From: Henriciella algicola
GTDB taxonomy: Bacteria; Pseudomonadota; Alphaproteobacteria; Caulobacterales; Hyphomonadaceae
NCBI RefSeq assembly: GCF_003576245.1
Contig: NZ_QWGA01000007.1
Coordinates: 1-64,000, forward strand
Length of the DNA: 64,000 bases
Direction of reading: 5' to 3'
This document shows positions 1-64,000 of this stretch, in pieces (positions within the stretch are counted from its first letter, which is position 1; each line of letters opens with the position of its first letter). Under the pieces are notes generated by a model that was given only the letters and a program-made list of their open reading frames with translations, ran no database searches and was not told the DNA's origin. A program made the translations under genes and the position numbers.

Positions 1-2
1 GG

Positions 3-929
3 CTCGGCGACGTGGTCGACGCCCGCCTCCGCCGCCGCGCACCAGAGCAGGGCGGGGCGTTCTTCGAAGCTACCTCTGGTGAAGAGATCTTCGTGCGCAC
101 GGGTGACACCGGCAAGCTGACCGAAGGAGCAAGCGCCCCAGTCGAGATCGTCATGGAAGCCCGCCGCGACAAGCTCGCTCGCGGCAAGCTCAGAAAGTCG
201 CTACCCACCGATACCGTCCCCGCAATCGATCGCTGGCGCACCTCTATCTCTGAGACCGCAACCTTCGAGACCGCAGAAACTACATCTGACTATGACCAGA
301 TCGACAGCGCCTTCGATGAAGCGCTTGCCAGCTGGTGCCTGCTACCCGGCGGCGGCAATCTCGGGATAGAGCGCACCCGCGCCCTCACCGCCATCGACAT
401 AGACACCGCAGGGCGCATCTCAAAGGGCAGCGCCGGCGCCCGCGCCTTCAGCGTCAACCGCGAAGCCGTGCAGGAAGCCGCACGCCAGCTTTCGCTGCGC
501 AACCTTGGCGGGCTTGTCGTCCTTGACTGCGTCGGCCCCATCACGGCATCGACAGCCGACAAGCTGCGCGCAGGGCTTCACGAAAGCTTCGCGGCCTGTT
601 CCACCCGCCAGATCGATGTGCTGAAGCCATCGCCCTTCGGCCTCTTGCAGGCAAAGCTCGCCTGGACGCATGCTCCGCTGGAGGACCGGCTTCTCGACGC
701 GCAGGGACAGCCAACACCAGAGACCGAACTCCTCGCCCTCTTCAGGGCCGCTGCCCGCGAAACGGCTGCCAATCGCACCGGCTTCTACAGGCTCACCCTG
801 TCGGCCCGTGCGCTGCAGGCCTATATTGCGCGGCGAAAGCAATGCGACGACCTGCTGCGCGAGGCCTTTTCAGGCCGGGTGAAAATCGCCAGCGGCAAGG
901 GCGAGAAATCCGTGGTGAGAAAAGAATGA
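3..929 (+). CDS. Ribonuclease E/G family protein, 3' part (5' end outside window)
   Basis: The reading frame is open from the first bases of the window, so the GTG at 12 is probably internal and the start lies upstream. RNase E/G enzymes are single-strand endoribonucleases of mRNA decay and rRNA maturation. The N-terminal visible part (GDVVDAR, GGAFFEA) resembles the S1-like region. Further on come ALTAIDID and NLGGLVVLDCVG, which match the catalytic core with its two metal-binding aspartates. There is no long arginine-rich tail, so it looks like the short, RNase G-like form. The stop codon overlaps the yacG start (ATGA), so the two genes are translationally coupled. Whether to call it rng or rne cannot be decided from the fragment. 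Confidence 0.85.
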   Translation, partial: LGDVVDARLRRRAPEQGGAFFEATSGEEIFVRTGDTGKLTEGASAPVEIVMEARRDKLARGKLRKSLPTDTVPAIDRWRTSISETATFETAETTSDYDQIDSAFDEALASWCLLPGGGNLGIERTRALTAIDIDTAGRISKGSAGARAFSVNREAVQEAARQLSLRNLGGLVVLDCVGPITASTADKLRAGLHESFAACSTRQIDVLKPSPFGLLQAKLAWTHAPLEDRLLDAQGQPTPETELLALFRAAARETAANRTGFYRLTLSARALQAYIARRKQCDDLLREAFSGRVKIASGKGEKSVVRKE

Positions 930-1111
930 GCAAATCGACCTGCCCGATCTGTGAAAGCCGGTCAGCCGATCCGAAATTCCGGCCCTTCTGTTCCAAACGA
1001 TGCGCCGACGTGGACCTGTCGCGCTGGCTGAAGGGCGGCTATGCCATCCCCGGACGGCCGTCAGATCAGGCTGAGGAAACGCCGAGCTACAAGGAAGAGC
1101 GCGACGAGTAG
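926..1111 (+). CDS. yacG: DNA gyrase inhibitor YacG, zinc-binding protein
   Basis: This 61-residue protein begins at the ATG overlapping the stop of the RNase E/G gene. A longer in-frame reading from 842 exists but would lie inside the upstream gene and add nothing YacG-like. The sequence has the family zinc ribbon CPIC, then FCSKRC, followed by ADVDLSRWLKGGYAIPG. Known YacG proteins bind GyrB and inhibit DNA gyrase supercoiling; they bind one zinc ion through four cysteines, all present here. The acidic tail is short. Placement directly after an RNase E/G gene is common in alphaproteobacteria. Confidence 0.93.
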   Translation: MSKSTCPICESRSADPKFRPFCSKRCADVDLSRWLKGGYAIPGRPSDQAEETPSYKEERDE

Positions 1112-1168
1112 CGGCCACTCCGTTTTGGTGGCAGTCTGACGCCTGCCTCAAACAGAAAGCCCCTCGCC

Positions 1169-1567
1169 ATGCGCCCATATCTCCTTTCCGCCAGCTTCCT
1201 CCTGCTTGCTGCCTGCGCTGTGCCCGGCGAGACATCGCCAGATGACGCCAATCCCGCCACCCCCTATGAGCGCATCACGTTCGCAGGCGAATTCGCCACC
1301 CCGGCAGAACGCGCGCGCTGCGAAGCGGCTGGAGGCACGGTCCAACGGGCCGGCATGCGCGGCTGGGAGAATTGCATCCAAACCTTCGCAGATGGCGGTA
1401 AGACCTGCTCTGACAGCTCCGACTGTATGGGCCAGTGCCGCAACACCGGCGAGTTTGCAGAAGCAGGCGAGCCCGCGACCGGCCAATGCACCATGAATGA
1501 CAATGTCTTCGGTTGCTATCAGACAATCGAGAATGGCACGGCTGGCGGCGCGCTCTGCGTCGACTGA
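1169..1567 (+). CDS. Small cysteine-rich lipoprotein, unknown function
   Basis: A 132-residue protein with a type II signal sequence (MRPYLLSASFLLLAAC) whose lipobox cysteine is residue 16, so it is probably attached to a membrane facing the periplasm. The mature part holds several cysteines (ARCEAAGG, GWENCIQ, KTCSDSSDCMGQC, GQCTMN, FGCYQ, ALCVD), suggesting disulphide bonds. The central CSDSSDC segment resembles small secreted cysteine-rich repeats, but I do not recognise a named family. It follows yacG by 57 bases on the same strand and is convergent with the diguanylate cyclase. No function is proposed. Confidence 0.75.
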   Translation: MRPYLLSASFLLLAACAVPGETSPDDANPATPYERITFAGEFATPAERARCEAAGGTVQRAGMRGWENCIQTFADGGKTCSDSSDCMGQCRNTGEFAEAGEPATGQCTMNDNVFGCYQTIENGTAGGALCVD

Positions 1568-1574
1568 TTGACGA

Positions 1575-3251
1575 TCAGCTAGGCCGGGTCCGCATGGCGC
1601 CTGGCATCTCGTCATGGGTCAACTCGTCGGCGTGGGTCCACGTCTCTATCAGGATGTCGGCCGTATGCGGTTGCTTGGCCATATAGGCGAGCTTGTCGGC
1701 CGCCCCCATCAGGCTTGAGAAGCTGACCCCATCCGGTATCGGCCCCATGATCGCGCCGATATTCGCCGCGACCTGACAGCTGGCGCCTGAATAGCCGACC
1801 GGTTGGCTGACAAGCTCGCTGACCTTGGCCAGCAGGTTCTCAACCTCGGCCGGCGGGAAGCCTGCGCGTATCAGGATGATGAATTCATCCCCGCCGATAC
1901 GGAAGAAGTGCGTCTGCTTGGGCAGCACCGCCGAAATGCGGCGGCTGACTTCACTGAGCACGTGGTCGCCCGCCGCGTGCCCGTGCGTGTCGTTCACGGA
2001 TTTGAACTTCCGAAGGTCCATCAGGGCGAGTGCGCTCAGGTCCAGATTGCCGCTATCAAATCGCCGCGCGCAGTCCGTCATCGCCCGCCGATTTGGAAGG
2101 CCGGTCAGGCTGTCGGTCCGTGCCGCGCGGGCCTCGCCTCGATATTTGAGCGCAAGAACCGCATTGAACCGGAGCGCCGTCAGAAACAGCCCCAGCCCGA
2201 CAAGGTGATGGTTGATCGGCAGATAGGGCGTGATGTTGATCAGCCGGCCATAGATCCAGACGGTAGCGAGGATTGTCGGACACCAGCCAATGAGCAGGCC
2301 AGCGGCCCGACCCTGACGCTGATAGGTCAGGACACCAAGCAGGCCGAGGATGATGAGCGGCGCAACGATGAACGCGAAAAGAAAGGCCAGCGACGCGCTC
2401 GCGGCGCCGAGGAATGGCGCAAGCAGCGTCGGCAGCGCCGCATATTGCAGGGCGCGGAACGCGCCATCGATCAGGGGCGGCGCGGCGGGTCTTATATTCG
2501 CCCGCAGGAAGATCACTGCCGTCCAGAGTAGAATGGCCTGAGATGTGAGAAGCAGGTGCCTTGTGTCCATTGCCGCGCCGCGAAACAGGCTTCCCATCAG
2601 CCCGCTGGAAATGAAGACATAGACTGCTGCGCTGACGGCAAAGCCAATAAAGGCGGCCGTGTCTGAGCGGTCCAGCACCCGGCCAAGTGCAGCTGTCTGG
2701 AAGGCGATTGCCAGAAACAATACGATCAGGGCGACGCTGATGACGCCAAAGACCGAGACTTCGCTAATAATGCGGGAGGGGCTCGCGATCTCGAATGGCA
2801 AGATCAGAAAGTCAGAATGCGCGATACGCACATAGTAGTCGGTGCTTGCGGCCTGGTCTGGCACCGGCAACGCCCAAACCGGATACTGCAAGGGCAGGGG
2901 CGCGATTTCCTTCACCGCTTCACGGCCATCCGGGGAGATCGACACCGCGTGCAGCGTCACATCTTTCAGGTAGGGGTATTTCAGCTGCAGCCATTGCGGT
3001 TTGTCGCAGACGCCTTGCCCCTCATGCGCAAATTTCAGCCAGAGGACGCCCGTTGAGCTGCGGCCTTCGAAAAGTCTGCCATCTGGGTCGCTGACGGCGG
3101 CGAAGGCGTTTGAGCGTGATGCAATGGTACGATCATCGACAGCCGGATCGGCATCCTGGTACACGCTGGCGCTGTAGTCACAACTTTGCGCGCTGGCCGC
3201 GGCAAAGCTCGCGGACAGGATCAGTGTGACAATGAAAATCACTGAGCGCAT
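1575..3251 (-). CDS. Membrane diguanylate cyclase with 7TMR-DISM-type sensor
   Basis: The protein makes cyclic di-GMP from two GTP. A signal peptide (MRSVIFIVTLILSASF...) precedes a periplasmic domain of roughly 150 residues of the 7TMR-DISM extracellular type, then about seven hydrophobic helices, then a GGDEF domain with TDSLTGLPNRR, FKSVNDTHGHAAGD and the active-site RIGGDEF. No RxxD inhibitory site is visible at the usual spacing before GGDEF, so product inhibition may be absent. The start at 3251 is chosen over one ten codons upstream because AAGGA lies just before it and the signal peptide then begins at residue 1. It is divergent from the TonB receptor across 191 bases. Confidence 0.88.
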   Translation of the reverse strand: MRSVIFIVTLILSASFAAASAQSCDYSASVYQDADPAVDDRTIASRSNAFAAVSDPDGRLFEGRSSTGVLWLKFAHEGQGVCDKPQWLQLKYPYLKDVTLHAVSISPDGREAVKEIAPLPLQYPVWALPVPDQAASTDYYVRIAHSDFLILPFEIASPSRIISEVSVFGVISVALIVLFLAIAFQTAALGRVLDRSDTAAFIGFAVSAAVYVFISSGLMGSLFRGAAMDTRHLLLTSQAILLWTAVIFLRANIRPAAPPLIDGAFRALQYAALPTLLAPFLGAASASLAFLFAFIVAPLIILGLLGVLTYQRQGRAAGLLIGWCPTILATVWIYGRLINITPYLPINHHLVGLGLFLTALRFNAVLALKYRGEARAARTDSLTGLPNRRAMTDCARRFDSGNLDLSALALMDLRKFKSVNDTHGHAAGDHVLSEVSRRISAVLPKQTHFFRIGGDEFIILIRAGFPPAEVENLLAKVSELVSQPVGYSGASCQVAANIGAIMGPIPDGVSFSSLMGAADKLAYMAKQPHTADILIETWTHADELTHDEMPGAMRTRPS

Positions 3252-3307
3252 CAAGCCGTCCTTCGGCCGCGACCCTATCAATTCTACGTTGCGCCTGCGT
3301 TAAGGGA

Positions 3308-3324
3308 CTGAGCAAATTGCTCAG
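3308..3324. promoter_or_regulatory. Perfect palindrome fitting TGA-N9-TCA (iron-responsive-operator-like)
   Basis: Two 8-base arms, CTGAGCAA and TTGCTCAG, flank one base. Within it TGA and TCA are nine bases apart, the pattern described for RirA iron-responsive operators in other alphaproteobacteria. It lies between the diguanylate cyclase and the TonB receptor genes and could serve either. Assignment to RirA is inference; other Rrf2-type or unrelated dimeric regulators could bind such a site. Confidence 0.4.
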
Positions 3325-3385
3325 GGTTCTCGGATCTATTTACGGAATACACCTGGCGGGTCTCAGCTGTGCAGGCCCCTTGAGT

Positions 3386-3400
3386 TGCGAATGAATTGCA
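3386..3400. promoter_or_regulatory. Fur/Mur-like iron operator upstream of TonB receptor
   Basis: The sequence TGCGAATGAATTGCA is an imperfect inverted repeat 43 bases before the receptor start. It resembles alphaproteobacterial Fur-type boxes and shares the pattern TGCGAATRARTYGCA with a second site at 35735-35749. Iron control would suit a siderophore-receptor gene. No consensus -35/-10 pair was identified with confidence beside it. Confidence 0.42.
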
Positions 3401-3442
3401 TTTACGTGCCGGACTGTTCTTATTTTCGAGGGGTCTTGGCGA

Positions 3443-5614
3443 ATGCTGAAGAGACAGAAATCAATGCTCGTGGCCGGCGCGTCGGTGCTGGCCTTGGCAC
3501 CAGTCGCAATGGCGCAGGATGAAGCTGGCGACGAAGCGCGGCTCGACACGGTGATCGTCACCGGTGAAGCCTCGCAGGTTGAGCTGCTGGAGGCATTTGA
3601 AGGTGGGCAGGTCGCACGCGGTGGCCGCGCCGGTCTTCTTGGCAATCTCGACTTCCTCGACGCTCCCTTCGCAGGGACCGCTTACACCTCGGATCTGGTA
3701 ACGGCGCAGCAGGCTGACAGCGTCGGCGACGTGCTGCAGAACGACCCGGTCGTGCGCATCGCCAAGGGCTTTGGCAACTTCCAGGAAGTCTACGTCATCC
3801 GCGGCTTCCCGGTCTATTCAGACGACGTCACGCTAAACGGTGTGTACGGCATCCTGCCGCGCCAGTTCGTGGCGGCAGAACTGTTGGAGCGCGTTGAGGT
3901 CTTTCGCGGTGCAAATGCCTTCATCAATGGCGCGGCCCCGGGTGGCAGCGGCGTTGGCGGCACCATCAACCTCGTGCCAAAGCGTGCGCCAGACGAGGGC
4001 ATCCGCCGTGTAACGGTCGGCTATGAGAATAATGGTCAGGCCTATGGCGCCGTTGATCTTGGCACGCGCTTCGGCCCGATGGGTGAGTGGGGCGTGCGCG
4101 TGAACGGCGTGCTGCGCGACGGCGAAACCTCCGTTGATGGTCAGGACCGCTCGCTGGGCGTCGCATCCATTGGCACGGACTATGATGGCGAACGCTTCCG
4201 CTTCTCTGCAGATTTTGGCTATCAGGATAACCGCATCGACGCGCCGCGCCCCCAGGTGACACCGCTTGGCGCTATCCCGAACGAGCCTGACGCAGACAGC
4301 AATTTCGCACAATCCTGGACGTATACGGACGAAGAACAGATCTTTGGCGTTGTTCGCGGTGAATACGACCTCACCGACAATGTCACGCTTTGGCTCGGCG
4401 GCGGCGCGCGAAACGGCGAAGAGGCCAACGTGCTCGCCAATCCGAGCGCAGCGGCGGACGGCTCCCTGACCGCCTATCGCTTTGATAATACGCGTGAGGA
4501 TGATGTGGTCTCGTTCGATGGCGGCCTTCGCGCCGAATTCGAGACGGGCCCAATCGAACACCGCCTCGTTGTCTCGGCGTCGACCATTTCCTCGGAATCG
4601 AAGAATGCCTACGCCTTTTCGAACTTTGCGGGCTTCGCCACCGACCTTTATAACCCTGTCGATGTAACACCCCCGGCGGCAAATTTCTTCATTGGCGGCG
4701 ACCTCAATGATCCGCTTGTCACGGAAGAAGTCGACAACCAGTCATTTGCAATTGCCGACACCTTGTCGCTCTTTGATGACCGGCTGCTCGCAACGATCGG
4801 CCTGCGCCAGCAGAAGATCGAAACGGCGACGTTCGACTACAATACCGGTGCCCGCCTCTCAGGCTATGAGGATGAGAAGGTGACGCCCGCACTTGGTCTT
4901 GTCTGGAAAGCCAGCCCTAACCTCTCTTTCTATGGCAACTATGCTGAGAGCCTTCAGCCCGGCCAGATTGCGCCAGCCACAAGTGGCGGGACGCCAATCC
5001 TGAATGCGGGCGAAGTGCTTGAGCCTTTCACTGGCGAGCAATTGGAGGTCGGCGCAAAATACGATGCTGGCAATTACGGCGCGACCGTCTCGGTCTTCCA
5101 GCTCAGCCGTCCGAACGCAATCGTCGCCAATCAGCGTTTCACCGCATCAGGTGAGCAGGAGAATTCCGGCGTTGAGTTCAGCATCTTTGGCGAACCTGTC
5201 GAGGGCCTGCGTGTCATCGGTGGGGCAACTTTCATCGATGCAGAACTCTCTCGCACCCAAGGCGGTGTGGACGAGGGCAATACGCCTATTGGTGTCCCGG
5301 AAATTCAGGCGAACCTGAATGCTGAATGGGACGTCGCCGCGTTGCCGGGCCTCACGCTTGATGGCCGTGTTGTCCATACGGGCGATCAGTATGTGAACAC
5401 TGCAAATACGGTGGAGCTCGATGGCTGGACGCGTCTCGATATCGGTGCACGCTACACCACGGAATTTGCAGCCCGGCCTGTGACGCTCCGTGCACGGATC
5501 GAGAATGTGACCGATGAGGCCTATTGGGCATCTGCGGGCGGCTTTCCGGGGGCGAATTACCTTATCCTCGGCAATCCCCGCACGCTTATGCTGTCGGCTT
5601 CGGTGGACTTCTAG
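3443..5614 (+). CDS. TonB-dependent siderophore receptor
   Basis: A 723-residue outer-membrane receptor, probably for ferric siderophores, energised by TonB. The signal peptide ends near AMAQD. A TonB-box-like segment DTVIVTGEA follows, then a plug domain (GDVLQNDPVVRIAKG, EVYVIRGF, ERVEVFRGANAFINGA, GVGGTINLVPKRA) and a long beta-barrel with repeated aromatic and acidic strands. The C-terminus ends in phenylalanine (SASVDF), the usual signal for outer-membrane insertion. It is followed after 17 bases by a PepSY membrane protein, a frequent partner in iron-uptake operons. The actual ligand cannot be read from sequence. A Fur-like site lies upstream. Confidence 0.92.
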   Translation: MLKRQKSMLVAGASVLALAPVAMAQDEAGDEARLDTVIVTGEASQVELLEAFEGGQVARGGRAGLLGNLDFLDAPFAGTAYTSDLVTAQQADSVGDVLQNDPVVRIAKGFGNFQEVYVIRGFPVYSDDVTLNGVYGILPRQFVAAELLERVEVFRGANAFINGAAPGGSGVGGTINLVPKRAPDEGIRRVTVGYENNGQAYGAVDLGTRFGPMGEWGVRVNGVLRDGETSVDGQDRSLGVASIGTDYDGERFRFSADFGYQDNRIDAPRPQVTPLGAIPNEPDADSNFAQSWTYTDEEQIFGVVRGEYDLTDNVTLWLGGGARNGEEANVLANPSAAADGSLTAYRFDNTREDDVVSFDGGLRAEFETGPIEHRLVVSASTISSESKNAYAFSNFAGFATDLYNPVDVTPPAANFFIGGDLNDPLVTEEVDNQSFAIADTLSLFDDRLLATIGLRQQKIETATFDYNTGARLSGYEDEKVTPALGLVWKASPNLSFYGNYAESLQPGQIAPATSGGTPILNAGEVLEPFTGEQLEVGAKYDAGNYGATVSVFQLSRPNAIVANQRFTASGEQENSGVEFSIFGEPVEGLRVIGGATFIDAELSRTQGGVDEGNTPIGVPEIQANLNAEWDVAALPGLTLDGRVVHTGDQYVNTANTVELDGWTRLDIGARYTTEFAARPVTLRARIENVTDEAYWASAGGFPGANYLILGNPRTLMLSASVDF

Positions 5615-5631
5615 GCACCTGAGGACAGGGT

Positions 5632-6768
5632 ATGGGAAAGCAGACGATCAAGGCATGGAGCTGGGTCCACAAGTGGACAAGCCTTCTGTGTACCCTGTTT
5701 CTGCTCATGCTCTGTCTGACCGGCCTGCCGCTCATCTTCCATGATGAGATTGACGGCGCTCTGAACCCGGACAGCTGGACGCCTGCCAATCCGGCGGCAG
5801 AGCACCTGACGCTCGATGAAATCCTCGATACGGCGCTCGAAAGCCGGCCGGGCGAAGTTCCGATCTTCATGAGCTTCGACATCGAGCGGCCCGTCGTGAA
5901 CGTCACAAGTGGGCCAAGTGCTGATGCACCCGGTAGCGCCATGCACTTTGCCTCCTTTGATCTCACCAGCGGCAATCTCGTCCCCCCCGCCGACAATGGT
6001 GAAAGCGTGATGGAGTTCATCCTCCAGCTTCATACGGACATGTTTCTGGGCCTGCCGGGCATGCTTTTCCTGGGGTTTATGGGGATACTCTTTGCACTTT
6101 CCGTCGTATCCGGCGTGGTGCTGTACGCCCCCTTCATGCGCAAGCTCGAGTTCGGGACCGTCCGGCGCCAGCAGTCGAAACGGCTGAAATGGCTCGACTA
6201 TCATAACCTGCTTGGCATCACCGCTGTGGCTTGGTTGCTCGTCGTGGGTTTGACCGGCGTCATCAACACATTGGAAGAGCCGATCATCGAGACGTGGAAA
6301 TCGCAGGAACTGGCGGACCTCGTCGCATCAAATGAGGGTGTGGCCGCCTCGGCCTCGAGGGCCTCTCTAGATGCTGCCGTCAGCGCCGCCATCGAAGAAG
6401 CGCCGGACATGGAGCTCCAGTTCGTTGCTTTCCCGGGAAGCGGCTTTTCGACGAAGGCCCATTATGCCGTTTTCCTGCATGGCCGCACCCCGGTCAGCGA
6501 GCATGTCATTGCTCCCGTCCTCATCCATGCCGGAACCGGTGAGGTCGCCGGACTTCGTGAGATGCCCTGGTATGCAAAGGCGCTGTCGCTCTCGCGGCCC
6601 CTGCACTTTGGCGATTATGGTGGTCTTCTCCTGAAGCTAGTCTGGGCCGTCCTCGACCTGCTCACCATCTTCTTGCTCGTAACCGGCGTCTACCTCTGGC
6701 TCGCCCGCGGCAATCGCCGCATGCGGGTTGAGCGGCAGCTAGATAATGGCGAGGTCCTTGAGGCATGA
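5632..6768 (+). CDS. PepSY-associated TM protein (iron-uptake-linked)
   Basis: A 378-residue inner-membrane protein of the PepSY_TM type. The opening IKAWSWVHKWTSLLCTLFL matches the first helix of this family. Further helices lie near residues 140-165 (MLFLGFMGILFALSVVSGV), 185-210 (YHNLLGITAVAWLLVVGLTG) and 335-360 (LLKLVWAVLDLLTIFLLVTG), with periplasmic PepSY-type segments between. Such proteins commonly sit beside TonB receptors and are thought to act in periplasmic ferric reduction or siderophore handling; this function is inference. It lies 17 bases after the receptor and overlaps the next gene by ATGA, so the three form an operon. Confidence 0.85.
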   Translation: MGKQTIKAWSWVHKWTSLLCTLFLLMLCLTGLPLIFHDEIDGALNPDSWTPANPAAEHLTLDEILDTALESRPGEVPIFMSFDIERPVVNVTSGPSADAPGSAMHFASFDLTSGNLVPPADNGESVMEFILQLHTDMFLGLPGMLFLGFMGILFALSVVSGVVLYAPFMRKLEFGTVRRQQSKRLKWLDYHNLLGITAVAWLLVVGLTGVINTLEEPIIETWKSQELADLVASNEGVAASASRASLDAAVSAAIEEAPDMELQFVAFPGSGFSTKAHYAVFLHGRTPVSEHVIAPVLIHAGTGEVAGLREMPWYAKALSLSRPLHFGDYGGLLLKLVWAVLDLLTIFLLVTGVYLWLARGNRRMRVERQLDNGEVLEA

Positions 6769-6962
6769 GCGCCAGCAAGCCCCGCGTGAAACTGTCCGCA
6801 AAGCGTCTCGGCGCCATCTTCGCGGTGCCGGCGATTGCTTTTGCCGTCAGCCTGGCTGGACTGATTGCCGCGCTCCTCGTCGAAGGCCGGGCCGACCTAT
6901 TCTTCGCTATTGCATCCGGATTTGGGCTGATCATTGCCGCAGCAGTGATTTTCCGGAAATAG
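6765..6962 (+). CDS. Small two-helix membrane protein
   Basis: A 65-residue protein starting in an ATGA overlap with the PepSY gene. A basic N-terminus (MSASKPRVKLSAKRLG) is followed by two hydrophobic helices at about residues 17-40 and 46-63, ending in FRK. This suggests an inner-membrane protein with both ends in the cytoplasm. I do not recognise the family. Its position as last gene of the receptor operon suggests an accessory role in iron uptake, by context only. Confidence 0.75.
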   Translation: MSASKPRVKLSAKRLGAIFAVPAIAFAVSLAGLIAALLVEGRADLFFAIASGFGLIIAAAVIFRK

Positions 6963-6983
6963 CAGGAAGCGACTGGCTGGAGC

Positions 6984-8843
6984 TTAGGAAGCAAGCTTCA
7001 CAGGTGCGGAGCCCGGGGTGACGAGCTGCGGGCGCCCGACCCAGAAGCCCTGGATCTGGTCAGCGCCGAATATCTTCATCTGGAGCGCCATCTCTTCAGA
7101 GCTGACGCCCTCGGCGCACGAAACCAGACCCAGCTCATGCGAAAGCCTCAACGCACCGCGCAGTATAGCCGTTTCCGTCGAGTCGCCGTTGCGGCTCGCC
7201 GCGTGCACGAGGCTATGGTCGATCTTGAGAATATCGAGGGGCAGGCGGCTCAGAAGAGAAAGAGAGGAATAGCCCGTCCCGAAGTCATCGAGCGCGATTT
7301 TCATACCCGCGCGCCGGGCCTCCTGAAGCGCTTCAGCGTTTGCTGAGAGGTTTCGAAGCGCCACATTCTCGGTGATCTCGAGAACGAGGTCGCCAGCAGC
7401 AAATCCATGCCGGTCGATGATACGGCGCAGCTTCGGAACAAAGTTATGGGTCTGCAACTGCCCAGGCGAAATGTTAATCGACACCGAGCGGCTAGTGTGC
7501 GGCCAAAGCTTCAGCGCTTGATCGAGTGTCGTCCAGAGAAGCTCATTCATCAGGCCGAGCTTTTCGGCGACGGGGATGAATTCGCCGGGTGCCGGCTGGC
7601 GCATTCCGGTTGAGGAAGTCCAGCGGGCCAGAAGTTCGTGGCAGACAATTTCTTTCGACCTGGCGTCCACAATCGGTTGCAAGGCCGGGCGGATATGACC
7701 GGCGGCGAGGGCCGGAGGAAATGAGATGGCGAGGCGTGAGGCGGAAATCGCTTCGGCATCAATGGCGGCGGTGTAGCGGCCAAAACCGCCGCCCGCCGCT
7801 TTGACCCGCCGCATTGCAGTATCGGCGCGGCCCAGGCAGGCCTGGATATCGCCTTCGGCCCCGCTCGTCGCGGCGTAGCCGAGGGAAACGCCGACATGAA
7901 TGAGGCGGTCCTGCCAGCTCACGTCGTGGACGAGGGATGCGTAGATCGCGGCGATGGCCTTGTCGGTTTCTTCGGCTGAGAGGTCTGGATCAATGATCGC
8001 AGCGAATTCATCACCGCCGGGCCGGGCGGCAGAAATCACGGCTTCATGACTTTCCAGCCGGGCAGCGATTGCCTTCAGAACAGCGTCGCCAGCGGCGTGG
8101 CCGAATTGATCGTTGAGCGGTTTGAAGCTGTTGAGGTCGATAAAGGCGAGCGTCAATTCGGGATGCTTGCCAGCGCTGCTTTCCAGCATCTCAAGAAATG
8201 CGCGCCGATTGAGAAGGCCGGTCAGCGGATCAGTGGTCGCGAGCCGGTTTTTCTCAATGATTACAGCAACCAGCCGCTCATCAGTCTTCTGCCGGGAAAT
8301 CTGGACCAGCGCCAGCAGCACGATGAGCAGCGCACAGAAACAGGCCATCGTGGCCGTCAGGATCTGCTGCTGGAGCAGTGTTTCCGCGCCGAAGGGGACA
8401 ACCTCGACATAAAGCGGTGTCACCAGCCAGATCATGACGCCGTGCACCGGGGCGAGGGCGAGCTGGAGGCGGTAATCAAGGCCGATGGCGATGAAGACCG
8501 GAATGAAGATCGGATAGAGCAGCGTATCGACCGCGATATCGCCCATCCGGAACTCGGTATAGGTAAACGCCCAATAGGCGAGGAAGAGCAGGGTCAGCCC
8601 GGCATGCAGGACAAGGCGAACCCTGAAATCGCGGTGCGCCGAGAGCGCGATGGCCGCCAGAATGACGGTATAGATCCCCGCCTCGAGGAAGGATTCAGCG
8701 TTCACCCCGCCGGTAATGACCGACACGAAAAACGCTGCCCCGACGAGAACAAGCCCCACCAGACCGACGCGCAAGGCGATCCGGCGGAAGCGATCGTGCA
8801 GCTCCGCCAGGCCTAAGGGCCGCTCTATGGGTTTCCTCTCCAT
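6984..8843 (-). CDS. Membrane GGDEF-EAL protein, cyclic-di-GMP synthesis and breakdown
   Basis: A 619-residue protein with about six N-terminal helices up to roughly residue 185, then GGDEF (TDPLTGLLNRRAFL, FGHAAGDAVL, ARPGGDEF) and EAL domains. The EAL signature is present as HELLARW, with SINISPGQL, LEITENVAL, DDFGTGYSSLSLL, ILKIDHSL, CAEGV and QIQGFWVGRP, so the metal and catalytic residues of the phosphodiesterase look intact. The GGDEF motif is also canonical, but no RxxD inhibitory site stands before it. Which activity prevails cannot be told from sequence. It faces the iron-uptake operon tail to tail. No strong Shine-Dalgarno precedes the start. Confidence 0.9.
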   Translation of the reverse strand: MERKPIERPLGLAELHDRFRRIALRVGLVGLVLVGAAFFVSVITGGVNAESFLEAGIYTVILAAIALSAHRDFRVRLVLHAGLTLLFLAYWAFTYTEFRMGDIAVDTLLYPIFIPVFIAIGLDYRLQLALAPVHGVMIWLVTPLYVEVVPFGAETLLQQQILTATMACFCALLIVLLALVQISRQKTDERLVAVIIEKNRLATTDPLTGLLNRRAFLEMLESSAGKHPELTLAFIDLNSFKPLNDQFGHAAGDAVLKAIAARLESHEAVISAARPGGDEFAAIIDPDLSAEETDKAIAAIYASLVHDVSWQDRLIHVGVSLGYAATSGAEGDIQACLGRADTAMRRVKAAGGGFGRYTAAIDAEAISASRLAISFPPALAAGHIRPALQPIVDARSKEIVCHELLARWTSSTGMRQPAPGEFIPVAEKLGLMNELLWTTLDQALKLWPHTSRSVSINISPGQLQTHNFVPKLRRIIDRHGFAAGDLVLEITENVALRNLSANAEALQEARRAGMKIALDDFGTGYSSLSLLSRLPLDILKIDHSLVHAASRNGDSTETAILRGALRLSHELGLVSCAEGVSSEEMALQMKIFGADQIQGFWVGRPQLVTPGSAPVKLAS

Positions 8844-8936
8844 CCATCATCTATGGCATGAAGCGGTAAACTATGCGTAATCAGATAGAGAATTTCGACG
8901 GGGCGCTGGAGAGAACTCGTTAAGCACCCCCGGCCG

Positions 8937-9605
8937 TCACCCCGTATCATACCAGCCGACAAGCGCCCGCGCGACGCGTTCGGGCAGGGTGGCGGCGATG
9001 AGAGAGATCTCTTCACTGGCGCGCTTCAGATTGAGCGGCATGAGGCAGAGCGGGCGCGGGGCGCCGGCGGCGCGAAGGCGCGCAAGCGTAAAGGCCATGC
9101 GCCGGGCGGCACGTTCGGGGCGGCGGAGTACATCCATGATGGTGCAGTAGCGGTGTACCAGCGGTGTTTTTGAGCGGAAGGCAGCTTGTGGCCCCGAATG
9201 CTCGGCCGACAGGAGGGCAAACAGGTCAGACCCTGGTGGGGTGCGCTCTCTCAAAAGGGGGAGGAAGGGGAAGCCTCGCTTGCGGGGGTGTTTGGGGTGT
9301 GAGGGTGCAGGGGTAGGCTGAGAGGGTGCGGTTTGGTTGGCCGAGATCCCCGCCTTCGCGGGCCCTTCGACAGGCTCAGGGTGCGGCGCGCTCGCTTTCA
9401 CGGACACCTCAATTGAGGCCGCCATCAGAATGAGAAGGCGGCGCAGTAGTGTCTCGATCAGGATGAGGCGGGCGCGCAGCTGCGCATAGAGCCGCCGGCC
9501 CAGCCCGCCCCCACCAGAGGAGAGGCCCGCCATGAAGTCGAGATCGGCCATCTCTTCGCGCAAAGCCCGAAGACCCGCCGCCACAAAGCTGGATGTGTCC
9601 TGCAT
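8937..9605 (-). CDS. Conserved-looking hypothetical protein with repeat-derived insert
   Basis: A 222-residue protein with no recognised domain. The N-terminal 65 residues are rich in leucine and arginine (RRLYAQLRARLILIETLLRRLLILM). The C-terminal 80 residues (TIMDVLRRPERAARRMAFTLARL...ALVGWYDTG) look like a folded helical domain. Between them, around residues 75-115, is a low-complexity proline-rich stretch containing HPEPVEGPAKAG, which is the translation of a dispersed repeat (9349-9386). Helical similarity to a small acyltransferase or anchor protein was considered but not supported. It lies next to the Hachiman-type operon on the same strand, with higher GC. Confidence 0.55.
   Translation of the reverse strand: MQDTSSFVAAGLRALREEMADLDFMAGLSSGGGGLGRRLYAQLRARLILIETLLRRLLILMAASIEVSVKASAPHPEPVEGPAKAGISANQTAPSQPTPAPSHPKHPRKRGFPFLPLLRERTPPGSDLFALLSAEHSGPQAAFRSKTPLVHRYCTIMDVLRRPERAARRMAFTLARLRAAGAPRPLCLMPLNLKRASEEISLIAATLPERVARALVGWYDTG
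9349..9386. repeat. Dispersed REP-like repeat inside a coding region
   Basis: A short hairpin CCCGCCTTCGCGGG is followed by CCCTTCGACAGGCTCAGGG. The core CTTCGACAGGCTCAG recurs at 52655-52676 and, inverted with one change, at 52710-52731; a variant is at 25100-25122. Here the repeat is in frame within the gene at 8937-9605. Confidence 0.7.
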
Positions 9606-9726
9606 GGCAGAGAGAATAGGGCGGGGCGCTATACGGTGGGAAAGTGTGGTTGATTTCGTACTAGAAATGAGTGGCTGAAACCGACGGTCACAAGCCTACA
9701 GTTGGCCTCTGTTCTTCTCAATCCAA

Positions 9727-11814
9727 TTATAATGTCAGGCTGAGAATTTCTCTTTCCACTCTGGAGAGCGAAGGTTGCTGTTCCTCGACGATGCGTCGAA
9801 TATCCGCTGCTGCTTCTTCATAATCGTCCACGTGAATCAGATCGATGAGTTTTCGAATTATGGGAGACGGCACGCCTATGTCTTCTAACGCTTTAGATCT
9901 CCCCGGAAGCCCCCACGATGTAAGATCGCCGAGGAACTTAGAATAATCTGCAGCAAGCGGATTACCAACAATAGCAGCCACCATCTCCTGCAGCATTTCT
10001 AGTGGCTGAATATACGAGTATTCGGCTCCCTTAAGAAAGTTGAATGCTAGATCGAGAGACTCATCAACGTCGTCACCATTGGCAACTTCAGAGAGAAAGT
10101 CTGCAATTGACGAACTCCGGATTAGTTTGTTCGCGAAAAATGCGAACTGCCGAGCTGATCGAATGCCGTGTTTGTCAAATGGGATGCGTCCCCAGATCGC
10201 TTCCATAGTTGGAAGGATGTTGCGGTATGTTCCGATGCCCGACCAAAGTAGATCGTCATTCCCAGAACTTAAAAGTTCATCGAGTTCAAAATAGCACTTT
10301 TCAATTTCCTGAACGCCGAAGCGGGCGTATGTGGTTAGAATATTTTCTGGAACGAAAGCGCGTTCAAGCACCTGAGCCCTTCGAATTCTGTTGTCACCGG
10401 AAAGTCGGTCAGGGCTGAGCTGAAGCAGTGCTTCATCCGACATCATGTCTTTAGACTGTAGGATCGGAATATCTAGACTATCATATACTTGTTCAGGCGC
10501 TTCGTTAAAAAGATATATGCGGCCAACGAAATGCTCGCCCATTCGGCCGGCCCGGCCTTTGATGTTATCAAAAGTAAATCTGTCCAACTTCCGTGTGCTG
10601 ATATACTTATCGTATATAACTACAACTTCCGCGACCGTGTTCACGCCTTCAATCAGCGACGATGTGCACAAAAGTATTTTGATTTCACCGGCATTGAAAA
10701 GGCGAACCATTAGGTGTGCGATAGCGCGGGGGATACGCCCATGATGAATGCCTATCCCGGCCTCTAAGGCGTCAGCAACGTACCAGTTGGGATGATAACT
10801 GGATCTCATCCAATCAGCAATTCGTCGGAGAAGGTCGCTGGTTGATGTGACCCCTCGCGCAATTTGTTCGCGCGCGACAGTTCGCGCTGATTTCGGCGAT
10901 CTGCAATAGACTAAGCAACTAGCGCTGCTTTCGTTGTTGAGCACCTGCGCTAGCTTATCAGGGTCTGTTCCTGGAGGGTCCAGCTTAATTATATCAGCAG
11001 CAACGGGTGAGTAATCGGTCCTAACAAATTCTATGTTTTGATGTATTTGCTCATTTATTGGATTCTTTTGAATAGACGGACCCAGTAGATATATTTGCGC
11101 TGCGCTGTCGATGTAATTCGTAAGTAACAAGTTCAAACTTTGGGCCCGCATGTCTCCACTGGTGAGATCGAGCTTGTAAAACTCATCAATTATGAAGAGG
11201 TCGACGTCAGGTACATAATGTCGTTCCAAAATACGTTCTTGTGTACCGACGATGATCGCTGGGCTTTCAGAAAGTTCTTGGAATGTTTGGGTGATGATTT
11301 GATAATCTGGAAAGCGCTTGCTTAGAGCGCGCCGACGCTCTTCTAGAAGCGCGATCGTTGGCACGGTAATTAGAACTCGCTTCGGCCTCTTCGAAGCTAT
11401 CAAAGCATCAACAAGCAAGGTTTTTCCAAAACTTGTCGGTGCGGATAGGATGACGTTGTTACCGTCTAAGAGCTTTTGGAAAATTCGCCTCTGTTCGGCG
11501 TGGAAGACCATTTGTTCAAAGTTTGGGACCCGGTGTGCTTCAATCGCGAGCTGATCACGAAACAAGTCGGTCGCTTTAATGTACGGAAATAGGCCAGCTT
11601 CGCGAGCTAATGCGTCTATTACTGACCTTGAGCCAGGGAGCACTCGTTCGAAATCATCCGAACGGCGCAACAAGCGCACAACAATTTCTGCGTCTTCAGA
11701 GATGCTTCGTGTGCCGTCAAGCCAAGTCCGTGAGGCGCGATCGAGGATCTTGACTATCGCATCTGGTTTTGGGTCGGGGGCGGTAATCAATTGCAGCAAG
11801 CCCTGATCGATCAT
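9727..11814 (-). CDS. hamB: Hachiman-type helicase HamB (SF2, Ski2-like)
   Basis: A 695-residue superfamily 2 helicase. Motif I is APTSFGKT at residues 125-132, motif II is IDEFYKL with DEFY at 210-213, GPSIQ stands in the motif III position, and LLCTSSLIEGVN and NIKGRAGRMG form motifs V and VI. This spacing is Ski2-like. In known Hachiman systems the helicase HamB holds the nuclease HamA inactive until DNA damage or phage attack is sensed. The start codon overlaps the hamA stop by four bases. GC content is visibly below that of the flanking genes, which suggests acquisition by transfer. Other nuclease-helicase pairs share this layout, so the name depends on the partner gene. Confidence 0.82.
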   Translation of the reverse strand: MIDQGLLQLITAPDPKPDAIVKILDRASRTWLDGTRSISEDAEIVVRLLRRSDDFERVLPGSRSVIDALAREAGLFPYIKATDLFRDQLAIEAHRVPNFEQMVFHAEQRRIFQKLLDGNNVILSAPTSFGKTLLVDALIASKRPKRVLITVPTIALLEERRRALSKRFPDYQIITQTFQELSESPAIIVGTQERILERHYVPDVDLFIIDEFYKLDLTSGDMRAQSLNLLLTNYIDSAAQIYLLGPSIQKNPINEQIHQNIEFVRTDYSPVAADIIKLDPPGTDPDKLAQVLNNESSASCLVYCRSPKSARTVAREQIARGVTSTSDLLRRIADWMRSSYHPNWYVADALEAGIGIHHGRIPRAIAHLMVRLFNAGEIKILLCTSSLIEGVNTVAEVVVIYDKYISTRKLDRFTFDNIKGRAGRMGEHFVGRIYLFNEAPEQVYDSLDIPILQSKDMMSDEALLQLSPDRLSGDNRIRRAQVLERAFVPENILTTYARFGVQEIEKCYFELDELLSSGNDDLLWSGIGTYRNILPTMEAIWGRIPFDKHGIRSARQFAFFANKLIRSSSIADFLSEVANGDDVDESLDLAFNFLKGAEYSYIQPLEMLQEMVAAIVGNPLAADYSKFLGDLTSWGLPGRSKALEDIGVPSPIIRKLIDLIHVDDYEEAAADIRRIVEEQQPSLSRVEREILSLTL

Positions 11815-12674
11815 TCGTAGGCTCCCAGCTTTCGCTTGAATTCAGCTTCTAATTCACTTTTGGAGGCGAGCGGAACGTAAAAAGCGACAACACGGACGGT
11901 GTTGGCAATCGGCGACTGGGCGAGCCGTCGCACAACGTAATCGTACTCCTTTATGACGAGTCCTTGATACGTATTCTCACAACCAGAATAAGACTGAGCG
12001 GCAGCGGACTCTGAGGCAATGAGAACTGGTACGACAATTCGAGAGACGATTTCGTCTAGTTTGTTTCCGTCATTGAACAGCCACTGAAGTTTTTCATATC
12101 CGGGGGAACTCGGTTCGATCTTTGGGCCGACCAAGATTTTGGTTTCCTCCAAAAAACCGGCGTCGAGATGCGCTTTGAGACTCGTAAGCGCCGCGGATAC
12201 ACCGTCGCTTACATTTTGATAAAACTTTGCTTCTCCGAGCCAAAGTTCGACATCTTTTGTCCGCTCGTCATAAGTAACCAGCGTCGAGTCGAAGCCGGTC
12301 ACCTGATCATTGGTTCGCATTTTATAGAACAATCGAGACACAAACGCCTGCGCTCGATACTGAGTGACGCCAATTATGTGGAGCAGGAGTTCGCCAATTT
12401 CGCCGCGCCGTTCGGCATTTGCGGACTTAAATACTGAATGGGCTGCGTTCTTGAGAAGTTTGAAATGGTTGTTGGTGCCAATAGCTTCAATCTCGGAAGG
12501 CCTGAGTGCGAAATGCGGAAGCCAATTTAAAAGATGTTCTGCCAGCTTTTTTGACCGCCAGCTATTAAGTTCAAAACCCGCGCACGCTATGAGGCCATCA
12601 ACCCCTGATGCATCATTTTTCACTTGATGAACGATTTCCAGAAACTCATCAGGGAGGTTTGTTTGATCTACCAT
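11811..12674 (-). CDS. hamA: Hachiman-type nuclease HamA (DUF1837-like)
   Basis: A 287-residue protein with the pattern of DUF1837/HamA: RRGEIGELLLHII (residues 89-101), RLFYKMRTNDQVTGFDS with Asp129, and ELWLGEAKFY with Glu148 and Lys150. Together Glu92/Glu95, Asp129, Glu148 and Lys150 form a PD-(D/E)xK-like nuclease site. HamA is the effector of Hachiman anti-phage defence, degrading DNA when released by HamB. It is the first gene of the two-gene operon and overlaps the helicase start. Base composition is AT-richer than the surroundings. The identification rests on motif recognition without a search, but the pairing with an SF2 helicase strengthens it. Confidence 0.82.
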   Translation of the reverse strand: MVDQTNLPDEFLEIVHQVKNDASGVDGLIACAGFELNSWRSKKLAEHLLNWLPHFALRPSEIEAIGTNNHFKLLKNAAHSVFKSANAERRGEIGELLLHIIGVTQYRAQAFVSRLFYKMRTNDQVTGFDSTLVTYDERTKDVELWLGEAKFYQNVSDGVSAALTSLKAHLDAGFLEETKILVGPKIEPSSPGYEKLQWLFNDGNKLDEIVSRIVVPVLIASESAAAQSYSGCENTYQGLVIKEYDYVVRRLAQSPIANTVRVVAFYVPLASKSELEAEFKRKLGAYE

Positions 12675-12967
12675 GCCATTACTTTCGCAATATGTTGCGA
12701 GCTATCGCTTACTATTTTCGGTTGCGCCAAAATTAATGTTCAACTTTCTCGTGATTCACAATAATTCGAAGTACTTTTGCCCACAACCACGATCGAGATA
12801 CTAGAGGTAGAGTTTCGACGTGTATGTCAGGTCGCTGTTTCAGTGTCGACAGGCGTCGACTTGCGTCTTCCCCACCCCACACTTGCCGCCGCTGCCCACT
12901 TCCGCCAAGCTTCCTCCCATAACAGCGCCTGCCCATGAAGGTCGGCGCGTGATCAGGAGGAAAGCCA
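12675..12967. other. Intergenic region between the Hachiman-type operon and the amidase
   Basis: The 100 bases next to hamA are AT-rich and must hold its promoter, but no convincing -35/-10 pair could be fixed. The half next to the amidase returns to high GC. A GTCGAC-N4-GTCGAC inverted repeat lies at about 12846-12861. AGGAGG is placed just before the amidase start. An 80-codon minus-strand reading frame crosses the region but has no support. No attachment site or direct repeat was found. Confidence 0.5.
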
Positions 12968-14401
12968 ATGACCATCGAGAATTATGCGGAGCTTGATGCC
13001 ACGGCGCTGGCGGGGTTGGTGCGCTCTGGTGAGGTGAGTGCGCTGGAGGTGCTGGAAGAGGCGATTGCCCGGGCCGAAGCGTATAATCCGAAGCTCAACG
13101 CGATCACCTACAAGGCCTATGACGAGGCGCGGGCGGCGGCGTCTGGCGGCGGGCTGGCGGACGGCCCTTTCCGAGGTGTGCCTTTCCTGATCAAGGATAT
13201 TGCGAGCCCGGTGAAGGGCTGGCCGCAGACGAGCGGCTCGCGTTTTCTGGGGGATGATATTGCGCCCGAGGATGGCGCGCTGACGCGGCGCTTTCGCGAG
13301 GCGGGGCTGAACCTGTTCGGCAAGACCAATACGCCGGAGTTTGGCATCACCGGCACGACGGAGGGCGCGTTTCACGGGCCCTGCCGCAACCCGTGGAATA
13401 CCGATCATATCACGGGCGGGTCGTCCGGCGGGGCGGCGGCGAGCGTGGCGGCGGGCGTGTTGCCCATGGCGCATGCGAGTGATGGGCTCGGCTCTATCCG
13501 CATTCCGGCGGCGTGCTGCGGCCTGTTTGGCATGAAGACGACGCGCGATCGCAACCCGAACTCTTCCTATGATGATGCGGCCGCGATTGGCATGACGGTG
13601 GAGCATGTCGTCTCTCGCAGTGTGCGAGATAGCGCGGCGCTGCTCGATGCGACGGGGTATCCGGAGCCGGGGGCGCCCTTTGCCTATCCGGCCAAGACGC
13701 GGCCCTATGCCGAGGAGGTTGGCGCGCCAGTCGGGCGGCTGCGGGTGGCGTTCCACTCCGAAACGCCGAGCGGGCGGCCTGTGCACCCGGAAATCCGCGC
13801 GGCGCTGGAGGAGACGGCCAAGCTGCTCGAGGCGCTTGGCCATGATGTGGAGGAGCGGGGGCTGGGCGTTGATTACCGTCGGCTCTACCTCGCGCAGCGG
13901 GCTGTTTCGGGGAGCAACTTTGCGGCGACGGTGGACGGGCTGATCGCGGCGAAGGGGCGCGAGCCTGAAGCCGATGAGATGGAGGCGCTGACCTGGCGCA
14001 ACTATCGCGGCTCAAAAGGGCTGACGGGGGCGCAGGCGATGGCGGGCTGGGCGACGCTGCGCAGTATGAGCCGGGAGATCCTGTCGCTGCATGAGACGTA
14101 TGACGTGATCCTGTCGCCTGTGCTGGCCGAGCCTGTGCCGAGGGTGGGCGAGATCGACCCGGTGAACATGGCGCCGCGCGATGTCGACAAGCGCCAGGCA
14201 GAGGTGTTCCCGTTCACGCCGCCGCAGAACTTTACCGGTCAGCCGGCCATGTCGGTGCCGATGGGCCTCGATGGCAATGGCCTGCCGGTGGGGATGATGT
14301 TTGCCGGGCGCTATGGCGATGAGGGCACGCTGTTCCGGCTGGCGAGCCAGCTGGAAGAGGCGCGGCCCTGGCAGGCGGTGCGGCCTCCGCTCTGGGGCTA
14401 G
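12968..14401 (+). CDS. Amidase of the amidase-signature family
   Basis: A 477-residue hydrolase of the amidase-signature family, which cleaves carboxamides with a Ser-cisSer-Lys triad. Lys76 lies in FLIKDIAS, the glycine-serine motif TGGSSGG covers residues 149-155 and the nucleophile is Ser176 in DGLGSIRIP. The C-terminal part ([40 protein letters not shown]) is typical of free-standing amidases rather than GatA. No gatB or gatC lies nearby, which also argues against tRNA amidotransferase. An AGGAGG ribosome-binding site stands a few bases before the ATG. Substrate unknown. Confidence 0.9.
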
Positions 14402-14549
14402 TGGGGGCGGTCTGGGGGTAGGCGCTCTGGGGCTCAATTTTCACGCTCCGGTTTATGTGCGCGGGGCCTGAGATAGAGAAATTAGATATATCATTGGACG
14501 AAGAGATACGAATCAGGGCCGCGTAAACCGATTATCCGGGGAGGTCTGC

Positions 14550-15008
14550 ATGAGCGATTTCAGAAGCTTCGAGTCTGGCCTCGACGATAATCTCTTCACG
14601 CCGAATGCGCATCTGAAGGTCGCCGTCATTGAGGACGACCCGGTGGATGCGTTCCTGATGAAAATCCTGGTGAAGGAAATCGGCGGCTGGCTGGGCGTGG
14701 TGGAGTGCTTCAGCAGCGTCGATGAGATCCTGTCGGTCGATGCGCCGGAGTTTGACGTTATCGTGCTGGACCGGATGCTGGGTGATGGCAGCCTGTCGGA
14801 GGGGCGTATCAGGGAGCTGCGCGCGGCCTGTCCGCAGGCGGGGCTTGTGATGCATACGAGTGCGCTGACGCCGTCATTGCGGGCCTGCGCCATTCAGGAA
14901 GGCGCGTTTGCCGTCATGGAGAAGGGCTCGCTGGAGCCCGAAGAAGTGTGGCTGCTGCTGCAGTCGGCGGCGGTGCTGGGGCCGAAGCTGGCTAGACCGC
15001 TCAATTAA
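14550..15008 (+). CDS. Stand-alone receiver-domain protein
   Basis: A 152-residue single-domain response regulator with no output domain. About 22 residues precede the receiver fold. Acidic residues in VAVIEDD (about 28-30), the phosphorylation site Asp74 (VIVLDRMLGDG), Thr in MHTSA and Lys in MEKGS are all in place. Such proteins usually relay phosphate or bind a partner. It is convergent, with an eight-base overlap, with a second lone receiver whose kinase is adjacent. Its own kinase is not defined; the kinases at 15407 and 17556 are candidates by position. Confidence 0.85.
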   Translation: MSDFRSFESGLDDNLFTPNAHLKVAVIEDDPVDAFLMKILVKEIGGWLGVVECFSSVDEILSVDAPEFDVIVLDRMLGDGSLSEGRIRELRAACPQAGLVMHTSALTPSLRACAIQEGAFAVMEKGSLEPEEVWLLLQSAAVLGPKLARPLN

Positions 15009-15417
15009 GGCGGGGCAGCTCTGCCGTCTTTGTCCAGAAGTCGATAATGGCGCGGCCAACCTCAATATAGTTCGCCTGTGAGGATGGCTTCACGATATAG
15101 GCGTTGGCGCCTTCCATATAGGCGCTGCGAATGTCCTGCTCATCCATCGAGGTGGAGTAGGCGACGACCGGGACGCAGCAATATTTCGGAGTGCCGCGAA
15201 TGAGGTCGACCAGCTGGTGGCCATCGATGCCGGGCATCTTGATATCGGTCACGACGAGGTCTGGCACGCCTTCCCGGCTGAAGGAGTCGAGCGCTTCCAC
15301 GCCGCCATCGGCAATCCGGATATTTATGGTATCGCTACACTTGCGCAGGGCAGAACTGATGAGGCGCTGATCGATCGGATCATCGTCAACCACAAGAACG
15401 TTCAGCTCACGAGCCAT
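15001..15417 (-). CDS. Stand-alone response regulator paired with PAS kinase
   Basis: A 138-residue single receiver: VLVVDDDP (acidic residues 11-13), phospho-acceptor Asp58 in VVTDIKMPG, a Ser/Thr pair in AYSTS and Lys in YIVKPSS. The start at 15417 is preferred over a longer reading frame because AGGAG lies eight bases before it and the protein then begins right at the receiver fold. It overlaps the end of the kinase gene by 11 bases, so both are translated from one message and the kinase is the likely phosphate donor. Confidence 0.87.
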   Translation of the reverse strand: MARELNVLVVDDDPIDQRLISSALRKCSDTINIRIADGGVEALDSFSREGVPDLVVTDIKMPGIDGHQLVDLIRGTPKYCCVPVVAYSTSMDEQDIRSAYMEGANAYIVKPSSQANYIEVGRAIIDFWTKTAELPRLN

Positions 15418-16993
15418 GTCCCAATACTCCTGAAACGGGAAACTCCAAGACGAATCTTGTGCCCGATTTGTAGGCGGAATCAATAGAAACGTCGCCGCCA
15501 TGCGCAGTCATGATACGCGATACGATGGCGAGACCGAGGCCCGTGCCTTCGCCTGACTTGCCAGCTTCGAGGCGCGCAAACGGTTCAAAAATGCGTTTGT
15601 GCTGGCCCTCGGGAATGCCGATGCCGTTGTCGCTGAAGTAGATTTTCTGGCGCTGGTTCGGGACATCCAGTTCTGCGTCGACATGGATGGCCACGCTGTC
15701 GCCATCGCGGAAATTGCAGGCATTGCGAAGGAGGTTGGACAGGACATACTCGACCAGCCGTTCTGACCCCGTGATCTGCGGTATAGGCGCAACGCTGACG
15801 TTTGCATTGGCTTCGATGAGGAGGTCTTCGTGCGCGCGCTGGACCCTGTCCATCACGATATTGATGTCGACGGGGAGACGCTCGATCGTCCGGCTTTCCA
15901 GCTTTGAAAGCATGTGAAGATCGGAGACCATCTTCTCCATCTTGTTGAGGGTGACGGTGATATGTTCGAGCGCAAATGTCCCGTCATCGGAAAGCTCAAC
16001 GCCCGCGCCACGGACTTCGCTGAGCAGCATGTCCATGAGGGCGCGCGTCTGGCGCAGGGGGCTGCGAAGGTCATGCGCGGCGATGGAGGCGAACTGGCTT
16101 GAGGCTTCGGACAGCTTTTCAAGCTTGGCTGCCTGTTCCTTGAGCTCGGTGATGTCTGCTGCGACGACGAGAAGTGTGCGGCTGCCATCCTCGAAACGCA
16201 TCGGGATCTTGTCCGTTTTCACCCAGCCTGTCGGCCTGTCCTTGGGGGCGTAGGCCTCGACGATGCCGAGCTCTGGCACACCGCTATCTATGACCTTGAG
16301 ATCATCCTTGTGATACTTCGCGGCCATGTCCGGAAAGAGGTCATAGGTATCGGCCCCTTTCAGGTCTTCGGCATTCATTCCGAGATTATCGGCCGCCAGT
16401 TTGTTGGCGCGGAGGATGATGTTCTTGTCATCCTTGTAGAAGACCTGGAGCGGCATCGCGTCGAAGATGAACTGTAGCTCTTCTTCGGAGGTCTGTTTGT
16501 CCTTCAGGGCCTGTTCGAGCTTTTGCCGGCTCTCACGCTCAGATGCCTCCAGAGAGATCTGGTCACTGACATCGCTATTGAGAACGAGCAGCCGCGACGG
16601 CAGACCGCCCGCATCGAGAATAATCATCCCACGGGTGCGGATATGCAGCCATTCGCCGTTCTCCATCCGGTAGCGGACGATCTGGTCAATGCCGACATCG
16701 GGGTCCTGGACAGCCTTTTCGACAGCTTCGTAGAAATTCTGGCGATCTTCGGAATGTACGCGGCTGTGCCAGTCCCGGGCTTCCTTTGAGCCAGCATCGA
16801 TGCCCAGCATTTCCCAGAATTTCGGGCCGACAAACTGACGCGAGAAGTCCTTCAGGTCCCAATAGAAGACACCGTCAAAGCAATGCTGAAGGACGAGGTT
16901 TACGGCACGGGCATCGCTCGCAAGTAGCTGAAACAGCTCTGTTCGCAACTCCTCGGGGCCCGTGAATTGCGGCATCTGGGCGTCTCTCAACAT
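15407..16993 (-). CDS. PAS-domain sensor histidine kinase (soluble)
   Basis: A 528-residue kinase without membrane helices. It has two PAS domains (around residues 35-160, with FDGVFYWDLKD, and 185-300, with FDAMPLQVFYKDD). A HisKA domain follows with His307 in SIAAHDLRSPLRQ, then an ATPase domain: NLLRNACNFRD, FSDNGIGIPEG and GEGTGLGLAIV. It probably senses a cytoplasmic cue and phosphorylates the overlapping lone receiver. The start at 16993 is chosen for a GGGAGA site upstream and because the 42 codons before it lack PAS-like sequence. Confidence 0.87.
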   Translation of the reverse strand: MLRDAQMPQFTGPEELRTELFQLLASDARAVNLVLQHCFDGVFYWDLKDFSRQFVGPKFWEMLGIDAGSKEARDWHSRVHSEDRQNFYEAVEKAVQDPDVGIDQIVRYRMENGEWLHIRTRGMIILDAGGLPSRLLVLNSDVSDQISLEASERESRQKLEQALKDKQTSEEELQFIFDAMPLQVFYKDDKNIILRANKLAADNLGMNAEDLKGADTYDLFPDMAAKYHKDDLKVIDSGVPELGIVEAYAPKDRPTGWVKTDKIPMRFEDGSRTLLVVAADITELKEQAAKLEKLSEASSQFASIAAHDLRSPLRQTRALMDMLLSEVRGAGVELSDDGTFALEHITVTLNKMEKMVSDLHMLSKLESRTIERLPVDINIVMDRVQRAHEDLLIEANANVSVAPIPQITGSERLVEYVLSNLLRNACNFRDGDSVAIHVDAELDVPNQRQKIYFSDNGIGIPEGQHKRIFEPFARLEAGKSGEGTGLGLAIVSRIMTAHGGDVSIDSAYKSGTRFVLEFPVSGVLGHGS

Positions 16994-17141
16994 TGCGGTC
17001 TCCCGAGAATATCCTATCGCACTAGCGAAATTCGCTTGATCCGCAAATGCTACGACTGCGAGTAGCCTGACTGGACTTGTTACCGGCTGGTGGGTTGCAT
17101 GTATGCTTCCGCGCCTCAAAAGCTCGTGCTAATCTTCAGTT

Positions 17142-17429
17142 ATGTCCTACGACGTGAATGATGGCGATCTGGTGCTGTGCGTCGATGCCTCTCCCAACCA
17201 TGTAACGGGGGAAGCGGTGCCGCTTGTTGCGGGAGAAACCTATCGCGTCTGGACGGTATTGCCGTTTCTTTGCCCGTGCGGACGATCCGATGCGCTATTG
17301 GATGTCGGGGTTGGTTTCGCCTGGTGCCAGACGCGCTTTCGTCTGCTGCCGAAGCCGAAGTCCCGCAAGAAGGTCGAACGCAAGGAGAGCGCACCGAAAG
17401 AGCTGGAACCGGTAGATCGCGGCGGCTGA
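17142..17429 (+). CDS. Small conserved-looking protein, unknown function
   Basis: A 95-residue protein starting MSYDVNDGDLVLCVDASP, with GETYRVWTV, a CPCG pair and GFAWCQTRFRLLP, and a highly charged lysine-rich tail. The beta-rich pattern (GDLVLCVD ... GETYRV ... W..RFR) recalls small proteins found in alphaproteobacterial genomes and phages, but no function is known to me. It is divergent from the PAS kinase with 148 bases between. The CPCG and CQ cysteines might bind metal; this is speculation. Confidence 0.6.
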   Translation: MSYDVNDGDLVLCVDASPNHVTGEAVPLVAGETYRVWTVLPFLCPCGRSDALLDVGVGFAWCQTRFRLLPKPKSRKKVERKESAPKELEPVDRGG

Positions 17430-17555
17430 TCTCGGCGCCCATACCGTCACAGGAGCATTGCGTCCTGACGCAGTTGCATTAAGCCCTTGTTTTACATCCG
17501 GAGATTGTGAGTGATCGGTGATGCATCCAAATGCCGTGGGCTATGAGACCTGCCT

Positions 17556-19658
17556 ATGAAGAAGAGTAATGCCAGGTGGCTGGTCGGCGACGGCGAGATG
17601 GCAGAGCGTATTCGCGCCTATGATTGGAGCTCGCATCCGTTCGGTCCGATGGACGAGTGGCCGGACGCTTTGCGCATCGTCCTCAGCATTGCGCTTAACT
17701 CCAACATGCCGACCGCGATCTATTGGGGCCGCGACCTACGTCTTCTCTATAATGATGAATGGTCCGGGGTGCCGCGAGACCGCCACCCTAAGGCGCTCGG
17801 TCAAAAGGCCAGCGAGGTCTGGACAGATATCTGGGGCGTCGTTGGCCCGCAGTTTGACGCTGTGTTGAACCATGCCGAGTCCGTCACCTCGTTCGACCAG
17901 CTACTTGAGATCGAGCGCGGCGGCATCGCCGAGGAAACCTACTGGAACTATTCGCTGAGCCCAATTTTGGGAGCTGACGGCGAAGTGCTCGGCGTGTTCA
18001 ATCAGGGGCATGAGGTCACTGACAAGGTTCTGGCCGCGCGCGAGAGAGCGGCTGAGATAGACAGGATGCGCGATCTATTTGCGCAGGCTCCGGGGGCAAT
18101 CGCCGTCCTCAAAGGGCCTGAGCATGTTTTTGAGATCGCCAACAGCGCCTATCTCGATCTGATCGGGCAGCGCGACAGCGTTCTCGGCCACGCCGTATCT
18201 GACGTTCTGCCGGAAGTTGTTTCGCAAGGCTTTGTTGATCTGCTCGGTGAGGTTTACCGCACCGCAAAACCCTATGTCGGCTCGGAAGTGCCGATCGAGC
18301 TTATGCGTGATGGGCAGGCCGAGACGCGTGTCGTCGATTTCGTCTATCAGCCGACGCGGGATGCGGCCGGCCAGGTGGACGGCATCTTTGTTGAAGCGTG
18401 GGACGTCACCGACCGGAGCCAGCTTCTGGATGAGCTGCGCCATCTCACGACCACGCTCGAAGAACGCGTTCAGAGGGAAGTGGCCAAGAAGCTGGAGGCC
18501 GAGGAAAAACTGAACCGGGTGCAGCGGCTTGAAGCTATCGGGCAGCTGACAGGCGGAATCGCCCACGATTTCAACAATATGCTGGCGGTCATCATCAGTG
18601 CCCTCAACATCCTTCGCCGGCGCCTTGGAAGTGAAAGCGCAGATCATGTCCGCCTGATCGAAGCGGCCGAGGATGGCGCGCACCGTGCTGCGAAACTGAC
18701 CCAGCAATTGCTCGCCTTTGCGAGGAAACAGTCGCTCGCGCCGAGCCGCGTCAATCCGGGCGAACTGGTGACGTCGATGGAGGAATTGATCGCACGTGCC
18801 ATCGGCGAGCAGATCATCATCAATGTCGAAACAGACCCAGACGTCTGTGATATCCTTGCTGATGCCACGCAGCTTGAAAACGCGCTTCTGAACCTGGCGA
18901 TCAATGCGCGCGATGCCATGCCTGAAGGTGGCAGTCTCCGACTTCGCGTGAACAAGCAGGCTATCGGTGAGACCCGCGCGGCTGAGCTGGAGGTTGAGCC
19001 TGGAGACTTTGCCTGCATTTCGGTCGAGGACACCGGCACCGGCATGTCCCCAGAGATTGCCGGAAAAGTGTTCGACCCATTCTTCACGACCAAGGAAGTC
19101 GGGAAGGGCACCGGACTGGGCCTTAGCCAGGTGATCGGCTTCATCCAGCAGTCGAAGGGACAAATTGTTCTCGATACCGAGGAGGGCCGGGGCACCAGGT
19201 TCAGCCTGTATCTGCCGCGCTGCAAGGAAGGGGCAGTGAGCGCTGAAGCGGCTGTCCATGTCGACGGCGCGCAGTCTGGTCGTGGTGAGCGCATCCTGGT
19301 GGTTGAGGATGACGAGCGGCTGAGAGGGTTTACCGGTGAAGCGCTGAATGAGCTCGGCTACTCGGTCGAGACGGCGCCATCGGGCGACGAGGCGCTCAGC
19401 CTGATTGCTTCAGGATATAAGCCCGATCTGGTGCTGACCGACATCATCATGCGCGGTATGACCGGCCACGAGCTTGCGCGGAAGTTGAAAGCGTTCGATG
19501 CGGGTTCAAATGTGGTTTTCATGAGCGGTTATGCCCACGATGCCACCTCAGCCGCCGATGTCCCGAGCGTTGAGCCCCTGATCAAGAAGCCTTTCACCAT
19601 CGAAACACTGGCATCGACAATTTCGGTTGCTCTTCGACGGAAGGGCGAGCACGACTGA
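17556..19658 (+). CDS. Hybrid sensor histidine kinase with C-terminal receiver
   Basis: A 700-residue soluble hybrid kinase. The N-terminal 160 residues form a PAS/GAF-like domain beginning with YDWSSHPFGPMDEWP, a signature of this kinase group. A second PAS domain spans about 175-290, then a coiled coil (HLTTTLEERVQREVAKKLEA). His337 is in GGIAHDFNNML, followed by the ATPase domain (NLAINARDAMP, VEDTGTGM, GKGTGLGLSQV). The receiver runs from about residue 583, with Asp629 in VLTDIIMRG. The internal receiver suggests a phosphorelay or self-control. No phosphotransfer protein or DNA-binding regulator is adjacent, so the output is unknown. Confidence 0.9.
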   Translation: MKKSNARWLVGDGEMAERIRAYDWSSHPFGPMDEWPDALRIVLSIALNSNMPTAIYWGRDLRLLYNDEWSGVPRDRHPKALGQKASEVWTDIWGVVGPQFDAVLNHAESVTSFDQLLEIERGGIAEETYWNYSLSPILGADGEVLGVFNQGHEVTDKVLAARERAAEIDRMRDLFAQAPGAIAVLKGPEHVFEIANSAYLDLIGQRDSVLGHAVSDVLPEVVSQGFVDLLGEVYRTAKPYVGSEVPIELMRDGQAETRVVDFVYQPTRDAAGQVDGIFVEAWDVTDRSQLLDELRHLTTTLEERVQREVAKKLEAEEKLNRVQRLEAIGQLTGGIAHDFNNMLAVIISALNILRRRLGSESADHVRLIEAAEDGAHRAAKLTQQLLAFARKQSLAPSRVNPGELVTSMEELIARAIGEQIIINVETDPDVCDILADATQLENALLNLAINARDAMPEGGSLRLRVNKQAIGETRAAELEVEPGDFACISVEDTGTGMSPEIAGKVFDPFFTTKEVGKGTGLGLSQVIGFIQQSKGQIVLDTEEGRGTRFSLYLPRCKEGAVSAEAAVHVDGAQSGRGERILVVEDDERLRGFTGEALNELGYSVETAPSGDEALSLIASGYKPDLVLTDIIMRGMTGHELARKLKAFDAGSNVVFMSGYAHDATSAADVPSVEPLIKKPFTIETLASTISVALRRKGEHD

Positions 19659-19677
19659 TACGATCAGTGAAAAGGCC

Positions 19678-20874
19678 TTAGCTCACGCCTTCCTTCTCCA
19701 CATCGAGCAAGTGCGCTTCGGCTTCGTCGCGGTGCTTTTTCAGGTATTTCATGAAGGGCGTGCCGCCGGTGCCGACATCGGTGTCGTTGCCGGGGGAATT
19801 GCCGGCCTGCTTGTTGATATAGGTCGCCGCATATTCGAGGTGGCGGGTGCGGAAGCGGGCAAGCTTCATGACATTGTCATTGTAGAGCTGGCGGGTGGCC
19901 GCGTCGCCTTGCTGGCTGACCCAGTCGCGAAGCGTGGAGGCAGCGCGCACATCCTCGATGAAGGCGCGGTGGCCCGTCGGGCGATAGGCGTGAAGCTCTT
20001 CGAGGTAATGGCGAAGCGGGTCGTCGGCGTGACTGATGGAGAGGAAGGCGTCCATGGTCGGCACGATGGAGGATTGCGAGCCGGTCTGGCCGCGGAAGGC
20101 CTGCGGCTTGTTCTCACCAGCCGGGACGCCCTCATAGATGAGGCCATCGCCAAGGGCAGGATTGTCCTTCCAGCCATGGATGTAAGGGCGCACGCGGTTG
20201 AAGTAGATGTAGGGGTCGCAGCGCTCCGGCATGCGGTCGAAGATGGCGTTGACGGCGTCCCAGCCCTCCGACATGCGCGCAAGGCCCGCAGCGACGGCGG
20301 GCGCGTCATTGGCCTCGCAGGCGGCGATCACTTCGGGGATGGTGGCCAGCATATCGCCCGCGCGTGCCTCGATGGCGACTTGGACGAGGACGAACCAGGC
20401 CTCATCCTCCCCGGAGAGGAAAGGCTGGATCATGTAGACGTTGGAGAGGTCCACCGGGCCGTCCGCGTCAATCTTGGCCCAGTTGTCGAGGACGTAGGTG
20501 GCATATGTCAGCAGCGGCTTGGAATCGAGCGCGTCGGCCAGCTGCCAGGCAGGCTTTGCGAGGCATTCGGGCAGGGAGATTGGCGCGTCACGCTCGCCCC
20601 AGACCCAGGACTGGATCATGAAAGTGTAGTGGACGAACGCCTTGCGGATCTGCTCATCGCTGGCGGTCTCGCAGAAGCTGGTGACATCGATGACAGGCAG
20701 GCGGGCGAGGATCTCACGCACGCGGCCGGTGACGATGGAGTGGGGGAGAGCCATGGCCGCGTCCACGGCGGGCTGCAGCTCTGCCGGAAGGGTGACGGCG
20801 CCCGCATCATGGCGGCAGAGAAAGCCGCGATCGCGCGAGATGTCGTACTGGTCGAGTGGTTTGAGCGTCGGCAT
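19678..20874 (-). CDS. Indoleamine 2,3-dioxygenase family protein
   Basis: A 398-residue haem dioxygenase that opens the indole ring of tryptophan-type substrates to give N-formylkynurenine. Family features include DISRDRGFL near the N-terminus, MIQSWVWGE, SIVPTMDAFL, HADDPLRHYLEELHAYRP and RTRHLEYAATYI. His345 in the last motif is at the position of the proximal haem ligand, nearly identical in number to animal enzymes. The length matches the family. No kynurenine formamidase or kynureninase lies in the window, so the pathway role is open. A perfect palindrome precedes the ribosome-binding site and suggests substrate-controlled repression. Confidence 0.88.
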   Translation of the reverse strand: MPTLKPLDQYDISRDRGFLCRHDAGAVTLPAELQPAVDAAMALPHSIVTGRVREILARLPVIDVTSFCETASDEQIRKAFVHYTFMIQSWVWGERDAPISLPECLAKPAWQLADALDSKPLLTYATYVLDNWAKIDADGPVDLSNVYMIQPFLSGEDEAWFVLVQVAIEARAGDMLATIPEVIAACEANDAPAVAAGLARMSEGWDAVNAIFDRMPERCDPYIYFNRVRPYIHGWKDNPALGDGLIYEGVPAGENKPQAFRGQTGSQSSIVPTMDAFLSISHADDPLRHYLEELHAYRPTGHRAFIEDVRAASTLRDWVSQQGDAATRQLYNDNVMKLARFRTRHLEYAATYINKQAGNSPGNDTDVGTGGTPFMKYLKKHRDEAEAHLLDVEKEGVS

Positions 20875-20885
20875 GGTGTCCCCCT

Positions 20886-20907
20886 GATAGTTTCGTTTGA
20901 AACTATC
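20886..20907. promoter_or_regulatory. Perfect palindromic operator before the dioxygenase gene
   Basis: Nine-base arms GATAGTTTC and GAAACTATC surround four bases, ending 12 bases before the dioxygenase start codon on the minus strand and just upstream of its AGGGGGA site. The size and symmetry fit a dimeric winged-helix or TetR-type repressor. The regulator is not encoded next to it. Confidence 0.55.
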
Positions 20908-20930
20908 TCACACCGAGTCGACGTAAGGTA

Positions 20931-20956
20931 AAGCCCCAACCTTCAGGCTGGGGCTT
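20931..20956 (-). terminator. Hairpin terminator after the M28 peptidase gene
   Basis: AAGCCCCAACC and GGCTGGGGCTT pair over eleven positions with one mismatch around a TTCA loop. On the minus strand it is followed by a weak T-rich run. It lies 18 bases after the peptidase stop and separates it from the dioxygenase gene. Confidence 0.6.
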
Positions 20957-20974
20957 CGTGGGGGCGCCGCTGTC

Positions 20975-22693
20975 CTAGTCCCGCGCGGCGGCACTCTCAT
21001 TGCGGATGTCGACGAACTCTGAGGTTTCCTTGATCGCTGGCCACTTCGTGGAGTTTGCAAGCTGGCGGGTCATTTCGAGGATAAGCTCAACATCCTGCGC
21101 GGCGCCGCGAAGGTCCCAGTCAGGGTCCCAGGCGTCGTTCTGGTTGTGGTAGCGGTTGGCGATATAGCCAGCGACCCATTCTGCGCCGGCTTCACGCCCG
21201 CCCTCGACGAGGTCCGGCCCGCCTGCAATGCCCATGATGAGGATGACCGGCACGCCGCGCCGGGCGAGCGAGAAATGGTCTGCGCGATAGAAGAGCCCGT
21301 TCTGAGGCAGGCCTTCCGGCGAGACATAGCGGCCCTGCGCGTCGGCGGCCTCGGCCATCATCTCTTCAAGCTCACTCTGGCCCTCACCAACCTGAATGAC
21401 ATCTTTTGCAGGACCGGCCGTGTTGAGGATGTCGAGCGTGAAGTTGGCGACCGTGGTTTCAAGCGGATAGATCGGGTCCTGCGCATAGGCTTCCGAGCCG
21501 AGAAGGCCGCTTTCTTCAGCGGTCCATGCGGCGACGACGACCGTACGCTCCAGCGGTTCACCTGCTTTCAGGATGCGGGCGATCTCCATGATGCCGGCCA
21601 TGCCGAGCGCGTCGTCATTGGCGCCGGGCATGACGGTGCGGCCCTGCGCATCGGCGATCCCCTTGCCATAGGCGTCCCAATGGCCAGACAGCATGATGGT
21701 CTCATCCGGGCGCTCTGTGCCCGTGATCTTGCCGAGGACGTTCTGGCTTTCGATCCGCTCAACCTCGAGGCCGAGGTCTGCATTGAAGGTGAGGCCCTCG
21801 AGCGTGAAGGCTTCGAAATCCTCGCTGCGGGCGGCGATGCGAAGGGCGTCGAGGTCCTGACCAGCCGCTTCCATCCATTGCTTTGCCATATCGAGGTGGA
21901 GCCAGCCCTGAAGGTCGACCGATGGCTTGCCGGCCCCGTCGCTGGCGACGGCGTAATTGTCGCCCGGCCCGGAGGCGGCGACGTTCCAGCCATAGCCTGC
22001 GGCTTCTGTCTCATGGATGACGAGGGCAGCAGCGGCGCCGCGGCGGGCAGCTTCCTCGAACTTGTAGGCCCAGCGGCCATAATAGGTCATCCGGTTGCCG
22101 CCAAAGCGGCCTGCGACCGGGTCATCCTCTGCAACGCCGAAATCAGGATCGTTGACAAGGAAGAGGGCGACTTTGCCGGTGAGGTCAATGTCGCCATAAT
22201 CGTCCCAGTCGCGTTCTGGCGCGCTCGCGCCGAAGCCGACAAAGACGATAGGGGCGTCTTCAATCGCAATTGTCTCGCGCGGATTGGCGGAGCTGATCTC
22301 GATGTCGCGGCCCTGACGCATGTCGAGCGTGGTGCCTTCCGCTTCAACATTGAGCGTGCGAAGGTCGACGACGCGCGAGTGGAGGAGGGTGACTGGATCG
22401 GTCCAGCCGCCATCGCGTCCGCCGGGCTCCAGGCCGATCTCCTCGAACTTCTCGATGAGGTATTCGACGGTTTTGGTTTCACCTGGCGTGCCGGGGGCGC
22501 GGCCTTCAAACTCGTCGGAGGCGAGCACCCTGACGATTTCGGAGAGGTTCTCTGTGCTGACCGCTGCTGCCTCAGCCGTGGCCGCGTCCGGTTGCGGGGT
22601 GGCGGCGGATTCGCTCTCTGGCTCATTTGCGGGCTGGGAGCAGGCGGCGATGAGGGCTGCCATGCCTATTGTGCTGATGAGTGTCCTGATCAT
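20975..22693 (-). CDS. M28-family metallopeptidase, lipoprotein
   Basis: A 572-residue zinc aminopeptidase-type enzyme. The start at 22693 places the type II signal at residue 1 (MIRTLISTIGMAALIAACSQ), with GGAGG eight bases upstream; a longer reading frame of 25 more codons is disfavoured. A PA-like insert lies between about residues 130 and 270. Zinc ligands appear in SGHWDAYG (His), PGANDDALG (Asp), TAEESGLLG (Glu), FTLDILN (Asp) and YRADHFSLA (His), the complete M28 set. It is probably anchored in a membrane facing the periplasm and trims peptides. It is divergent from guaB. Confidence 0.9.
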   Translation of the reverse strand: MIRTLISTIGMAALIAACSQPANEPESESAATPQPDAATAEAAAVSTENLSEIVRVLASDEFEGRAPGTPGETKTVEYLIEKFEEIGLEPGGRDGGWTDPVTLLHSRVVDLRTLNVEAEGTTLDMRQGRDIEISSANPRETIAIEDAPIVFVGFGASAPERDWDDYGDIDLTGKVALFLVNDPDFGVAEDDPVAGRFGGNRMTYYGRWAYKFEEAARRGAAAALVIHETEAAGYGWNVAASGPGDNYAVASDGAGKPSVDLQGWLHLDMAKQWMEAAGQDLDALRIAARSEDFEAFTLEGLTFNADLGLEVERIESQNVLGKITGTERPDETIMLSGHWDAYGKGIADAQGRTVMPGANDDALGMAGIMEIARILKAGEPLERTVVVAAWTAEESGLLGSEAYAQDPIYPLETTVANFTLDILNTAGPAKDVIQVGEGQSELEEMMAEAADAQGRYVSPEGLPQNGLFYRADHFSLARRGVPVILIMGIAGGPDLVEGGREAGAEWVAGYIANRYHNQNDAWDPDWDLRGAAQDVELILEMTRQLANSTKWPAIKETSEFVDIRNESAAARD

Positions 22694-24350
<1,657 letters not shown>

Positions 24351-24372
24351 GGTTTTACCCAATCTATCAACC

Positions 24373-24460
24373 CGTCATCCCGGGCGCGAAGCGACCCGGG
24401 ATCCAGAATATTGATTGGGCTGGGTCCCGGATAGCGCCTGGCGGCGTTTCCGGGATGACG
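24373..24460. repeat. REP-like composite inverted repeat
   Basis: CGTCATCCCGG at the left end is mirrored by CCGGGATGACG at the right end. Inside are CCCGGG arms around CGCGAAGCGA and a second GC-rich hairpin. This is a common type of intergenic palindromic repeat in alphaproteobacteria. It sits between guaB and a convergent acetyltransferase and may also end transcription. Confidence 0.65.
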
Positions 24461-24470
24461 CTGTGAGAAG

Positions 24471-25071
24471 TTAGCGAGGCTCACGCCACATCGGGGCCAT
24501 GGGTGGGCTTTCGTTCAGGACGCTGAACTCGCCGATCTTTTCGAAGCCGAATGAGGTGTAGAAGCCGTGATTGGCGGGGTTCGAGTTCTCCAGATAGACG
24601 GGCAGGCCTTCCCGGTCGGCGGCGGCGAGGACAGGGGCTAGCATGGCCTTGCCGAGGCCTTTGCCGCGCGCGGGCTTTCCTTGTCCCGATCGTGAAAAGA
24701 TAGATGTGCGGCGCGTGCGGGTGGTGTTTTTCGAGCGCTTCGCCTGCGGCCATGCCTCGCTTCATCGCGCCTTTCTTCCCGTGGATCATCTGGGCCGTCA
24801 TGAGCTGGAACAGCGAAAGCGGCGGGAAGCGCAGATTGGACTCGTGGGTGGCCCACATGGTCGCGGCCTCATCGCCGTGCAGGTGGCAGAAACCTTCCTT
24901 CAGATAGACGTCGCGTGCCATGATGCGGAAGAGGGGGCGCAGCGCACGCCCGCCGCCGAAAAGCCAGAGATTGAACGGGTCCTCGGCGAAGGCTTCAGCG
25001 GTGACGTCGCCGATCTGGCGCCAGTCGCGGCGGGTGGCTGGTCGTATGGTGGCGGGGAGGTCGATGTTCAT
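24471..25071 (-). pseudogene. GNAT-family acetyltransferase, frameshifted
   Basis: The N-terminal 130 residues (MNIDLPATIRPATRRDW...APHIYLFTIGT) are a GNAT acetyltransferase in one frame. That frame then turns into arginine-rich nonsense and stops at 24481. The adjacent frame continues the fold correctly (ARGKGLGKAMLAPVLAAAD, GLPVYLENSNP, GFYTSFGFEKIGEF) and stops at 24471. One extra base near 24680-24690, in the run read as ACAAGGAAAG, explains the break. The motif RGKGLGKA is the acetyl-CoA-binding loop, so the frame-0 product would be inactive. A real mutation or a sequencing error are both possible. Substrate unknown. Confidence 0.78.
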
Positions 25072-25099
25072 GGTAGTCTCCAGACCGCGCGCGCTCGTG

Positions 25100-25122
25100 C
25101 TTCGACTTCGCTCAGCATGAGC
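25100..25122. repeat. Dispersed repeat, CTTCGACTTCGCTCAG variant
   Basis: The sequence CTTCGACTTCGCTCAGCATG, just upstream of the acetyltransferase start, is a variant of the CTTCGACAGGCTCAG repeat found at 9363 and 52655. Confidence 0.55.
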
Positions 25123-25183
25123 GCGGCACAGATTTCAAGATCAATTTGATCGCCTGTTACTGGGCATTGCTCTGTTGAAATTT

Positions 25184-25564
25184 TCAGTCACGCACGATCC
25201 GATAATCAATCACTGTGTTTGCTTCATCTGTTTTGAAAACAAGCCATTCGCTATCGATGCTGATAAGGCCTCGCTCTGACCCAAGTTGGTAGACTATGTC
25301 CCAATCAGAAAAATAAGTGGTCTCAGGCGGGAGACCCAAGATGTTTTCGACGTCTTCGCGTGTCCGACCCGCGAGTTCACCTGTTTCAACGTAGCGGTCC
25401 GCTATTCTATGGCGCCGATGGCGCGGATCGTGCCAATCGGTGCGGTTCCATCGAGCTTCGGTGAACGTTAGAGGCATTTGATAGAGCGACCAGTGAATGT
25501 TCCACGCCGCAAGGCTGAATCCTAAGCCGACTAGAAGGGTCCACGTGGTCCGATTGAGTCGCAT
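25184..25564 (-). CDS. Hypothetical exported protein, BamE-like pattern
   Basis: A 126-residue protein. The start at 25564 gives an N-terminal signal or anchor (MRLNRTTWTLLVGLGFSLAAW); the longer reading frame upstream runs antisense to the methyltransferase gene and is not accepted. The segment GELAGRTREDVENILGLPPET followed by beta strands ending in VIDYRIV resembles the SmpA/OmlA (BamE-like) fold, in which a short helix pair precedes three strands. There is no lipobox cysteine. It is divergent from the RsmB-like gene. Function unknown. Confidence 0.65.
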   Translation of the reverse strand: MRLNRTTWTLLVGLGFSLAAWNIHWSLYQMPLTFTEARWNRTDWHDPRHRRHRIADRYVETGELAGRTREDVENILGLPPETTYFSDWDIVYQLGSERGLISIDSEWLVFKTDEANTVIDYRIVRD

Positions 25565-25633
25565 TGTGAGCCTCTTGGTTTCAATCTTGTTCGGACAAGG
25601 ATAACACAGCGCATTTGGACTGAGGCCAATAGA

Positions 25634-26941
25634 ATGCGCGACGGTGGACGGATAGCGGCGGCGATTGATGTGCTGGGTGATGTGCTGAACCGGCACCAGC
25701 CTGTGAAGTCTGCTGCGCGCGACTGGGGCAAGCGGGCGCGGTATGCGGGCTCCAAGGACCGGGCCTGGGTGTCGGGGCTCGTGCTCGATGCCCTGCGCAA
25801 GAAGAACTCGATTGCCCATGCGATGGGCTCTGATGAGCCGCGCGCGCTGGTGCTTGGCGCGCTGAGCTTCGCATGGGGCTGGGACATCATGAAGATCGAC
25901 TCTGCTATGGATGAGGAGCATGCGCCGTCCAAGCTGACGCTGGAAGAGCGCGAGCGGCTGGTCATGGCGCCGGATGTCACGGCGGAGCCGTGGGTTTCGG
26001 GCGACTATCCTGACTGGATGGAGCCGATGATGGACCGCGTCTTCGGTGAGGAAAAAGTGGTCGAGGCGCAGGCCATGGCGGTGCGCGCCGATGTCGATAT
26101 CCGGGTGAACACGCTAAAAGTCGACGCCGAGAAGGCGGGCGGGCCGATGCGGTCTGCGAATGCTGAAAGCTCACCGCTCCTGAAGAATGCTTATCATATT
26201 CCAGCCCGTGATCCGTCCGAGCGCGAGGCGTCTCTGGAGAGCATTCCGGCCTATTCGAAAGGCTGGGTCGAAGTGCAGGATGCGGGCTCGCAGATTGCAG
26301 CGGCAGCATCGAATGCAAAGCCGGGCGAGCAGGTGCTGGACTTTTGCGCGGGCGGCGGCGGCAAGACACTGGCCATGGCCGCGATGATGGAAGGCAAGGG
26401 GCAGGTCCATGCCTATGATATCGATGGGCGGCGGCTGTCGGCGCTGATCCCGCGGCTGAAGCGGTCTGGCGCGCACAATGTGCAACTGGTCCATCCGAAA
26501 GAGCCTGAAGCGCTTGAGGCGCTTAAAGGTCAGATGGATGTGGTCTTCGTCGATGCGCCGTGCACCGGGACGGGCACCTGGCGTCGGCGGCCGGATGCGA
26601 AGTGGCGGCTGAAAGACAAGCAGCTTGCCAAGCGGATCGAGGAGCAGACCGAGATCATCGCGGCGGCGTCTGCCTTTGTGAAGCCGGGCGGGCGGCTCGT
26701 CTATGCGACGTGTTCCTTCCTGATGGAGGAAGATGAAGACCGGGTTGCTGGCTTCCTGGCAGAGCACCCTGAGTTTGCAGAAGAGAGCGCGGCGGATGCG
26801 GCGATTGCCTCTGGCCTGTTGACCGATGAAGGCGCGGCGAAAGTGAAAGCGGGCGCGAAGGGCGGCAAGTCGGTCCGGCTGACACCGCGCAAAGCTGGCA
26901 CGGACGGCTTCTTCTTTGCAGTGATGCGCAAGGCCCGCTGA
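25634..26941 (+). CDS. RsmB/NOP-family RNA cytosine-C5 methyltransferase
   Basis: A 435-residue SAM-dependent methyltransferase that probably modifies rRNA. The N-terminal 110 residues (AAAIDVLGDVLNRHQPV...AWVSGLVLDALRKKN) form the NusB-like domain typical of the group. The Rossmann core has VLDFCAGGGGKTLAMAA for SAM binding, the first catalytic cysteine motif DAPCTGTGTWRRRPD and the second, YATCSFLMEEDEDRV, so both cysteines of the C5 mechanism are present. The specific RNA position cannot be inferred; E. coli RsmB acts on C967 of 16S rRNA. Confidence 0.92.
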   Translation: MRDGGRIAAAIDVLGDVLNRHQPVKSAARDWGKRARYAGSKDRAWVSGLVLDALRKKNSIAHAMGSDEPRALVLGALSFAWGWDIMKIDSAMDEEHAPSKLTLEERERLVMAPDVTAEPWVSGDYPDWMEPMMDRVFGEEKVVEAQAMAVRADVDIRVNTLKVDAEKAGGPMRSANAESSPLLKNAYHIPARDPSEREASLESIPAYSKGWVEVQDAGSQIAAAASNAKPGEQVLDFCAGGGGKTLAMAAMMEGKGQVHAYDIDGRRLSALIPRLKRSGAHNVQLVHPKEPEALEALKGQMDVVFVDAPCTGTGTWRRRPDAKWRLKDKQLAKRIEEQTEIIAAASAFVKPGGRLVYATCSFLMEEDEDRVAGFLAEHPEFAEESAADAAIASGLLTDEGAAKVKAGAKGGKSVRLTPRKAGTDGFFFAVMRKAR

Positions 26942-26968
26942 TAGCGCGCGGGCTGGAATCAGTGCGAT

Positions 26969-27496
26969 ATGAGCACCATGCTGAAACCGCTTCCAGAGAC
27001 TGTGCACCTGCGCGCCACGAACCGGCAATATCTTGTGCTGGCGAGCGCGAGCGCGCTGCTCGCGGCGATGCTGGCTTTTACCAACTGGACCGGAAATGGG
27101 CCGGCAGAAGAGATCAGCGTCTGGCTGACGGTGTTCTTTGCCATGACGACGCTGGTCGGGGTCTGTGCGGCGCTGTTCAGGCATGGCTGGCTGACGCTGG
27201 ACCGGGACGGATTTGAATCAAGCGAGTTCAAGTCGCTTGGAAAGATCGGCTGGTCTGAAGTGTCGGAGTTCAGCCTGCATTATTCAGGTGGCAAAGGCAT
27301 GCCTGCCTCAAGGCAGGTGGCGTTCAAGCTGACCGAGGAGAAGCGCAAGGCCCTGCCGCGCCTGTCGGGCATCCTGATGTATGGGCGGGTGCGCCTGACA
27401 GAGCCTTACAAGGTGCGCGGGTCTCAGCTGGTGACGCTGATGAACCGGTTTCGTGAGCGCGCGCTTGGGACTGCTGGAGCCAGTGAAGCGGCATGA
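26969..27496 (+). CDS. Hypothetical two-helix membrane protein with PH-like part
   Basis: A 175-residue protein with two membrane helices at about residues 22-42 and 52-72, followed by a cytoplasmic region (WLTLDRDGFESSEF, KIGWSEVSEFSLH, VAFKLTEEKR). This WLTLDxxGF...IxWSEV pattern is seen in small bacterial PH-like membrane proteins of unknown role. It overlaps the next gene by ATGA, so the two are coupled. It follows the methyltransferase gene by 27 bases. Confidence 0.72.
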   Translation: MSTMLKPLPETVHLRATNRQYLVLASASALLAAMLAFTNWTGNGPAEEISVWLTVFFAMTTLVGVCAALFRHGWLTLDRDGFESSEFKSLGKIGWSEVSEFSLHYSGGKGMPASRQVAFKLTEEKRKALPRLSGILMYGRVRLTEPYKVRGSQLVTLMNRFRERALGTAGASEAA

Positions 27497-27933
27497 TGGT
27501 CTGGGTCATCATCCTCGCGTTTCCGATCTTTTTCGGGGCGATGTGGGTGGGGATCGTATCCTTCCTGTCATGGGCGAGCGGATGGCGAACGCTGGCGCGG
27601 GTCTATCAGGCGGATGTGCCTGAGACGTTTGCGGGCAAGCGGTTGATGCTGGTCACGCTGGGCCGGGGGCGTTTCCCGCGGGTGCATTATCGCGGCATGC
27701 TCTGGGCGGAGTTCGGCGAGGAAACGCTGTGGCTGAAGCCGCATATCCTGTTTCGCTGGGCCCATCCTGCGCTGGCGATCCCGCGCAATGTCATCACGCT
27801 GGAAGAGCGCAAGGGCCTGTTGCGCCGCTATGTTGACCTGAAGACCCGGGCCGATGAGGGGATCAGCTTTCACCTGCATCCAAAGCAGGTGAGCTGGATT
27901 GATCCGAATGGTGGGCCCGGCGAGACTGGCTAA
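27493..27933 (+). CDS. Hypothetical membrane-anchored protein
   Basis: A 146-residue protein with one N-terminal helix (VWVIILAFPIFFGAMWVGIVSFL) and a cytoplasmic domain containing WRTLARVYQ, RFPRVHYRGMLWAEFGEETLWLKPH and WAHPALAIPRNVI. The alternation of strands suggests a PH-like fold similar to its coupled neighbour; this is a guess. It overlaps the convergent PilZ gene by four bases at its end. No known family is recognised. Confidence 0.7.
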   Translation: MMVWVIILAFPIFFGAMWVGIVSFLSWASGWRTLARVYQADVPETFAGKRLMLVTLGRGRFPRVHYRGMLWAEFGEETLWLKPHILFRWAHPALAIPRNVITLEERKGLLRRYVDLKTRADEGISFHLHPKQVSWIDPNGGPGETG

Positions 27934-28934
27934 GCCGCCGCGAGACCGCTGGACGCGCCCGCTTCTGCTGTCTGACGGCGGGTGTTGAAGCAGAGCATGG
28001 AGATCTGGTCATCGGTCAGCGGACGCGAGAGCCGGATGCCTGCATAGCAGTCATTGGTCCAGACAACATTTCCGCGCAGCCAGGTGTCGCCAAGCTCAAA
28101 CGAGATCGAGCGCTTTCGAGTGATTCTGCCATCGTGCTTCATGCGAAGGCCGCCGATATTGAAGTCAACAATGGTCAGATCCCGGATGTCAGCGCCCAGT
28201 CGCACAGGAACGCGGCGATAGCAGACATGGCGCTCTGCGCGCTTTTTCCAGCGGCGAATGCGCGGGCGGCACCAATAGGCCGCGCCGCCCAGGAGGGCGA
28301 GCGAGAGGATGAGCGGAAAACCAAGGGCGGCAAGGCTATCTGCCCGGCGGCCTGACGATTGGTCTGTCTCTGCGCCAGAGGAATGGGGGCGGTGTTGCTG
28401 CTGAGGCCAGGCGCGGCTGGCGGTCTCGCTCTCACGGATGAGATTGTCAGGCGTACGCGCGGCATAGCCCAGCGTGCCCGGTGTCGTGACTGAGTGGCGA
28501 ACCTGCGGCTCTTCAGTCCAGCTATCGCTGACCCGGCAGGCGAGATCCTTTTCGAGGCGGGCAAGCTCTGTGCGGACAAGGCGGGGGACACCGCGGCCCA
28601 GTACGTCGAGCGCGGCTTCCTTCGCGTCGCTGTTGTAGCGCTCCATCGCCATGGTCAGCTCGCCGATGAACAGGATCATGGCCGTCTGGCTGACGCTGAC
28701 CTCATCGGCCTCCATGCCGCCATAGAGATCGAGCAGCGAAACGCCTTGCAGGCTGTCTTCCAGCTGGCTGACATAAACGAGCTTGCCGCGCTGGGTTGGC
28801 TCCAGCGAAATTTCGTAGGCCGTATCCACTGTGCGCAGAAGCGGGGTCAACGAGGCACAGGCGTCGTCGGCATGGGCTGCGCTGGCACCTGCGATCGTCA
28901 GCAGGAGGGCGGTTATCAGGCGTTGTGCGAACAC
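27930..28934 (-). CDS. Exported PilZ-domain protein with membrane helix
   Basis: A 334-residue protein with a signal peptide (MFAQRLITALLLTIAGASAAHA), a periplasmic helical region of about 180 residues, one transmembrane helix near residues 204-222 (LGFPLILSLALLGGAAYW), and a cytoplasmic C-terminal PilZ domain. The PilZ motif is partly seen: RRVPVRLGADIRDLTIVDFNIGGLRM and ELGDTWLRGNVVW. PilZ domains bind cyclic di-GMP through RxxxR and DxSxxG; here the second motif reads DFNIGG, so binding may be weaker. It could connect the cyclic-di-GMP enzymes to the envelope. A GTTGTT palindrome lies upstream. Confidence 0.78.
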   Translation of the reverse strand: MFAQRLITALLLTIAGASAAHADDACASLTPLLRTVDTAYEISLEPTQRGKLVYVSQLEDSLQGVSLLDLYGGMEADEVSVSQTAMILFIGELTMAMERYNSDAKEAALDVLGRGVPRLVRTELARLEKDLACRVSDSWTEEPQVRHSVTTPGTLGYAARTPDNLIRESETASRAWPQQQHRPHSSGAETDQSSGRRADSLAALGFPLILSLALLGGAAYWCRPRIRRWKKRAERHVCYRRVPVRLGADIRDLTIVDFNIGGLRMKHDGRITRKRSISFELGDTWLRGNVVWTNDCYAGIRLSRPLTDDQISMLCFNTRRQTAEAGASSGLAAA

Positions 28935-28967
28935 GTTTTCTATATACTGGCGAACAGTTTATAAAAT

Positions 28968-28983
28968 GTTGTTCTAAAACAAC
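28968..28983. promoter_or_regulatory. GTTGTT-CTAA-AACAAC palindrome upstream of the PilZ gene
   Basis: A perfect 16-base palindrome 33 bases upstream of the PilZ gene start, in an AT-rich patch. It could be an operator. It is too short and lacks a T-run, so a terminator is less likely. Confidence 0.35.
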
Positions 28984-29069
28984 GCAGAGGGCGCATACAC
29001 CTCAAGTTGTGAGAACGCTTATGGTTACCGGGTTATACGCAAAATGCGCCCCCTTTGGGTAGAACCTGT

Positions 29070-30260
29070 TCAGCCTGCTGACGAGACCTGGCTTTGCCCA
29101 AGTTTGAAGAATTCGGTGATGAGGCTGCGCTGGCGGTCTGACAGGTCCGGGTGCCAGATCTCGAAGATGAGCACGTAGCGTGCCTTGTCACTGCGATTCC
29201 AGGCTTCGTGCTCAATCGTGTCATCGAAGACGAAAACCTCGCCATCCTTCCATTCGCGCGTCTCGTTGCCGACCCGGAAGCCGCAATCGCCCGGCAGGAT
29301 GATCGGCAGGTGACAGATGAGCCTCGTATTGATCTGTCCGTGATGGGGCGGGATGGCAGCGCCCGGCTCAAGCCGCGAAAACAGGACCGAAGGGGCGGGG
29401 GCCGGGTTTACGGCCTCGCCAATGGCTTCGATGGCCGCCCATGTCTTCGGGCAGCGGGCGATATTCTCTTCGACGCGTTTGCCCTGCTTGATGAGGTAGA
29501 AGGCGCTCCAGTCTGGATTGTCGAGCAGAGGGTGGGAGACGCCAGCGCCTTCGCGGCCAGCCGATTCGACATAAGGGGTGAAGCCAGCCTCGGCGGCAGC
29601 TTTTTCGCTGAGCAGGGTTTCAAGTTCGCTGCGGATTGCGCCCGTCTCGGCGGCGAGGGCGTTTGTCCAGCTGAAGGCGTCCAATGGGTAGAATTGCCGG
29701 TTCGGCAGGCCCGGATAGAAGTAGCGTGTTGGCTGGGACGGATAGAAGGTGGCTTTGCCCGTCAGGAAATCGAGGCTCTGGCGGAAGAGGTCGTCATCGG
29801 GGGCCGTGCCGAGATCGTGATCCTTTGCGAACTTGTCGAGCGTCACAGAAAGCTCATCAGCGGGGGAGGGCGTCTGCTCACCGGGTCCGGCAAGGAAGGT
29901 TTCGGCCGCGGTGATGAGCTGATGGATTTCCTGTGTCCGGATGAGGTGAGGCGTGATGTCGGAAAGTCCGCGGCGGAAGGCGGCTTCGGCATCCTTTGGC
30001 CGGCCCGAGCCGACGAGCGCCTGACCATAGTGGAGCCGCGCACGTACGCTGGACGGGTCAACCTGTATGGCTTTTTCAAGCGAGGCGACGCGGCCGGCCA
30101 TGTCGCCCTGAAGGGATTTGGCAAAGGAGAGCGCGACCCAGATATCCGGACCGGGCCAGCCAAGATCAATCGCGCGCTGCAATGCTGTTTCAGCCGCAGG
30201 GCCATCCTGTTGCTGAAGCGCCTGCATCCCTTGCGCGGCGAAGTCTCTGGCTTGTGTCAT
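29070..30260 (-). CDS. TPR protein with aspartyl/asparaginyl beta-hydroxylase domain
   Basis: A 396-residue protein. The first 120 residues hold TPR repeats (FAAQGMQALQQQDGPAAETALQRAIDLG, SVRARLHYGQALVGSGRPKD). The C-terminal part is a 2-oxoglutarate/iron hydroxylase-type domain of the Asp/Asn beta-hydroxylase family: HHGQINTRLICHLP, GFRVGNETREWKDGEVFVFDDTIEHEAWN and YVLIFEIWHPDL, with the iron-binding His residues in HHGQ and EHEA. The start at 30260 is chosen because AAGGA lies upstream and a 12-codon extension is unlike the family. Substrate unknown. It is divergent from guaA. Confidence 0.87.
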   Translation of the reverse strand: MTQARDFAAQGMQALQQQDGPAAETALQRAIDLGWPGPDIWVALSFAKSLQGDMAGRVASLEKAIQVDPSSVRARLHYGQALVGSGRPKDAEAAFRRGLSDITPHLIRTQEIHQLITAAETFLAGPGEQTPSPADELSVTLDKFAKDHDLGTAPDDDLFRQSLDFLTGKATFYPSQPTRYFYPGLPNRQFYPLDAFSWTNALAAETGAIRSELETLLSEKAAAEAGFTPYVESAGREGAGVSHPLLDNPDWSAFYLIKQGKRVEENIARCPKTWAAIEAIGEAVNPAPAPSVLFSRLEPGAAIPPHHGQINTRLICHLPIILPGDCGFRVGNETREWKDGEVFVFDDTIEHEAWNRSDKARYVLIFEIWHPDLSDRQRSLITEFFKLGQSQVSSAG

Positions 30261-30336
30261 GCGGCATGTCCTTTCCGGTGCATGGGCTGGTCGCATTGGC
30301 CCTTCCAGCCCCCGCCATTAGCGGTTAGGAGGCTGC

Positions 30337-31920
30337 ATGGCCAGTTCACCCGATTCCGTTGCAGACAAGCACGAGCACGTCCTGATTGTCGATTTCGGCT
30401 CACAGGTTACCCAGCTGATTGCGCGGCGCCTTCGCGAAAGCGGCGTCTATTGCGAAATCCACCCTTTCAACAAGGTGGATGGCGCGTTCCTGGACAGCTT
30501 TGACCCCAAGGCGATCATCCTGTCCGGCGGGCCTGCGAGCGTCACATGGGATGACAGCCCGCGCGCCGATCAGGCGGTGTTTGAGCGCGGCGTGCCGGTG
30601 CTTGGCATTTGCTATGGCCAGCAGGTCATGATGCAGCAACTTGGCGGTCGCGTAGAAAGCGGCACCAGCCGTGAGTTCGGCCGCGCCTTCATCGAACAGG
30701 TGACGGATAGCGAGCTGCTGGAAGGCCTGTTTGGCGGCAAAGACGGCAAGGAAGAAGTCTGGATGAGCCATGGCGACCATGTCGCTGAACTGGCGCCTGG
30801 CTTTGGTGTGATCGCAAAATCGCCGGGTGCGCCGCTCGCCATCATTGCGGACCTTGATCGCCGCTTCTATGGCACGCAGTTCCATCCCGAGGTCGTGCAT
30901 ACGGTGCATGGTCGGGACATGCTGCGCAATTTCACGCACAAGATTGCCGGGCTTTCCGGCGACTGGACAATGGCGGCCTATCGCGAGGAAGCGATCGAGA
31001 AGATCCGCAAGCAGGTTGGCGACGGCAAGGTGATCTGTGGTCTTTCAGGCGGCGTGGATTCGTCTGTGGCTGCGGTCCTCATCCATGAGGCGATCGGCGA
31101 CCAGCTGACCTGCGTCTATGTCGATCATGGTCTGATGCGCCTCAATGAGAGCGAGGAAGTCGTCGGGCTCTTCCGCGACCATTACAACATTCCGCTCGTC
31201 CATGTGGATGCGAGCGAGACCTTCCTCGGCGCGCTTGAGGGGATTTCCGACCCCGAGAAGAAGCGCAAGACGATTGGCGGGCTCTTCATCGATGTATTTG
31301 AGGAAGAGGCAAAGAAGATTGGCGGGGCGGATTTCCTCGCGCAGGGCACGCTCTATCCGGATGTGATCGAAAGCGTCTCTGCGATTGGCGGGCCATCCGT
31401 CACGATCAAGTCCCACCACAATGTTGGCGGCTTGCCAGAGCGCATGAACATGAAGCTGGTCGAGCCGCTTCGTGAGCTGTTCAAGGATGAGGTTCGCGCG
31501 CTTGGTCGTGAACTTGGCCTGCCGCAGAGCTTTATCGGGCGTCATCCGTTCCCGGGGCCAGGCCTTGCTATCCGTATTCCGGGCGAGATCACGCGCGAGA
31601 AAGCCGACACGCTGCGCAAGGCGGACGCGATCTATATCGAAGAGATCAAGAATGCCGGCCTCTATGATGAGATCTGGCAGGCTTTCTCTGTGCTGCTGCC
31701 TGTGAATACCGTTGGTGTCATGGGCGATGAGCGCACCTATGAGGCTGTTCTGGCGCTGCGCGCGGTGACGTCCACTGACGGTATGACGGCCGATTATTAC
31801 CCCTTTGACCACGCCTTCCTTGGCCGGGTCGCGACCCGCATCATCAATGAGGTCAAAGGCGTGAACCGTGTCGTCTATGACGTGACCAGCAAGCCGCCCG
31901 GCACGATCGAGTGGGAATAG
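30337..31920 (+). CDS. guaA: GMP synthase (glutamine-hydrolysing)
   Basis: Converts XMP to GMP with glutamine and ATP, the step after GuaB. The 527-residue protein has an N-terminal class I glutamine amidotransferase domain with Cys92 in GICYGQQ and His/Glu in GTQFHPEV, then the ATP pyrophosphatase motif [11 protein letters not shown], and the C-terminal dimerisation domain ending in PPGTIEWE. Length matches the family. AGGAGG-like sequence precedes the ATG. Confidence 0.97.
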
Positions 31921-31970
31921 GGACCACCCGATCAGGGGCCAGATTTGCTGATTGACTGGAGGGGAACAGG

Positions 31971-32861
31971 ATGAGCAACGCCGTACTCTACATCATGACG
32001 CAGAAGGGCTTTGAAGTCCTTCGCCGCCTGACCTCGACCTATCCTGGCGTGATCGAACGCGTCGTGATTGGCAAGGACTCCAATATCGAGAATGATTTCA
32101 GCGAAGAGATCTCAGTGCACTGCCGTGCTGCTGGTATCGCTTTTGACTTCAGGGGCGCGGAACCGGCGCTGAGGGGCGGTGAGTATGTTTTCGCGATCTC
32201 CTGGCGGTGGCTCATCAAGCATCCGGTGGAGCGGCTGATCGTCTTCCACGACTCGCCGCTGCCCCGTTACCGGGGCTTTGCGCCGCTGGTGAACATGCTG
32301 GTCAATGGTGAGAAGGAGATCGGCGTCACGGCGCTGTTCGGCGCGAGCGAGTATGATCGCGGGCATATCATCGGGCAGCAGACCAGCCCGGTCACCTATC
32401 CGCTCAAGATTGCCGACGCGATCGAGCTGAACAATCGAAACTATTGTGATCTCGCCGAAAGCATCGCCGCAAGGATTGCTGCTGGCGAGGAGATTGTCGG
32501 GGTTCCGCAGAAAGAGGCGAATGCGACCTATTCGATCTGGCGGGACGATGATGACTACGCCATCGACTGGTCAAAGAGCGCTGAGGAAATCCAGCGCCTC
32601 GTCGATGCGGTCGGCTCGCCCTATCTCGGCGCGCGCTGCAGGACGTCGAAAGGCCAGGAGCTGATCGTTGAGAATGTCGAGATGGTCGAGGATGTGCATT
32701 GCGAGATCCGCGATGTCGGCAAGGTCATCTTCATGCGCGAGGGGCGTCCGACCGTGATCTGCGGCAGCGGCCTGCTAGAGCTGACCGATGTGTGGCTGGT
32801 GACAGAAGAGGGGCGCGAACCCTTCCTGCCCATGAAGTCATTCCGTGTGCGTTTCTGCTGA
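31971..32861 (+). CDS. Formyltransferase-like protein, methionyl-tRNA formyltransferase fold
   Basis: A 296-residue protein with the fold of N10-formyltetrahydrofolate-dependent formyltransferases. FHDSPLPRYRGFAPLVNML matches the HxSxLPxxRGxxP motif, His93 is present, and Asp129 lies in EYDRGHIIGQQ. The usual catalytic Asn two residues before the His is Val91, so activity may be altered. The C-terminal part is shorter than that of Fmt and lacks a clear tRNA-binding region, so a sugar or small-molecule formyltransferase is more likely than Fmt. It follows guaA by 50 bases with a GGAGG site; a terminator-like hairpin stands after it. Confidence 0.75.
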   Translation: MSNAVLYIMTQKGFEVLRRLTSTYPGVIERVVIGKDSNIENDFSEEISVHCRAAGIAFDFRGAEPALRGGEYVFAISWRWLIKHPVERLIVFHDSPLPRYRGFAPLVNMLVNGEKEIGVTALFGASEYDRGHIIGQQTSPVTYPLKIADAIELNNRNYCDLAESIAARIAAGEEIVGVPQKEANATYSIWRDDDDYAIDWSKSAEEIQRLVDAVGSPYLGARCRTSKGQELIVENVEMVEDVHCEIRDVGKVIFMREGRPTVICGSGLLELTDVWLVTEEGREPFLPMKSFRVRFC

Positions 32862-32893
32862 CAGGTCGCCAGCGCGGCGGAACTGGAATGTGA

Positions 32894-32929
32894 GCGACGC
32901 CCGGCTTCTGACTGAATTCCGGGCGCCGC
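32894..32929. terminator. Bidirectional hairpin between convergent genes
   Basis: GCGACGCCCGG pairs with CCGGGCGCCGC over eleven positions with one mismatch, loop of 14 bases. It lies between the ends of the formyltransferase-like gene and the amidohydrolase gene. T-runs are poor on both sides, so efficiency is uncertain. Confidence 0.5.
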
Positions 32930-32951
32930 CACTTTACACTGAACTGCTTGT

Positions 32952-34394
32952 TTATTCGCCTGCGGGGGCGTCGTCCCAGCTGCTGGTGAGCTGCTCGAAC
33001 GTATAAGCGTCTCCATTGTTGATGACGGTATGGACGCTGCCGATGGCGCTGATGTCCTCGACCGGATTGGCGCTCAGGAAGACAATATCGGCTTCGAGCC
33101 CCGGTTCGATGCGGCCTGTGCGGTCGGCGATACCGAGATGCTGCGCGGTCGAAGACGTCGCCATCTTCAGGACGTCCCAGACCGGGAGACCCGCTTCCGT
33201 ATAAAACCCGGCTTCCATCGCATAATAGGGCAGGCCACCTGAGGCGTCTGTGCCGATCATGATGGGCAGGCCCGCATCATAGAGACGCTTGCCGAATTCG
33301 AGCACGCGCGGAAACGCGGCGCGGGCGCGCTTGAAGTCTTCTGGCGTCCAGCCATAGACGCTCGCGGTGGTAAACTCCCTGAAGCCTGTCAGGATTTCCG
33401 GGTGGATAAAGGGCTCCCACGCGGCCGGTATGAGGTCCGGATCATCGGCATTGTAGACGAGGTGGTTCACAATGAAATTGAAGTTCAGGACCGTCTGGTT
33501 CTCGACGAGCGTGTCGACCAGTTCCTGAAAGAGCGGACCGTCATAATCGGCGAGTTCAAACCATTCGTACATGTACTTTGAATTGGGGCCGAACCCCGCG
33601 ACGTATTCCTCGCGTGCACCGGGTTCCAGAAGGTCCGGACTGGTCGGCAGGGCGTGTTCAATCCCGTGCAAGCCAAGCGCTGCCGCGTCCGTCCAGCTGA
33701 CCATGTGGAGATGGGCGATGGGTTTCAGGCCGGCGCGCTCGGCCGCAGCGACGCCCTTGGCGAGCTCCTCCTCGGTCAGGCTGACATAGAGCTTGAAGTA
33801 ATCCATGCCGGCATCCGCCTGGCGCTGGGCTTCAGCGTCCCATTCGGCGTCGGTTGTCGGGTAGGCGAAGGCTGCGCCGCCCATTGGTGGGGGCTGGATG
33901 ACAGAGCCTGCGTGGAAGGCTTCCGGGCCGATCCATTCGCCGCTTGCGATTTTCTGGTCATAGGCCTGATTGGCGAGTGTGCCGCCGCCCGGATTGCGCA
34001 CCGTCGTGATGCCGAAGGCGAGGGCCATGCGGGCATTGAACTCAGTGATGTCGTCCCGGCTTTCAATCGTTACGAGCGGCGCGCCGTCGACGAACTTCGT
34101 CTCATGTGGGCCGGATGTGATGTGGGCGTGCGAGTCGATCATGCCGGGCAGGGCGTAGAGGCCCGACATATCGTGTGTCTGAGCGAAGGCCCGGTCGGGT
34201 AGGTCGCCTGCACCCGTCGCTGTGATCGATGCGCCGTCGACGATGACCCACGTATCCTCAATGATCTGTTCGCTGACCGGGTCGACATGGGAAAAGCCGT
34301 AATAGAGCTCCGCGGTGCCCGGAGCAGAATTGGTCTGGCAGCCGACGAGCATCAGTGCACCGATGGCGGTACCGGAGAGAAGAGGTTTGAACAT
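32952..34394 (-). CDS. Amidohydrolase-family lipoprotein
   Basis: A 480-residue metal-dependent hydrolase with a lipoprotein signal (MFKPLLSGTAIGALMLVGCQ, Cys19), placing it in the envelope. The barrel has the HxH metal site (GMIDSHAHI), HLHMVSW with a further His, and the aspartate motif IGTDASGG. ITTVRNPGGGTL and RIEPGLEADIVFL are typical of the imidazolonepropionase/dipeptidase-like branch. Substrate is unknown; related lipoproteins act on peptides or organophosphates. It is divergent from an XRE cassette across a symmetric double operator, and AAAGGAG precedes its start. Confidence 0.88.
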   Translation of the reverse strand: MFKPLLSGTAIGALMLVGCQTNSAPGTAELYYGFSHVDPVSEQIIEDTWVIVDGASITATGAGDLPDRAFAQTHDMSGLYALPGMIDSHAHITSGPHETKFVDGAPLVTIESRDDITEFNARMALAFGITTVRNPGGGTLANQAYDQKIASGEWIGPEAFHAGSVIQPPPMGGAAFAYPTTDAEWDAEAQRQADAGMDYFKLYVSLTEEELAKGVAAAERAGLKPIAHLHMVSWTDAAALGLHGIEHALPTSPDLLEPGAREEYVAGFGPNSKYMYEWFELADYDGPLFQELVDTLVENQTVLNFNFIVNHLVYNADDPDLIPAAWEPFIHPEILTGFREFTTASVYGWTPEDFKRARAAFPRVLEFGKRLYDAGLPIMIGTDASGGLPYYAMEAGFYTEAGLPVWDVLKMATSSTAQHLGIADRTGRIEPGLEADIVFLSANPVEDISAIGSVHTVINNGDAYTFEQLTSSWDDAPAGE

Positions 34395-34410
34395 TGAGGG
34401 CTCCTTTGAT

Positions 34411-34465
34411 TGTAAAGAGCTCTTGACATCATGCCGAGCTGATCGTATGTCAAGAGCTCTTTACA
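34411..34465. promoter_or_regulatory. Symmetric divergent promoter with two palindromic operators
   Basis: Two copies of an 18-base near-palindrome (TGTCAAGAGCTCTTTACA and its complement) lie in inverted order at 34411-34428 and 34448-34465, 37 bases centre to centre. Each contains the perfect palindrome AAGAGCTCTT. A TTGACA box in the left copy (34423-34428) is 17 bases from TATGTC (34446-34451) for rightward transcription, and the mirror image (TTGACA, 17 bases, GATGTC) serves leftward. A bound repressor would thus cover both promoters. The XRE protein at 35148 is the likely binder. Confidence 0.72.
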
Positions 34466-34479
34466 AAAGGAGTTTTGAA

Positions 34480-34719
34480 ATGGGTTGGAAATCGATTGCG
34501 CTGAGTGTGATCTGGGCTCTGGTTATCGCGGCGTGGGTCGGCGTGTTTGCCTATAAGGCGACGGATCCGTCGACCGAAGCGCTGGTCATCGCTGTGACAG
34601 CCCTCGCAGTTGGAACCGAGGCTGGCTTCTGGCTCACGGCAGGGATTCTGGGTATCGGACTTCTGGAGAGCCGCAAACGTGTCTTCGCGATGGTCTCACG
34701 ACCGTTCAGACGCCAGTAG
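34480..34719 (+). CDS. Small two-helix membrane protein of XRE cassette
   Basis: A 79-residue protein with helices at about residues 6-25 (ALSVIWALVIAAWVGVFAY) and 45-63 (TEAGFWLTAGILGIGLL), and a basic tail (RKRVFAMVSRPFRRQ). AAAGGAG lies nine bases before the ATG. It is the first gene after the symmetric operator and is followed by a second membrane protein and an XRE regulator. No family is recognised. Confidence 0.75.
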   Translation: MGWKSIALSVIWALVIAAWVGVFAYKATDPSTEALVIAVTALAVGTEAGFWLTAGILGIGLLESRKRVFAMVSRPFRRQ

Positions 34720-34737
34720 AGCAAAGGCAGGAATGAT

Positions 34738-35151
34738 ATGGATCCGGAAACGCAATCCTTTGAGGCAGGCCGGCGGCGCCAGAGCGCGATCTACTGGCTG
34801 ACGGAATGCGTCATGGCGCTTCTTTTTCTCGGCGCGCTCATGGCCTCGCAGACTTGGTCGACAGGGGAGCAGTCGGCAAGCGATGTCGCCCTCGCGCTCC
34901 TGCCGGTTCTGGTGATTACGGTTTGGGGCGGCCTGGCGGCGCGCAGGGTGCTGGCGCTTGAGGAGTTCGAGCGGCGTGTGGCCGTCAATGCGCTCGCCAT
35001 CAGCCTGTTGATGACCGTGTGGCTTGTGACGGTCTGGTCGCTGCTGGCGCAGTTTGCCGGCATCCCGCCATTTGCGAGCATCTTTATCGCCCCGGTCGCC
35101 GCGGCGATCTGGCAGGTCAGCTGGTTTGCCCTGCGGGCCCGCTACCTATGA
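34738..35151 (+). CDS. Four-helix membrane protein of XRE cassette
   Basis: A 137-residue inner-membrane protein with about four helices (residues 20-36, 48-67, 83-104 and 110-130) and a charged cytoplasmic loop RRVLALEEFERRV between the second and third. Its last codon overlaps the start of the XRE gene (ATGA). Small membrane proteins coupled to short XRE regulators are common, and the membrane partner may influence the regulator; function is otherwise unknown. Confidence 0.78.
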   Translation: MDPETQSFEAGRRRQSAIYWLTECVMALLFLGALMASQTWSTGEQSASDVALALLPVLVITVWGGLAARRVLALEEFERRVAVNALAISLLMTVWLVTVWSLLAQFAGIPPFASIFIAPVAAAIWQVSWFALRARYL

Positions 35152-35336
35152 AGAACCGGATGAAAGAGCTGCGGACCGAACGTGAGTGGAGCCAGGCAAA
35201 GCTCGCTGAGCTGCTTGGCGTCTCGCGGCAGAACATCATCGCGATCGAGAAGGAAAAGTACGATCCAAGCCTCGCGCTTGCCTTGAAGATCGCGCGGTTG
35301 TTCGAGACGTCGGTTGAGGCGATCTTTCTCGAATAG
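35148..35336 (+). CDS. XRE-family helix-turn-helix regulator (short form)
   Basis: A 62-residue DNA-binding protein consisting of one HTH domain: MKELRTEREWSQAKLAELLGVSRQNIIAIEKEKYDPSLALALKIARLFETSVEAIF. It matches the short XRE/YozG-like group that acts as a dimer. It is the last gene of the cassette and overlaps the membrane gene by four bases. The symmetric operators 700 bases upstream, before the first gene of the cassette, are the natural target, giving autoregulation and control of the amidohydrolase; this is inference. Confidence 0.92.
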   Translation: MKNRMKELRTEREWSQAKLAELLGVSRQNIIAIEKEKYDPSLALALKIARLFETSVEAIFLE

Positions 35337-35339
35337 GCG

Positions 35340-35579
35340 CTAGGCCTCGCTCGCTTTTTTGCGGCGATTTATCGGCTCAGCCTTGAGCGTATCCCAGTTT
35401 TTGCGGTCGACGGCCTGTTCGATGTCGTCATCCTTCGGTGCTGGTTCGGGCGGAAAGTCGCCTGAGCGGCGCTCAGCCTTCTTTTGCTCAATCTGGTCGT
35501 CGGTAGATGCGGTGGTGCGGGGCTTCGCCTCCTTATCCAGTGTGGTTTTTCTCGCTGAACTGTCCTGACGGTTTTCCAC
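35340..35579 (-). CDS. Small hydrophilic hypothetical protein
   Basis: A 79-residue, strongly charged protein starting at GTG, with GGAGAAA placed before it. It contains IEQKKAERRSGDFPPEPAPKDDDIEQAVDRKNWDTLK and no hydrophobic segment, so it is probably largely disordered in the cytoplasm. It is convergent with the XRE gene, three bases from its stop. No family is recognised; it may be a general small stress-type protein, but nothing shows this. Confidence 0.5.
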   Translation of the reverse strand: MENRQDSSARKTTLDKEAKPRTTASTDDQIEQKKAERRSGDFPPEPAPKDDDIEQAVDRKNWDTLKAEPINRRKKASEA

Positions 35580-35734
35580 GATATTTCTCCGATGTGTCGC
35601 CAGATCTGGCGTGTCTGTTCAGTTGTAAGAACACCTGGGTCTACACGACCGTTCCACCGGAGCCGGCGCGGCGAGCTCTCATAAAAACTTTTTGCGCCTG
35701 ACGCCTTGCGCGTGGCTCGCAACTGTGTTGAGAA

Positions 35735-35749
35735 TGCGAATAAGTCGCA
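35735..35749. promoter_or_regulatory. Fur/Mur-like operator upstream of small gene
   Basis: TGCGAATAAGTCGCA is a near-palindrome that shares TGCGAATRARTYGCA with the site before the TonB receptor (3386-3400). It is preceded by TTGAGAA and followed by AATAAGTGCATTTGCG, giving a Fur-box-like run over about 35 bases. It stands 41 bases before the small gene start and probably overlaps its promoter. Confidence 0.45.
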
Positions 35750-35790
35750 AATAAGTGCATTTGCGTTTTTTAGTCTGGAGCGGTGGTCTC

Positions 35791-35985
35791 ATGCGTCTCT
35801 ATTTTGAGGATCTCTACACGATTGGCTGGCTTCGCTCGCAGCTCGAAGAGTTGCGCACGTGGCAGACTGAATTGCGCTCTCAGATCGGTGCGAAGCCAGG
35901 CGAGGCGGCGCGCATTGAGATGCATTACCGCTGGCTGAGAGTCGAAATCGAAAATCTTGAGAGATTGCCAGACCCGGTGGCCTGA
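35791..35985 (+). CDS. Small protein under iron-type operator
   Basis: A 64-residue protein (MRLYFEDLYTIGWLRSQLEE...EMHYRWLRVEIENLERLPDPVA), mostly predicted helix with a possible coiled coil. GGAG lies ten bases before the ATG; a 12-codon longer start at 35755 is possible but begins in the operator region. The gene is bounded by a Fur-like site and a strong terminator, so it is a complete transcription unit. I do not recognise the family. The transcript, about 300 bases, might also act as a regulatory RNA. Confidence 0.6.
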   Translation: MRLYFEDLYTIGWLRSQLEELRTWQTELRSQIGAKPGEAARIEMHYRWLRVEIENLERLPDPVA

Positions 35986-36009
35986 CCTCCGCCACCTGGT
36001 CACTCCACT

Positions 36010-36072
36010 GGCTGTGGCCCGGATCGAAATGCGTTTCCTTCCAATCGTTAGATCCGGGCCGCAGCCTTTTTT
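36010..36072 (+). terminator. Strong Rho-independent terminator
   Basis: GGCTGTGGCCCGGATC pairs with GATCCGGGCCGCAGCC along sixteen positions (one G-T wobble), followed directly by six T. The loop of 25 bases is long. It ends the small-gene transcript 25 bases after its stop. Confidence 0.85.
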
Positions 36073-36089
36073 CCTGCAGAGGGCAGAAC

Positions 36090-36584
36090 ATGAACGATCA
36101 ATTCCTCGATGACGTCTTCCTTCCCGATCTTGGCATTGCTGCTGGTCTCGCTGTTTGGGGGTTCCGGGCCTGCGCACGAGGTGGGGCAGGATGCTGCACA
36201 GTCGTTTCAGGCTTCTCGCGAGCATTTGGTGAGCGAAACGGCCCGCGAGTTCTGGGAGACGTCCTCAACTTCGCACGCTTCATCGGCCATTCCGGCCGCC
36301 GCAAAGTTGCGCTGGCCATGCCGGGATGTGCGCGGCTTTCAAGCGATGAATTGTCAATCATTGCGTGTCTGGCTGCAGGGCAGGCAGGTGACCGCGCTTT
36401 GATGGATGCACATCTGACCTGGCTGATGGCGTCGTCTCCGCCAGCCGATCTCAGCGACACGGTGCTCGCGATTACCTCGGCATTTCAACTTGCTGGCCTC
36501 GAAATCGAGATGCCGGAACTTGTCGTTTCCGCTTCGCGTCCAGCGAGATCCTCAATCGTCGCCGTGGAGAGCGGGCACGCCTGA
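36090..36584 (+). CDS. Hypothetical protein, possibly conserved in related genera
   Basis: A 164-residue protein with an AGAGGG site seven bases before the ATG. The central part (AGLAVWGFRACARG, VLGDVLNFARFIGHSGRRKVALAMPGCARLSSDELSIIACLAAGQAGD) reads as a plausible helical domain and the C-terminus continues in the same frame without breaks. An overlapping frame beginning at 36109 gives a signal-peptide-like start but stops early and is not preferred. No named family is recognised. It follows the terminator at 36010-36072 and is convergent with the prepilin peptidase. Confidence 0.5.
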   Translation: MNDQFLDDVFLPDLGIAAGLAVWGFRACARGGAGCCTVVSGFSRAFGERNGPRVLGDVLNFARFIGHSGRRKVALAMPGCARLSSDELSIIACLAAGQAGDRALMDAHLTWLMASSPPADLSDTVLAITSAFQLAGLEIEMPELVVSASRPARSSIVAVESGHA

Positions 36585-36599
36585 TCGAGTTGGCGATGG

Positions 36600-37151
36600 T
36601 TAGATGGCGGCCAATCCAAGCCAGCAGATCCAGCCCGATAGCGCGATCCAGGGGCCGAAGGGGACGGGGGTGTCGCCGGTGATCTTGCGGCGCAGAAGGC
36701 CTGAATAGATGAGGACGCCGATGAGGCCTGATGCGGCGGCGATGAGGAAGAGAAAGGGTAGCCCCTGCCAGCCAAGCCAGAGGCCGAGAGCGCCGGCGAG
36801 CTTTGCGTCGCCGCGCCCGAGCGCGTCTATCCCGCGCACGTGGCGATAGAAGAGCTCAATTCCGAGGAGTGCGAGATAGGCGGCCGCGCCGCCAATCAGA
36901 TGGTCCAGCCAGTCGGAGCGGGCGTGCTGCCAGACCATGAGCAGGCCGAGCAGTGCGAGAAGCGCGTTGAGCGGGTCTGGGAGAATGAAGGTGCGCCAGT
37001 CGGTACTGGCAAGCGCGAGGAGGACCGCCCCCATCGCAAGCGTGAGCAGCAATATGCCGGGCGGGGCAAAGAGCCAGGCTGTGACGCCAATGCCTGCGGC
37101 GAGAAGGCCGTGGATAAAAAGGGGCAGGGCGCGCGTCATCGGCCAGCCCAT
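36600..37151 (-). CDS. A24-type prepilin peptidase, short form
   Basis: A 183-residue membrane aspartic protease that cleaves leader peptides of type IV pilin-like proteins. About six helices are seen. The two catalytic aspartates lie in ASTDWRTFILPD and GRGDAKL (GxGD motif). The N-terminal methyltransferase domain with its zinc cysteines, present in PilD, is missing, as in CpaA/TadV-type enzymes of Flp pili. No pilus genes lie nearby, so the substrates are elsewhere. Confidence 0.87.
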   Translation of the reverse strand: MGWPMTRALPLFIHGLLAAGIGVTAWLFAPPGILLLTLAMGAVLLALASTDWRTFILPDPLNALLALLGLLMVWQHARSDWLDHLIGGAAAYLALLGIELFYRHVRGIDALGRGDAKLAGALGLWLGWQGLPFLFLIAAASGLIGVLIYSGLLRRKITGDTPVPFGPWIALSGWICWLGLAAI

Positions 37152-37291
37152 ACCGGGTTTTCCGGGGCTTGGCGACCTGCAGGCAAGCCCGCGCTGGGCG
37201 GAGGACCGGCAGGGGGCCGTCGCGTCAACATGGCCGAGGGGGCGTGCGGTCTCTAGATAGGTTGGACATCCGATGAAGCGTGAGGAAAATG

Positions 37292-38290
37292 ATGAGCCTG
37301 CCCCAGAAAATGAGAGCCCTTCAGGTCGAAGAACTCAGCGAGAATTATCAGGGTGTCCGGCTGAACGAGATTGACGTGCCGCAGCCGGGAAAGGGCGAAA
37401 TACTTCTGAAGATACGGGCCGGGAGCCTTGGTTTTCCAGACCTTTTGATGACGCAGGGCGGTTATCAGCATAAGCCCGACCTGCCTTTCATTCCGGGCGG
37501 CGATGTGTCTGGCGAAATCGCGGCGCTGGGCGATGGCGTGAGCGCGTTTGCGGTTGGCGACCGGGTGGTGACGAGCCGCCTCGGCGGGGCGTTTGCGGAG
37601 TACAACACCTACAGTGCGGCGACGGTGAGGAAGATCCCTCAGCACCTTGATTTTGCGTCTGCTGCGTCGGTCGGGTCCGCCTATCTGACGGCTTATGTGT
37701 CCCTGGTGCGCCGGGCCAATATCCAGCGAGGCGAGTGGCTGCTGGTGCATGGGGCGGCAGGCGGCGTTGGCCTCGCGGCGGTGGATCTTGGTAAGCATCT
37801 TGGCGCGAAAGTGATTGCGGCAGCGTCTAGGGATGACAAGCTGAAAGTCATTCAGGACAAGTATACGCCGGATGCGGTGATCAATTCCTCGAACGGCTTC
37901 CGGGAAAAAGTAAAGGAGATCACCGATGGCGGCGCCGATGTGATCTATGACCCGGTTGGCGGGGATGTGTTCGATGAGAGCGTGCGCTGTATTGCGTTTG
38001 ATGGCCGGCTTCTGGTGGTTGGGTTTGCGTCCGGCCGTATCCCGGAGGTCAAAGTGAACATGCCGCTGATCAAGGGCTTCTCGGTCGTCGGCGTGCGCGC
38101 AGGCGAGTATGGCCGCCAGTTCCCGGAGAAGGGCCGCGAGAATATGGAAGCGGTCTGGAAGCTGATCGAGGACAAGTCAGTCACGCCGCATGCGCATGGC
38201 GTCTATAGCCTTGATGACTGGCGCAAGGCCTTTGCCGAGATGGAAGAGCGCCGCGTGGTCGGCCGGGTGATTATCGACCCGTCGCTGTAA
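37292..38290 (+). CDS. NADPH:quinone oxidoreductase-family protein (MDR superfamily)
   Basis: A 332-residue zinc-independent medium-chain reductase. The N-terminal domain (KMRALQVEE, PGKGEILLKIRAGSLGFPDLL, PFIPGGDVSGEIAALGDGV) precedes a Rossmann fold with LLVHGAAGGVGLAAVDLGKHLGAKVIAAAS for NADPH and GGADVIYDPVGG. It reduces quinones or alpha,beta-unsaturated carbonyls in related proteins. The ATG at 37292 is preferred because AGGA stands six bases upstream; a GTG at 37280 and an ATG at 37289 are in frame or adjacent alternatives. Its 3' end overlaps the convergent monooxygenase gene by 20 bases. Confidence 0.88.
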   Translation: MSLPQKMRALQVEELSENYQGVRLNEIDVPQPGKGEILLKIRAGSLGFPDLLMTQGGYQHKPDLPFIPGGDVSGEIAALGDGVSAFAVGDRVVTSRLGGAFAEYNTYSAATVRKIPQHLDFASAASVGSAYLTAYVSLVRRANIQRGEWLLVHGAAGGVGLAAVDLGKHLGAKVIAAASRDDKLKVIQDKYTPDAVINSSNGFREKVKEITDGGADVIYDPVGGDVFDESVRCIAFDGRLLVVGFASGRIPEVKVNMPLIKGFSVVGVRAGEYGRQFPEKGRENMEAVWKLIEDKSVTPHAHGVYSLDDWRKAFAEMEERRVVGRVIIDPSL

Positions 38291-39473
38291 CGTCGTGGCC
38301 GTAAATCCAGTCGAGGCGTGAGCGAACCACGCCGGGCAGGAGCTGGCCCGCGATCCACATGGGCCCATAGGTCGCCGCCTGTTCGGCGGGTGAGCGCTTG
38401 TGGAAGGTCTTCATATTGGCGCGGGACGCTGCCTGAATACGGGAGGTGCGCGGCTTGCGTGCCTCCTCATAGCTGCGCAGGGCGGCGGGGATGTCGCCGC
38501 CCGCTTTCACCTTGCCGGCGAGCACGTAGGCGTCTTCTGTAGCCTGGGCTGCGCCTTGCGCCTGAAATGGCAGCATGGGGTGGCAGGCGTCGCCGAGCAG
38601 GGTGACGGGGCCGTCGCACCATGTTCCGAGCGGGAGTCGGTCAAAGAGCGCCCAGCGATAGTGGCTGTCGGCGGCTTCAATGAGTTCCGTCAGCGTGTCG
38701 TTCCAGCCTGCAAAGTCGCTGAGCGCTTCGGCTTTCGTGCCTTGTTCGGTCCAGCTTTCGCCCTGCCAGTCATGGCGCTCCACGATGCCGACGAAATTGG
38801 CGAGCGTGCCACCGCGCAGCCGATAGGTGACAGCGTGGCGGCCAGGGCCCGCCCAGACGCAAGCGGTTGGCGGAGGCGGCGAAGCAAGTTTGTCCAGCGG
38901 GACAGTAAAACGCCAGGCGAGGTTGCCGGTAAAACGGGCTGGGACATCGCCCAGCATCTGTTTGCGCAGAATGGAGTGGAGGCCGTCGGCCCCGAGGAGC
39001 AACTGCCCAGTGGCGCTCGTGCCGTCCTCAAACAGGAGGCGCGCAGTCGCGCCATCGGTTTCGTAGTCCGCCGCTTTCGCCCCAAGTTGAATCTTGATGG
39101 AGCTGTTCGCGCTTGCCGCTTCAGCTAGGATATCTAGCAGATCGGCGCGGTGGATATGGATATAGGGCGCGCCCCATGCCGGGGCCGCGCGCTGATTTAC
39201 CGGAATCGAGAAGACGCGGCGTCCCGACTGGCCGAGCCGTAGCTCCAGCGCTTCGGGGGCAAAGCCTCGCTTAGCAATCTCGCCAGACAGGCCAAGCGTG
39301 TCGAAGACCTTCATCGCGTTCGGGCTGAGCTGGAGGCCTGCGCCAACTTCGGTGAGGGCGTCTGCGGCCTCATAGACATCAACAGTCCAGCCGGCGCGCG
39401 CGAGGCAGAGCGCGGCGGTGAGGCCGCCAATGCCGCCGCCTGCGATCAAAGCGTGGGTGTCCGTCTTCGTCAT
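38271..39473 (-). CDS. FAD-dependent monooxygenase (salicylate hydroxylase-like)
   Basis: A 400-residue class A flavin monooxygenase. The start at 39473 gives MTKTDTHALIAGGGIGGLTAALCLARAG, with the FAD dinucleotide motif GGGIGG near the N-terminus. LLLGADGLHSILRKQM is the DG motif and VTLLGDACHPMLPFQAQGAAQATEDAYVLA the GD motif with FAD ribityl contacts. Such enzymes hydroxylate aromatic acids using NAD(P)H and oxygen. The substrate is unknown. It is divergent from the NnrU gene and overlaps the quinone oxidoreductase gene at its 3' end. Confidence 0.88.
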   Translation of the reverse strand: MTKTDTHALIAGGGIGGLTAALCLARAGWTVDVYEAADALTEVGAGLQLSPNAMKVFDTLGLSGEIAKRGFAPEALELRLGQSGRRVFSIPVNQRAAPAWGAPYIHIHRADLLDILAEAASANSSIKIQLGAKAADYETDGATARLLFEDGTSATGQLLLGADGLHSILRKQMLGDVPARFTGNLAWRFTVPLDKLASPPPPTACVWAGPGRHAVTYRLRGGTLANFVGIVERHDWQGESWTEQGTKAEALSDFAGWNDTLTELIEAADSHYRWALFDRLPLGTWCDGPVTLLGDACHPMLPFQAQGAAQATEDAYVLAGKVKAGGDIPAALRSYEEARKPRTSRIQAASRANMKTFHKRSPAEQAATYGPMWIAGQLLPGVVRSRLDWIYGHDVTATGR

Positions 39474-39603
39474 GGCGTCACTCTTGGCGCTCGCTGGGGG
39501 CGGGGGCAAGCATTGGCGTCAAGCGAATTGCCGCATAGGAAACCTTCTTGCTGGTCTCACGCTTTGGAGCCATTCTGCCACCATAAGAAAAGGGGAGGCA
39601 GGC

Positions 39604-40191
39604 ATGGTCTATATGCTGGCGGGGATCGCGCTGTTTTTTGGCGCGCACATCTATTCGGCGCTGAGAACGAGGGCGCCGGAAAAGCGGATCGAGGCGAAGC
39701 TGGGGGAGGGCCCGTACAAGGGGCTCTACACGCTCGTTTCCATTGCGGGGTTTGTCCTGATCGTCTGGGGGTATGGCGCGATGCGTCCGGCAGCCATTAT
39801 CTGGCAGCCTCCGGTCTGGACCGTCCATCTCAACATCCTGATCCAGCTGATCGCGATGCCGATTCTGGTCGCGGCATATGTGCCTGCCGGTTACATCAGG
39901 AAGACGCTGAAACACCCGATGCTGGCGGCCGTGAAGGTCTGGGCGCTCGGCCACCTTCTCGCCAATGGAGAGCTCAATTCGATTTTGCTCTTCGGCAGCT
40001 TCCTCGTCTATGCCGTGTTTGACCGGATCATGCTGAAAAAGCGCGGCGACAACGGTTTGCCGCCCGACGCCAGAGTGTCTGTGGTGGGAGATGTTCTTGC
40101 TGTACTGATCGGGCTCATCATCTGGGGCGCGATGATCTTTGGCCTGCATGAAGTCCTGTTTGGGCAGCCGGTGATTGCTGGCATGGGCTGA
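39604..40191 (+). CDS. NnrU-family membrane protein
   Basis: A 195-residue inner-membrane protein with five or six helices. MLAGIALFFGAHIYSALRTRAP, LYTLVSIAGFVLIVWGYG, KHPMLAAVKVWALGHLLANGE and LLFGSFLVYAVFDRIMLKKR are characteristic of the NnrU domain. NnrU is linked to nitric-oxide or nitrite reduction in denitrifiers, but members also occur widely without it, and related proteins include a carotenoid isomerase-like group; function here is open. The ATG at 39604 has a GGGGAGG site upstream. The longer reading frame from 39418 overlaps the divergent monooxygenase and is rejected. Confidence 0.85.
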   Translation: MVYMLAGIALFFGAHIYSALRTRAPEKRIEAKLGEGPYKGLYTLVSIAGFVLIVWGYGAMRPAAIIWQPPVWTVHLNILIQLIAMPILVAAYVPAGYIRKTLKHPMLAAVKVWALGHLLANGELNSILLFGSFLVYAVFDRIMLKKRGDNGLPPDARVSVVGDVLAVLIGLIIWGAMIFGLHEVLFGQPVIAGMG

Positions 40192-40301
40192 GGCACACTG
40201 ACCACGCTGCGCTGTGATGCCTTCGGTTTCGCGCTTGGCGCTGGGGGACGGGCTCTGTTAGGAGACGGGCGTTCAGTTCTTTTGATGGAGATACGCCGCC
40301 C

Positions 40302-41147
40302 GTGTCCGCACAATCCCAAGTCAGACGAAAGACCGTTCGCGATATCATGTCCGCCAAGCAAGGCGAGCCGCTCGTCTGCCTGACCGCCTATGATGCGCCG
40401 ACGGCTGCAATCATGGACCCCTATTGTGACCTGCTGCTCGTCGGCGACAGCGTGGGGATGGTGGTGCACGGCCTGACATCGACTGTGGGCGTCACCATGG
40501 AAATGATGATCCTGCATGGGCAGGCCGTGATGCGCGGGTCCGACAGGGCGTTTGTTGTCGTCGATATGCCGTTCGGTTCCTATGAGACGAGCGCGGATCA
40601 GGCGTTCCTGAATGCGTCGCGAATCATGAAGGAGACGGGCTGCCAGGCCGTGAAGATCGAAAGCGGCACCTATGCGGCCCATCAGATCGAGCACCTCGTC
40701 GAGCGGGGCGTACCTGTCATGGGTCATGTTGGCCTCCGTCCGCAGGCGATCAATGTCGTTGGCGGCTTCAAGGCGCAGGGCCGCGACGATGTCGAGCGCG
40801 AGCGTGTCATGGAAGAGGCGCGCGCGGCCGAAGAGGCAGGCGCGTTCGCCATCGTCATTGAAGGCGTCGCTGAGGATCTTGCCGACGAGATCACGAAAAC
40901 GCTGTCGATACCGACGATTGGCATTGGGGCTTCAGCCTCCTGTGACGGGCAGATCCTGGTGACGCAGGACATGCTGGGCATCTTCGACTGGACACCGAAA
41001 TTCGTGCGCCGCTATGGCGACCTGCAGTCCGAGATCGCAAAATCGGTCGAGGCGTATGCCCGTGATGTGCGCTCGCGCAGCTTTCCGGCAGAGGCAGAAA
41101 CCTACAAGCTATCCGGTGGCGGCAAGGCGAAGCTGCCGAAAGGGTAG
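40302..41147 (+). CDS. panB: 3-methyl-2-oxobutanoate hydroxymethyltransferase
   Basis: PanB makes ketopantoate from ketoisovalerate and methylene-tetrahydrofolate, the first step toward pantothenate and coenzyme A. The 281-residue protein starts at GTG with TGGAGA upstream. Family motifs are complete: VRDIMSAKQGEPLVCLTAYDAPTA, LLVGDSVGMVVHG, VVDMPFGSYE, AVKIESG, GHVGLRPQ and IGIGASASCDGQILVTQDMLG. panC is not adjacent, which is common. Confidence 0.96.
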   Translation: MSAQSQVRRKTVRDIMSAKQGEPLVCLTAYDAPTAAIMDPYCDLLLVGDSVGMVVHGLTSTVGVTMEMMILHGQAVMRGSDRAFVVVDMPFGSYETSADQAFLNASRIMKETGCQAVKIESGTYAAHQIEHLVERGVPVMGHVGLRPQAINVVGGFKAQGRDDVERERVMEEARAAEEAGAFAIVIEGVAEDLADEITKTLSIPTIGIGASASCDGQILVTQDMLGIFDWTPKFVRRYGDLQSEIAKSVEAYARDVRSRSFPAEAETYKLSGGGKAKLPKG

Positions 41148-41236
41148 ACGAAACAGTGATCGCGCGTTGCCGCAGACTGGGACCCCGGTTAGGGTGCGCG
41201 CTGATTTGATGTCCATTATCCAGTGGAGTAGGCCAA

Positions 41237-41986
41237 TTGGCTGATATCTTTGAGGAAGTTGAAGAAGGCCTGCGCCAGGACAAGGCGGCGCGCCTTTGGA
41301 AAAAATACGGCGTCTTCGCCTATATCGCTGCGGGTCTGCTGATCGGCGGCGTGGCTTTGAATGAGTATCTCGATAGCCAGCGGTCGCAGGACCTCGAAGC
41401 GCAGTCGATCGCCTTTGAACAGGCTGATCGCGCGCTTGCAGATCAGGATTATCAAGCGGCGACGACCGGCTTCGACGATCTGGCCCAGTCAGACGTTGAG
41501 ATCGCCCCGCTTGCGGCCAATTTTCTGGCCGAAACGCGTCTCTCGGGTAATGCTGACCGGGATGCGGCCATCGCAGCGCTTGAGCTTGCGGCAAATTCTG
41601 AAACGCCGATTGGCAAGCTGTCGCTCATGAAAGCGGCCTATCTGAAATCGCAGACTGCGAGCCGCGCCGAGCTGGAAACCTATCTCGGCACGCTGCCTGA
41701 GGAAGAAAGCGAGTTTGGCGCACTGGCGCTGGAGCTGATCGCGTCGAAAGCCGCGCAGGAGGGCGACACTGAGTATGCCCGCCAGGTTTTCAATGAGCTG
41801 CGCTTCCTTGCCAATGTGCCTGAGGGTGTATCGCAGCGCGCCGTCCGGGCGCTTGCGGCCCTGCCAGCGGCTGCCGCTTCTGAGGGTGAAGCAGCGCCAG
41901 AGGCCATGCCTGCAGAGACAGTTGAGACTGACGACATTCCGGAAGCCGGCGAAGCCGCTTCCATCGACGGAGACCAGCCAGAATGA
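41237..41986 (+). CDS. YfgM-like tetratricopeptide membrane protein
   Basis: A 249-residue protein starting at TTG with TGGAG upstream. The N-terminus MADIFEEVEEGLRQDKAARLWKKYG is followed by a membrane helix (VFAYIAAGLLIGGVAL), then helical TPR-like repeats in the periplasm and an acidic C-terminus. This is the YfgM (TPR_21) pattern; YfgM works with periplasmic chaperones and the SecYEG translocon in E. coli. It overlaps bamB by four bases, and bamB is followed by der, the same order as yfgM-yfgL(bamB)-der in E. coli, which strongly supports the call. Confidence 0.87.
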   Translation: MADIFEEVEEGLRQDKAARLWKKYGVFAYIAAGLLIGGVALNEYLDSQRSQDLEAQSIAFEQADRALADQDYQAATTGFDDLAQSDVEIAPLAANFLAETRLSGNADRDAAIAALELAANSETPIGKLSLMKAAYLKSQTASRAELETYLGTLPEEESEFGALALELIASKAAQEGDTEYARQVFNELRFLANVPEGVSQRAVRALAALPAAAASEGEAAPEAMPAETVETDDIPEAGEAASIDGDQPE

Positions 41987-43326
41987 TGAATTTGACCTTC
42001 CGGGCAGCCATGCTCGGCACGCTCGCCATGAGTCTGTCGGCTTGCTCCTATATCAGCAATTTCCGCGCTGAAGAGCAGCGCCTGACCGCTGCGGAAAAAG
42101 AGGGCCGCATCGAGATGGTGCTCGGCGACGAGACCATCGAGGCTGATCCGGCGCTTGCGACACAGACGATCACGCTGCCTACGGCAACGCAGCTGGCGAG
42201 CTGGCCTGAAGCAGGCTCGCGGCCGGTGAAATCCGCTGGCCATGTTGCCGCGGCCGCCGACCTCGAAATCGCATGGTCAGTGGATGCCGGTCGCGGCACT
42301 GACCGCAACGGCGCGCTGACGACGCCGCCTGTGGCCAGCGAGACGGCGATCTTCGTCGTCGACGCCAGCCAGACCGTTCGCGCATTCAGCCTGTCGAACG
42401 GTTCACGCATCTGGAGACGAGAGCTCAAATCCGGAAATGACCGCGACAAGCGTGGCATCGGGTCAGGTCTCGCCTTTTCCTCGGGTCGTCTGATCGTGGC
42501 GAGTGGCTTTGGTTTCGTTGCGGCGCTGGACGCTGAAACGGGCCGTGAAATCTGGCGCCGTGACATGGAAGCGCCGATGACTGGCGCACCGACCATCGCT
42601 GATGGCCGTATTTTTGTGTCGTCCAATAATAATGAACTTTTCGCGCTGGATCTTGATGACGGCCGCGTGCTCTGGTCGGATCAGGCGATTGCCGAGACCG
42701 CCCGTGTCCTTGGTTCCTCCAGCCCAGCAGCTGTCGAAGATATTGTGATTGCGCCTTACAGCTCTGGTGAGATCATCGCGTATCTGGCGGCGAACGGCCG
42801 TCGTCTCTGGACCGAGGCGCTGTCGCGTCCTGGGCGTTTCACGCCAATTTCCTCGATCAACGACATCGCATCGCGTCCCGTCATCGGCAACGGTCTTGTC
42901 TTCGCGGCAAACCAGTCGGGCGTCATGGCGGCGATTGATGGGCGCAGCGGTGACCGTGTCTGGGTTCAGCCAATCGGCTCTACTTCGGCGCCTGCGCTCG
43001 TTTCCCAGTATCTCTTTGTCTCTGGCACGAACGGCCGTGTTGCCGCGATCAATGCCGGCACCGGCCAGGTGTTCTGGGTGACGCAGCTGCGTGAGTTCGA
43101 GCGCCAGGAAAAGCAACGCGGACGCATCTCATATGCGGGGCCAATCGTCGCTTCCAATCAGGTTCTGGTTGCGTCTTCGCGTGGATCGGTCATCGCGCTT
43201 TCGCCGCAGACCGGGGAGCGTATCGGCTCGCTTGAGCTGAAGGATCCGGTCTATCTCGAGCCGATCTCGGTTGGCGACAAGGTCTTCGTGCTGACAGACG
43301 ATGCGCGGCTGATTGCAATCCGCTAG
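41983..43326 (+). CDS. bamB: Outer-membrane assembly lipoprotein BamB
   Basis: BamB is the beta-propeller lipoprotein of the BAM complex that inserts outer-membrane proteins. The 447-residue protein has a lipobox signal (LGTLAMSLSACS, Cys21) and repeated PQQ-like propeller blades such as VVDASQTVRAFSLSNGSRIWRREL, AALDAETGREIWRRDM and AAIDGRSGDRVWVQPIG. It overlaps the upstream YfgM-like gene (ATGA) and precedes der by 61 bases. It is somewhat longer than the E. coli protein, with an extended N-terminal segment after the lipid anchor. Confidence 0.92.
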   Translation: MMNLTFRAAMLGTLAMSLSACSYISNFRAEEQRLTAAEKEGRIEMVLGDETIEADPALATQTITLPTATQLASWPEAGSRPVKSAGHVAAAADLEIAWSVDAGRGTDRNGALTTPPVASETAIFVVDASQTVRAFSLSNGSRIWRRELKSGNDRDKRGIGSGLAFSSGRLIVASGFGFVAALDAETGREIWRRDMEAPMTGAPTIADGRIFVSSNNNELFALDLDDGRVLWSDQAIAETARVLGSSSPAAVEDIVIAPYSSGEIIAYLAANGRRLWTEALSRPGRFTPISSINDIASRPVIGNGLVFAANQSGVMAAIDGRSGDRVWVQPIGSTSAPALVSQYLFVSGTNGRVAAINAGTGQVFWVTQLREFERQEKQRGRISYAGPIVASNQVLVASSRGSVIALSPQTGERIGSLELKDPVYLEPISVGDKVFVLTDDARLIAIR

Positions 43327-43387
43327 GATAGAGCAAGATCAGCCTGCGTCCTGAACGGTCAGGACAGGTTTCACGAAAGGACGGCGC

Positions 43388-44968
43388 ATGCCGTTGAAGA
43401 TTGCCATCGTCGGACGCCCCAATGTGGGTAAGTCGACGCTGTTCAACCGTCTTGCCGGTAAGCAGCTTGCGCTGGTCGATGACCAGCCGGGGGTGACGCG
43501 CGACCGCAAGGAAGCGCCGGGACGGCTCGCCGACCTGCCGCTCATCCTGATCGACACCGCGGGCTTTGAGGATGTCACTGACGACTCACTGGAGGCGCGT
43601 ATGCGCCAACAGACCGAGATCGCCATTCGTGAGGCAGAGCTTGCGCTCTTCCTGATCGATGCGCGCGATGGTGTGACGCCAATGGACGAACGGTTCGCTG
43701 ACCTGTTGCGCCGCGCCGACTTGCCGATTGTGCTGGCTGCCAACAAGGCCGAAGGCCGTCAGGGTGATATCGGTATCGCAGAGGCCTGGGGGCTGGGCTT
43801 TGGTGAGCCTGTGGGCCTGTCAGGCGCACATGGCGAAGGCATGGGTGAGCTTTACGGCGCTATCCGCACCGCGCTGGGCGAAGAGGCGTTCGAAGCTGCC
43901 TTCGCAGAGGAAGACACCGCGGAAGGCGATGGCTTTGACGATGAGATCCTCGACCGCATGGCCGAGATCGACATCGATGATCCGAACCTCACCGAAGAAG
44001 AGCTGAATGCTGCCCTCGAGGCAGCAGGTATCGATGATGCCGCTGAAGCCGAGGCGCAGCTTGCTGCGCGTGAGGAAGCACGCAAGAAGCCGATCCGGCT
44101 CGCCATTGTCGGGCGGCCGAATGCGGGCAAGTCGACACTCATCAACCAGATGCTGGGTGAGCAGCGTGTCCTGACCGGCCCGGAAGCGGGCATTACGCGC
44201 GATTCTATTTCGGTCGACTGGATGTATGAGGGCCGCAAGGTCAAACTGGTCGATACGGCTGGCCTTCGCCGCAAGTCCAAAGTCCAGGAGAAGCTGGAGC
44301 GGATGTCCACCGGCGAGACGGTGCGTTCGCTCAAACATGCCGACGTCATCGCGCTGGTCATGGACGCGAATGAAGCGTTCGAGAAACAGGACCTCCAAAT
44401 TGCCGACCTAGCCGTGCGTGAGGGGCGGGGCCTCGTCTTCGTGATTTCCAAATGGGATACGGTCGACAATCACGCGCAGAAGATGCGCGAGCTGTCAGAG
44501 ATGGCCAAAGTCCTGCTCCCGAATGCGCGCGGTGCGCCAGTCGTGACGCTGTCGGGCCTGACTGGCAAACGCGTGGACCGGTTCATGCCAGCCGTTGCCA
44601 AGGTGTACCAAGACTGGTCTGCGCGCGTGAAGACGGGTGATCTCAACCGCTGGCTTCGCTACACGATCGAGCGCCACCCGCCGCCGTCCGTTCACGGCAA
44701 GCGGATCAAGCCGCGCTATATGGCCCAGATGAAGGCGCGCCCGCCGACCTTCGTGCTGATGGCATCGCGCGCCGAGCACATGCCAGAGCAGTATAAGCGT
44801 TTCCTGGTCAACGGGATCCGCGAGGCCTTTGACATGCCGGGCGTACCAATCCGGCTTTTCGTGCGTCAGAGCGCCAACCCTTATGGGGACAAGTACAAGC
44901 CGCAGAACCAGAAGAAGACGAGCGGCCGCGGCAAGGGCAAGACACGCAGCATCAACAAGCGCAGCTAG
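43388..44968 (+). CDS. der: Ribosome biogenesis GTPase Der (EngA)
   Basis: Der has two GTPase domains in tandem and is needed for 50S subunit maturation. G1 motifs are GRPNVGKSTLF (residue 8 on) and GRPNAGKSTLI (about residue 240); G3 motifs are DTAGF and DTAGL; G4 motifs are NKAE and SKWD. The KH-like C-terminal domain ends in a basic tail (KGKTRSINKRS). At 526 residues it is longer than usual, because an acidic linker of about 60 residues (EEDTAEGDGFDDEILDRM and onward) joins the two domains. Confidence 0.97.
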   Translation: MPLKIAIVGRPNVGKSTLFNRLAGKQLALVDDQPGVTRDRKEAPGRLADLPLILIDTAGFEDVTDDSLEARMRQQTEIAIREAELALFLIDARDGVTPMDERFADLLRRADLPIVLAANKAEGRQGDIGIAEAWGLGFGEPVGLSGAHGEGMGELYGAIRTALGEEAFEAAFAEEDTAEGDGFDDEILDRMAEIDIDDPNLTEEELNAALEAAGIDDAAEAEAQLAAREEARKKPIRLAIVGRPNAGKSTLINQMLGEQRVLTGPEAGITRDSISVDWMYEGRKVKLVDTAGLRRKSKVQEKLERMSTGETVRSLKHADVIALVMDANEAFEKQDLQIADLAVREGRGLVFVISKWDTVDNHAQKMRELSEMAKVLLPNARGAPVVTLSGLTGKRVDRFMPAVAKVYQDWSARVKTGDLNRWLRYTIERHPPPSVHGKRIKPRYMAQMKARPPTFVLMASRAEHMPEQYKRFLVNGIREAFDMPGVPIRLFVRQSANPYGDKYKPQNQKKTSGRGKGKTRSINKRS

Positions 44969-45038
44969 GTTCGATCTGCTTTTGAGGCTGATCGGCGAAG
45001 GCCGTGCGGGTTTGACGTGACCCTTTTCATGCCTGCTC

Positions 45039-45044
45039 TATAAT
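45039..45044 (+). promoter_or_regulatory. Possible -10 box before the DUF389 gene
   Basis: A perfect TATAAT stands 36 bases before the DUF389 start. TTGACG lies 21 bases upstream of it, which is wider than normal spacing, so the promoter is only tentative. Confidence 0.3.
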
Positions 45045-45079
45045 CCGGTCCGAGATCCGATTTTATTATGAGAGCCTGA

Positions 45080-46690
45080 ATGCCTAAACAGATGTTTGGC
45101 GGCGTAAATGACCGCGCGGCGAAGGAAACACGCCGGGCCCGGCTCTGGCTGCGGTCGCTGGCCCGCCGCATCGACCATGAGGAAGTGGTCGAGCACGTCC
45201 ATGAAGAAGGTCGCATGTCCGGCCGGTACATCTTCATGATCATCATTTCCGGCGCGATTGCGACGCTGGGCCTTCTGCTGTCTTCGCCAGCTGTCGTCAT
45301 CGGCGCGATGCTTGTTTCACCGCTGATGGGGCCGATCATCCTGATGGGGTTCTCCCTGTCGATTCTTGAGGTCGCGGCACTTCGCCAGTCCATCGTGACG
45401 CTGACGGTCGGCGTGTTTGCAGCGATCGCTGTGGCCTACCTGATTACGGAATTTTCGCCGCTGACAGAGCCGACGCGGGAGATCATCGCGCGCACGCGGC
45501 CAAACCTGCTCGACCTGCTCGTTGCGGTCTTTTCTGGTCTTGCAGGCGGCTATGCCGTGATCCACCGTAAGGGCGAGACGATTGTCGGCGTTGCCATCGC
45601 GACGGCGCTGATGCCGCCCCTGGCGGTCTGCGGCTATGGTCTCGCTATCGGCTCGCTTGCCTATGCAGGCGGCGCGTTCTTCCTGTTCATGACGAACCTG
45701 CTCGCCATTGCGCTAACGGTGACGGTGCTTTCGCGTATCTATGGCTTCGGGGCTGAGCACAGCCCTCGTCACACGCTGATGCAGACGCTGTTCATCGTTG
45801 TCGTGTTCGCGGGTCTTTCCGTGCCGCTTGGTTTCACGCTGCGCGACATCGCCTATGAGGCGACCGTAACCAATCATGTGCGCGCCAATATGCTGGAGCC
45901 GTTCGACGATGACATCACGCGCATTGGCGACCTCAACATCTCTTTCCCCGCGGGGCGCGATATACAGGTTGAAGCGACGGTGTTCACGATTGACCGCAAT
46001 CCGAATGCCGGCCGCCAGCTCGCGGAGAGTTTTTCCAGCCGGTTTGGCCGCGGTTTCGCCGTCAATCTCAACCAGGTTCTGATCGACGAAGAGAGCAACA
46101 CTGAGGACATTTTGCGGCGTGCTGACTCCTCGCTGGCGGCACCGCTGCGGGAGGAAATCTCCCGGCTGGAGCAGATTGCCACGTCGTCGGTCGCCGCGCG
46201 CCAGCGCGAAGCTGACATCCGCTCCTCTCTTGCCTTCCCGGTGCTTGCCGCTGACATCGAGGCTGAGGCACGCCGGGCGACTTTCATCGCAGAGCCGTCT
46301 GATGATTTCAGCGTCGCGGCTTATCGCGCCATGGAGACGCGCCTCGCGGAGAACTTTGCTGACTGGCAGCTCCAGGTGGTGCCGCCCGTCGTTCGCCTGC
46401 CGGAGATTGGCTTCATCGCTGCGGGTGAGGCGCTCGCCGAGGAGGGTGAGACGGCGCTCACAAACAGTCTCTGGGCATTTGAGCGTTGGGGCACAGGACG
46501 TGTCGAAATCGTCGTGCGTGGACCGCGCGTGCCCGCGACGGGGACGCAGGCTGATTTGCTGGCCGCGCGGCTGGATGTCCTGCGCCAACGTCTGGAAGAT
46601 GAAGGTCTTTCTGTCGAGACCAGCCGGCTTGTCCAGGAAGGTGAGCCGGGCGCTAGTGGACCGGTATTCAGTCTTCGGCCTGTCGGCTAG
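45080..46690 (+). CDS. DUF389 (TIGR00341-type) membrane protein
   Basis: A 536-residue protein with five or six helices in the first 270 residues. The signature ATLGLLLSSPAVVIGAMLVSPLMGPIILMGFSLSILE is typical of DUF389, and ETIVGVAIATALMPPLAVCGYGLAIG follows. The C-terminal half is soluble, probably periplasmic or cytoplasmic, with mixed strands. The function of this family is unknown; transport has been suggested. Its end overlaps the convergent SDR gene by four bases. Confidence 0.88.
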   Translation: MPKQMFGGVNDRAAKETRRARLWLRSLARRIDHEEVVEHVHEEGRMSGRYIFMIIISGAIATLGLLLSSPAVVIGAMLVSPLMGPIILMGFSLSILEVAALRQSIVTLTVGVFAAIAVAYLITEFSPLTEPTREIIARTRPNLLDLLVAVFSGLAGGYAVIHRKGETIVGVAIATALMPPLAVCGYGLAIGSLAYAGGAFFLFMTNLLAIALTVTVLSRIYGFGAEHSPRHTLMQTLFIVVVFAGLSVPLGFTLRDIAYEATVTNHVRANMLEPFDDDITRIGDLNISFPAGRDIQVEATVFTIDRNPNAGRQLAESFSSRFGRGFAVNLNQVLIDEESNTEDILRRADSSLAAPLREEISRLEQIATSSVAARQREADIRSSLAFPVLAADIEAEARRATFIAEPSDDFSVAAYRAMETRLAENFADWQLQVVPPVVRLPEIGFIAAGEALAEEGETALTNSLWAFERWGTGRVEIVVRGPRVPATGTQADLLAARLDVLRQRLEDEGLSVETSRLVQEGEPGASGPVFSLRPVG

Positions 46691-47391
46691 GTTTGCCGTT
46701 CAAACGTGATGCGGGCACCCGTGCGCGTTTCGCCTTCTTCGAGGAGAGGGGCGAGCTGTTTGACGACATCTTCTGGCGTCGGCAGCGTCATCGGGTCTTC
46801 GCTTGGCATGGCTTCGGCCCGCATGCCCGTGCGCGTCGCGCCGGGATCAAAGATGTTCACCCGAAGCGGCATCTTCTCATTCTCATCGGCCCACGCATAA
46901 GCAAGGCCTTCAAGCCCCATCTTGGAGGCCTGGTAGGGGCCCCAGAAGGCGCGTGGGCGTGGAACGACACCGGATGACACAAACACCGCCCGCGGCGCTT
47001 CAGAGCGCTGCAGGAGCGGATGCATGGCGCGAATGAGGCGCCAGTTGGCCGTTAGGTTCACCTCAATGGTTTCCTCGAAGCTGCGCGGCCCAACGGCCTG
47101 CAGCGGGCCAAGCGAGCCTAAGACGCCGGCATTGCCGAGCAGCCCGTCGATACGTCCGAACTTGGTGGCAAGCGCCTGACCGGCGACCTCAAAGGCGGTC
47201 TTTTCCTTCAGGTCCATCGGGATCAATGTTGCGGAGCCGCCGACGGCGTTGATCTCGTCATCCAGCTTTTCGAGCGCAAGCTTTGAGCGTGCGGCAGCGA
47301 CGATGTGGTGGCCACGGCGCGCAAGCTCTAGGGCGGCAGCCTTGCCGATCCCGCGCGAGGCGCCGGTGATGAATGTAATACGCTTGTCCAT
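46687..47391 (-). CDS. SDR-family oxidoreductase
   Basis: A 234-residue classical short-chain dehydrogenase. TGASRGIGKAAALELARRG binds NAD(P); GNAGVLG is the NAG motif; SSGVVPRPRAFWGPYQASKMG contains the catalytic Ser, Tyr and Lys (YQASK); and FDPGATRTGM follows. The form resembles short YciK-type SDRs. Substrate unknown. It follows purF in the same direction with a short gap, but a functional link is not evident. Confidence 0.88.
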   Translation of the reverse strand: MDKRITFITGASRGIGKAAALELARRGHHIVAAARSKLALEKLDDEINAVGGSATLIPMDLKEKTAFEVAGQALATKFGRIDGLLGNAGVLGSLGPLQAVGPRSFEETIEVNLTANWRLIRAMHPLLQRSEAPRAVFVSSGVVPRPRAFWGPYQASKMGLEGLAYAWADENEKMPLRVNIFDPGATRTGMRAEAMPSEDPMTLPTPEDVVKQLAPLLEEGETRTGARITFERQT

Positions 47392-47420
47392 GAGGGGCGG
47401 GTTAGCCTGTCAGGGCGTGC

Positions 47421-48866
47421 CTAGTCCAGCAGTGAAAGCTGTCTGTCCTTACCGCCTTCTTCCTGCATCTGATCGACGAGGCGCGTTGGATAGCAGCCCG
47501 TAAAGCAATGATCGGAGAATTGCGGCATGGTCATATCGCGCTTGATACCGATCGAGGCGTAGAGGCCGTCGACCGACAGGAAGCCCAGCGTTTCCACGTT
47601 GAGGAAGTTGCGCATCTGCTCCAGCGAATTGTTGGAGGCCAGAAGCTCACCCTTGGTCGGCATATCGATGCCGTAGAAGTCGGGGTTGACGATCGGCGGG
47701 CTGGCAGAGCGCAGATGCACTTCCTTGGCACCGGCGTCGCGGACCATCTGGACGATCTTCTTGGACGTGTTTCCGCGCACGATGGAGTCGTCGACCAGCA
47801 GGACACGTTTGCCTTCCAGGACCGACTTGTTCGGAGAATGTTTCTTCGAAATGGATTTCTGGCGGCCATGCTGGGTCGGCTCAATGAAGGTGCGCCCGAC
47901 ATAGTGGCTGCGGATGATGCCGAGCTGAAATGGTATGCCGCTCTGTTCGGAAAAGCCGAGCGCCGCAGGCACGCCGGAATCAGGGACCGGAACAATCACG
48001 TCCACATCCGCCGGGTTCTCACGCGCGAGCTGATGGCCCATGCGACGACGGACCTGATAGACGCTGCGGCCCTGGACGATGCTGTCCGGGCGGGCGAAGT
48101 AGACATATTCAAAGAGGCAGGGGCTTTCCGGGCGTTCCGGGAACGCGCGGAAGCTTTCGACGCCTTCTTCGCTGATGATGACGATCTCGCCGTTTTCGAT
48201 CTCGCGGATGAACTCAGCGCCGATCATGTCGAGGGCGCAGGTCTCAGAGGCGAGCACCCAGCCCTGGCCAATCTTGCCGAGGACGAGCGGGCGAAGACCA
48301 ACAGGGTCGCGCGCGCCAATCAGCTTTTTATTAGTGAGACCGACAAAGGCATAACCGCCTTCGACGGCCTGAAGCGCTTCCATGAAGCGCTCGCGCATGA
48401 GGCGGCGATTGGAGCGAGCGACAAGCTGCAGGACGACTTCGGTGTCCATGGTCGACTGGAAGATGGCGCCCTTGCTGATCAGCTCCTTGCGGAGGGCAAC
48501 GGCATTGGTGAGGTTGCCATTGTGGGCGAGGGCGAAGCCTGTGTTCGCGAGATCTGCGAAGATGGGCTGGATGTTACGCATCGCTGGCTTACCAGCGGTG
48601 GAGTAACGATTGTGACCGATGGCGGCGCTGCCGGGGAGGCGGGAGGTCAGGTCACCGCCGAAATTTTCACCGACGAGGCCCATATGGCGCTCATTGTGAA
48701 ACTTCTCACCATCGTAAGTGGTGATGCCACAGGCTTCCTGTCCGCGATGCTGGAGGGCGTGAAGACCGAGAGCGACGAGTAGCGACGCCTCCGGATGGTT
48801 GAAGACGCCTACAATGCCGCATTCTTCGCGAGGCTTGTCGTCATCATGGTCCCAGATCATCGACAC
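47421..48866 (-). CDS. purF: Amidophosphoribosyltransferase
   Basis: PurF transfers ammonia from glutamine to PRPP, the first committed step of purine synthesis. The 481-residue protein has a short propeptide, so Cys16 in EECGIVGVF becomes the N-terminal nucleophile after processing. GHNRYSTAG, HNGNLTN and YAFVGLTNKK are in the glutaminase part, and VLLVDDSIVRGNTSKKIV is the PRPP-binding site. Near the C-terminus the sequence reads DHCFTGCYPTRL, unlike the CxxC ligands of iron-sulphur PurF of Bacillus, so a cluster is unlikely. It follows cvpA, a classic neighbour. Confidence 0.96.
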   Translation of the reverse strand: MSMIWDHDDDKPREECGIVGVFNHPEASLLVALGLHALQHRGQEACGITTYDGEKFHNERHMGLVGENFGGDLTSRLPGSAAIGHNRYSTAGKPAMRNIQPIFADLANTGFALAHNGNLTNAVALRKELISKGAIFQSTMDTEVVLQLVARSNRRLMRERFMEALQAVEGGYAFVGLTNKKLIGARDPVGLRPLVLGKIGQGWVLASETCALDMIGAEFIREIENGEIVIISEEGVESFRAFPERPESPCLFEYVYFARPDSIVQGRSVYQVRRRMGHQLARENPADVDVIVPVPDSGVPAALGFSEQSGIPFQLGIIRSHYVGRTFIEPTQHGRQKSISKKHSPNKSVLEGKRVLLVDDSIVRGNTSKKIVQMVRDAGAKEVHLRSASPPIVNPDFYGIDMPTKGELLASNNSLEQMRNFLNVETLGFLSVDGLYASIGIKRDMTMPQFSDHCFTGCYPTRLVDQMQEEGGKDRQLSLLD

Positions 48867-48913
48867 CTCACGAGCTAGCTATGGCGCGCAAGTATGCCTC
48901 TGGCGAGGATTCG

Positions 48914-49438
48914 TCAAGGTTGCTCGGCTGCAGGGCTGCGTGCGAGCTCCGGCGCGCTTTCGGCGACATAGTCCGCGCCGCTCTCCAGAAGGGAGTAGGA
49001 TTGGGCCGTGCGGATCCATTCCGGGATGCGGTCCTGGTCGAGCGCCATGCGCAGGAGAAAGACAAAGAATACAAGGATGACCGCGCCGCGGATGAAGCCG
49101 AAGGCTGCGCCCGTGATCCGGTCGAGAAAGCCGATGCCTTCAACGCCCTGAATGGATCGCGAAAGGTTTGCGCCGAACCAAGCCACGATGACGTAGACCA
49201 GCAGGAAGAAAGCCAGAAACAGGATCAGGCTGGGCAGATAGGCCGGTGTGTCCTGCGGCAGGAAGCGGGCGAACGCGGCATGAAGGTATTTGTTGGCGTA
49301 GTAGGCCGCTGCCAGCGCGGCGATGAATGCGCCAAGCGTCGCAAGCTCTCTCATGAAGCCGCGCGCAAACGCCATCAGCGTGGACAGGATCAGGAGAACG
49401 ACCACGATGGCGTCGAAGGCTGTAATGGCGTCCATCAT
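48914..49438 (-). CDS. cvpA: CvpA-family membrane protein
   Basis: A 174-residue inner-membrane protein with four helices (residues about 8-24, 33-48, 68-88 and 108-127). FDAIVVVLLILSTLMAFARGFMRELATLGAF is the CvpA signature. CvpA is needed for colicin V production in E. coli and is often next to purF, as here. It overlaps radA by four bases, so radA-cvpA-purF is one operon. Confidence 0.9.
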   Translation of the reverse strand: MMDAITAFDAIVVVLLILSTLMAFARGFMRELATLGAFIAALAAAYYANKYLHAAFARFLPQDTPAYLPSLILFLAFFLLVYVIVAWFGANLSRSIQGVEGIGFLDRITGAAFGFIRGAVILVFFVFLLRMALDQDRIPEWIRTAQSYSLLESGADYVAESAPELARSPAAEQP

Positions 49439-50811
49439 GGCTCTGGGTCCGGACCTATTAAATCTACCAGATCAGATAGGCGCGATAGAGGCTTCACGGT
49501 CAACCCTTCAAACGATCCGGTGCTGCCTTCGGGGACGAATGCATTCCTGAAACCAAGGCGCTGCGCTTCTTTCAGGCGCTGGTCCATTCGGGCGACGGGA
49601 CGGATGGCGCCGGAGAGGGCGACTTCGCCGAAGAAAACAGATTTTTCTGGCGGTGGCCGGTCCGCCAGCGAAGTGAGAAGGGCGGCGGCGGCGGCGAGGT
49701 CGCCTGCAGGTTCTGCCATACGATAGCCGCCTGCAACCGAAAGATAGACGTCGCGGCCAGCCAGAGAGACGCCGCAGCGCGCTTCGAGCACGGCAAGGAC
49801 CATTGCGAGGCGGTTGGCGTCCCAGCCGACGATGCTGCGCCTTGGCGTGCCATAGGCGGAGGCGGCGACCAGCGCCTGTACTTCGGCAAGGACGGGGCGC
49901 GAGCCTTCCATGGCGGCGAAGACGGCTGTGCCGCCAGATGTCTCATCTTCGTTTGACAGGAAGAGGGCCGATGGCTCTCGCGCAGGGGCGAGGCCGTACT
50001 GGTGCATTTCGAAGATGCCGATTTCATCTGTGGGGCCGAAACGGTTCTTCACGGCGCGGAGGATACGAAACTGGTGGCCGCGCTCGCCTTCGAAATAGAA
50101 GACGGTGTCGACCATGTGCTCGACGACGCGGGGGCCTGCGATCTGGCCTTCCTTGGTTACGTGGCCGACGAGGATGAGCGCGGCGCCGGACTTCTTGGCC
50201 CAACGCGTCAGCTCCTGCGCGCAGGCGCGGACCTGAGCAACAGAGCCGGGAGCTGCTTCGAGGCTATCGGACCACATGGTCTGGATGGAGTCGATGACGA
50301 CAAAGTCCGGATTGGCAGACTTGAGCGCGGACATGACTTTGCGAAGATCTGTTTCGGTCGCGAGTTCAACCGGGCTCTCGGAGACTTTGAGCCTCCGGGC
50401 GCGGTCCTGTATCTGGGCGGCGGCTTCCTCGCCTGAGACATAGACGGTGGACAGGCCGTTGCGGGCGAGCCGTGCAGCGACCTGAAGGAGAAGCGTGGAC
50501 TTGCCGATGCCGGGATCACCGCCAATCAGCGTGGCAGAGGAGGGCACAACGCCGCCACCAAACACTCGGTCCAGCTCATCGACGCCGATCATGTGCCGGG
50601 TAGGTGCGTCCTCGACAGCGTTCAGCGTGGTGAACTCCGCCTTTCCGGCCTTGCGGGAAGATGACTTCGGCGCAGCCAGACCCCCGGGCGCCGCCGAAGA
50701 GGTCTCCTCCACAAGTGTATTCCACTCCCCGCAGGCATCGCAGCGCCCTGACCATTTCAGATGGACGGCGCCGCAGGACTGACAGGTGAAGACGGTGTTC
50801 GCTTTGGCCAT
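49435..50811 (-). CDS. radA: DNA repair protein RadA
   Basis: RadA is a RecA-like ATPase and branch-migrating helicase in recombination. The 458-residue protein begins with the zinc finger CQSCGAVHLKWSGRCDACGEW, followed by Walker A GGDPGIGKSTLLLQ, VDSIQTMWSD, the RadA-specific KNRFG motif and a Lon-protease-like C-terminal domain. It starts the radA-cvpA-purF operon and is divergent from urcA across a region holding two tandem palindromes. Confidence 0.96.
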   Translation of the reverse strand: MAKANTVFTCQSCGAVHLKWSGRCDACGEWNTLVEETSSAAPGGLAAPKSSSRKAGKAEFTTLNAVEDAPTRHMIGVDELDRVFGGGVVPSSATLIGGDPGIGKSTLLLQVAARLARNGLSTVYVSGEEAAAQIQDRARRLKVSESPVELATETDLRKVMSALKSANPDFVVIDSIQTMWSDSLEAAPGSVAQVRACAQELTRWAKKSGAALILVGHVTKEGQIAGPRVVEHMVDTVFYFEGERGHQFRILRAVKNRFGPTDEIGIFEMHQYGLAPAREPSALFLSNEDETSGGTAVFAAMEGSRPVLAEVQALVAASAYGTPRRSIVGWDANRLAMVLAVLEARCGVSLAGRDVYLSVAGGYRMAEPAGDLAAAAALLTSLADRPPPEKSVFFGEVALSGAIRPVARMDQRLKEAQRLGFRNAFVPEGSTGSFEGLTVKPLSRLSDLVDLIGPDPEP

Positions 50812-50871
50812 GGCGATGAGACGTAAACTGTTGCTCCGTGTGGGTGAAGCGGGTTTTGCGGACTTGTTTCA

Positions 50872-50908
50872 TATCGAATTACGATAATTTAATTATCGAA
50901 AAACAATA
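50872..50908. promoter_or_regulatory. Tandem palindromes TATCG-N5-CRATA, 22 bases apart
   Basis: The first copy (50872-50886) is TATCG-AATTA-CGATA and the second (50894-50908) TATCG-AAAAA-CAATA. Their centres are 22 bases apart, about two helical turns, so two dimers would bind one face of the DNA. Between and across them is a perfect CGATAATT-T-AATTATCG palindrome. The site stands 66 bases before the urcA start and 61 before the radA start on the other strand. Confidence 0.65.
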
Positions 50909-50973
50909 ATTATGGTAAGACGGAGTCGCTCAGGAACAGGGTCAATAACAAGAAAAGAGAAGGACCCATAATA

Positions 50974-51303
50974 ATGAAAAAGAAGAGCGTTATCACCGCA
51001 ATCGCCCTCACCGTCTGTGCAGGTTTCGCTGCACCAGCTTTCGCCGGTAGCACACAGCCCGCGAACTCTGTCGAAGCAGACATCACCGGCCTTGATCTGA
51101 CGACCCCTGAAGGCCGCGCAAAAGTGGAAAGCCGCATCGAACGCGCAGCCGAACATGCCTGTCTTGCTCGCAGCGGCCCGCAGCCACTGTCGTACCAGCG
51201 TGCCACGGCCATCTGCGTCGATGCCGCGGTGAAGGATGCGATGGGCCGGGTTTTCCCGAAAGCCGAACGTGTCGCAGAAGCCAAAACGACATCTGAAGGC
51301 TAA
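50974..51303 (+). CDS. UrcA-family exported protein
   Basis: A 109-residue protein with a Sec signal peptide (MKKKSVITAIALTVCAGFAAPAFA). The mature part VEADITGLDLTTPEGRAKVESRIERAAEHAC...YQRATAICVDAAVKDAMGRV matches the UrcA family of alphaproteobacterial proteins, with its conserved two cysteines probably forming a disulphide. Function is unknown. The tandem palindromes upstream suggest repression, and a hairpin terminator follows. AGAGAAGG lies before the ATG. Confidence 0.9.
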   Translation: MKKKSVITAIALTVCAGFAAPAFAGSTQPANSVEADITGLDLTTPEGRAKVESRIERAAEHACLARSGPQPLSYQRATAICVDAAVKDAMGRVFPKAERVAEAKTTSEG

Positions 51304-51328
51304 AGGGGCGTGACCCCGAATAAATAGC

Positions 51329-51358
51329 ACGGCCGGCCCTGACCAAGGCGCCGGCCGT
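51329..51358 (+). terminator. Hairpin terminator after urcA
   Basis: ACGGCCGGC pairs perfectly with GCCGGCCGT over nine bases around a loop of 12. The T-run after it is short (TTCTGCTT). It lies 25 bases after the urcA stop. Confidence 0.6.
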
Positions 51359-51427
51359 TCTGCTTCGGGGCGCTGCTTTGCGGCAGTGCCACTGGCAAGG
51401 TTTGCCACCGCTAGCTAGAGAGGCGGT

Positions 51428-52624
51428 GTGAAACACATCGCGATCATCGGTGCCGGGCCGGCAGGGCTCATGGCAGCAGAAGCCGCTATTGAGGCAGGCG
51501 CGCAGGTTTCGATCTATGACGCCATGCCAAGTGTCGCGCGCAAATTCCTGATGGCGGGCAAGAGCGGTCTGAACATTTCTCACAGCGAGGAGGCGGCGCT
51601 TTTCCGGTCCCGCTACCGCGCGCCGGGTTCGCGGCTGCATGAGATGATTGCTGCGTTCGGGCCGGGCGACGTTGAGCGCTGGATGAACGGGCTAGGTATT
51701 GAGAGCTTCACGGGGAGTTCTGGCCGGGTCTTTCCAGCAACGATGAAGGCATCTCCTCTGTTGCGCGCCTGGCTGGCGCGGCTGCGAGAAGGCGGCGCGC
51801 GCATCCATGTGCGCCATCGCTGGCAGGGATGGGACGAGGCAGGGGCGCTGGTGTTTCAGGCGCCTGATGGAGAGGTGAGATTGAAGCCCGATGCGGTCAT
51901 ACTGGCGCTCGGCGGCGCGAGCTGGTCGAGGCTCGGGTCTGATGGGGCATGGGCTGAGCTGCTCGCGGAGAAAGGTGTCGAGCTTGCGCCATTCCAGCCG
52001 TCCAATTGCGGGTTTGAGGTGGCGTGGTCGAAACGTCTGCTCGACGGATTTGAAGGCGCACCGCTGAAAGGGGTGAAGCTGTCGGCAGGCCAGCAGGCTG
52101 GGCAGGGCGATGTCGTCATCACGAGGCGCGGTATTGAGAGCGGGGCGCTCTATCCTCTGTCTGCGGATTTGCTGCGGCAGATTGAGGAAACCGGTTCGGC
52201 ACAGCTGAAGGTCGATCTTCTGCCTGATGTCGATATGGATGGGCTGAGACGGCGTCTGGCCGCTGCCAATCCAAAAGATTCAAGCTCCAACAGGCTACGT
52301 AAGGCAGCGCGGCTCGAGCGGACCAAGATTGCGCTCGTTAACGAGATTGCGCGGGGGGCGCCACCTGCAGACGCAGGTGATCTTGCTGCGTTCCTGAAGG
52401 CCTTGCCAGTTCGCATCGACGCGCCCGCGCCGATGGATGAGGCCATCTCGACGGCGGGCGGGGTGTCATGGGACGCGCTTGATGAGCGGTTGATGCTGAA
52501 AGCGCTGCCCGGCGTTTATTGCGCAGGCGAGATGGTCGACTGGGACGCGCCGACAGGTGGCTATCTCCTGACGGCCTGCCTTGCGATGGGGCGGGCGGTG
52601 GGCAAGGCGGCGGCAGCTAGTTAG
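51428..52624 (+). CDS. TIGR03862-type flavoprotein (HI0933/YhiN-like)
   Basis: A 398-residue FAD/NAD(P)-binding protein. IIGAGPAGLMAAEAA is the FAD motif at the N-terminus, ARKFLMAGKSGLNISHSE is the group signature, and VYCAGEMVDWDAPTGGYLLTACLAMG is the C-terminal FAD motif. The family is conserved but its reaction is not known; related proteins include BaiN. The start codon is GTG with AGAGAGG upstream. It follows the UrcA-family gene on the same strand. Confidence 0.88.
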   Translation: MKHIAIIGAGPAGLMAAEAAIEAGAQVSIYDAMPSVARKFLMAGKSGLNISHSEEAALFRSRYRAPGSRLHEMIAAFGPGDVERWMNGLGIESFTGSSGRVFPATMKASPLLRAWLARLREGGARIHVRHRWQGWDEAGALVFQAPDGEVRLKPDAVILALGGASWSRLGSDGAWAELLAEKGVELAPFQPSNCGFEVAWSKRLLDGFEGAPLKGVKLSAGQQAGQGDVVITRRGIESGALYPLSADLLRQIEETGSAQLKVDLLPDVDMDGLRRRLAAANPKDSSSNRLRKAARLERTKIALVNEIARGAPPADAGDLAAFLKALPVRIDAPAPMDEAISTAGGVSWDALDERLMLKALPGVYCAGEMVDWDAPTGGYLLTACLAMGRAVGKAAAAS

Positions 52625-52654
52625 CTATGGCTTCGCCCACTTGATCGACCTCGT

Positions 52655-52731
52655 CCTTCGACAGGCTCAGAATGAGGTCTATGGGGTGGTCGAGCGAGAC
52701 CCTGTGCTGCTCATTCTGAGCTTGTCGAAGG
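52655..52731. repeat. Dispersed repeat pair as long inverted repeat
   Basis: CCTTCGACAGGCTCAGAATG at 52655 is mirrored at 52710-52731 with one mismatch over 22 bases, separated by 33 bases. The core is shared with the repeats at 9363 and 25100. It lies between the ends of two convergent genes and could fold as a bidirectional terminator. Confidence 0.75.
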
Positions 52732-52750
52732 ATGATGCCGAAGCGGCGTC

Positions 52751-53515
52751 CTAAAGCGATGGCTGGATCGGGCCGTCGGCGCGGCCGTGGACGAACTGGT
52801 CGACATGGTCATTGCCGGACCGGTCGATCTCGCTGGCAGGGCCACGCCAGATAATCTTGCCCTCGAACAGCATGGCGATCTCGTCAGCAACCTTGCGGGC
52901 CGAAGCCATGTCATGGGTGATCGTCACGGCGGCGGCGCCGAGTGCCTTTACCTGCTCGAGAATGAGATCATTGATTGCGTCGGCTGTAATCGGGTCGAGG
53001 CCCGTCGTCGGCTCGTCGAAGAAGATGAGATCCGGCTTGGTGATAATGGCGCGGGCGAGGGCGACGCGCTTTTGCATGCCGCCTGAAATCTCTGCGGGTC
53101 GTAGCTCTGCAACAGAGGCGCCGAGGCGAACCTTTTTGAGGTTTTCGATGGCCTGCTCTTTCGCGTCGGACCGCTTTACCTTGTCGGCATTGAGCAGGCG
53201 GAAAGCGACATTTTCCCAGACGGTGAGGGAGTCGAAGAGGGCGCCGGACTGAAACAGCATGCCGATACGAGAGCGCATGGCTTCGCGGGTCTTGCCCTGA
53301 TCCTTTGTGACGTCCTTTCCGTCGAACAGGATCTTGCCGGCATCTGGGGTCATCAGGCCTAGCGCGTTCTTGAGCATCACTGACTTGCCAGAGCCAGAGC
53401 CACCAAGCACGACAAGCGACCGCCCCGGGGCGACATCGATATCGACGCCGCGAAGGACATGGTTCGAGCCGAAGCTTTTCTCGACGCCTTTGAGTTCAAG
53501 GATAGGCTGCGTCAT
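52751..53515 (-). CDS. mlaF: ABC transporter ATP-binding protein, MlaF-type
   Basis: A 254-residue ATPase. Walker A is GGSGSGKSVMLKN, the Q-loop lies in LFQSGALFDSLTVWENV, the signature is ISGGMQKRVALARA, Walker B LIFFDEPTTGLDP and the H-loop THDM. The motifs FQSGALFDSLTV and GGMQKRVALARA are typical of MlaF, part of the system that transports phospholipids between inner and outer membrane. It starts in a TGATG junction with the permease gene. A longer reading frame of 170 codons upstream runs over the permease and is not accepted. Confidence 0.93.
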   Translation of the reverse strand: MTQPILELKGVEKSFGSNHVLRGVDIDVAPGRSLVVLGGSGSGKSVMLKNALGLMTPDAGKILFDGKDVTKDQGKTREAMRSRIGMLFQSGALFDSLTVWENVAFRLLNADKVKRSDAKEQAIENLKKVRLGASVAELRPAEISGGMQKRVALARAIITKPDLIFFDEPTTGLDPITADAINDLILEQVKALGAAAVTITHDMASARKVADEIAMLFEGKIIWRGPASEIDRSGNDHVDQFVHGRADGPIQPSL

Positions 53516-54330
53516 CAGATGCCGATCTGCACGAAGAAGGTGGAGAGGATGTAGTTGGCGGCAAGGACCAGAACCGCGGCGCCGACCATGGAGAGGGTCG
53601 CGGCGCGTCCGACGCCTGTCGCGCCAGCCGATGATTTCGAGCCTTGATAGCAACCCATCAGTGCGATCACCATGCCGAAGATGACGGCCTTGATGAGGCC
53701 GACAGCGACGTCCTCCATCGTCAGGAAGTCCATAGTGTTGCGGATATAGGTCGTCGAGTCGAAGTCGAGCGCATAGACGCTTACCAGCCAGCCGCCCATG
53801 ACGCCGATAATATCGGCGATCAGGACGAGGAGTGGCAGGGTAAGAGCGGCCGCGAGGAAACGCGGCGCATAGAGATAGCGGAACGGATTGGCAGAGAGCG
53901 TCTTCAGCGCATCGATCTGCTCTGTCACTTTCATGGCGCCAATTTCTGCGGCGATACCCGCCGTGACGCGGCCTGCCAGCATCAGACCGGTAATGGTCGC
54001 CCCAAGCTCTCGCGTGATGCCGAGGACGACGATGTTCGGAACGAATTGTTCTGCGCCGAAGCGATTGCCGCCGGTATAGATGTTGAGGGCAAGCGCCGCG
54101 CCGATGAAGACGGCTGAAAGGCCGACAACTGGCAGTGAGTAAAAACCGATCGCGATGATCTGCTTCCAGAGCTGGGCAAGGTTCCAAGGCGGCGTGAGGG
54201 CAGAGAGAGCTGTGCGACCTGAGAACATCGACAGGCGGCCGATTTCTGCGAAGAGCGCGAGGGTGCCGCGCCCTGTCCAGGCGAGCGGGTTCGGAAAGCC
54301 GCCGGATTTAGTCGTAGATGCGTCTGACAC
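53515..54330 (-). CDS. mlaE: MlaE-family lipid ABC transporter permease
   Basis: A 271-residue membrane permease with five helices. YSLPVVGLSAVFIGAALALN, LMLAGRVTAGIAAEIGAMKVTEQIDALKTLSANPF and FGMVIALMGCYQGSKSSAGATGVGRA are the MlaE signatures (the EQIDAL loop couples to the ATPase). It starts at GTG and overlaps the end of alr by 23 bases. No mlaD substrate-binding gene is next to it, which is unusual compared with the E. coli mla operon. Confidence 0.93.
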   Translation of the reverse strand: MSDASTTKSGGFPNPLAWTGRGTLALFAEIGRLSMFSGRTALSALTPPWNLAQLWKQIIAIGFYSLPVVGLSAVFIGAALALNIYTGGNRFGAEQFVPNIVVLGITRELGATITGLMLAGRVTAGIAAEIGAMKVTEQIDALKTLSANPFRYLYAPRFLAAALTLPLLVLIADIIGVMGGWLVSVYALDFDSTTYIRNTMDFLTMEDVAVGLIKAVIFGMVIALMGCYQGSKSSAGATGVGRAATLSMVGAAVLVLAANYILSTFFVQIGI

Positions 54331-55369
54331 GATGGCCCAGTCCTGTTACGAGTTCATAGCCGACTGTGCCGGCGCGTCTGGCCTGCTCTTCGAGCAGGAC
54401 CTCAGCCCCGATGAATTGGGCGAATGCTCCCGGCTTTGCAAGGTCTCGTGCCTGCGTCACGTCGATCGTAATCAGGTCCATGGAGACCCGCCCGACGATC
54501 GGGCAGGTGATGCCGCCCAGCGAGGCCATTCCCTTATTGCTGGCTGAGCGCGGGAAACCGTCGCCATAGCCGAGCGCCACGGTCGCCAGGGTGCGCGGTG
54601 TGTCGAAGGTGTAGGTCGCGCCGTAGCCGACCGTTTCGCCGGGCTGAACGGTCTGTACCGTCAGGATCGGCGCTTCCAGCGTCATGCCGGGCTTGAGGAA
54701 GACGCCTTCTGGGAGGGGCGGGCCGCCGCCATAGAGGCCGATGCCCGGGCGTGCCACGTCAAACCCGTAATCCTGCCCCATCAGGCAGCCGCCAGTGTTG
54801 GCGAAGCTTTTCAGGGCCTGTGGGAAGTTGGAGGCGGCTTGCCTGAAACGCTCAAGCTGCTTGGCGTTGATGGCGCGCGAGCGGTCGTCTGAATCAACGA
54901 GGTGAGACAGGATGTGAACGGGCGGCTGGCCGTCCGTGAGTGCTTTCAGCTCTGCCACGTCTTCCATCCGAACGCCCAGCCGGTTCATGCCCGTGTCGAT
55001 ATGAACGGCGTAATCGGGGACGTCCATGAGGGCGAGCCAGTCCTTGATGGCTGGCAGCGCGTTCAGGACAGGCGTGATGTTATTTGCGCGGGCGAGATCT
55101 GCATCAGATGGCTCCGCGCCATTGAACGCCAGAATGGACGCGTCTTCGCCGATGGCGGTGCGGAGCTCTGCGCCTTCCTCGACATAGGCGACGAAGAATG
55201 TCCGGCAGCCCGCTTCATATAGGGCGGACGCGACAGGAGCGACGCCGTGGCCATAGGCGTTGGCCTTTACGACCGCGCCAGCCTCACTCTCAGGGATGAG
55301 AGCGGCAATCGTGCGCCAGTTGGCGACGATGTTCTGTAGATGCACGCGGGCGCGGGGGCTGAAACTCAT
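54308..55369 (-). CDS. alr: Alanine racemase
   Basis: Alr converts L- to D-alanine for peptidoglycan. The 353-residue protein has the PLP-lysine motif AVVKANAYGHG and the C-terminal catalytic tyrosine region GYGATYTFDTPRTLATVALGYGDGF. An ATG at 55369 gives the family-like N-terminus SFSPRARVHLQNIVANWRTI; a TTG twelve codons upstream (55405), seven bases from the dnaB stop, is an alternative, and the ribosome-binding site does not decide. It lies between dnaB and mlaE in one operon. Confidence 0.93.
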   Translation of the reverse strand: MSFSPRARVHLQNIVANWRTIAALIPESEAGAVVKANAYGHGVAPVASALYEAGCRTFFVAYVEEGAELRTAIGEDASILAFNGAEPSDADLARANNITPVLNALPAIKDWLALMDVPDYAVHIDTGMNRLGVRMEDVAELKALTDGQPPVHILSHLVDSDDRSRAINAKQLERFRQAASNFPQALKSFANTGGCLMGQDYGFDVARPGIGLYGGGPPLPEGVFLKPGMTLEAPILTVQTVQPGETVGYGATYTFDTPRTLATVALGYGDGFPRSASNKGMASLGGITCPIVGRVSMDLITIDVTQARDLAKPGAFAQFIGAEVLLEEQARRAGTVGYELVTGLGHRVRRIYD

Positions 55370-55411
55370 TGATGCGGCATAGTCTGCCGCGAGGCCCTGC
55401 CGCAACCCATT

Positions 55412-56899
55412 CTAGCCGAAGTCTGGCTCAGGCTGCTGGCGCTTGAGGTTGCCGAAACGGGTCGTGTTCGCGTCGAAGGCAAGGGTGACGCGGCCAATCG
55501 GGCCGTGACGCTGCTTGCCAATGATGACTTCAGCGGTGCCGAGAACCTCATCCATACGCTGGCGCCATTTGGTCCATTTCTCCGCAGATGCCGGGTCCTC
55601 ACCGCCAGACTGGGGCTCGGTCCGCTCCAGATAATAGGACTCACGGTAGACGAACATGACGACGTCAGCGTCCTGCTCAATCGAACCGGATTCGCGAAGG
55701 TCAGAGAGTTGTGGGCGTTTGTCCTCGCGCTGTTCGACCTGACGCGACAGCTGAGAGAGGGCTATGACCGGGACGTTCAGTTCCTTGGCGAGTGCCTTGA
55801 GACCCATCGTGATTTGCGTGATTTCCTGCACGCGGGAATCGCTGGCCTTGCCGGTCGTGGACGTCAGAAGCTGAAGATAGTCGATGACGACCATGTCGAG
55901 GCCGCTTGTACGCTTCAGGCGGCGGGCACGCGCAGCAAGCTGGCTGACCGAGATGCCGCCCTGGTCATCGATATAGAGCGGCAGGTTCTGAAGCTCTTCG
56001 GTTGCCTGGCGGATCTTTTCAAAATCGCTGGCATCAAGGTCGCCCTGACGGATGTGGTGAGCGTTGAGGCCTGTGCGGTCTGCGATGATACGCGTGGCGA
56101 GCTGCTCACACGACATTTCGAGAGAAAAGAAAGCAACGACAGCGCCTTCGACGGTCTTTTTCGAACCGTCAGGTTGCGCTTCGCGGCGGCAGGCCTGCGC
56201 AGCGTTGAAGGCAATATTGGTGGCGAGCGTCGTCTTACCCATGGAAGGGCGGCCAGCGAGGATGACGAGGTCAGACTTGTGAAAGCCGCCAAGCATCGTG
56301 TCGAGGTCGTCCAGCTGGGACGCGACACCAGCAATCTTGCCGTCACGCTTGAAGGCCGCTTCAGCCATGGCGAGCGACTCTTTGAGAGCCGTCGAGAAAG
56401 AATGGAAGCCGCGTCCGGAAGAGCCGCGGTCTGCTAGGTCAAAGAGCTGGCGCTCGGCGAGCTCCAGCTGCTTGTCGCCGTCTTCTTCAGGGGCTGGCTT
56501 GAAAGCGCGGTGCTGGACTGTCGCCCCGATGTCGATCAGGTCGCGGCGCATCGCGAAGTCTCGGATCATGCGGGCGTAGTCTGAGATTTCCGGACCAAAG
56601 GCGGCCGAGTCGAGCAGCTCTGCCAGATAGGACGCGCCTCCGATTTCCTGCAGCTTGTCGGCTTTCTCAAAATGCTCGCGCAACGTGATGCCATCAGCGA
56701 CACGGCCGCCCTGGATCATGGTCGAGCAGACTTCGAAAATTTCCTGATGGGGGATCGAGTAGAAGTCAGTAGAGCGCAGGATGTCTGCGACGCGCTGGAA
56801 CGCATTATTGTCGTAGAGGATCGCACCAAGGACGCCAGCTTCTGCCGACAGGTTGTGCGGTGCTTCGACCGACTTGGGCGTATTGGACATATCGTTCAT
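55412..56899 (-). CDS. dnaB: Replicative DNA helicase DnaB
   Basis: The 495-residue hexameric helicase that opens the replication fork. The N-terminal domain (PHNLSAEAGVLGAILYDNNAFQRVADIL) precedes a RecA-like core with Walker A GRPSMGKTTLATNIA, FFSLEMSCEQLATRI, VVIDYLQLLT and the C-terminal arginine-finger region LRESGSIEQDADVVMFVYRE. There is no intein. It heads the dnaB-alr-mlaE-mlaF run and is the same strand as the rpsF operon, separated by 257 bases with a terminator. Confidence 0.97.
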   Translation of the reverse strand: MNDMSNTPKSVEAPHNLSAEAGVLGAILYDNNAFQRVADILRSTDFYSIPHQEIFEVCSTMIQGGRVADGITLREHFEKADKLQEIGGASYLAELLDSAAFGPEISDYARMIRDFAMRRDLIDIGATVQHRAFKPAPEEDGDKQLELAERQLFDLADRGSSGRGFHSFSTALKESLAMAEAAFKRDGKIAGVASQLDDLDTMLGGFHKSDLVILAGRPSMGKTTLATNIAFNAAQACRREAQPDGSKKTVEGAVVAFFSLEMSCEQLATRIIADRTGLNAHHIRQGDLDASDFEKIRQATEELQNLPLYIDDQGGISVSQLAARARRLKRTSGLDMVVIDYLQLLTSTTGKASDSRVQEITQITMGLKALAKELNVPVIALSQLSRQVEQREDKRPQLSDLRESGSIEQDADVVMFVYRESYYLERTEPQSGGEDPASAEKWTKWRQRMDEVLGTAEVIIGKQRHGPIGRVTLAFDANTTRFGNLKRQQPEPDFG

Positions 56900-57093
56900 G
56901 CGCGTGTCCTCGAAAAGGTTCTTACCGATGGGTTAACTTTACGCCTGAGCGGGGAAAGATTGCAGGCTTGACTTGCACACAAACTGCCATCGTCCACAGC
57001 TCTAATGGGACCTGTGGAATACCGCGATTCGGGCGTGAATGATTCGTGGCTGCTTTTGCGGGGAGGCCGGTTCAGGGCTTTAGCTCTCCGCAA

Positions 57094-57125
57094 AGAAAAA
57101 GGCCGCACCCGATGGGCGCGGCCTT
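57094..57125 (-). terminator. Rho-independent terminator of the rpsF-rpsR-rplI operon
   Basis: AAGGCCGC and GCGGCCTT pair as an eight-base stem around an ACCCGATGGGC loop that can pair further. On the minus strand it is followed by TTTTTCTTTG. It lies 32 bases after the rplI stop. Confidence 0.88.
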
Positions 57126-57156
57126 GATTAAAGTCTGGCGTAAAACGCCTGGAGAC

Positions 57157-57750
57157 TTATTCGTCGTCGCCGCCGTCGCGGGTGGCTTCCTCGCGCTCTG
57201 CGCTGGCTTCAGCCAGTTCAGCAGATTGCTCGGCAGCTGCGCCTTGCTGTTCGGCCTGAATCGTCTCGATGACATTCTCGCCTGCAGCCTGACGCTCAGC
57301 TTCTTCCATCGAACGGGCGACGTTCACGGTGATCTCGACGAGAACTTCCGCGTGAAGGCGAACGCCCAGCTCGTAGATGCCGATCGTCTTGATTGGCTGG
57401 TCGAGCTTGATCTGGCCGCGGCGGACCTTGAAGTCCTTCTCAGCCAGCGCATCAACGATGTCGCGGGTCGAGACGGAACCGTAGAGGTTGCCGGTGTCGG
57501 AAGACTGGCGGATAAGAACGACTTCTGCGCCGTCCATGCTGTTGCCGGTCGACTGTGCTTCGTCGCGTGCGTCTGCGTTGCGCTTCTCGATGAGCTCACG
57601 CTCTGCAGCGAAACGGGCGCGGTTGCGATCGTTTGCGATCAGCGCCTTGCCGCGTGGCAGCAGGAAGTTACGGGCAAAGCCGTTCTTCACGGTGACTTCT
57701 TCGCCAAGCTCGCCAAGGTTTTCGACGCGTTCAAGAAGGATGATGTCCAT
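57157..57750 (-). CDS. rplI: 50S ribosomal protein L9
   Basis: L9 is a two-domain protein of the large subunit that binds 23S rRNA. MDIILLERVENLGELGEEVTVKNGFARNFLLPRGKALIA is the N-terminal signature domain, followed by the long connecting helix and the C-terminal domain. At 197 residues it is longer than the E. coli form (149) because of an acidic, glutamate- and alanine-rich tail, which is common in alphaproteobacteria. It is the last gene of the S6-S18-L9 operon. Confidence 0.97.
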   Translation of the reverse strand: MDIILLERVENLGELGEEVTVKNGFARNFLLPRGKALIANDRNRARFAAERELIEKRNADARDEAQSTGNSMDGAEVVLIRQSSDTGNLYGSVSTRDIVDALAEKDFKVRRGQIKLDQPIKTIGIYELGVRLHAEVLVEITVNVARSMEEAERQAAGENVIETIQAEQQGAAAEQSAELAEASAEREEATRDGGDDE

Positions 57751-57762
57751 GTGTCAGTCCTC

Positions 57763-58035
57763 CTATTTAACGGTGAATGGCAGGAGCGCGAGCATACGGG
57801 CGCGTTTGATGGCGCGGGCAAGCTTACGCTGGTTCTTGACGTTCACTGCAGTGATCCGCGACGGGACAATCTTGCCCTTCTCGGAGATGTAGCGCTGCAG
57901 CAGTTTGACATCCTTGTAGTCGATCGCCGGGGCGCCTTCGCCCGAGAACGGATCAACCTTGCGGCGGCGGTTGAAGGTGCGCCGGGCAGGGATGTTGGTG
58001 ATGTTGATATCACCCTGATTGTTTTCTGAAGACAT
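57763..58035 (-). CDS. rpsR: 30S ribosomal protein S18
   Basis: A 90-residue small-subunit protein that binds 16S rRNA with S6. [58 protein letters not shown] is the classic S18 sequence. It lies 12 bases after rpsF and 12 before rplI in the same operon. There are no zinc-ribbon cysteines. Confidence 0.98.
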
Positions 58036-58047
58036 AACTCTCGCTCC

Positions 58048-58383
58048 CTAGTCCTTGCGGCCCTTGCGGCCCATCATCGGGGACGGCTCTTCGTCCAGCT
58101 CTTCGACCTTGATCGTCATGTAACGGATGACGTCGTCGGAGATACGGTGACGACGCTCAAGCTCGTGCACGGCGGCTGCTGGACCGTCGATGTTGAGCAG
58201 GGAGTAGTGTCCCTTGCGCTGCTTGTTGATCGGGTAGGAGAGGTTGCGCAGACCCCAGTATTCGGTCTTGCCGACCTTTGCGCCCTGGCTTTCCAGCCAT
58301 TGGCCGAGCTCTTCGATCTGGCTCTCGACCTGTGCAGGCGAAATGTCCGGACGCGAGATCAGCACGTGTTCATAAAGTGCCAT
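58048..58383 (-). CDS. rpsF: 30S ribosomal protein S6
   Basis: A 111-residue ribosomal protein. [49 protein letters not shown] and the C-terminal [19 protein letters not shown] match S6. The acidic tail ending MMGRKGRKD is short. It heads the S6-S18-L9 operon. A hairpin just before its start could cover the ribosome-binding site, as expected for autoregulation by the S6:S18 pair. Confidence 0.97.
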
Positions 58384-58387
58384 AATG

Positions 58388-58432
58388 GTCTTTCCCTGGT
58401 GTTCAGAATGCGGCGCTGGAACGCGGGAAGAC
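58388..58432 (-). promoter_or_regulatory. Candidate S6:S18-type mRNA leader hairpin before rpsF
   Basis: On the minus strand, GUCUUCCC pairs with GGGAAAGAC (one bulged A), which contains the rpsF ribosome-binding site. Inside, GUUCCAG pairs with CUGAAC (one bulged C) around the loop CGCCGCAUU, which holds a CCG. A CCG and a GAAC element are reminiscent of the S6:S18-binding leader known from several bacterial groups. Similarity was judged by eye only. Confidence 0.45.
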
Positions 58433-58612
58433 GTTCCGGCGATGGCCCCCAGTCATCCGGCTCATTCCGGACACCAGGACCGCACCCCGTGTGAAGAGGC
58501 GGCTTAAAGCCCAAACTGCCAAAAGAATCAAGCAGACTTGCGAGTCTGCGAGCAGCCATCTAGGCAGTCGGCCAAATCAGAATCCAGAGATCAGACTGAA
58601 GGGCAGGACCGC

Positions 58613-59557
58613 ATGACCAAGTTCGCGTTCATTTTTCCCGGACAGGGCAGCCAATTCATCGGCATGGGCAAGGACCTTGCCGCTGCGTATCCAGAAGCGC
58701 GTGAAGTCTTCGAGACGGTGGACGCGGCGCTCCATCAGGACCTTTCGAAATTGATCTGGGAAGGCGATGAGGAAGAGCTGAAGCTGACGGCTAATACGCA
58801 GCCAGCGCTCATGGCTGTCAGCGTTGCCGCCATCCGCGCGCTTCAGACCCATGGCATCGGTCCGGACAAGGCTGCTTTCGTGGCAGGCCACTCGCTTGGT
58901 GAGTATTCCGCACTGGCCGCGAGCGGTGCCATCGAGCTCGCAGACGCGGCGCGCATTCTGCGTATCCGCGGCAATGCCATGCAGGCGGCTGTGCCTCCCG
59001 GTGAAGGTGCGATGGCGGCCCTGCTTGGTGCCACGCCGGAACAGGCAGTCTCGCTTTGCGAGCTTGGCCGCGCTGATGGCGGTGCCTGTGAGATCGCGAA
59101 TGATAATGCGCCCGGGCAAATTGTGATTTCAGGCGCGAAAGCGGCTGTTGAACTCGCTGCTTCCAAGACCGGAGAAGTCGGTATCAAGAAGGCAATGATG
59201 CTGCCAGTCAGTGCGCCATTCCACTGTTCCATGATGCAGCCTGCTGCCGACGAGATGATGAAGGCGCTTTCGGACATCGAGATCAAGGCGCCCTCCGTGC
59301 CTCTGATCGCAAATGTTACAGCAGAGCCGACGAGCGACCCGGTCGCGATCCGTAAGCACCTGATCGAGCAGGTTTGCGGCCAGGTCCGCTGGCGCGAGAG
59401 CGTTGAGTTCATGGCGGCCCAAGGTATTGAGCTGACGGTCGAGGCGGGCGCCGGAAAGGTGCTCAGCGTCATGAACCGCCGTACCGCCAAGGACATTGAG
59501 GGGCTGACACTGGGCACGCCAGAAGACATAGAATCGGTTGCTAAGCGTCTCGGCTAG
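58613..59557 (+). CDS. fabD: Malonyl-CoA-ACP transacylase
   Basis: FabD loads malonate onto acyl carrier protein for fatty-acid synthesis. The 314-residue protein starts MTKFAFIFPGQGSQFIGMG at 58613; 25 extra in-frame codons upstream are not family-like. The nucleophile serine lies in AGHSLGEYSALAASG and the catalytic His in SAPFHCSMM. It leads a fab run with fabG, acpP and fabF. Confidence 0.97.
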   Translation: MTKFAFIFPGQGSQFIGMGKDLAAAYPEAREVFETVDAALHQDLSKLIWEGDEEELKLTANTQPALMAVSVAAIRALQTHGIGPDKAAFVAGHSLGEYSALAASGAIELADAARILRIRGNAMQAAVPPGEGAMAALLGATPEQAVSLCELGRADGGACEIANDNAPGQIVISGAKAAVELAASKTGEVGIKKAMMLPVSAPFHCSMMQPAADEMMKALSDIEIKAPSVPLIANVTAEPTSDPVAIRKHLIEQVCGQVRWRESVEFMAAQGIELTVEAGAGKVLSVMNRRTAKDIEGLTLGTPEDIESVAKRLG

Positions 59558-59622
59558 GGCGACAAGGGTCGAAACCGAGAACGAGACGGCAGAAGCCGCA
59601 AGCAAGGAAGGACGAGAGCCGC

Positions 59623-60363
59623 ATGTTTGATCTCAGCGGACGCACAGCGCTAGTGACCGGGGCCTCAGGTGGCATCGGCAGCGCAATTGCGAAATCCCTG
59701 TCTGAAGCAGGCGCCAAGGTTGCCCTGTCCGGCACGCGTGAAGGCGTTCTGGAAGAGGTGCGCTCCGGCCTGCCGGGTGAGGGCGTCGTCGTTACGGCAA
59801 ACCTGTCAGACGCAGAATCGGTCGACAGCCTTGTCGGGCGCGCCGAAGAAGCGCTGGGCGGCGGTCTCGATATTCTCGTCGCCAATGCAGGCATCACGCG
59901 CGACAAGCTGCTCATGCAGATGAAGCCTGAAGACTTTGATGATGTGATGAACGTCAATCTTGGCTCTTACTATCGCCTGACCAAGTCAGTGGTGCGGGGC
60001 ATGATGAAGCGCCGCCACGGCCGTATCATCGGTATCACGTCCATTGTCGGTGTGACCGGCAATCCGGGACAGGCAAACTACTGCGCGTCAAAGGCCGGCA
60101 TGATCGGCTTCACCAAAGCGCTTGCCCAGGAAGTCGCGAGCCGCGGCATCACCGCGAACTGTATCGCGCCGGGCTTTATCGAATCGCCCATGACGGATGT
60201 GCTGCCAGACGCGCAGAAAGAAGCGCTGCTTGGTCAGATCCCGTCTGGAAAACTCGGCCAGGGCAGTGATATTGCTTCGGCTGCGGTCTATCTTGCTTCA
60301 TCGGAAGCCGCCTATGTCACGGGGCAGACACTGCACGTGAATGGTGGCATGGCGATGATCTAG
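59623..60363 (+). CDS. fabG: 3-oxoacyl-ACP reductase
   Basis: FabG reduces 3-oxoacyl-ACP with NADPH. The 246-residue SDR has TGASGGIGSAIAKSL, ANAGITRD, the catalytic SIVGVTGNPGQANYCASKAG with Ser, Tyr and Lys, and IAPGFIESPMTD, the classic FabG motif set. It lies 65 bases after fabD and 107 bases before acpP. An AAGGA site precedes the ATG. Confidence 0.97.
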   Translation: MFDLSGRTALVTGASGGIGSAIAKSLSEAGAKVALSGTREGVLEEVRSGLPGEGVVVTANLSDAESVDSLVGRAEEALGGGLDILVANAGITRDKLLMQMKPEDFDDVMNVNLGSYYRLTKSVVRGMMKRRHGRIIGITSIVGVTGNPGQANYCASKAGMIGFTKALAQEVASRGITANCIAPGFIESPMTDVLPDAQKEALLGQIPSGKLGQGSDIASAAVYLASSEAAYVTGQTLHVNGGMAMI

Positions 60364-60470
60364 GCAAAGGCACCCAACAGTTGCAGCCCTTGGCGTTCTC
60401 TTTATCAGTGTGCTAACGGGCAACCCAAGACGAACAGTCTTCCTATCAGACATTATGAGAGAGGTTTTCC

Positions 60471-60707
60471 ATGTCTGACGTTTTCGAGCGTGTAAAAAAG
60501 ATCGTTGTCGAGAATCTCGACGTTGAAGCAGACAAGGTCACGGAATCGGCGAGCTTCATCGACGATCTCGGCGCTGACTCCCTCGACCTGGTCGAGCTGG
60601 TCATGGCTTTCGAAGAAGAGTTCAACATCGAAATCCCTGACGACGTTCAAGAGAACATCCGTACCGTTGGTGACGCTGTCACCCACATCAAGGCTCACGT
60701 CTCTTAA
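60471..60707 (+). CDS. acpP: Acyl carrier protein
   Basis: A 78-residue acidic carrier of growing acyl chains. Ser37 in [20 protein letters not shown] is the site of 4'-phosphopantetheine attachment. The whole sequence is typical of AcpP. The 107-base gap before it probably contains a separate strong promoter, as usual for this abundant protein. AGAGAGG is placed before the ATG. Confidence 0.98.
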
Positions 60708-60721
60708 TCGGGAGTAAGCTG

Positions 60722-62005
60722 ATGCGCCGCGTAGTTATTACTGGAATCGGCCTGGTGTCGCCGCTCGCTAATGGGCGCGAGGCAACCTGGGAGAGGCTTC
60801 TTGAGGGCAAGTCGGGGGCAGGTCCTATCGACCTGTTCGATACCAAGGACGTGCCCTGCAAGATTGCCTGTCAGGTTCCGTGGAATGATGGACGCGGCGG
60901 CGGTAGTGCCGACGATCCTCACTCATTCGATCCGGACAAGGCGGCGAGCGCCAAAGAGCGCCGTCGCATTGACGAGTTCATTCTCTATGCACTCGCAGCA
61001 GCCGACGAATGTGTTGAGGATTCAGGCTGGAAGCCCGAAACCGACGAGCAGAAAGAGCGCACAGGCGTTCTGATCGGCTCTGGCATCGGTGGCCTACAGT
61101 CCATCTACGACACCGCCATTACACTGCACACACAGGGCGCACGCCGCGTGAGCCCGTTCTTCATCCCGTCCGCACTGATCAACCTCGCTTCTGGCCAGGT
61201 CTCGATCCGTCACGGGTTCAAGGGGCCGAACCATTCTGTGGTGACGGCCTGTGCAACCGGTGCCCACGCCATCGGCGACTCGGCCCGTCTCATCCAGTAT
61301 GGCGACGCGGACCTGATGCTTGCTGGCGGTGCAGAGGCCGTGATCTGCGAGATCGGCATTGCCGGTTTCTGCGCAGCCAAGGCCATGTCCACCAGCTTCA
61401 ATGACACGCCTGAGAAAGCATCCCGTCCTTATGACAAGGACCGCGATGGCTTCGTCATGGGCGAAGGCGCAGCGATCCTGATGCTCGAAGAGTATGAGCA
61501 TGCAAAGGCACGCGGCGCGAAGATCTATGCAGAGGTCGCAGGCTATGGCCTGACGGGCGATGCCTATCACATCACGGCGCCTGCTGAAGGCTCCGAGGGC
61601 GGCTACCGCGCCATGAAAATGGCGCTGGATCATTCCGGCCTCGACGTGAGCGACATCGATTATGTGAACACGCACGGCACCTCGACGCCGAAAGGCGACG
61701 AAGGCGAGATCGGTGCGGTCGAACGTCTGTTCGGTGAGCATGCGAAGAACCTGTCGCTGTCATCGACCAAGTCCGCTGTCGGTCACCTTCTAGGGGCTGC
61801 TGGTGCGATTGAGGGCGCTTTCTGTGCGCTTGCGCTGCGTGACCAGGTCATGCCGCCGACGCTCAATCTCGACAATCCGAGCGTCGACACGCAGATCGAT
61901 CTCATTCCGCACAAGGCCAAGAAGGGCAAGGTTCGTGCAGCCATGTCGAATTCCTTCGGTTTTGGCGGCACCAATGCGTGTCTTATCCTCAAACAGGCTG
62001 ACTAG
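60722..62005 (+). CDS. fabF: 3-oxoacyl-ACP synthase II
   Basis: FabF condenses malonyl-ACP with acyl-ACP. The 427-residue protein has MRRVVITGIGLVSPLANG, the nucleophile cysteine in VVTACATGAHAIG, the two histidines in VNTHGTSTPKGD and SAVGHLLGAAGAIE, and NSFGFGGTNACLI at the C-terminus. It follows acpP by 14 bases with GGGAG before the start. Confidence 0.98.
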   Translation: MRRVVITGIGLVSPLANGREATWERLLEGKSGAGPIDLFDTKDVPCKIACQVPWNDGRGGGSADDPHSFDPDKAASAKERRRIDEFILYALAAADECVEDSGWKPETDEQKERTGVLIGSGIGGLQSIYDTAITLHTQGARRVSPFFIPSALINLASGQVSIRHGFKGPNHSVVTACATGAHAIGDSARLIQYGDADLMLAGGAEAVICEIGIAGFCAAKAMSTSFNDTPEKASRPYDKDRDGFVMGEGAAILMLEEYEHAKARGAKIYAEVAGYGLTGDAYHITAPAEGSEGGYRAMKMALDHSGLDVSDIDYVNTHGTSTPKGDEGEIGAVERLFGEHAKNLSLSSTKSAVGHLLGAAGAIEGAFCALALRDQVMPPTLNLDNPSVDTQIDLIPHKAKKGKVRAAMSNSFGFGGTNACLILKQAD

Positions 62006-62064
62006 TTCCCTAAGCGATAAAGCTCAGGCAAGGTAAGGCCAGCCTGTATAGTGGGGGAGTAGAT

Positions 62065-63102
62065 ATGCGGTTCATCAAGGCGCTTCTGGCGATTGTATTC
62101 GTGCTGGTCGTGGTCGGCGCAGCTGCGGCTGTTGGCGGCTGGTTCTGGCTGCAGAACGAAATCAGCGAACCCGGGCCTCTCGCCGAGAGCGCTGTGTTTG
62201 AAGTGCGCCAGGGCGACCATGTCGGCGGCGTTGCCCAGCGGCTGGAAAGCCAGGGCATCATCTCCAATGCAGATGTGATGAAGCTGCATGCGCGGCTCTC
62301 TGAACAGCAGGCCGGGCTGAAAGTCGGAGAGTACGCCATTCCGCCCCGCGCGAGCATTGCCGGCATCATGGAGCTGCTCGTGTCCGGCGATGTCATCAAA
62401 TATCGGATCACTGTGCCTGAGGGGCTTACCACGGCACAGGTGCTTCGCATCGTCGAGAACCATCCGGAGCTGGAAGGCGACATGCCGGAGCGTGAGATTG
62501 GCGAAGGCACGCTTCTGCCAGACACCTATATTTTCTCGGCCGACAAGTCGCGCGCCGCGATGATCGAGCGGATGGAGAAGGCCCAGGACGACCTGCTCGA
62601 AGAGCTCTGGCCGCAGCGCGCAGATAATCTTCCAATCTCGACCATTGAGGAGGCGATCATTCTGGCTTCCGTCGTCGAGAAGGAGACCGGAAGCGCCGAT
62701 GAGCGCCCGCTCGTGGCTGGACTCTTTACCAACCGCCTTCGGCGCGGCATGCGCCTCGAGAGCGACCCGACGGTCATTTATGGCGTCTCCCGCGGTGAAC
62801 CGCTTTACCGGACGCTGAACGGTCAACGCGTCCGCCGCACGCTCTATCGCTCTGAGCTCGACCGTGTCACCGACTGGAACACGTATGAGATTGACGGTCT
62901 GCCAAAGACGCCGATCTGCAATCCGGGGCGTGACGCGATCGCGGCTGTGCTGGATCCGCCGGAAACCGATTACATCTTCTTCGTTGCCGATGGCACGGGC
63001 GGACATGCCTTTGCCGAAACTCTGTCGGAGCATAACCGCAACGTCGCTGCCTATCGTGCCTATGAGCGCCGTGAGATCGCGCGTGAGCGAGGCCAGGAGT
63101 GA
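62065..63102 (+). CDS. mltG: Endolytic murein transglycosylase MltG
   Basis: MltG cuts nascent glycan strands and sets their length. The 345-residue protein has one N-terminal helix (FIKALLAIVFVLVVVGAAAAVGGWFWL), a LysM-like domain, and the catalytic YceG domain with ILASVVEKETG (catalytic Glu), VAGLFTNRL, LESDPTVIYG, YNTYEIDGLP-like NTYEIDGLPKTPICNPG and YIFFVADGTGGHAFAET. The usual position near the fab genes is kept. It overlaps the YicC-family gene by four bases. Confidence 0.95.
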   Translation: MRFIKALLAIVFVLVVVGAAAAVGGWFWLQNEISEPGPLAESAVFEVRQGDHVGGVAQRLESQGIISNADVMKLHARLSEQQAGLKVGEYAIPPRASIAGIMELLVSGDVIKYRITVPEGLTTAQVLRIVENHPELEGDMPEREIGEGTLLPDTYIFSADKSRAAMIERMEKAQDDLLEELWPQRADNLPISTIEEAIILASVVEKETGSADERPLVAGLFTNRLRRGMRLESDPTVIYGVSRGEPLYRTLNGQRVRRTLYRSELDRVTDWNTYEIDGLPKTPICNPGRDAIAAVLDPPETDYIFFVADGTGGHAFAETLSEHNRNVAAYRAYERREIARERGQE

Positions 63103-63986
63103 GCGCACGCGTTTCATCAATGACAGGCTTTGCCCGGGTCTCTGGCGAAGCAGACTGGGGCAGTTGGGCAATCGAGGCGAAAAGCGTCAATGGCCGCTCC
63201 CTAGATGTGCGCGTGAATGTGCCCGGCGGGTTTGAAGAGGTGGAGCGCGCGATAAAGCAGGCGGCATCCAAGCTGTTTGCGCGCGGGAATATCCAGATTG
63301 GCCTGCGGATAGAAGTGTCTGGCGGCGTAGAGACGCTTAGCGTGAATCACGATGCGCTGCAGCAGCTGCTACGGGCTTTTGAGAAGGCGTCCGGCCGGGC
63401 CGCAGACCTTGGGGCTATCGCTTCGCTCATGGGCATCAAGGGCGTCGTGGAGACGGGCCAGAGTTCAACCCGAGCTGTCGCGAGCGAGGAGGCTGTCGCG
63501 GCATTACAGGCTGGCGGTGATGATCTCGTGGCACAGCTCAACGCCGCGCGTCTGGAAGAGGGCGCCGCGCTGGAAGAGATGCTCAGCGGGTATCTCGCTG
63601 AAATGGCGCGTGTGGTTGATGAGGCAGAGGCGCTTGCAGCTGACCAACCCAAGCTTCTGAAAGCCCGGCTCGAGAAGCAGCTCGCAGAGCTGGATGCCAG
63701 CGACAAGGTAGATGGCGAGCGGCTAGCGGCTGAGATTGCGCTGTCGGTCGCCAAGGCAGATGTGCGCGAGGAAATCGACCGGCTTCGGGCCCACATTGAG
63801 AGCGGCAGGGGCCTCCTGAAACAGGGTGCACCGATCGGCCGCAAACTCGATTTTCTCGCGCAGGAGTTCAACCGCGAGGCCAACACGCTCTGCTCAAAAT
63901 CGGCCAGCCTCGATTTGACGAATGCGGGACTCGCGCTCAAAGGGCTCGTAGATCAGTTCAAGGAGCAGGCAGCAAATGTCGAATAG
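63099..63986 (+). CDS. YicC/YloC-family endoribonuclease
   Basis: A 295-residue protein starting at GTG inside the mltG end (GTGA). SSMTGFARVSGEADWGSWAIEAKSVNGRSLDVRVNVP is the YicC N-terminal signature; RLRAHIESGRGLLKQGAPIGRKLDFLAQEFNREANTLCSKS is the DUF1732 C-terminal signature. YicC of E. coli and YloC of Bacillus are endoribonucleases. The family usually stands before gmk, and an overlapping start here fits that. Confidence 0.94.
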   Translation: MSARVSSMTGFARVSGEADWGSWAIEAKSVNGRSLDVRVNVPGGFEEVERAIKQAASKLFARGNIQIGLRIEVSGGVETLSVNHDALQQLLRAFEKASGRAADLGAIASLMGIKGVVETGQSSTRAVASEEAVAALQAGGDDLVAQLNAARLEEGAALEEMLSGYLAEMARVVDEAEALAADQPKLLKARLEKQLAELDASDKVDGERLAAEIALSVAKADVREEIDRLRAHIESGRGLLKQGAPIGRKLDFLAQEFNREANTLCSKSASLDLTNAGLALKGLVDQFKEQAANVE

Positions 63987-64000
63987 CGGCCATCCGAAAG
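63976..64000 (+). CDS. gmk: Probable guanylate kinase, first codons only
   Basis: An ATG at 63976 with AAGGAG ten bases upstream opens a frame MSNSGHPK that runs off the window. It overlaps the end of the YicC-family gene by 11 bases. gmk commonly follows yicC in bacteria, including alphaproteobacteria, so this is the expected start. Only eight codons are seen, so the identity is inference from context. Confidence 0.45.

Follow-up and report, generated by a model that had tools for sequence, protein, structure and literature searches.

The locus analysed here raises the question of which regulator, if any, reads two palindromes located between the divergently oriented genes radA and urcA of Henriciella algicola. 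The whole stretch of 64,000 nucleotides under analysis, referred to as the window, carries radA at positions 49435 to 50811 on the minus strand, recognised from its translated sequence rather than by a family search, and urcA at positions 50974 to 51303 on the plus strand, which encodes a UrcA-family protein of 109 amino acids with a signal-peptide-like start. The palindromes, considered here as candidate repressor operators without strand, occupy exactly positions 50872 to 50886 (operator 1, TATCGAATTACGATA) and 50894 to 50908 (operator 2, TATCGAAAAACAATA). The preliminary description had reported them as two TATCG-N5-CRATA palindromes 22 bases apart in an AT-rich gap, and both points were confirmed: the start-to-start distance is 22, and the G+C content is 19% at positions 50865 to 50912 versus 60.5% over the window. 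The sequence TATCGNNNNNCRATA is found three times in the 64 kb when strands are counted, against an expectation of 0.10 from shuffled sequences, in which the largest number was two and none of 100 shuffles gave three copies. The two palindromes are the only perfect matches to TATYG-N5-CRATA within the window, and four further places match with one mismatch.

A third dyad of 17 bp, CGATAATTTAATTATCG, overlaps both palindromes at positions 50882 to 50898. We rejected it as an operator: the organism's own genome has no other copy at up to one mismatch, and its 12 strand matches at up to three mismatches compare with 6 in the backward control; in addition, one inner base of the arm is altered in three of the seven urcA loci with paired sites (L022, L023, and L025). 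Since it has no second copy and its arm base is variable, we regard it as a by-product of two adjoining sites.

The pattern TATYG-N5-CRATA is a non-random, genome-wide signal. A search of the complete genome, proposed in the preliminary description together with a listing of the genes behind each match, gave 17 places compared with 4 for the backward pattern; 14 of the 17 are located before or between genes, two are inside genes, and one lies over the start codon of an LRAT-like gene. In a sample of 29 genomes of the genus, 277 sites with an A/T spacer were found, compared with 5 for the backward pattern. A random scatter with no preference for intergenic regions or for urcA genes, which would have spoken against the motif, is thus not what we observed, as the analysis of the urcA loci further indicates.

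The urcA product matches the UrcA family model TIGR04433 with 59.4 bits (curated cut-off of 25); no Pfam family was found for it at an E-value of 0.001, and no PDB relative of the mature protein at an E-value of 1. Homologues were present in 26 of the 61 genomes searched, and 22 of these 26 loci have a perfect site in the 300 bases ahead of the gene, compared with none for the backward pattern; with one mismatch allowed, the numbers are 23 and 2. When the family model was used instead, 26 of the 27 genus genomes with a match had a site before their best urcA-family gene and none had the backward pattern there (26 and 2 with one mismatch). The remaining genome, G014, has just a weaker member of the family, without a site. 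In G012, the UrcA-family match is below the cut-off and contains an internal stop, and the three secondary urcA paralogues that were fetched (L298 to L300) have no site. A radA-like cysteine motif (loose pattern C..CGA) is encoded upstream, on the opposite strand, in 23 of the 26 promoters. Regarding the number of sites, a single one stands before many of the urcA genes in the genus; the pair at 22 bp is present in 7 of the 26 loci, namely the window and six relatives, and the remaining loci carry either a single site or two that are 20 apart. The position of operator 2 is the one common to most urcA promoters of the genus.

That the motif would lead to a regulator, as the preliminary description had anticipated, is supported, and a repressor could be assigned from the sites that stand before its own operon. 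The site at C2:149190 of the own genome precedes a DUF2975 gene followed by a gene for an HTH_26 protein of 86 amino acids (type A). A second HTH_26 repressor of 81 amino acids (type B) is encoded on the same contig (G000:C2, positions 4408 to 4650 of locus L117) in one operon with another DUF2975 gene. Both proteins exceed the HTH_26 cut-off of 22, with 74.5 bits for type B and 73.1 bits for type A, and are 48% identical over 63 residues; the DUF2975 genes lie directly upstream in the same direction and score 39.7 bits (type B) and 33 bits (type A) against a cut-off of 27. The operator of the type-A operon is perfect, and that of the type-B operon has one mismatch. All 13 type-A loci have a perfect TATYG-N5-CRATA, in which the half-sites are kept and the spacer varies (backward control: none perfect, 4 of 13 with one mismatch). 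The sequence TATCGTTWAACGGTA, one base off the pattern, is present in the own type-B locus and in 16 of the 17 type-B loci fetched from a total of 27 matches, the seventeenth being cut by a contig end; the backward pattern, with one mismatch allowed, is present in none of the 17. Since 13 genomes with type B only keep the sites, type B is favoured over type A as the repressor acting on the urcA sites.

All 26 genus genomes with at least 8 sites carry an HTH_26 repressor, and the three with 0, 1, and 2 sites do not (Fisher p of 2.7e-4), a co-occurrence that is weak by itself because the same three genomes are also the three of at most 2.5 Mb. One of the three, G023, has three sites before urcA, two perfect and one with a mismatch, and no repressor match, in an assembly that is 90% complete and divided into 340 contigs.

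The association between motif and repressor extends well beyond the genus. Relatives of the repressor were retrieved with two peptide patterns drawn from its recognition region; the best 80 of 574 were taken, which favours close kin, and one without upstream sequence was dropped. Among the resulting 79, which come from named genomes, a perfect site lies within 1500 bases upstream in 64 and a site with one mismatch in 73, whereas the backward pattern gave 1 and 9; the remaining 6 have no site even at one mismatch. For relatives outside the Alphaproteobacteria, as judged by title, 30 of 36 have a perfect site, a count that includes L120, which shares 91% identity with the query and may be misbinned. 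The flanking T and the A/T-rich spacer of these sites resemble those of the genus, even though they are outside the search pattern. Of the open reading frames directly upstream of the repressor, 58 of 79 match DUF2975 at an E-value of at most 0.01. The recognition region is almost invariant in 40 aligned sequences, an invariance that partly reflects the retrieval of the loci with patterns from that very region; the alignments behind the models included 40 and 36 of the 80 loci.

Loci of the class reached by way of DUF2975 have a perfect site in 10 of 20 cases (9 of 18 when the own genome is left aside), with none for the backward pattern, and 13 versus 2 with one mismatch. In 142 genomes of the class, sites were found in 13 of the 18 with DUF2975 (1 in the control) and in 33 of the 124 without it, a number equal to that of the control; the association gives a Fisher p of 2.5e-4, or 5.7e-4 without the own genome. 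The highest count among these genomes other than our own is 4 (G110, with 2 in the control), so that around ten sites per genome look special to the genus or its near kin. On the evidence of these sequence comparisons, the link between motif and repressor is ancient. They also bear on the idea that some other regulator binds the motif at urcA and at the DUF2975 operons, with the HTH_26 protein having its targets elsewhere. It is general knowledge that several HTH families bind similar AT-rich dyads; however, the motif is tied to the HTH_26/DUF2975 operon over loci of many phyla and, in the class, exceeds the control only where DUF2975 is present, which makes this explanation quite improbable.

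The palindromes are very probably operators for a dimer of the type-B repressor, an XRE protein of the HTH_26/YozG type co-operonic with DUF2975. From what is generally known of XRE repressors, one dimer would fit a dyad of 15 bp with 10 bp between half-sites. A structural model of a protein 97% identical to the repressor, from the Henriciella locus L118 (pLDDT of 85), has an XRE fold with strands at both ends, and in PDB it matched Stl (a phage-island regulator), VanUG, and CylR2 best. The model of the DUF2975 protein (pLDDT of 91) consists of four long helices, the first two of which are separated by a small pair of strands, and a structure search with it gave no match at an E-value below 0.001.

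VanUG and the CylR1/CylR2 pair, both from Enterococcus faecalis, are the nearest characterised systems. VanUG, encoded in the vanG operon, has an HTH_26-like sequence, as does the repressor described here; its structure 3tyr is the sole sequence match in PDB at an E-value of 0.01 (phmmer E-value of 2.9e-4) and aligns with the repressor model with a Foldseek E-value of 1.6e-4 and a TM-score of 0.74. VanUG represses its own transcription through two adjacent imperfect palindromes with a footprint overlapping the -35 element, and competes with the activator VanRG (PMC4405338). VanUG is encoded with a two-component system, whereas the repressor here is located beside DUF2975, and the regulated genes differ. 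An identity with VanU itself is not supported, at 27.3 bits against the equivalog cut-off of 150 (NF000090), but the comparison supports a repressor that works like VanUG. In a bee-symbiont paper, a protein of the YozG COG is labelled with PDB 3TYR (PMC9239279). CylR2, a small XRE repressor, is accompanied by CylR1, a suspected membrane protein needed for induction (PMC3709268). The fold of CylR2 agrees with our model with TM-scores of 0.83 to 0.87 at 18 to 20% identity, while CylR1, with three predicted helices in the same review (PMC3709268), is set apart by this description from the four long helices of the DUF2975 model.

DUF2975 was also present in the controls B. subtilis and Caulobacter vibrioides, and the YozG/YoaS pair of B. 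subtilis is presumably of this kind, with a small XRE protein of the same type paired with DUF2975. In a Streptomyces cluster, an HTH gene is listed after one for DUF2975 (PMC7827011), and the YozG branch of XRE proteins was called barely characterized in a 2025 paper (PMC12376442). Searches of the literature for DUF2975, YozG, YoaS, HTH_26, and spelled-out forms of the motif returned, in the excerpts available, no description of such an operator.

How the sites could act on urcA is suggested by the layout of its promoter. In the 26 aligned urcA promoters, a TA-containing -10 candidate was read by eye a few bases past the last operator, and in the window it corresponds to TATGGT at positions 50911 to 50916 on the plus strand, which we infer to be the urcA -10 element; a strict -10 is not visible in the consensus of the 26. 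Because this candidate follows the last operator by only a few bases, the -35 region would lie beneath a bound dimer. The preliminary description had also proposed that the two dimers sit on the same face of the DNA and bind cooperatively. The spacing of 22 bp stood, and the cooperative binding would be one possibility, two helical turns being one of several layouts: neighbouring perfect sites before repressor genes, at spacings up to 80, are 16-17 (12 cases), 21-22 (4), 29-31 (10), 40 (3), 43-47 (11), or 65-66 (7) apart. Cooperation of two dimers on one face is possible.

The box TACANNTGTA, which we take to be of the BlaI/CopY type, is present in nine of the 26 urcA loci, 25 to 28 nt ahead of the last operator in eight of them and 45 nt in the other (L040); its carriers, always upstream of urcA, are L028, L030, L033, L034, L039 to L042, and L045. 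As an explanation of the palindromes it was rejected, as it is absent from the window. In the clade of the window, the second operator occupies the region where relatives have TACANNTGTA. The own genome has a BlaI/CopY-like gene (L050, positions 181 to 540) about 5 kb from the site beside the DUF2807 gene.

The regulation of urcA is not the blank that the preliminary description implied, an account that was incomplete. In Caulobacter, uranium induces urcA through the two-component system UzcRS, and UzcR sites have the form CATTAC-N6-TTAA (PMC8963506); UzcRS thus also controls a urcA gene, but by means of a response regulator at a different sequence, and apparently in response to a different input. 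An activator system of this type could own the sites, with the palindromes being incidental, and the promoters offer something in its favour: 11 of the 26 urcA loci have the form [AC]ATTAC-N6-TTAA at a fixed distance of 17 nt ahead of the last operator, in four of them in the canonical version. The window has AATTAC-N6-TTAA at positions 50877 to 50892 on the plus strand, one base off the UzcR half-site pair and overlapping operator 1, in place of the canonical pattern of the UzcR regulon, which is missing from this promoter. However, the canonical pattern is absent from the own genome (backward controls 4 and 1), the ATTAC part also belongs to palindrome 1 in 7 of the 11 loci, and the sites before other genes and before the DUF2975 operons would be left unexplained, so that we consider this reading unlikely. 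The overlap between operator 1 and AATTAC-N6-TTAA would allow a competition between activator and repressor as in VanRG/VanUG, which is only a suggestion because the canonical UzcR pattern lacks a copy in this genome.

With the type-B repressor as the reader of the palindromes, the following model can be proposed, in which binding, repression, and signal are inferred. Operator 2 would take in both the -35 region and the spacer of the urcA promoter, so that the repressor dimer blocks RNA polymerase, and operator 1 would overlap the possible activator site; the repressor would also shut down its own operon. A disturbance of the envelope, sensed through DUF2975, may free the repressor, the sensor role being assigned because of the shared operon and the parallel with CylR1/CylR2. 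Its release would raise UrcA together with a PspB-like protein, DUF2807, an efflux outer-membrane protein, GPP34, and a candidate small RNA.

These companions were identified by reading the neighbours of sites, among the matches listed, in G000, G002, G009, G011, G013, G016, G019, and part of G021, with genes called by a simple ORF heuristic and some neighbours by eye. In all 8 genomes, urcA is preceded by sites, and another site stands between genes for a PhoR-like kinase and an outer-membrane efflux protein. The PspB-like gene is behind a site in 7 of 8. In 6 of 8, two sites 23 apart are flanked by genes for a DUF2807 protein and a small lipoprotein, and a site before GPP34 was likewise found in 6; a FAD-dependent gene is near a site in 6, with a seventh (G009) recognised by its neighbours only. 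The sites on the argD side precede the candidate small RNA in 5 of 8, and 18 of the 63 site loci that were read have neighbours outside the recurrent groups. The target at C2:24263 is PspB-like only, below both the Pfam (22.3 against 25.6) and NCBIfam (25.9 against 51.7) cut-offs for PspB. From their family names, most of the named targets would act at or near the envelope. The proposal supplies a widespread family of regulators with a candidate DNA target, none having been found in the literature searched, together with autoregulation and a membrane partner. It would give UrcA a set of co-regulated envelope genes and a candidate regulator, turning the statement that its function is unknown into a testable question on a shared envelope-stress response.

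The candidate small RNA near argD (L057, about positions 4605 to 4718 on the plus strand, G000:C8; also in L226, L247, L253, and L268) is conserved in the five genomes aligned and has a terminator and a long hairpin whose CCCTGACGCCCTGACCCTGA loop is invariant. It lies behind one perfect operator and one with one mismatch, with two more at two mismatches. No Rfam match was found for it, and Rfam searches of ten site loci gave two tRNAs only. A complement of 8 to 9 bases to the urcA leaders is statistically weak: of 200 singly shuffled leaders, the observed energy was reached by 6 in G000, 22 in G011, 17 in G002, 12 in G016, and 65 in G013. A wider scheme is more doubtful than not, and we put it forward tentatively: TATYG-N5-CRATA may be the near-universal operator of the DUF2975/HTH_26 module, with a regulon of about ten sites in the genus and a small RNA whose CCCTGACGCCCTGACCCTGA loop pairs with the urcA leader. 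If so, a pan-bacterial module kept across phyla would have grown into an envelope-stress regulon in a Henriciella-like genus, and the same switch would control urcA twice, at the promoter and through the small RNA.

Some sites have surroundings of their own. The one before osmC (about positions 1487 to 1515 of L011, G000:C5:314363) lies beside the dyad ATTGTGCACAAT and a weakly PadR-like gene, and perhaps reflects OhrR-type control with a chance match to the motif. PadR genes are generally known to adjoin genes of such sort, but that a PadR-type repressor controls the sites as a whole is scarcely credible, given that the own genome has no PadR protein above the curated cut-off and only this one weaker match near C5:314363. 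A perfect site at G000:C5:945072 precedes the gene for a protein of 141 amino acids (positions 1054 to 1476 of L013, minus strand), which is also found in two other genomes that were read (L222 and L261) and has no Pfam or NCBIfam match. At G000:C5:409334 (positions 5176 to 5402 of L055), an operator and a CTACAAATGTAG dyad are located between a gene for D-Ala-D-Ala ligase and one resembling a TonB-receptor gene. Finally, a protein of 339 amino acids with a signal-peptide-like start, encoded at positions 961 to 1977 of L049 on the plus strand (G000:C2), matches the UrcA family in its C-terminal part with 27.7 bits against the cut-off of 25, and its gene lies about 2.3 kb before the operator of the PspB-like gene.
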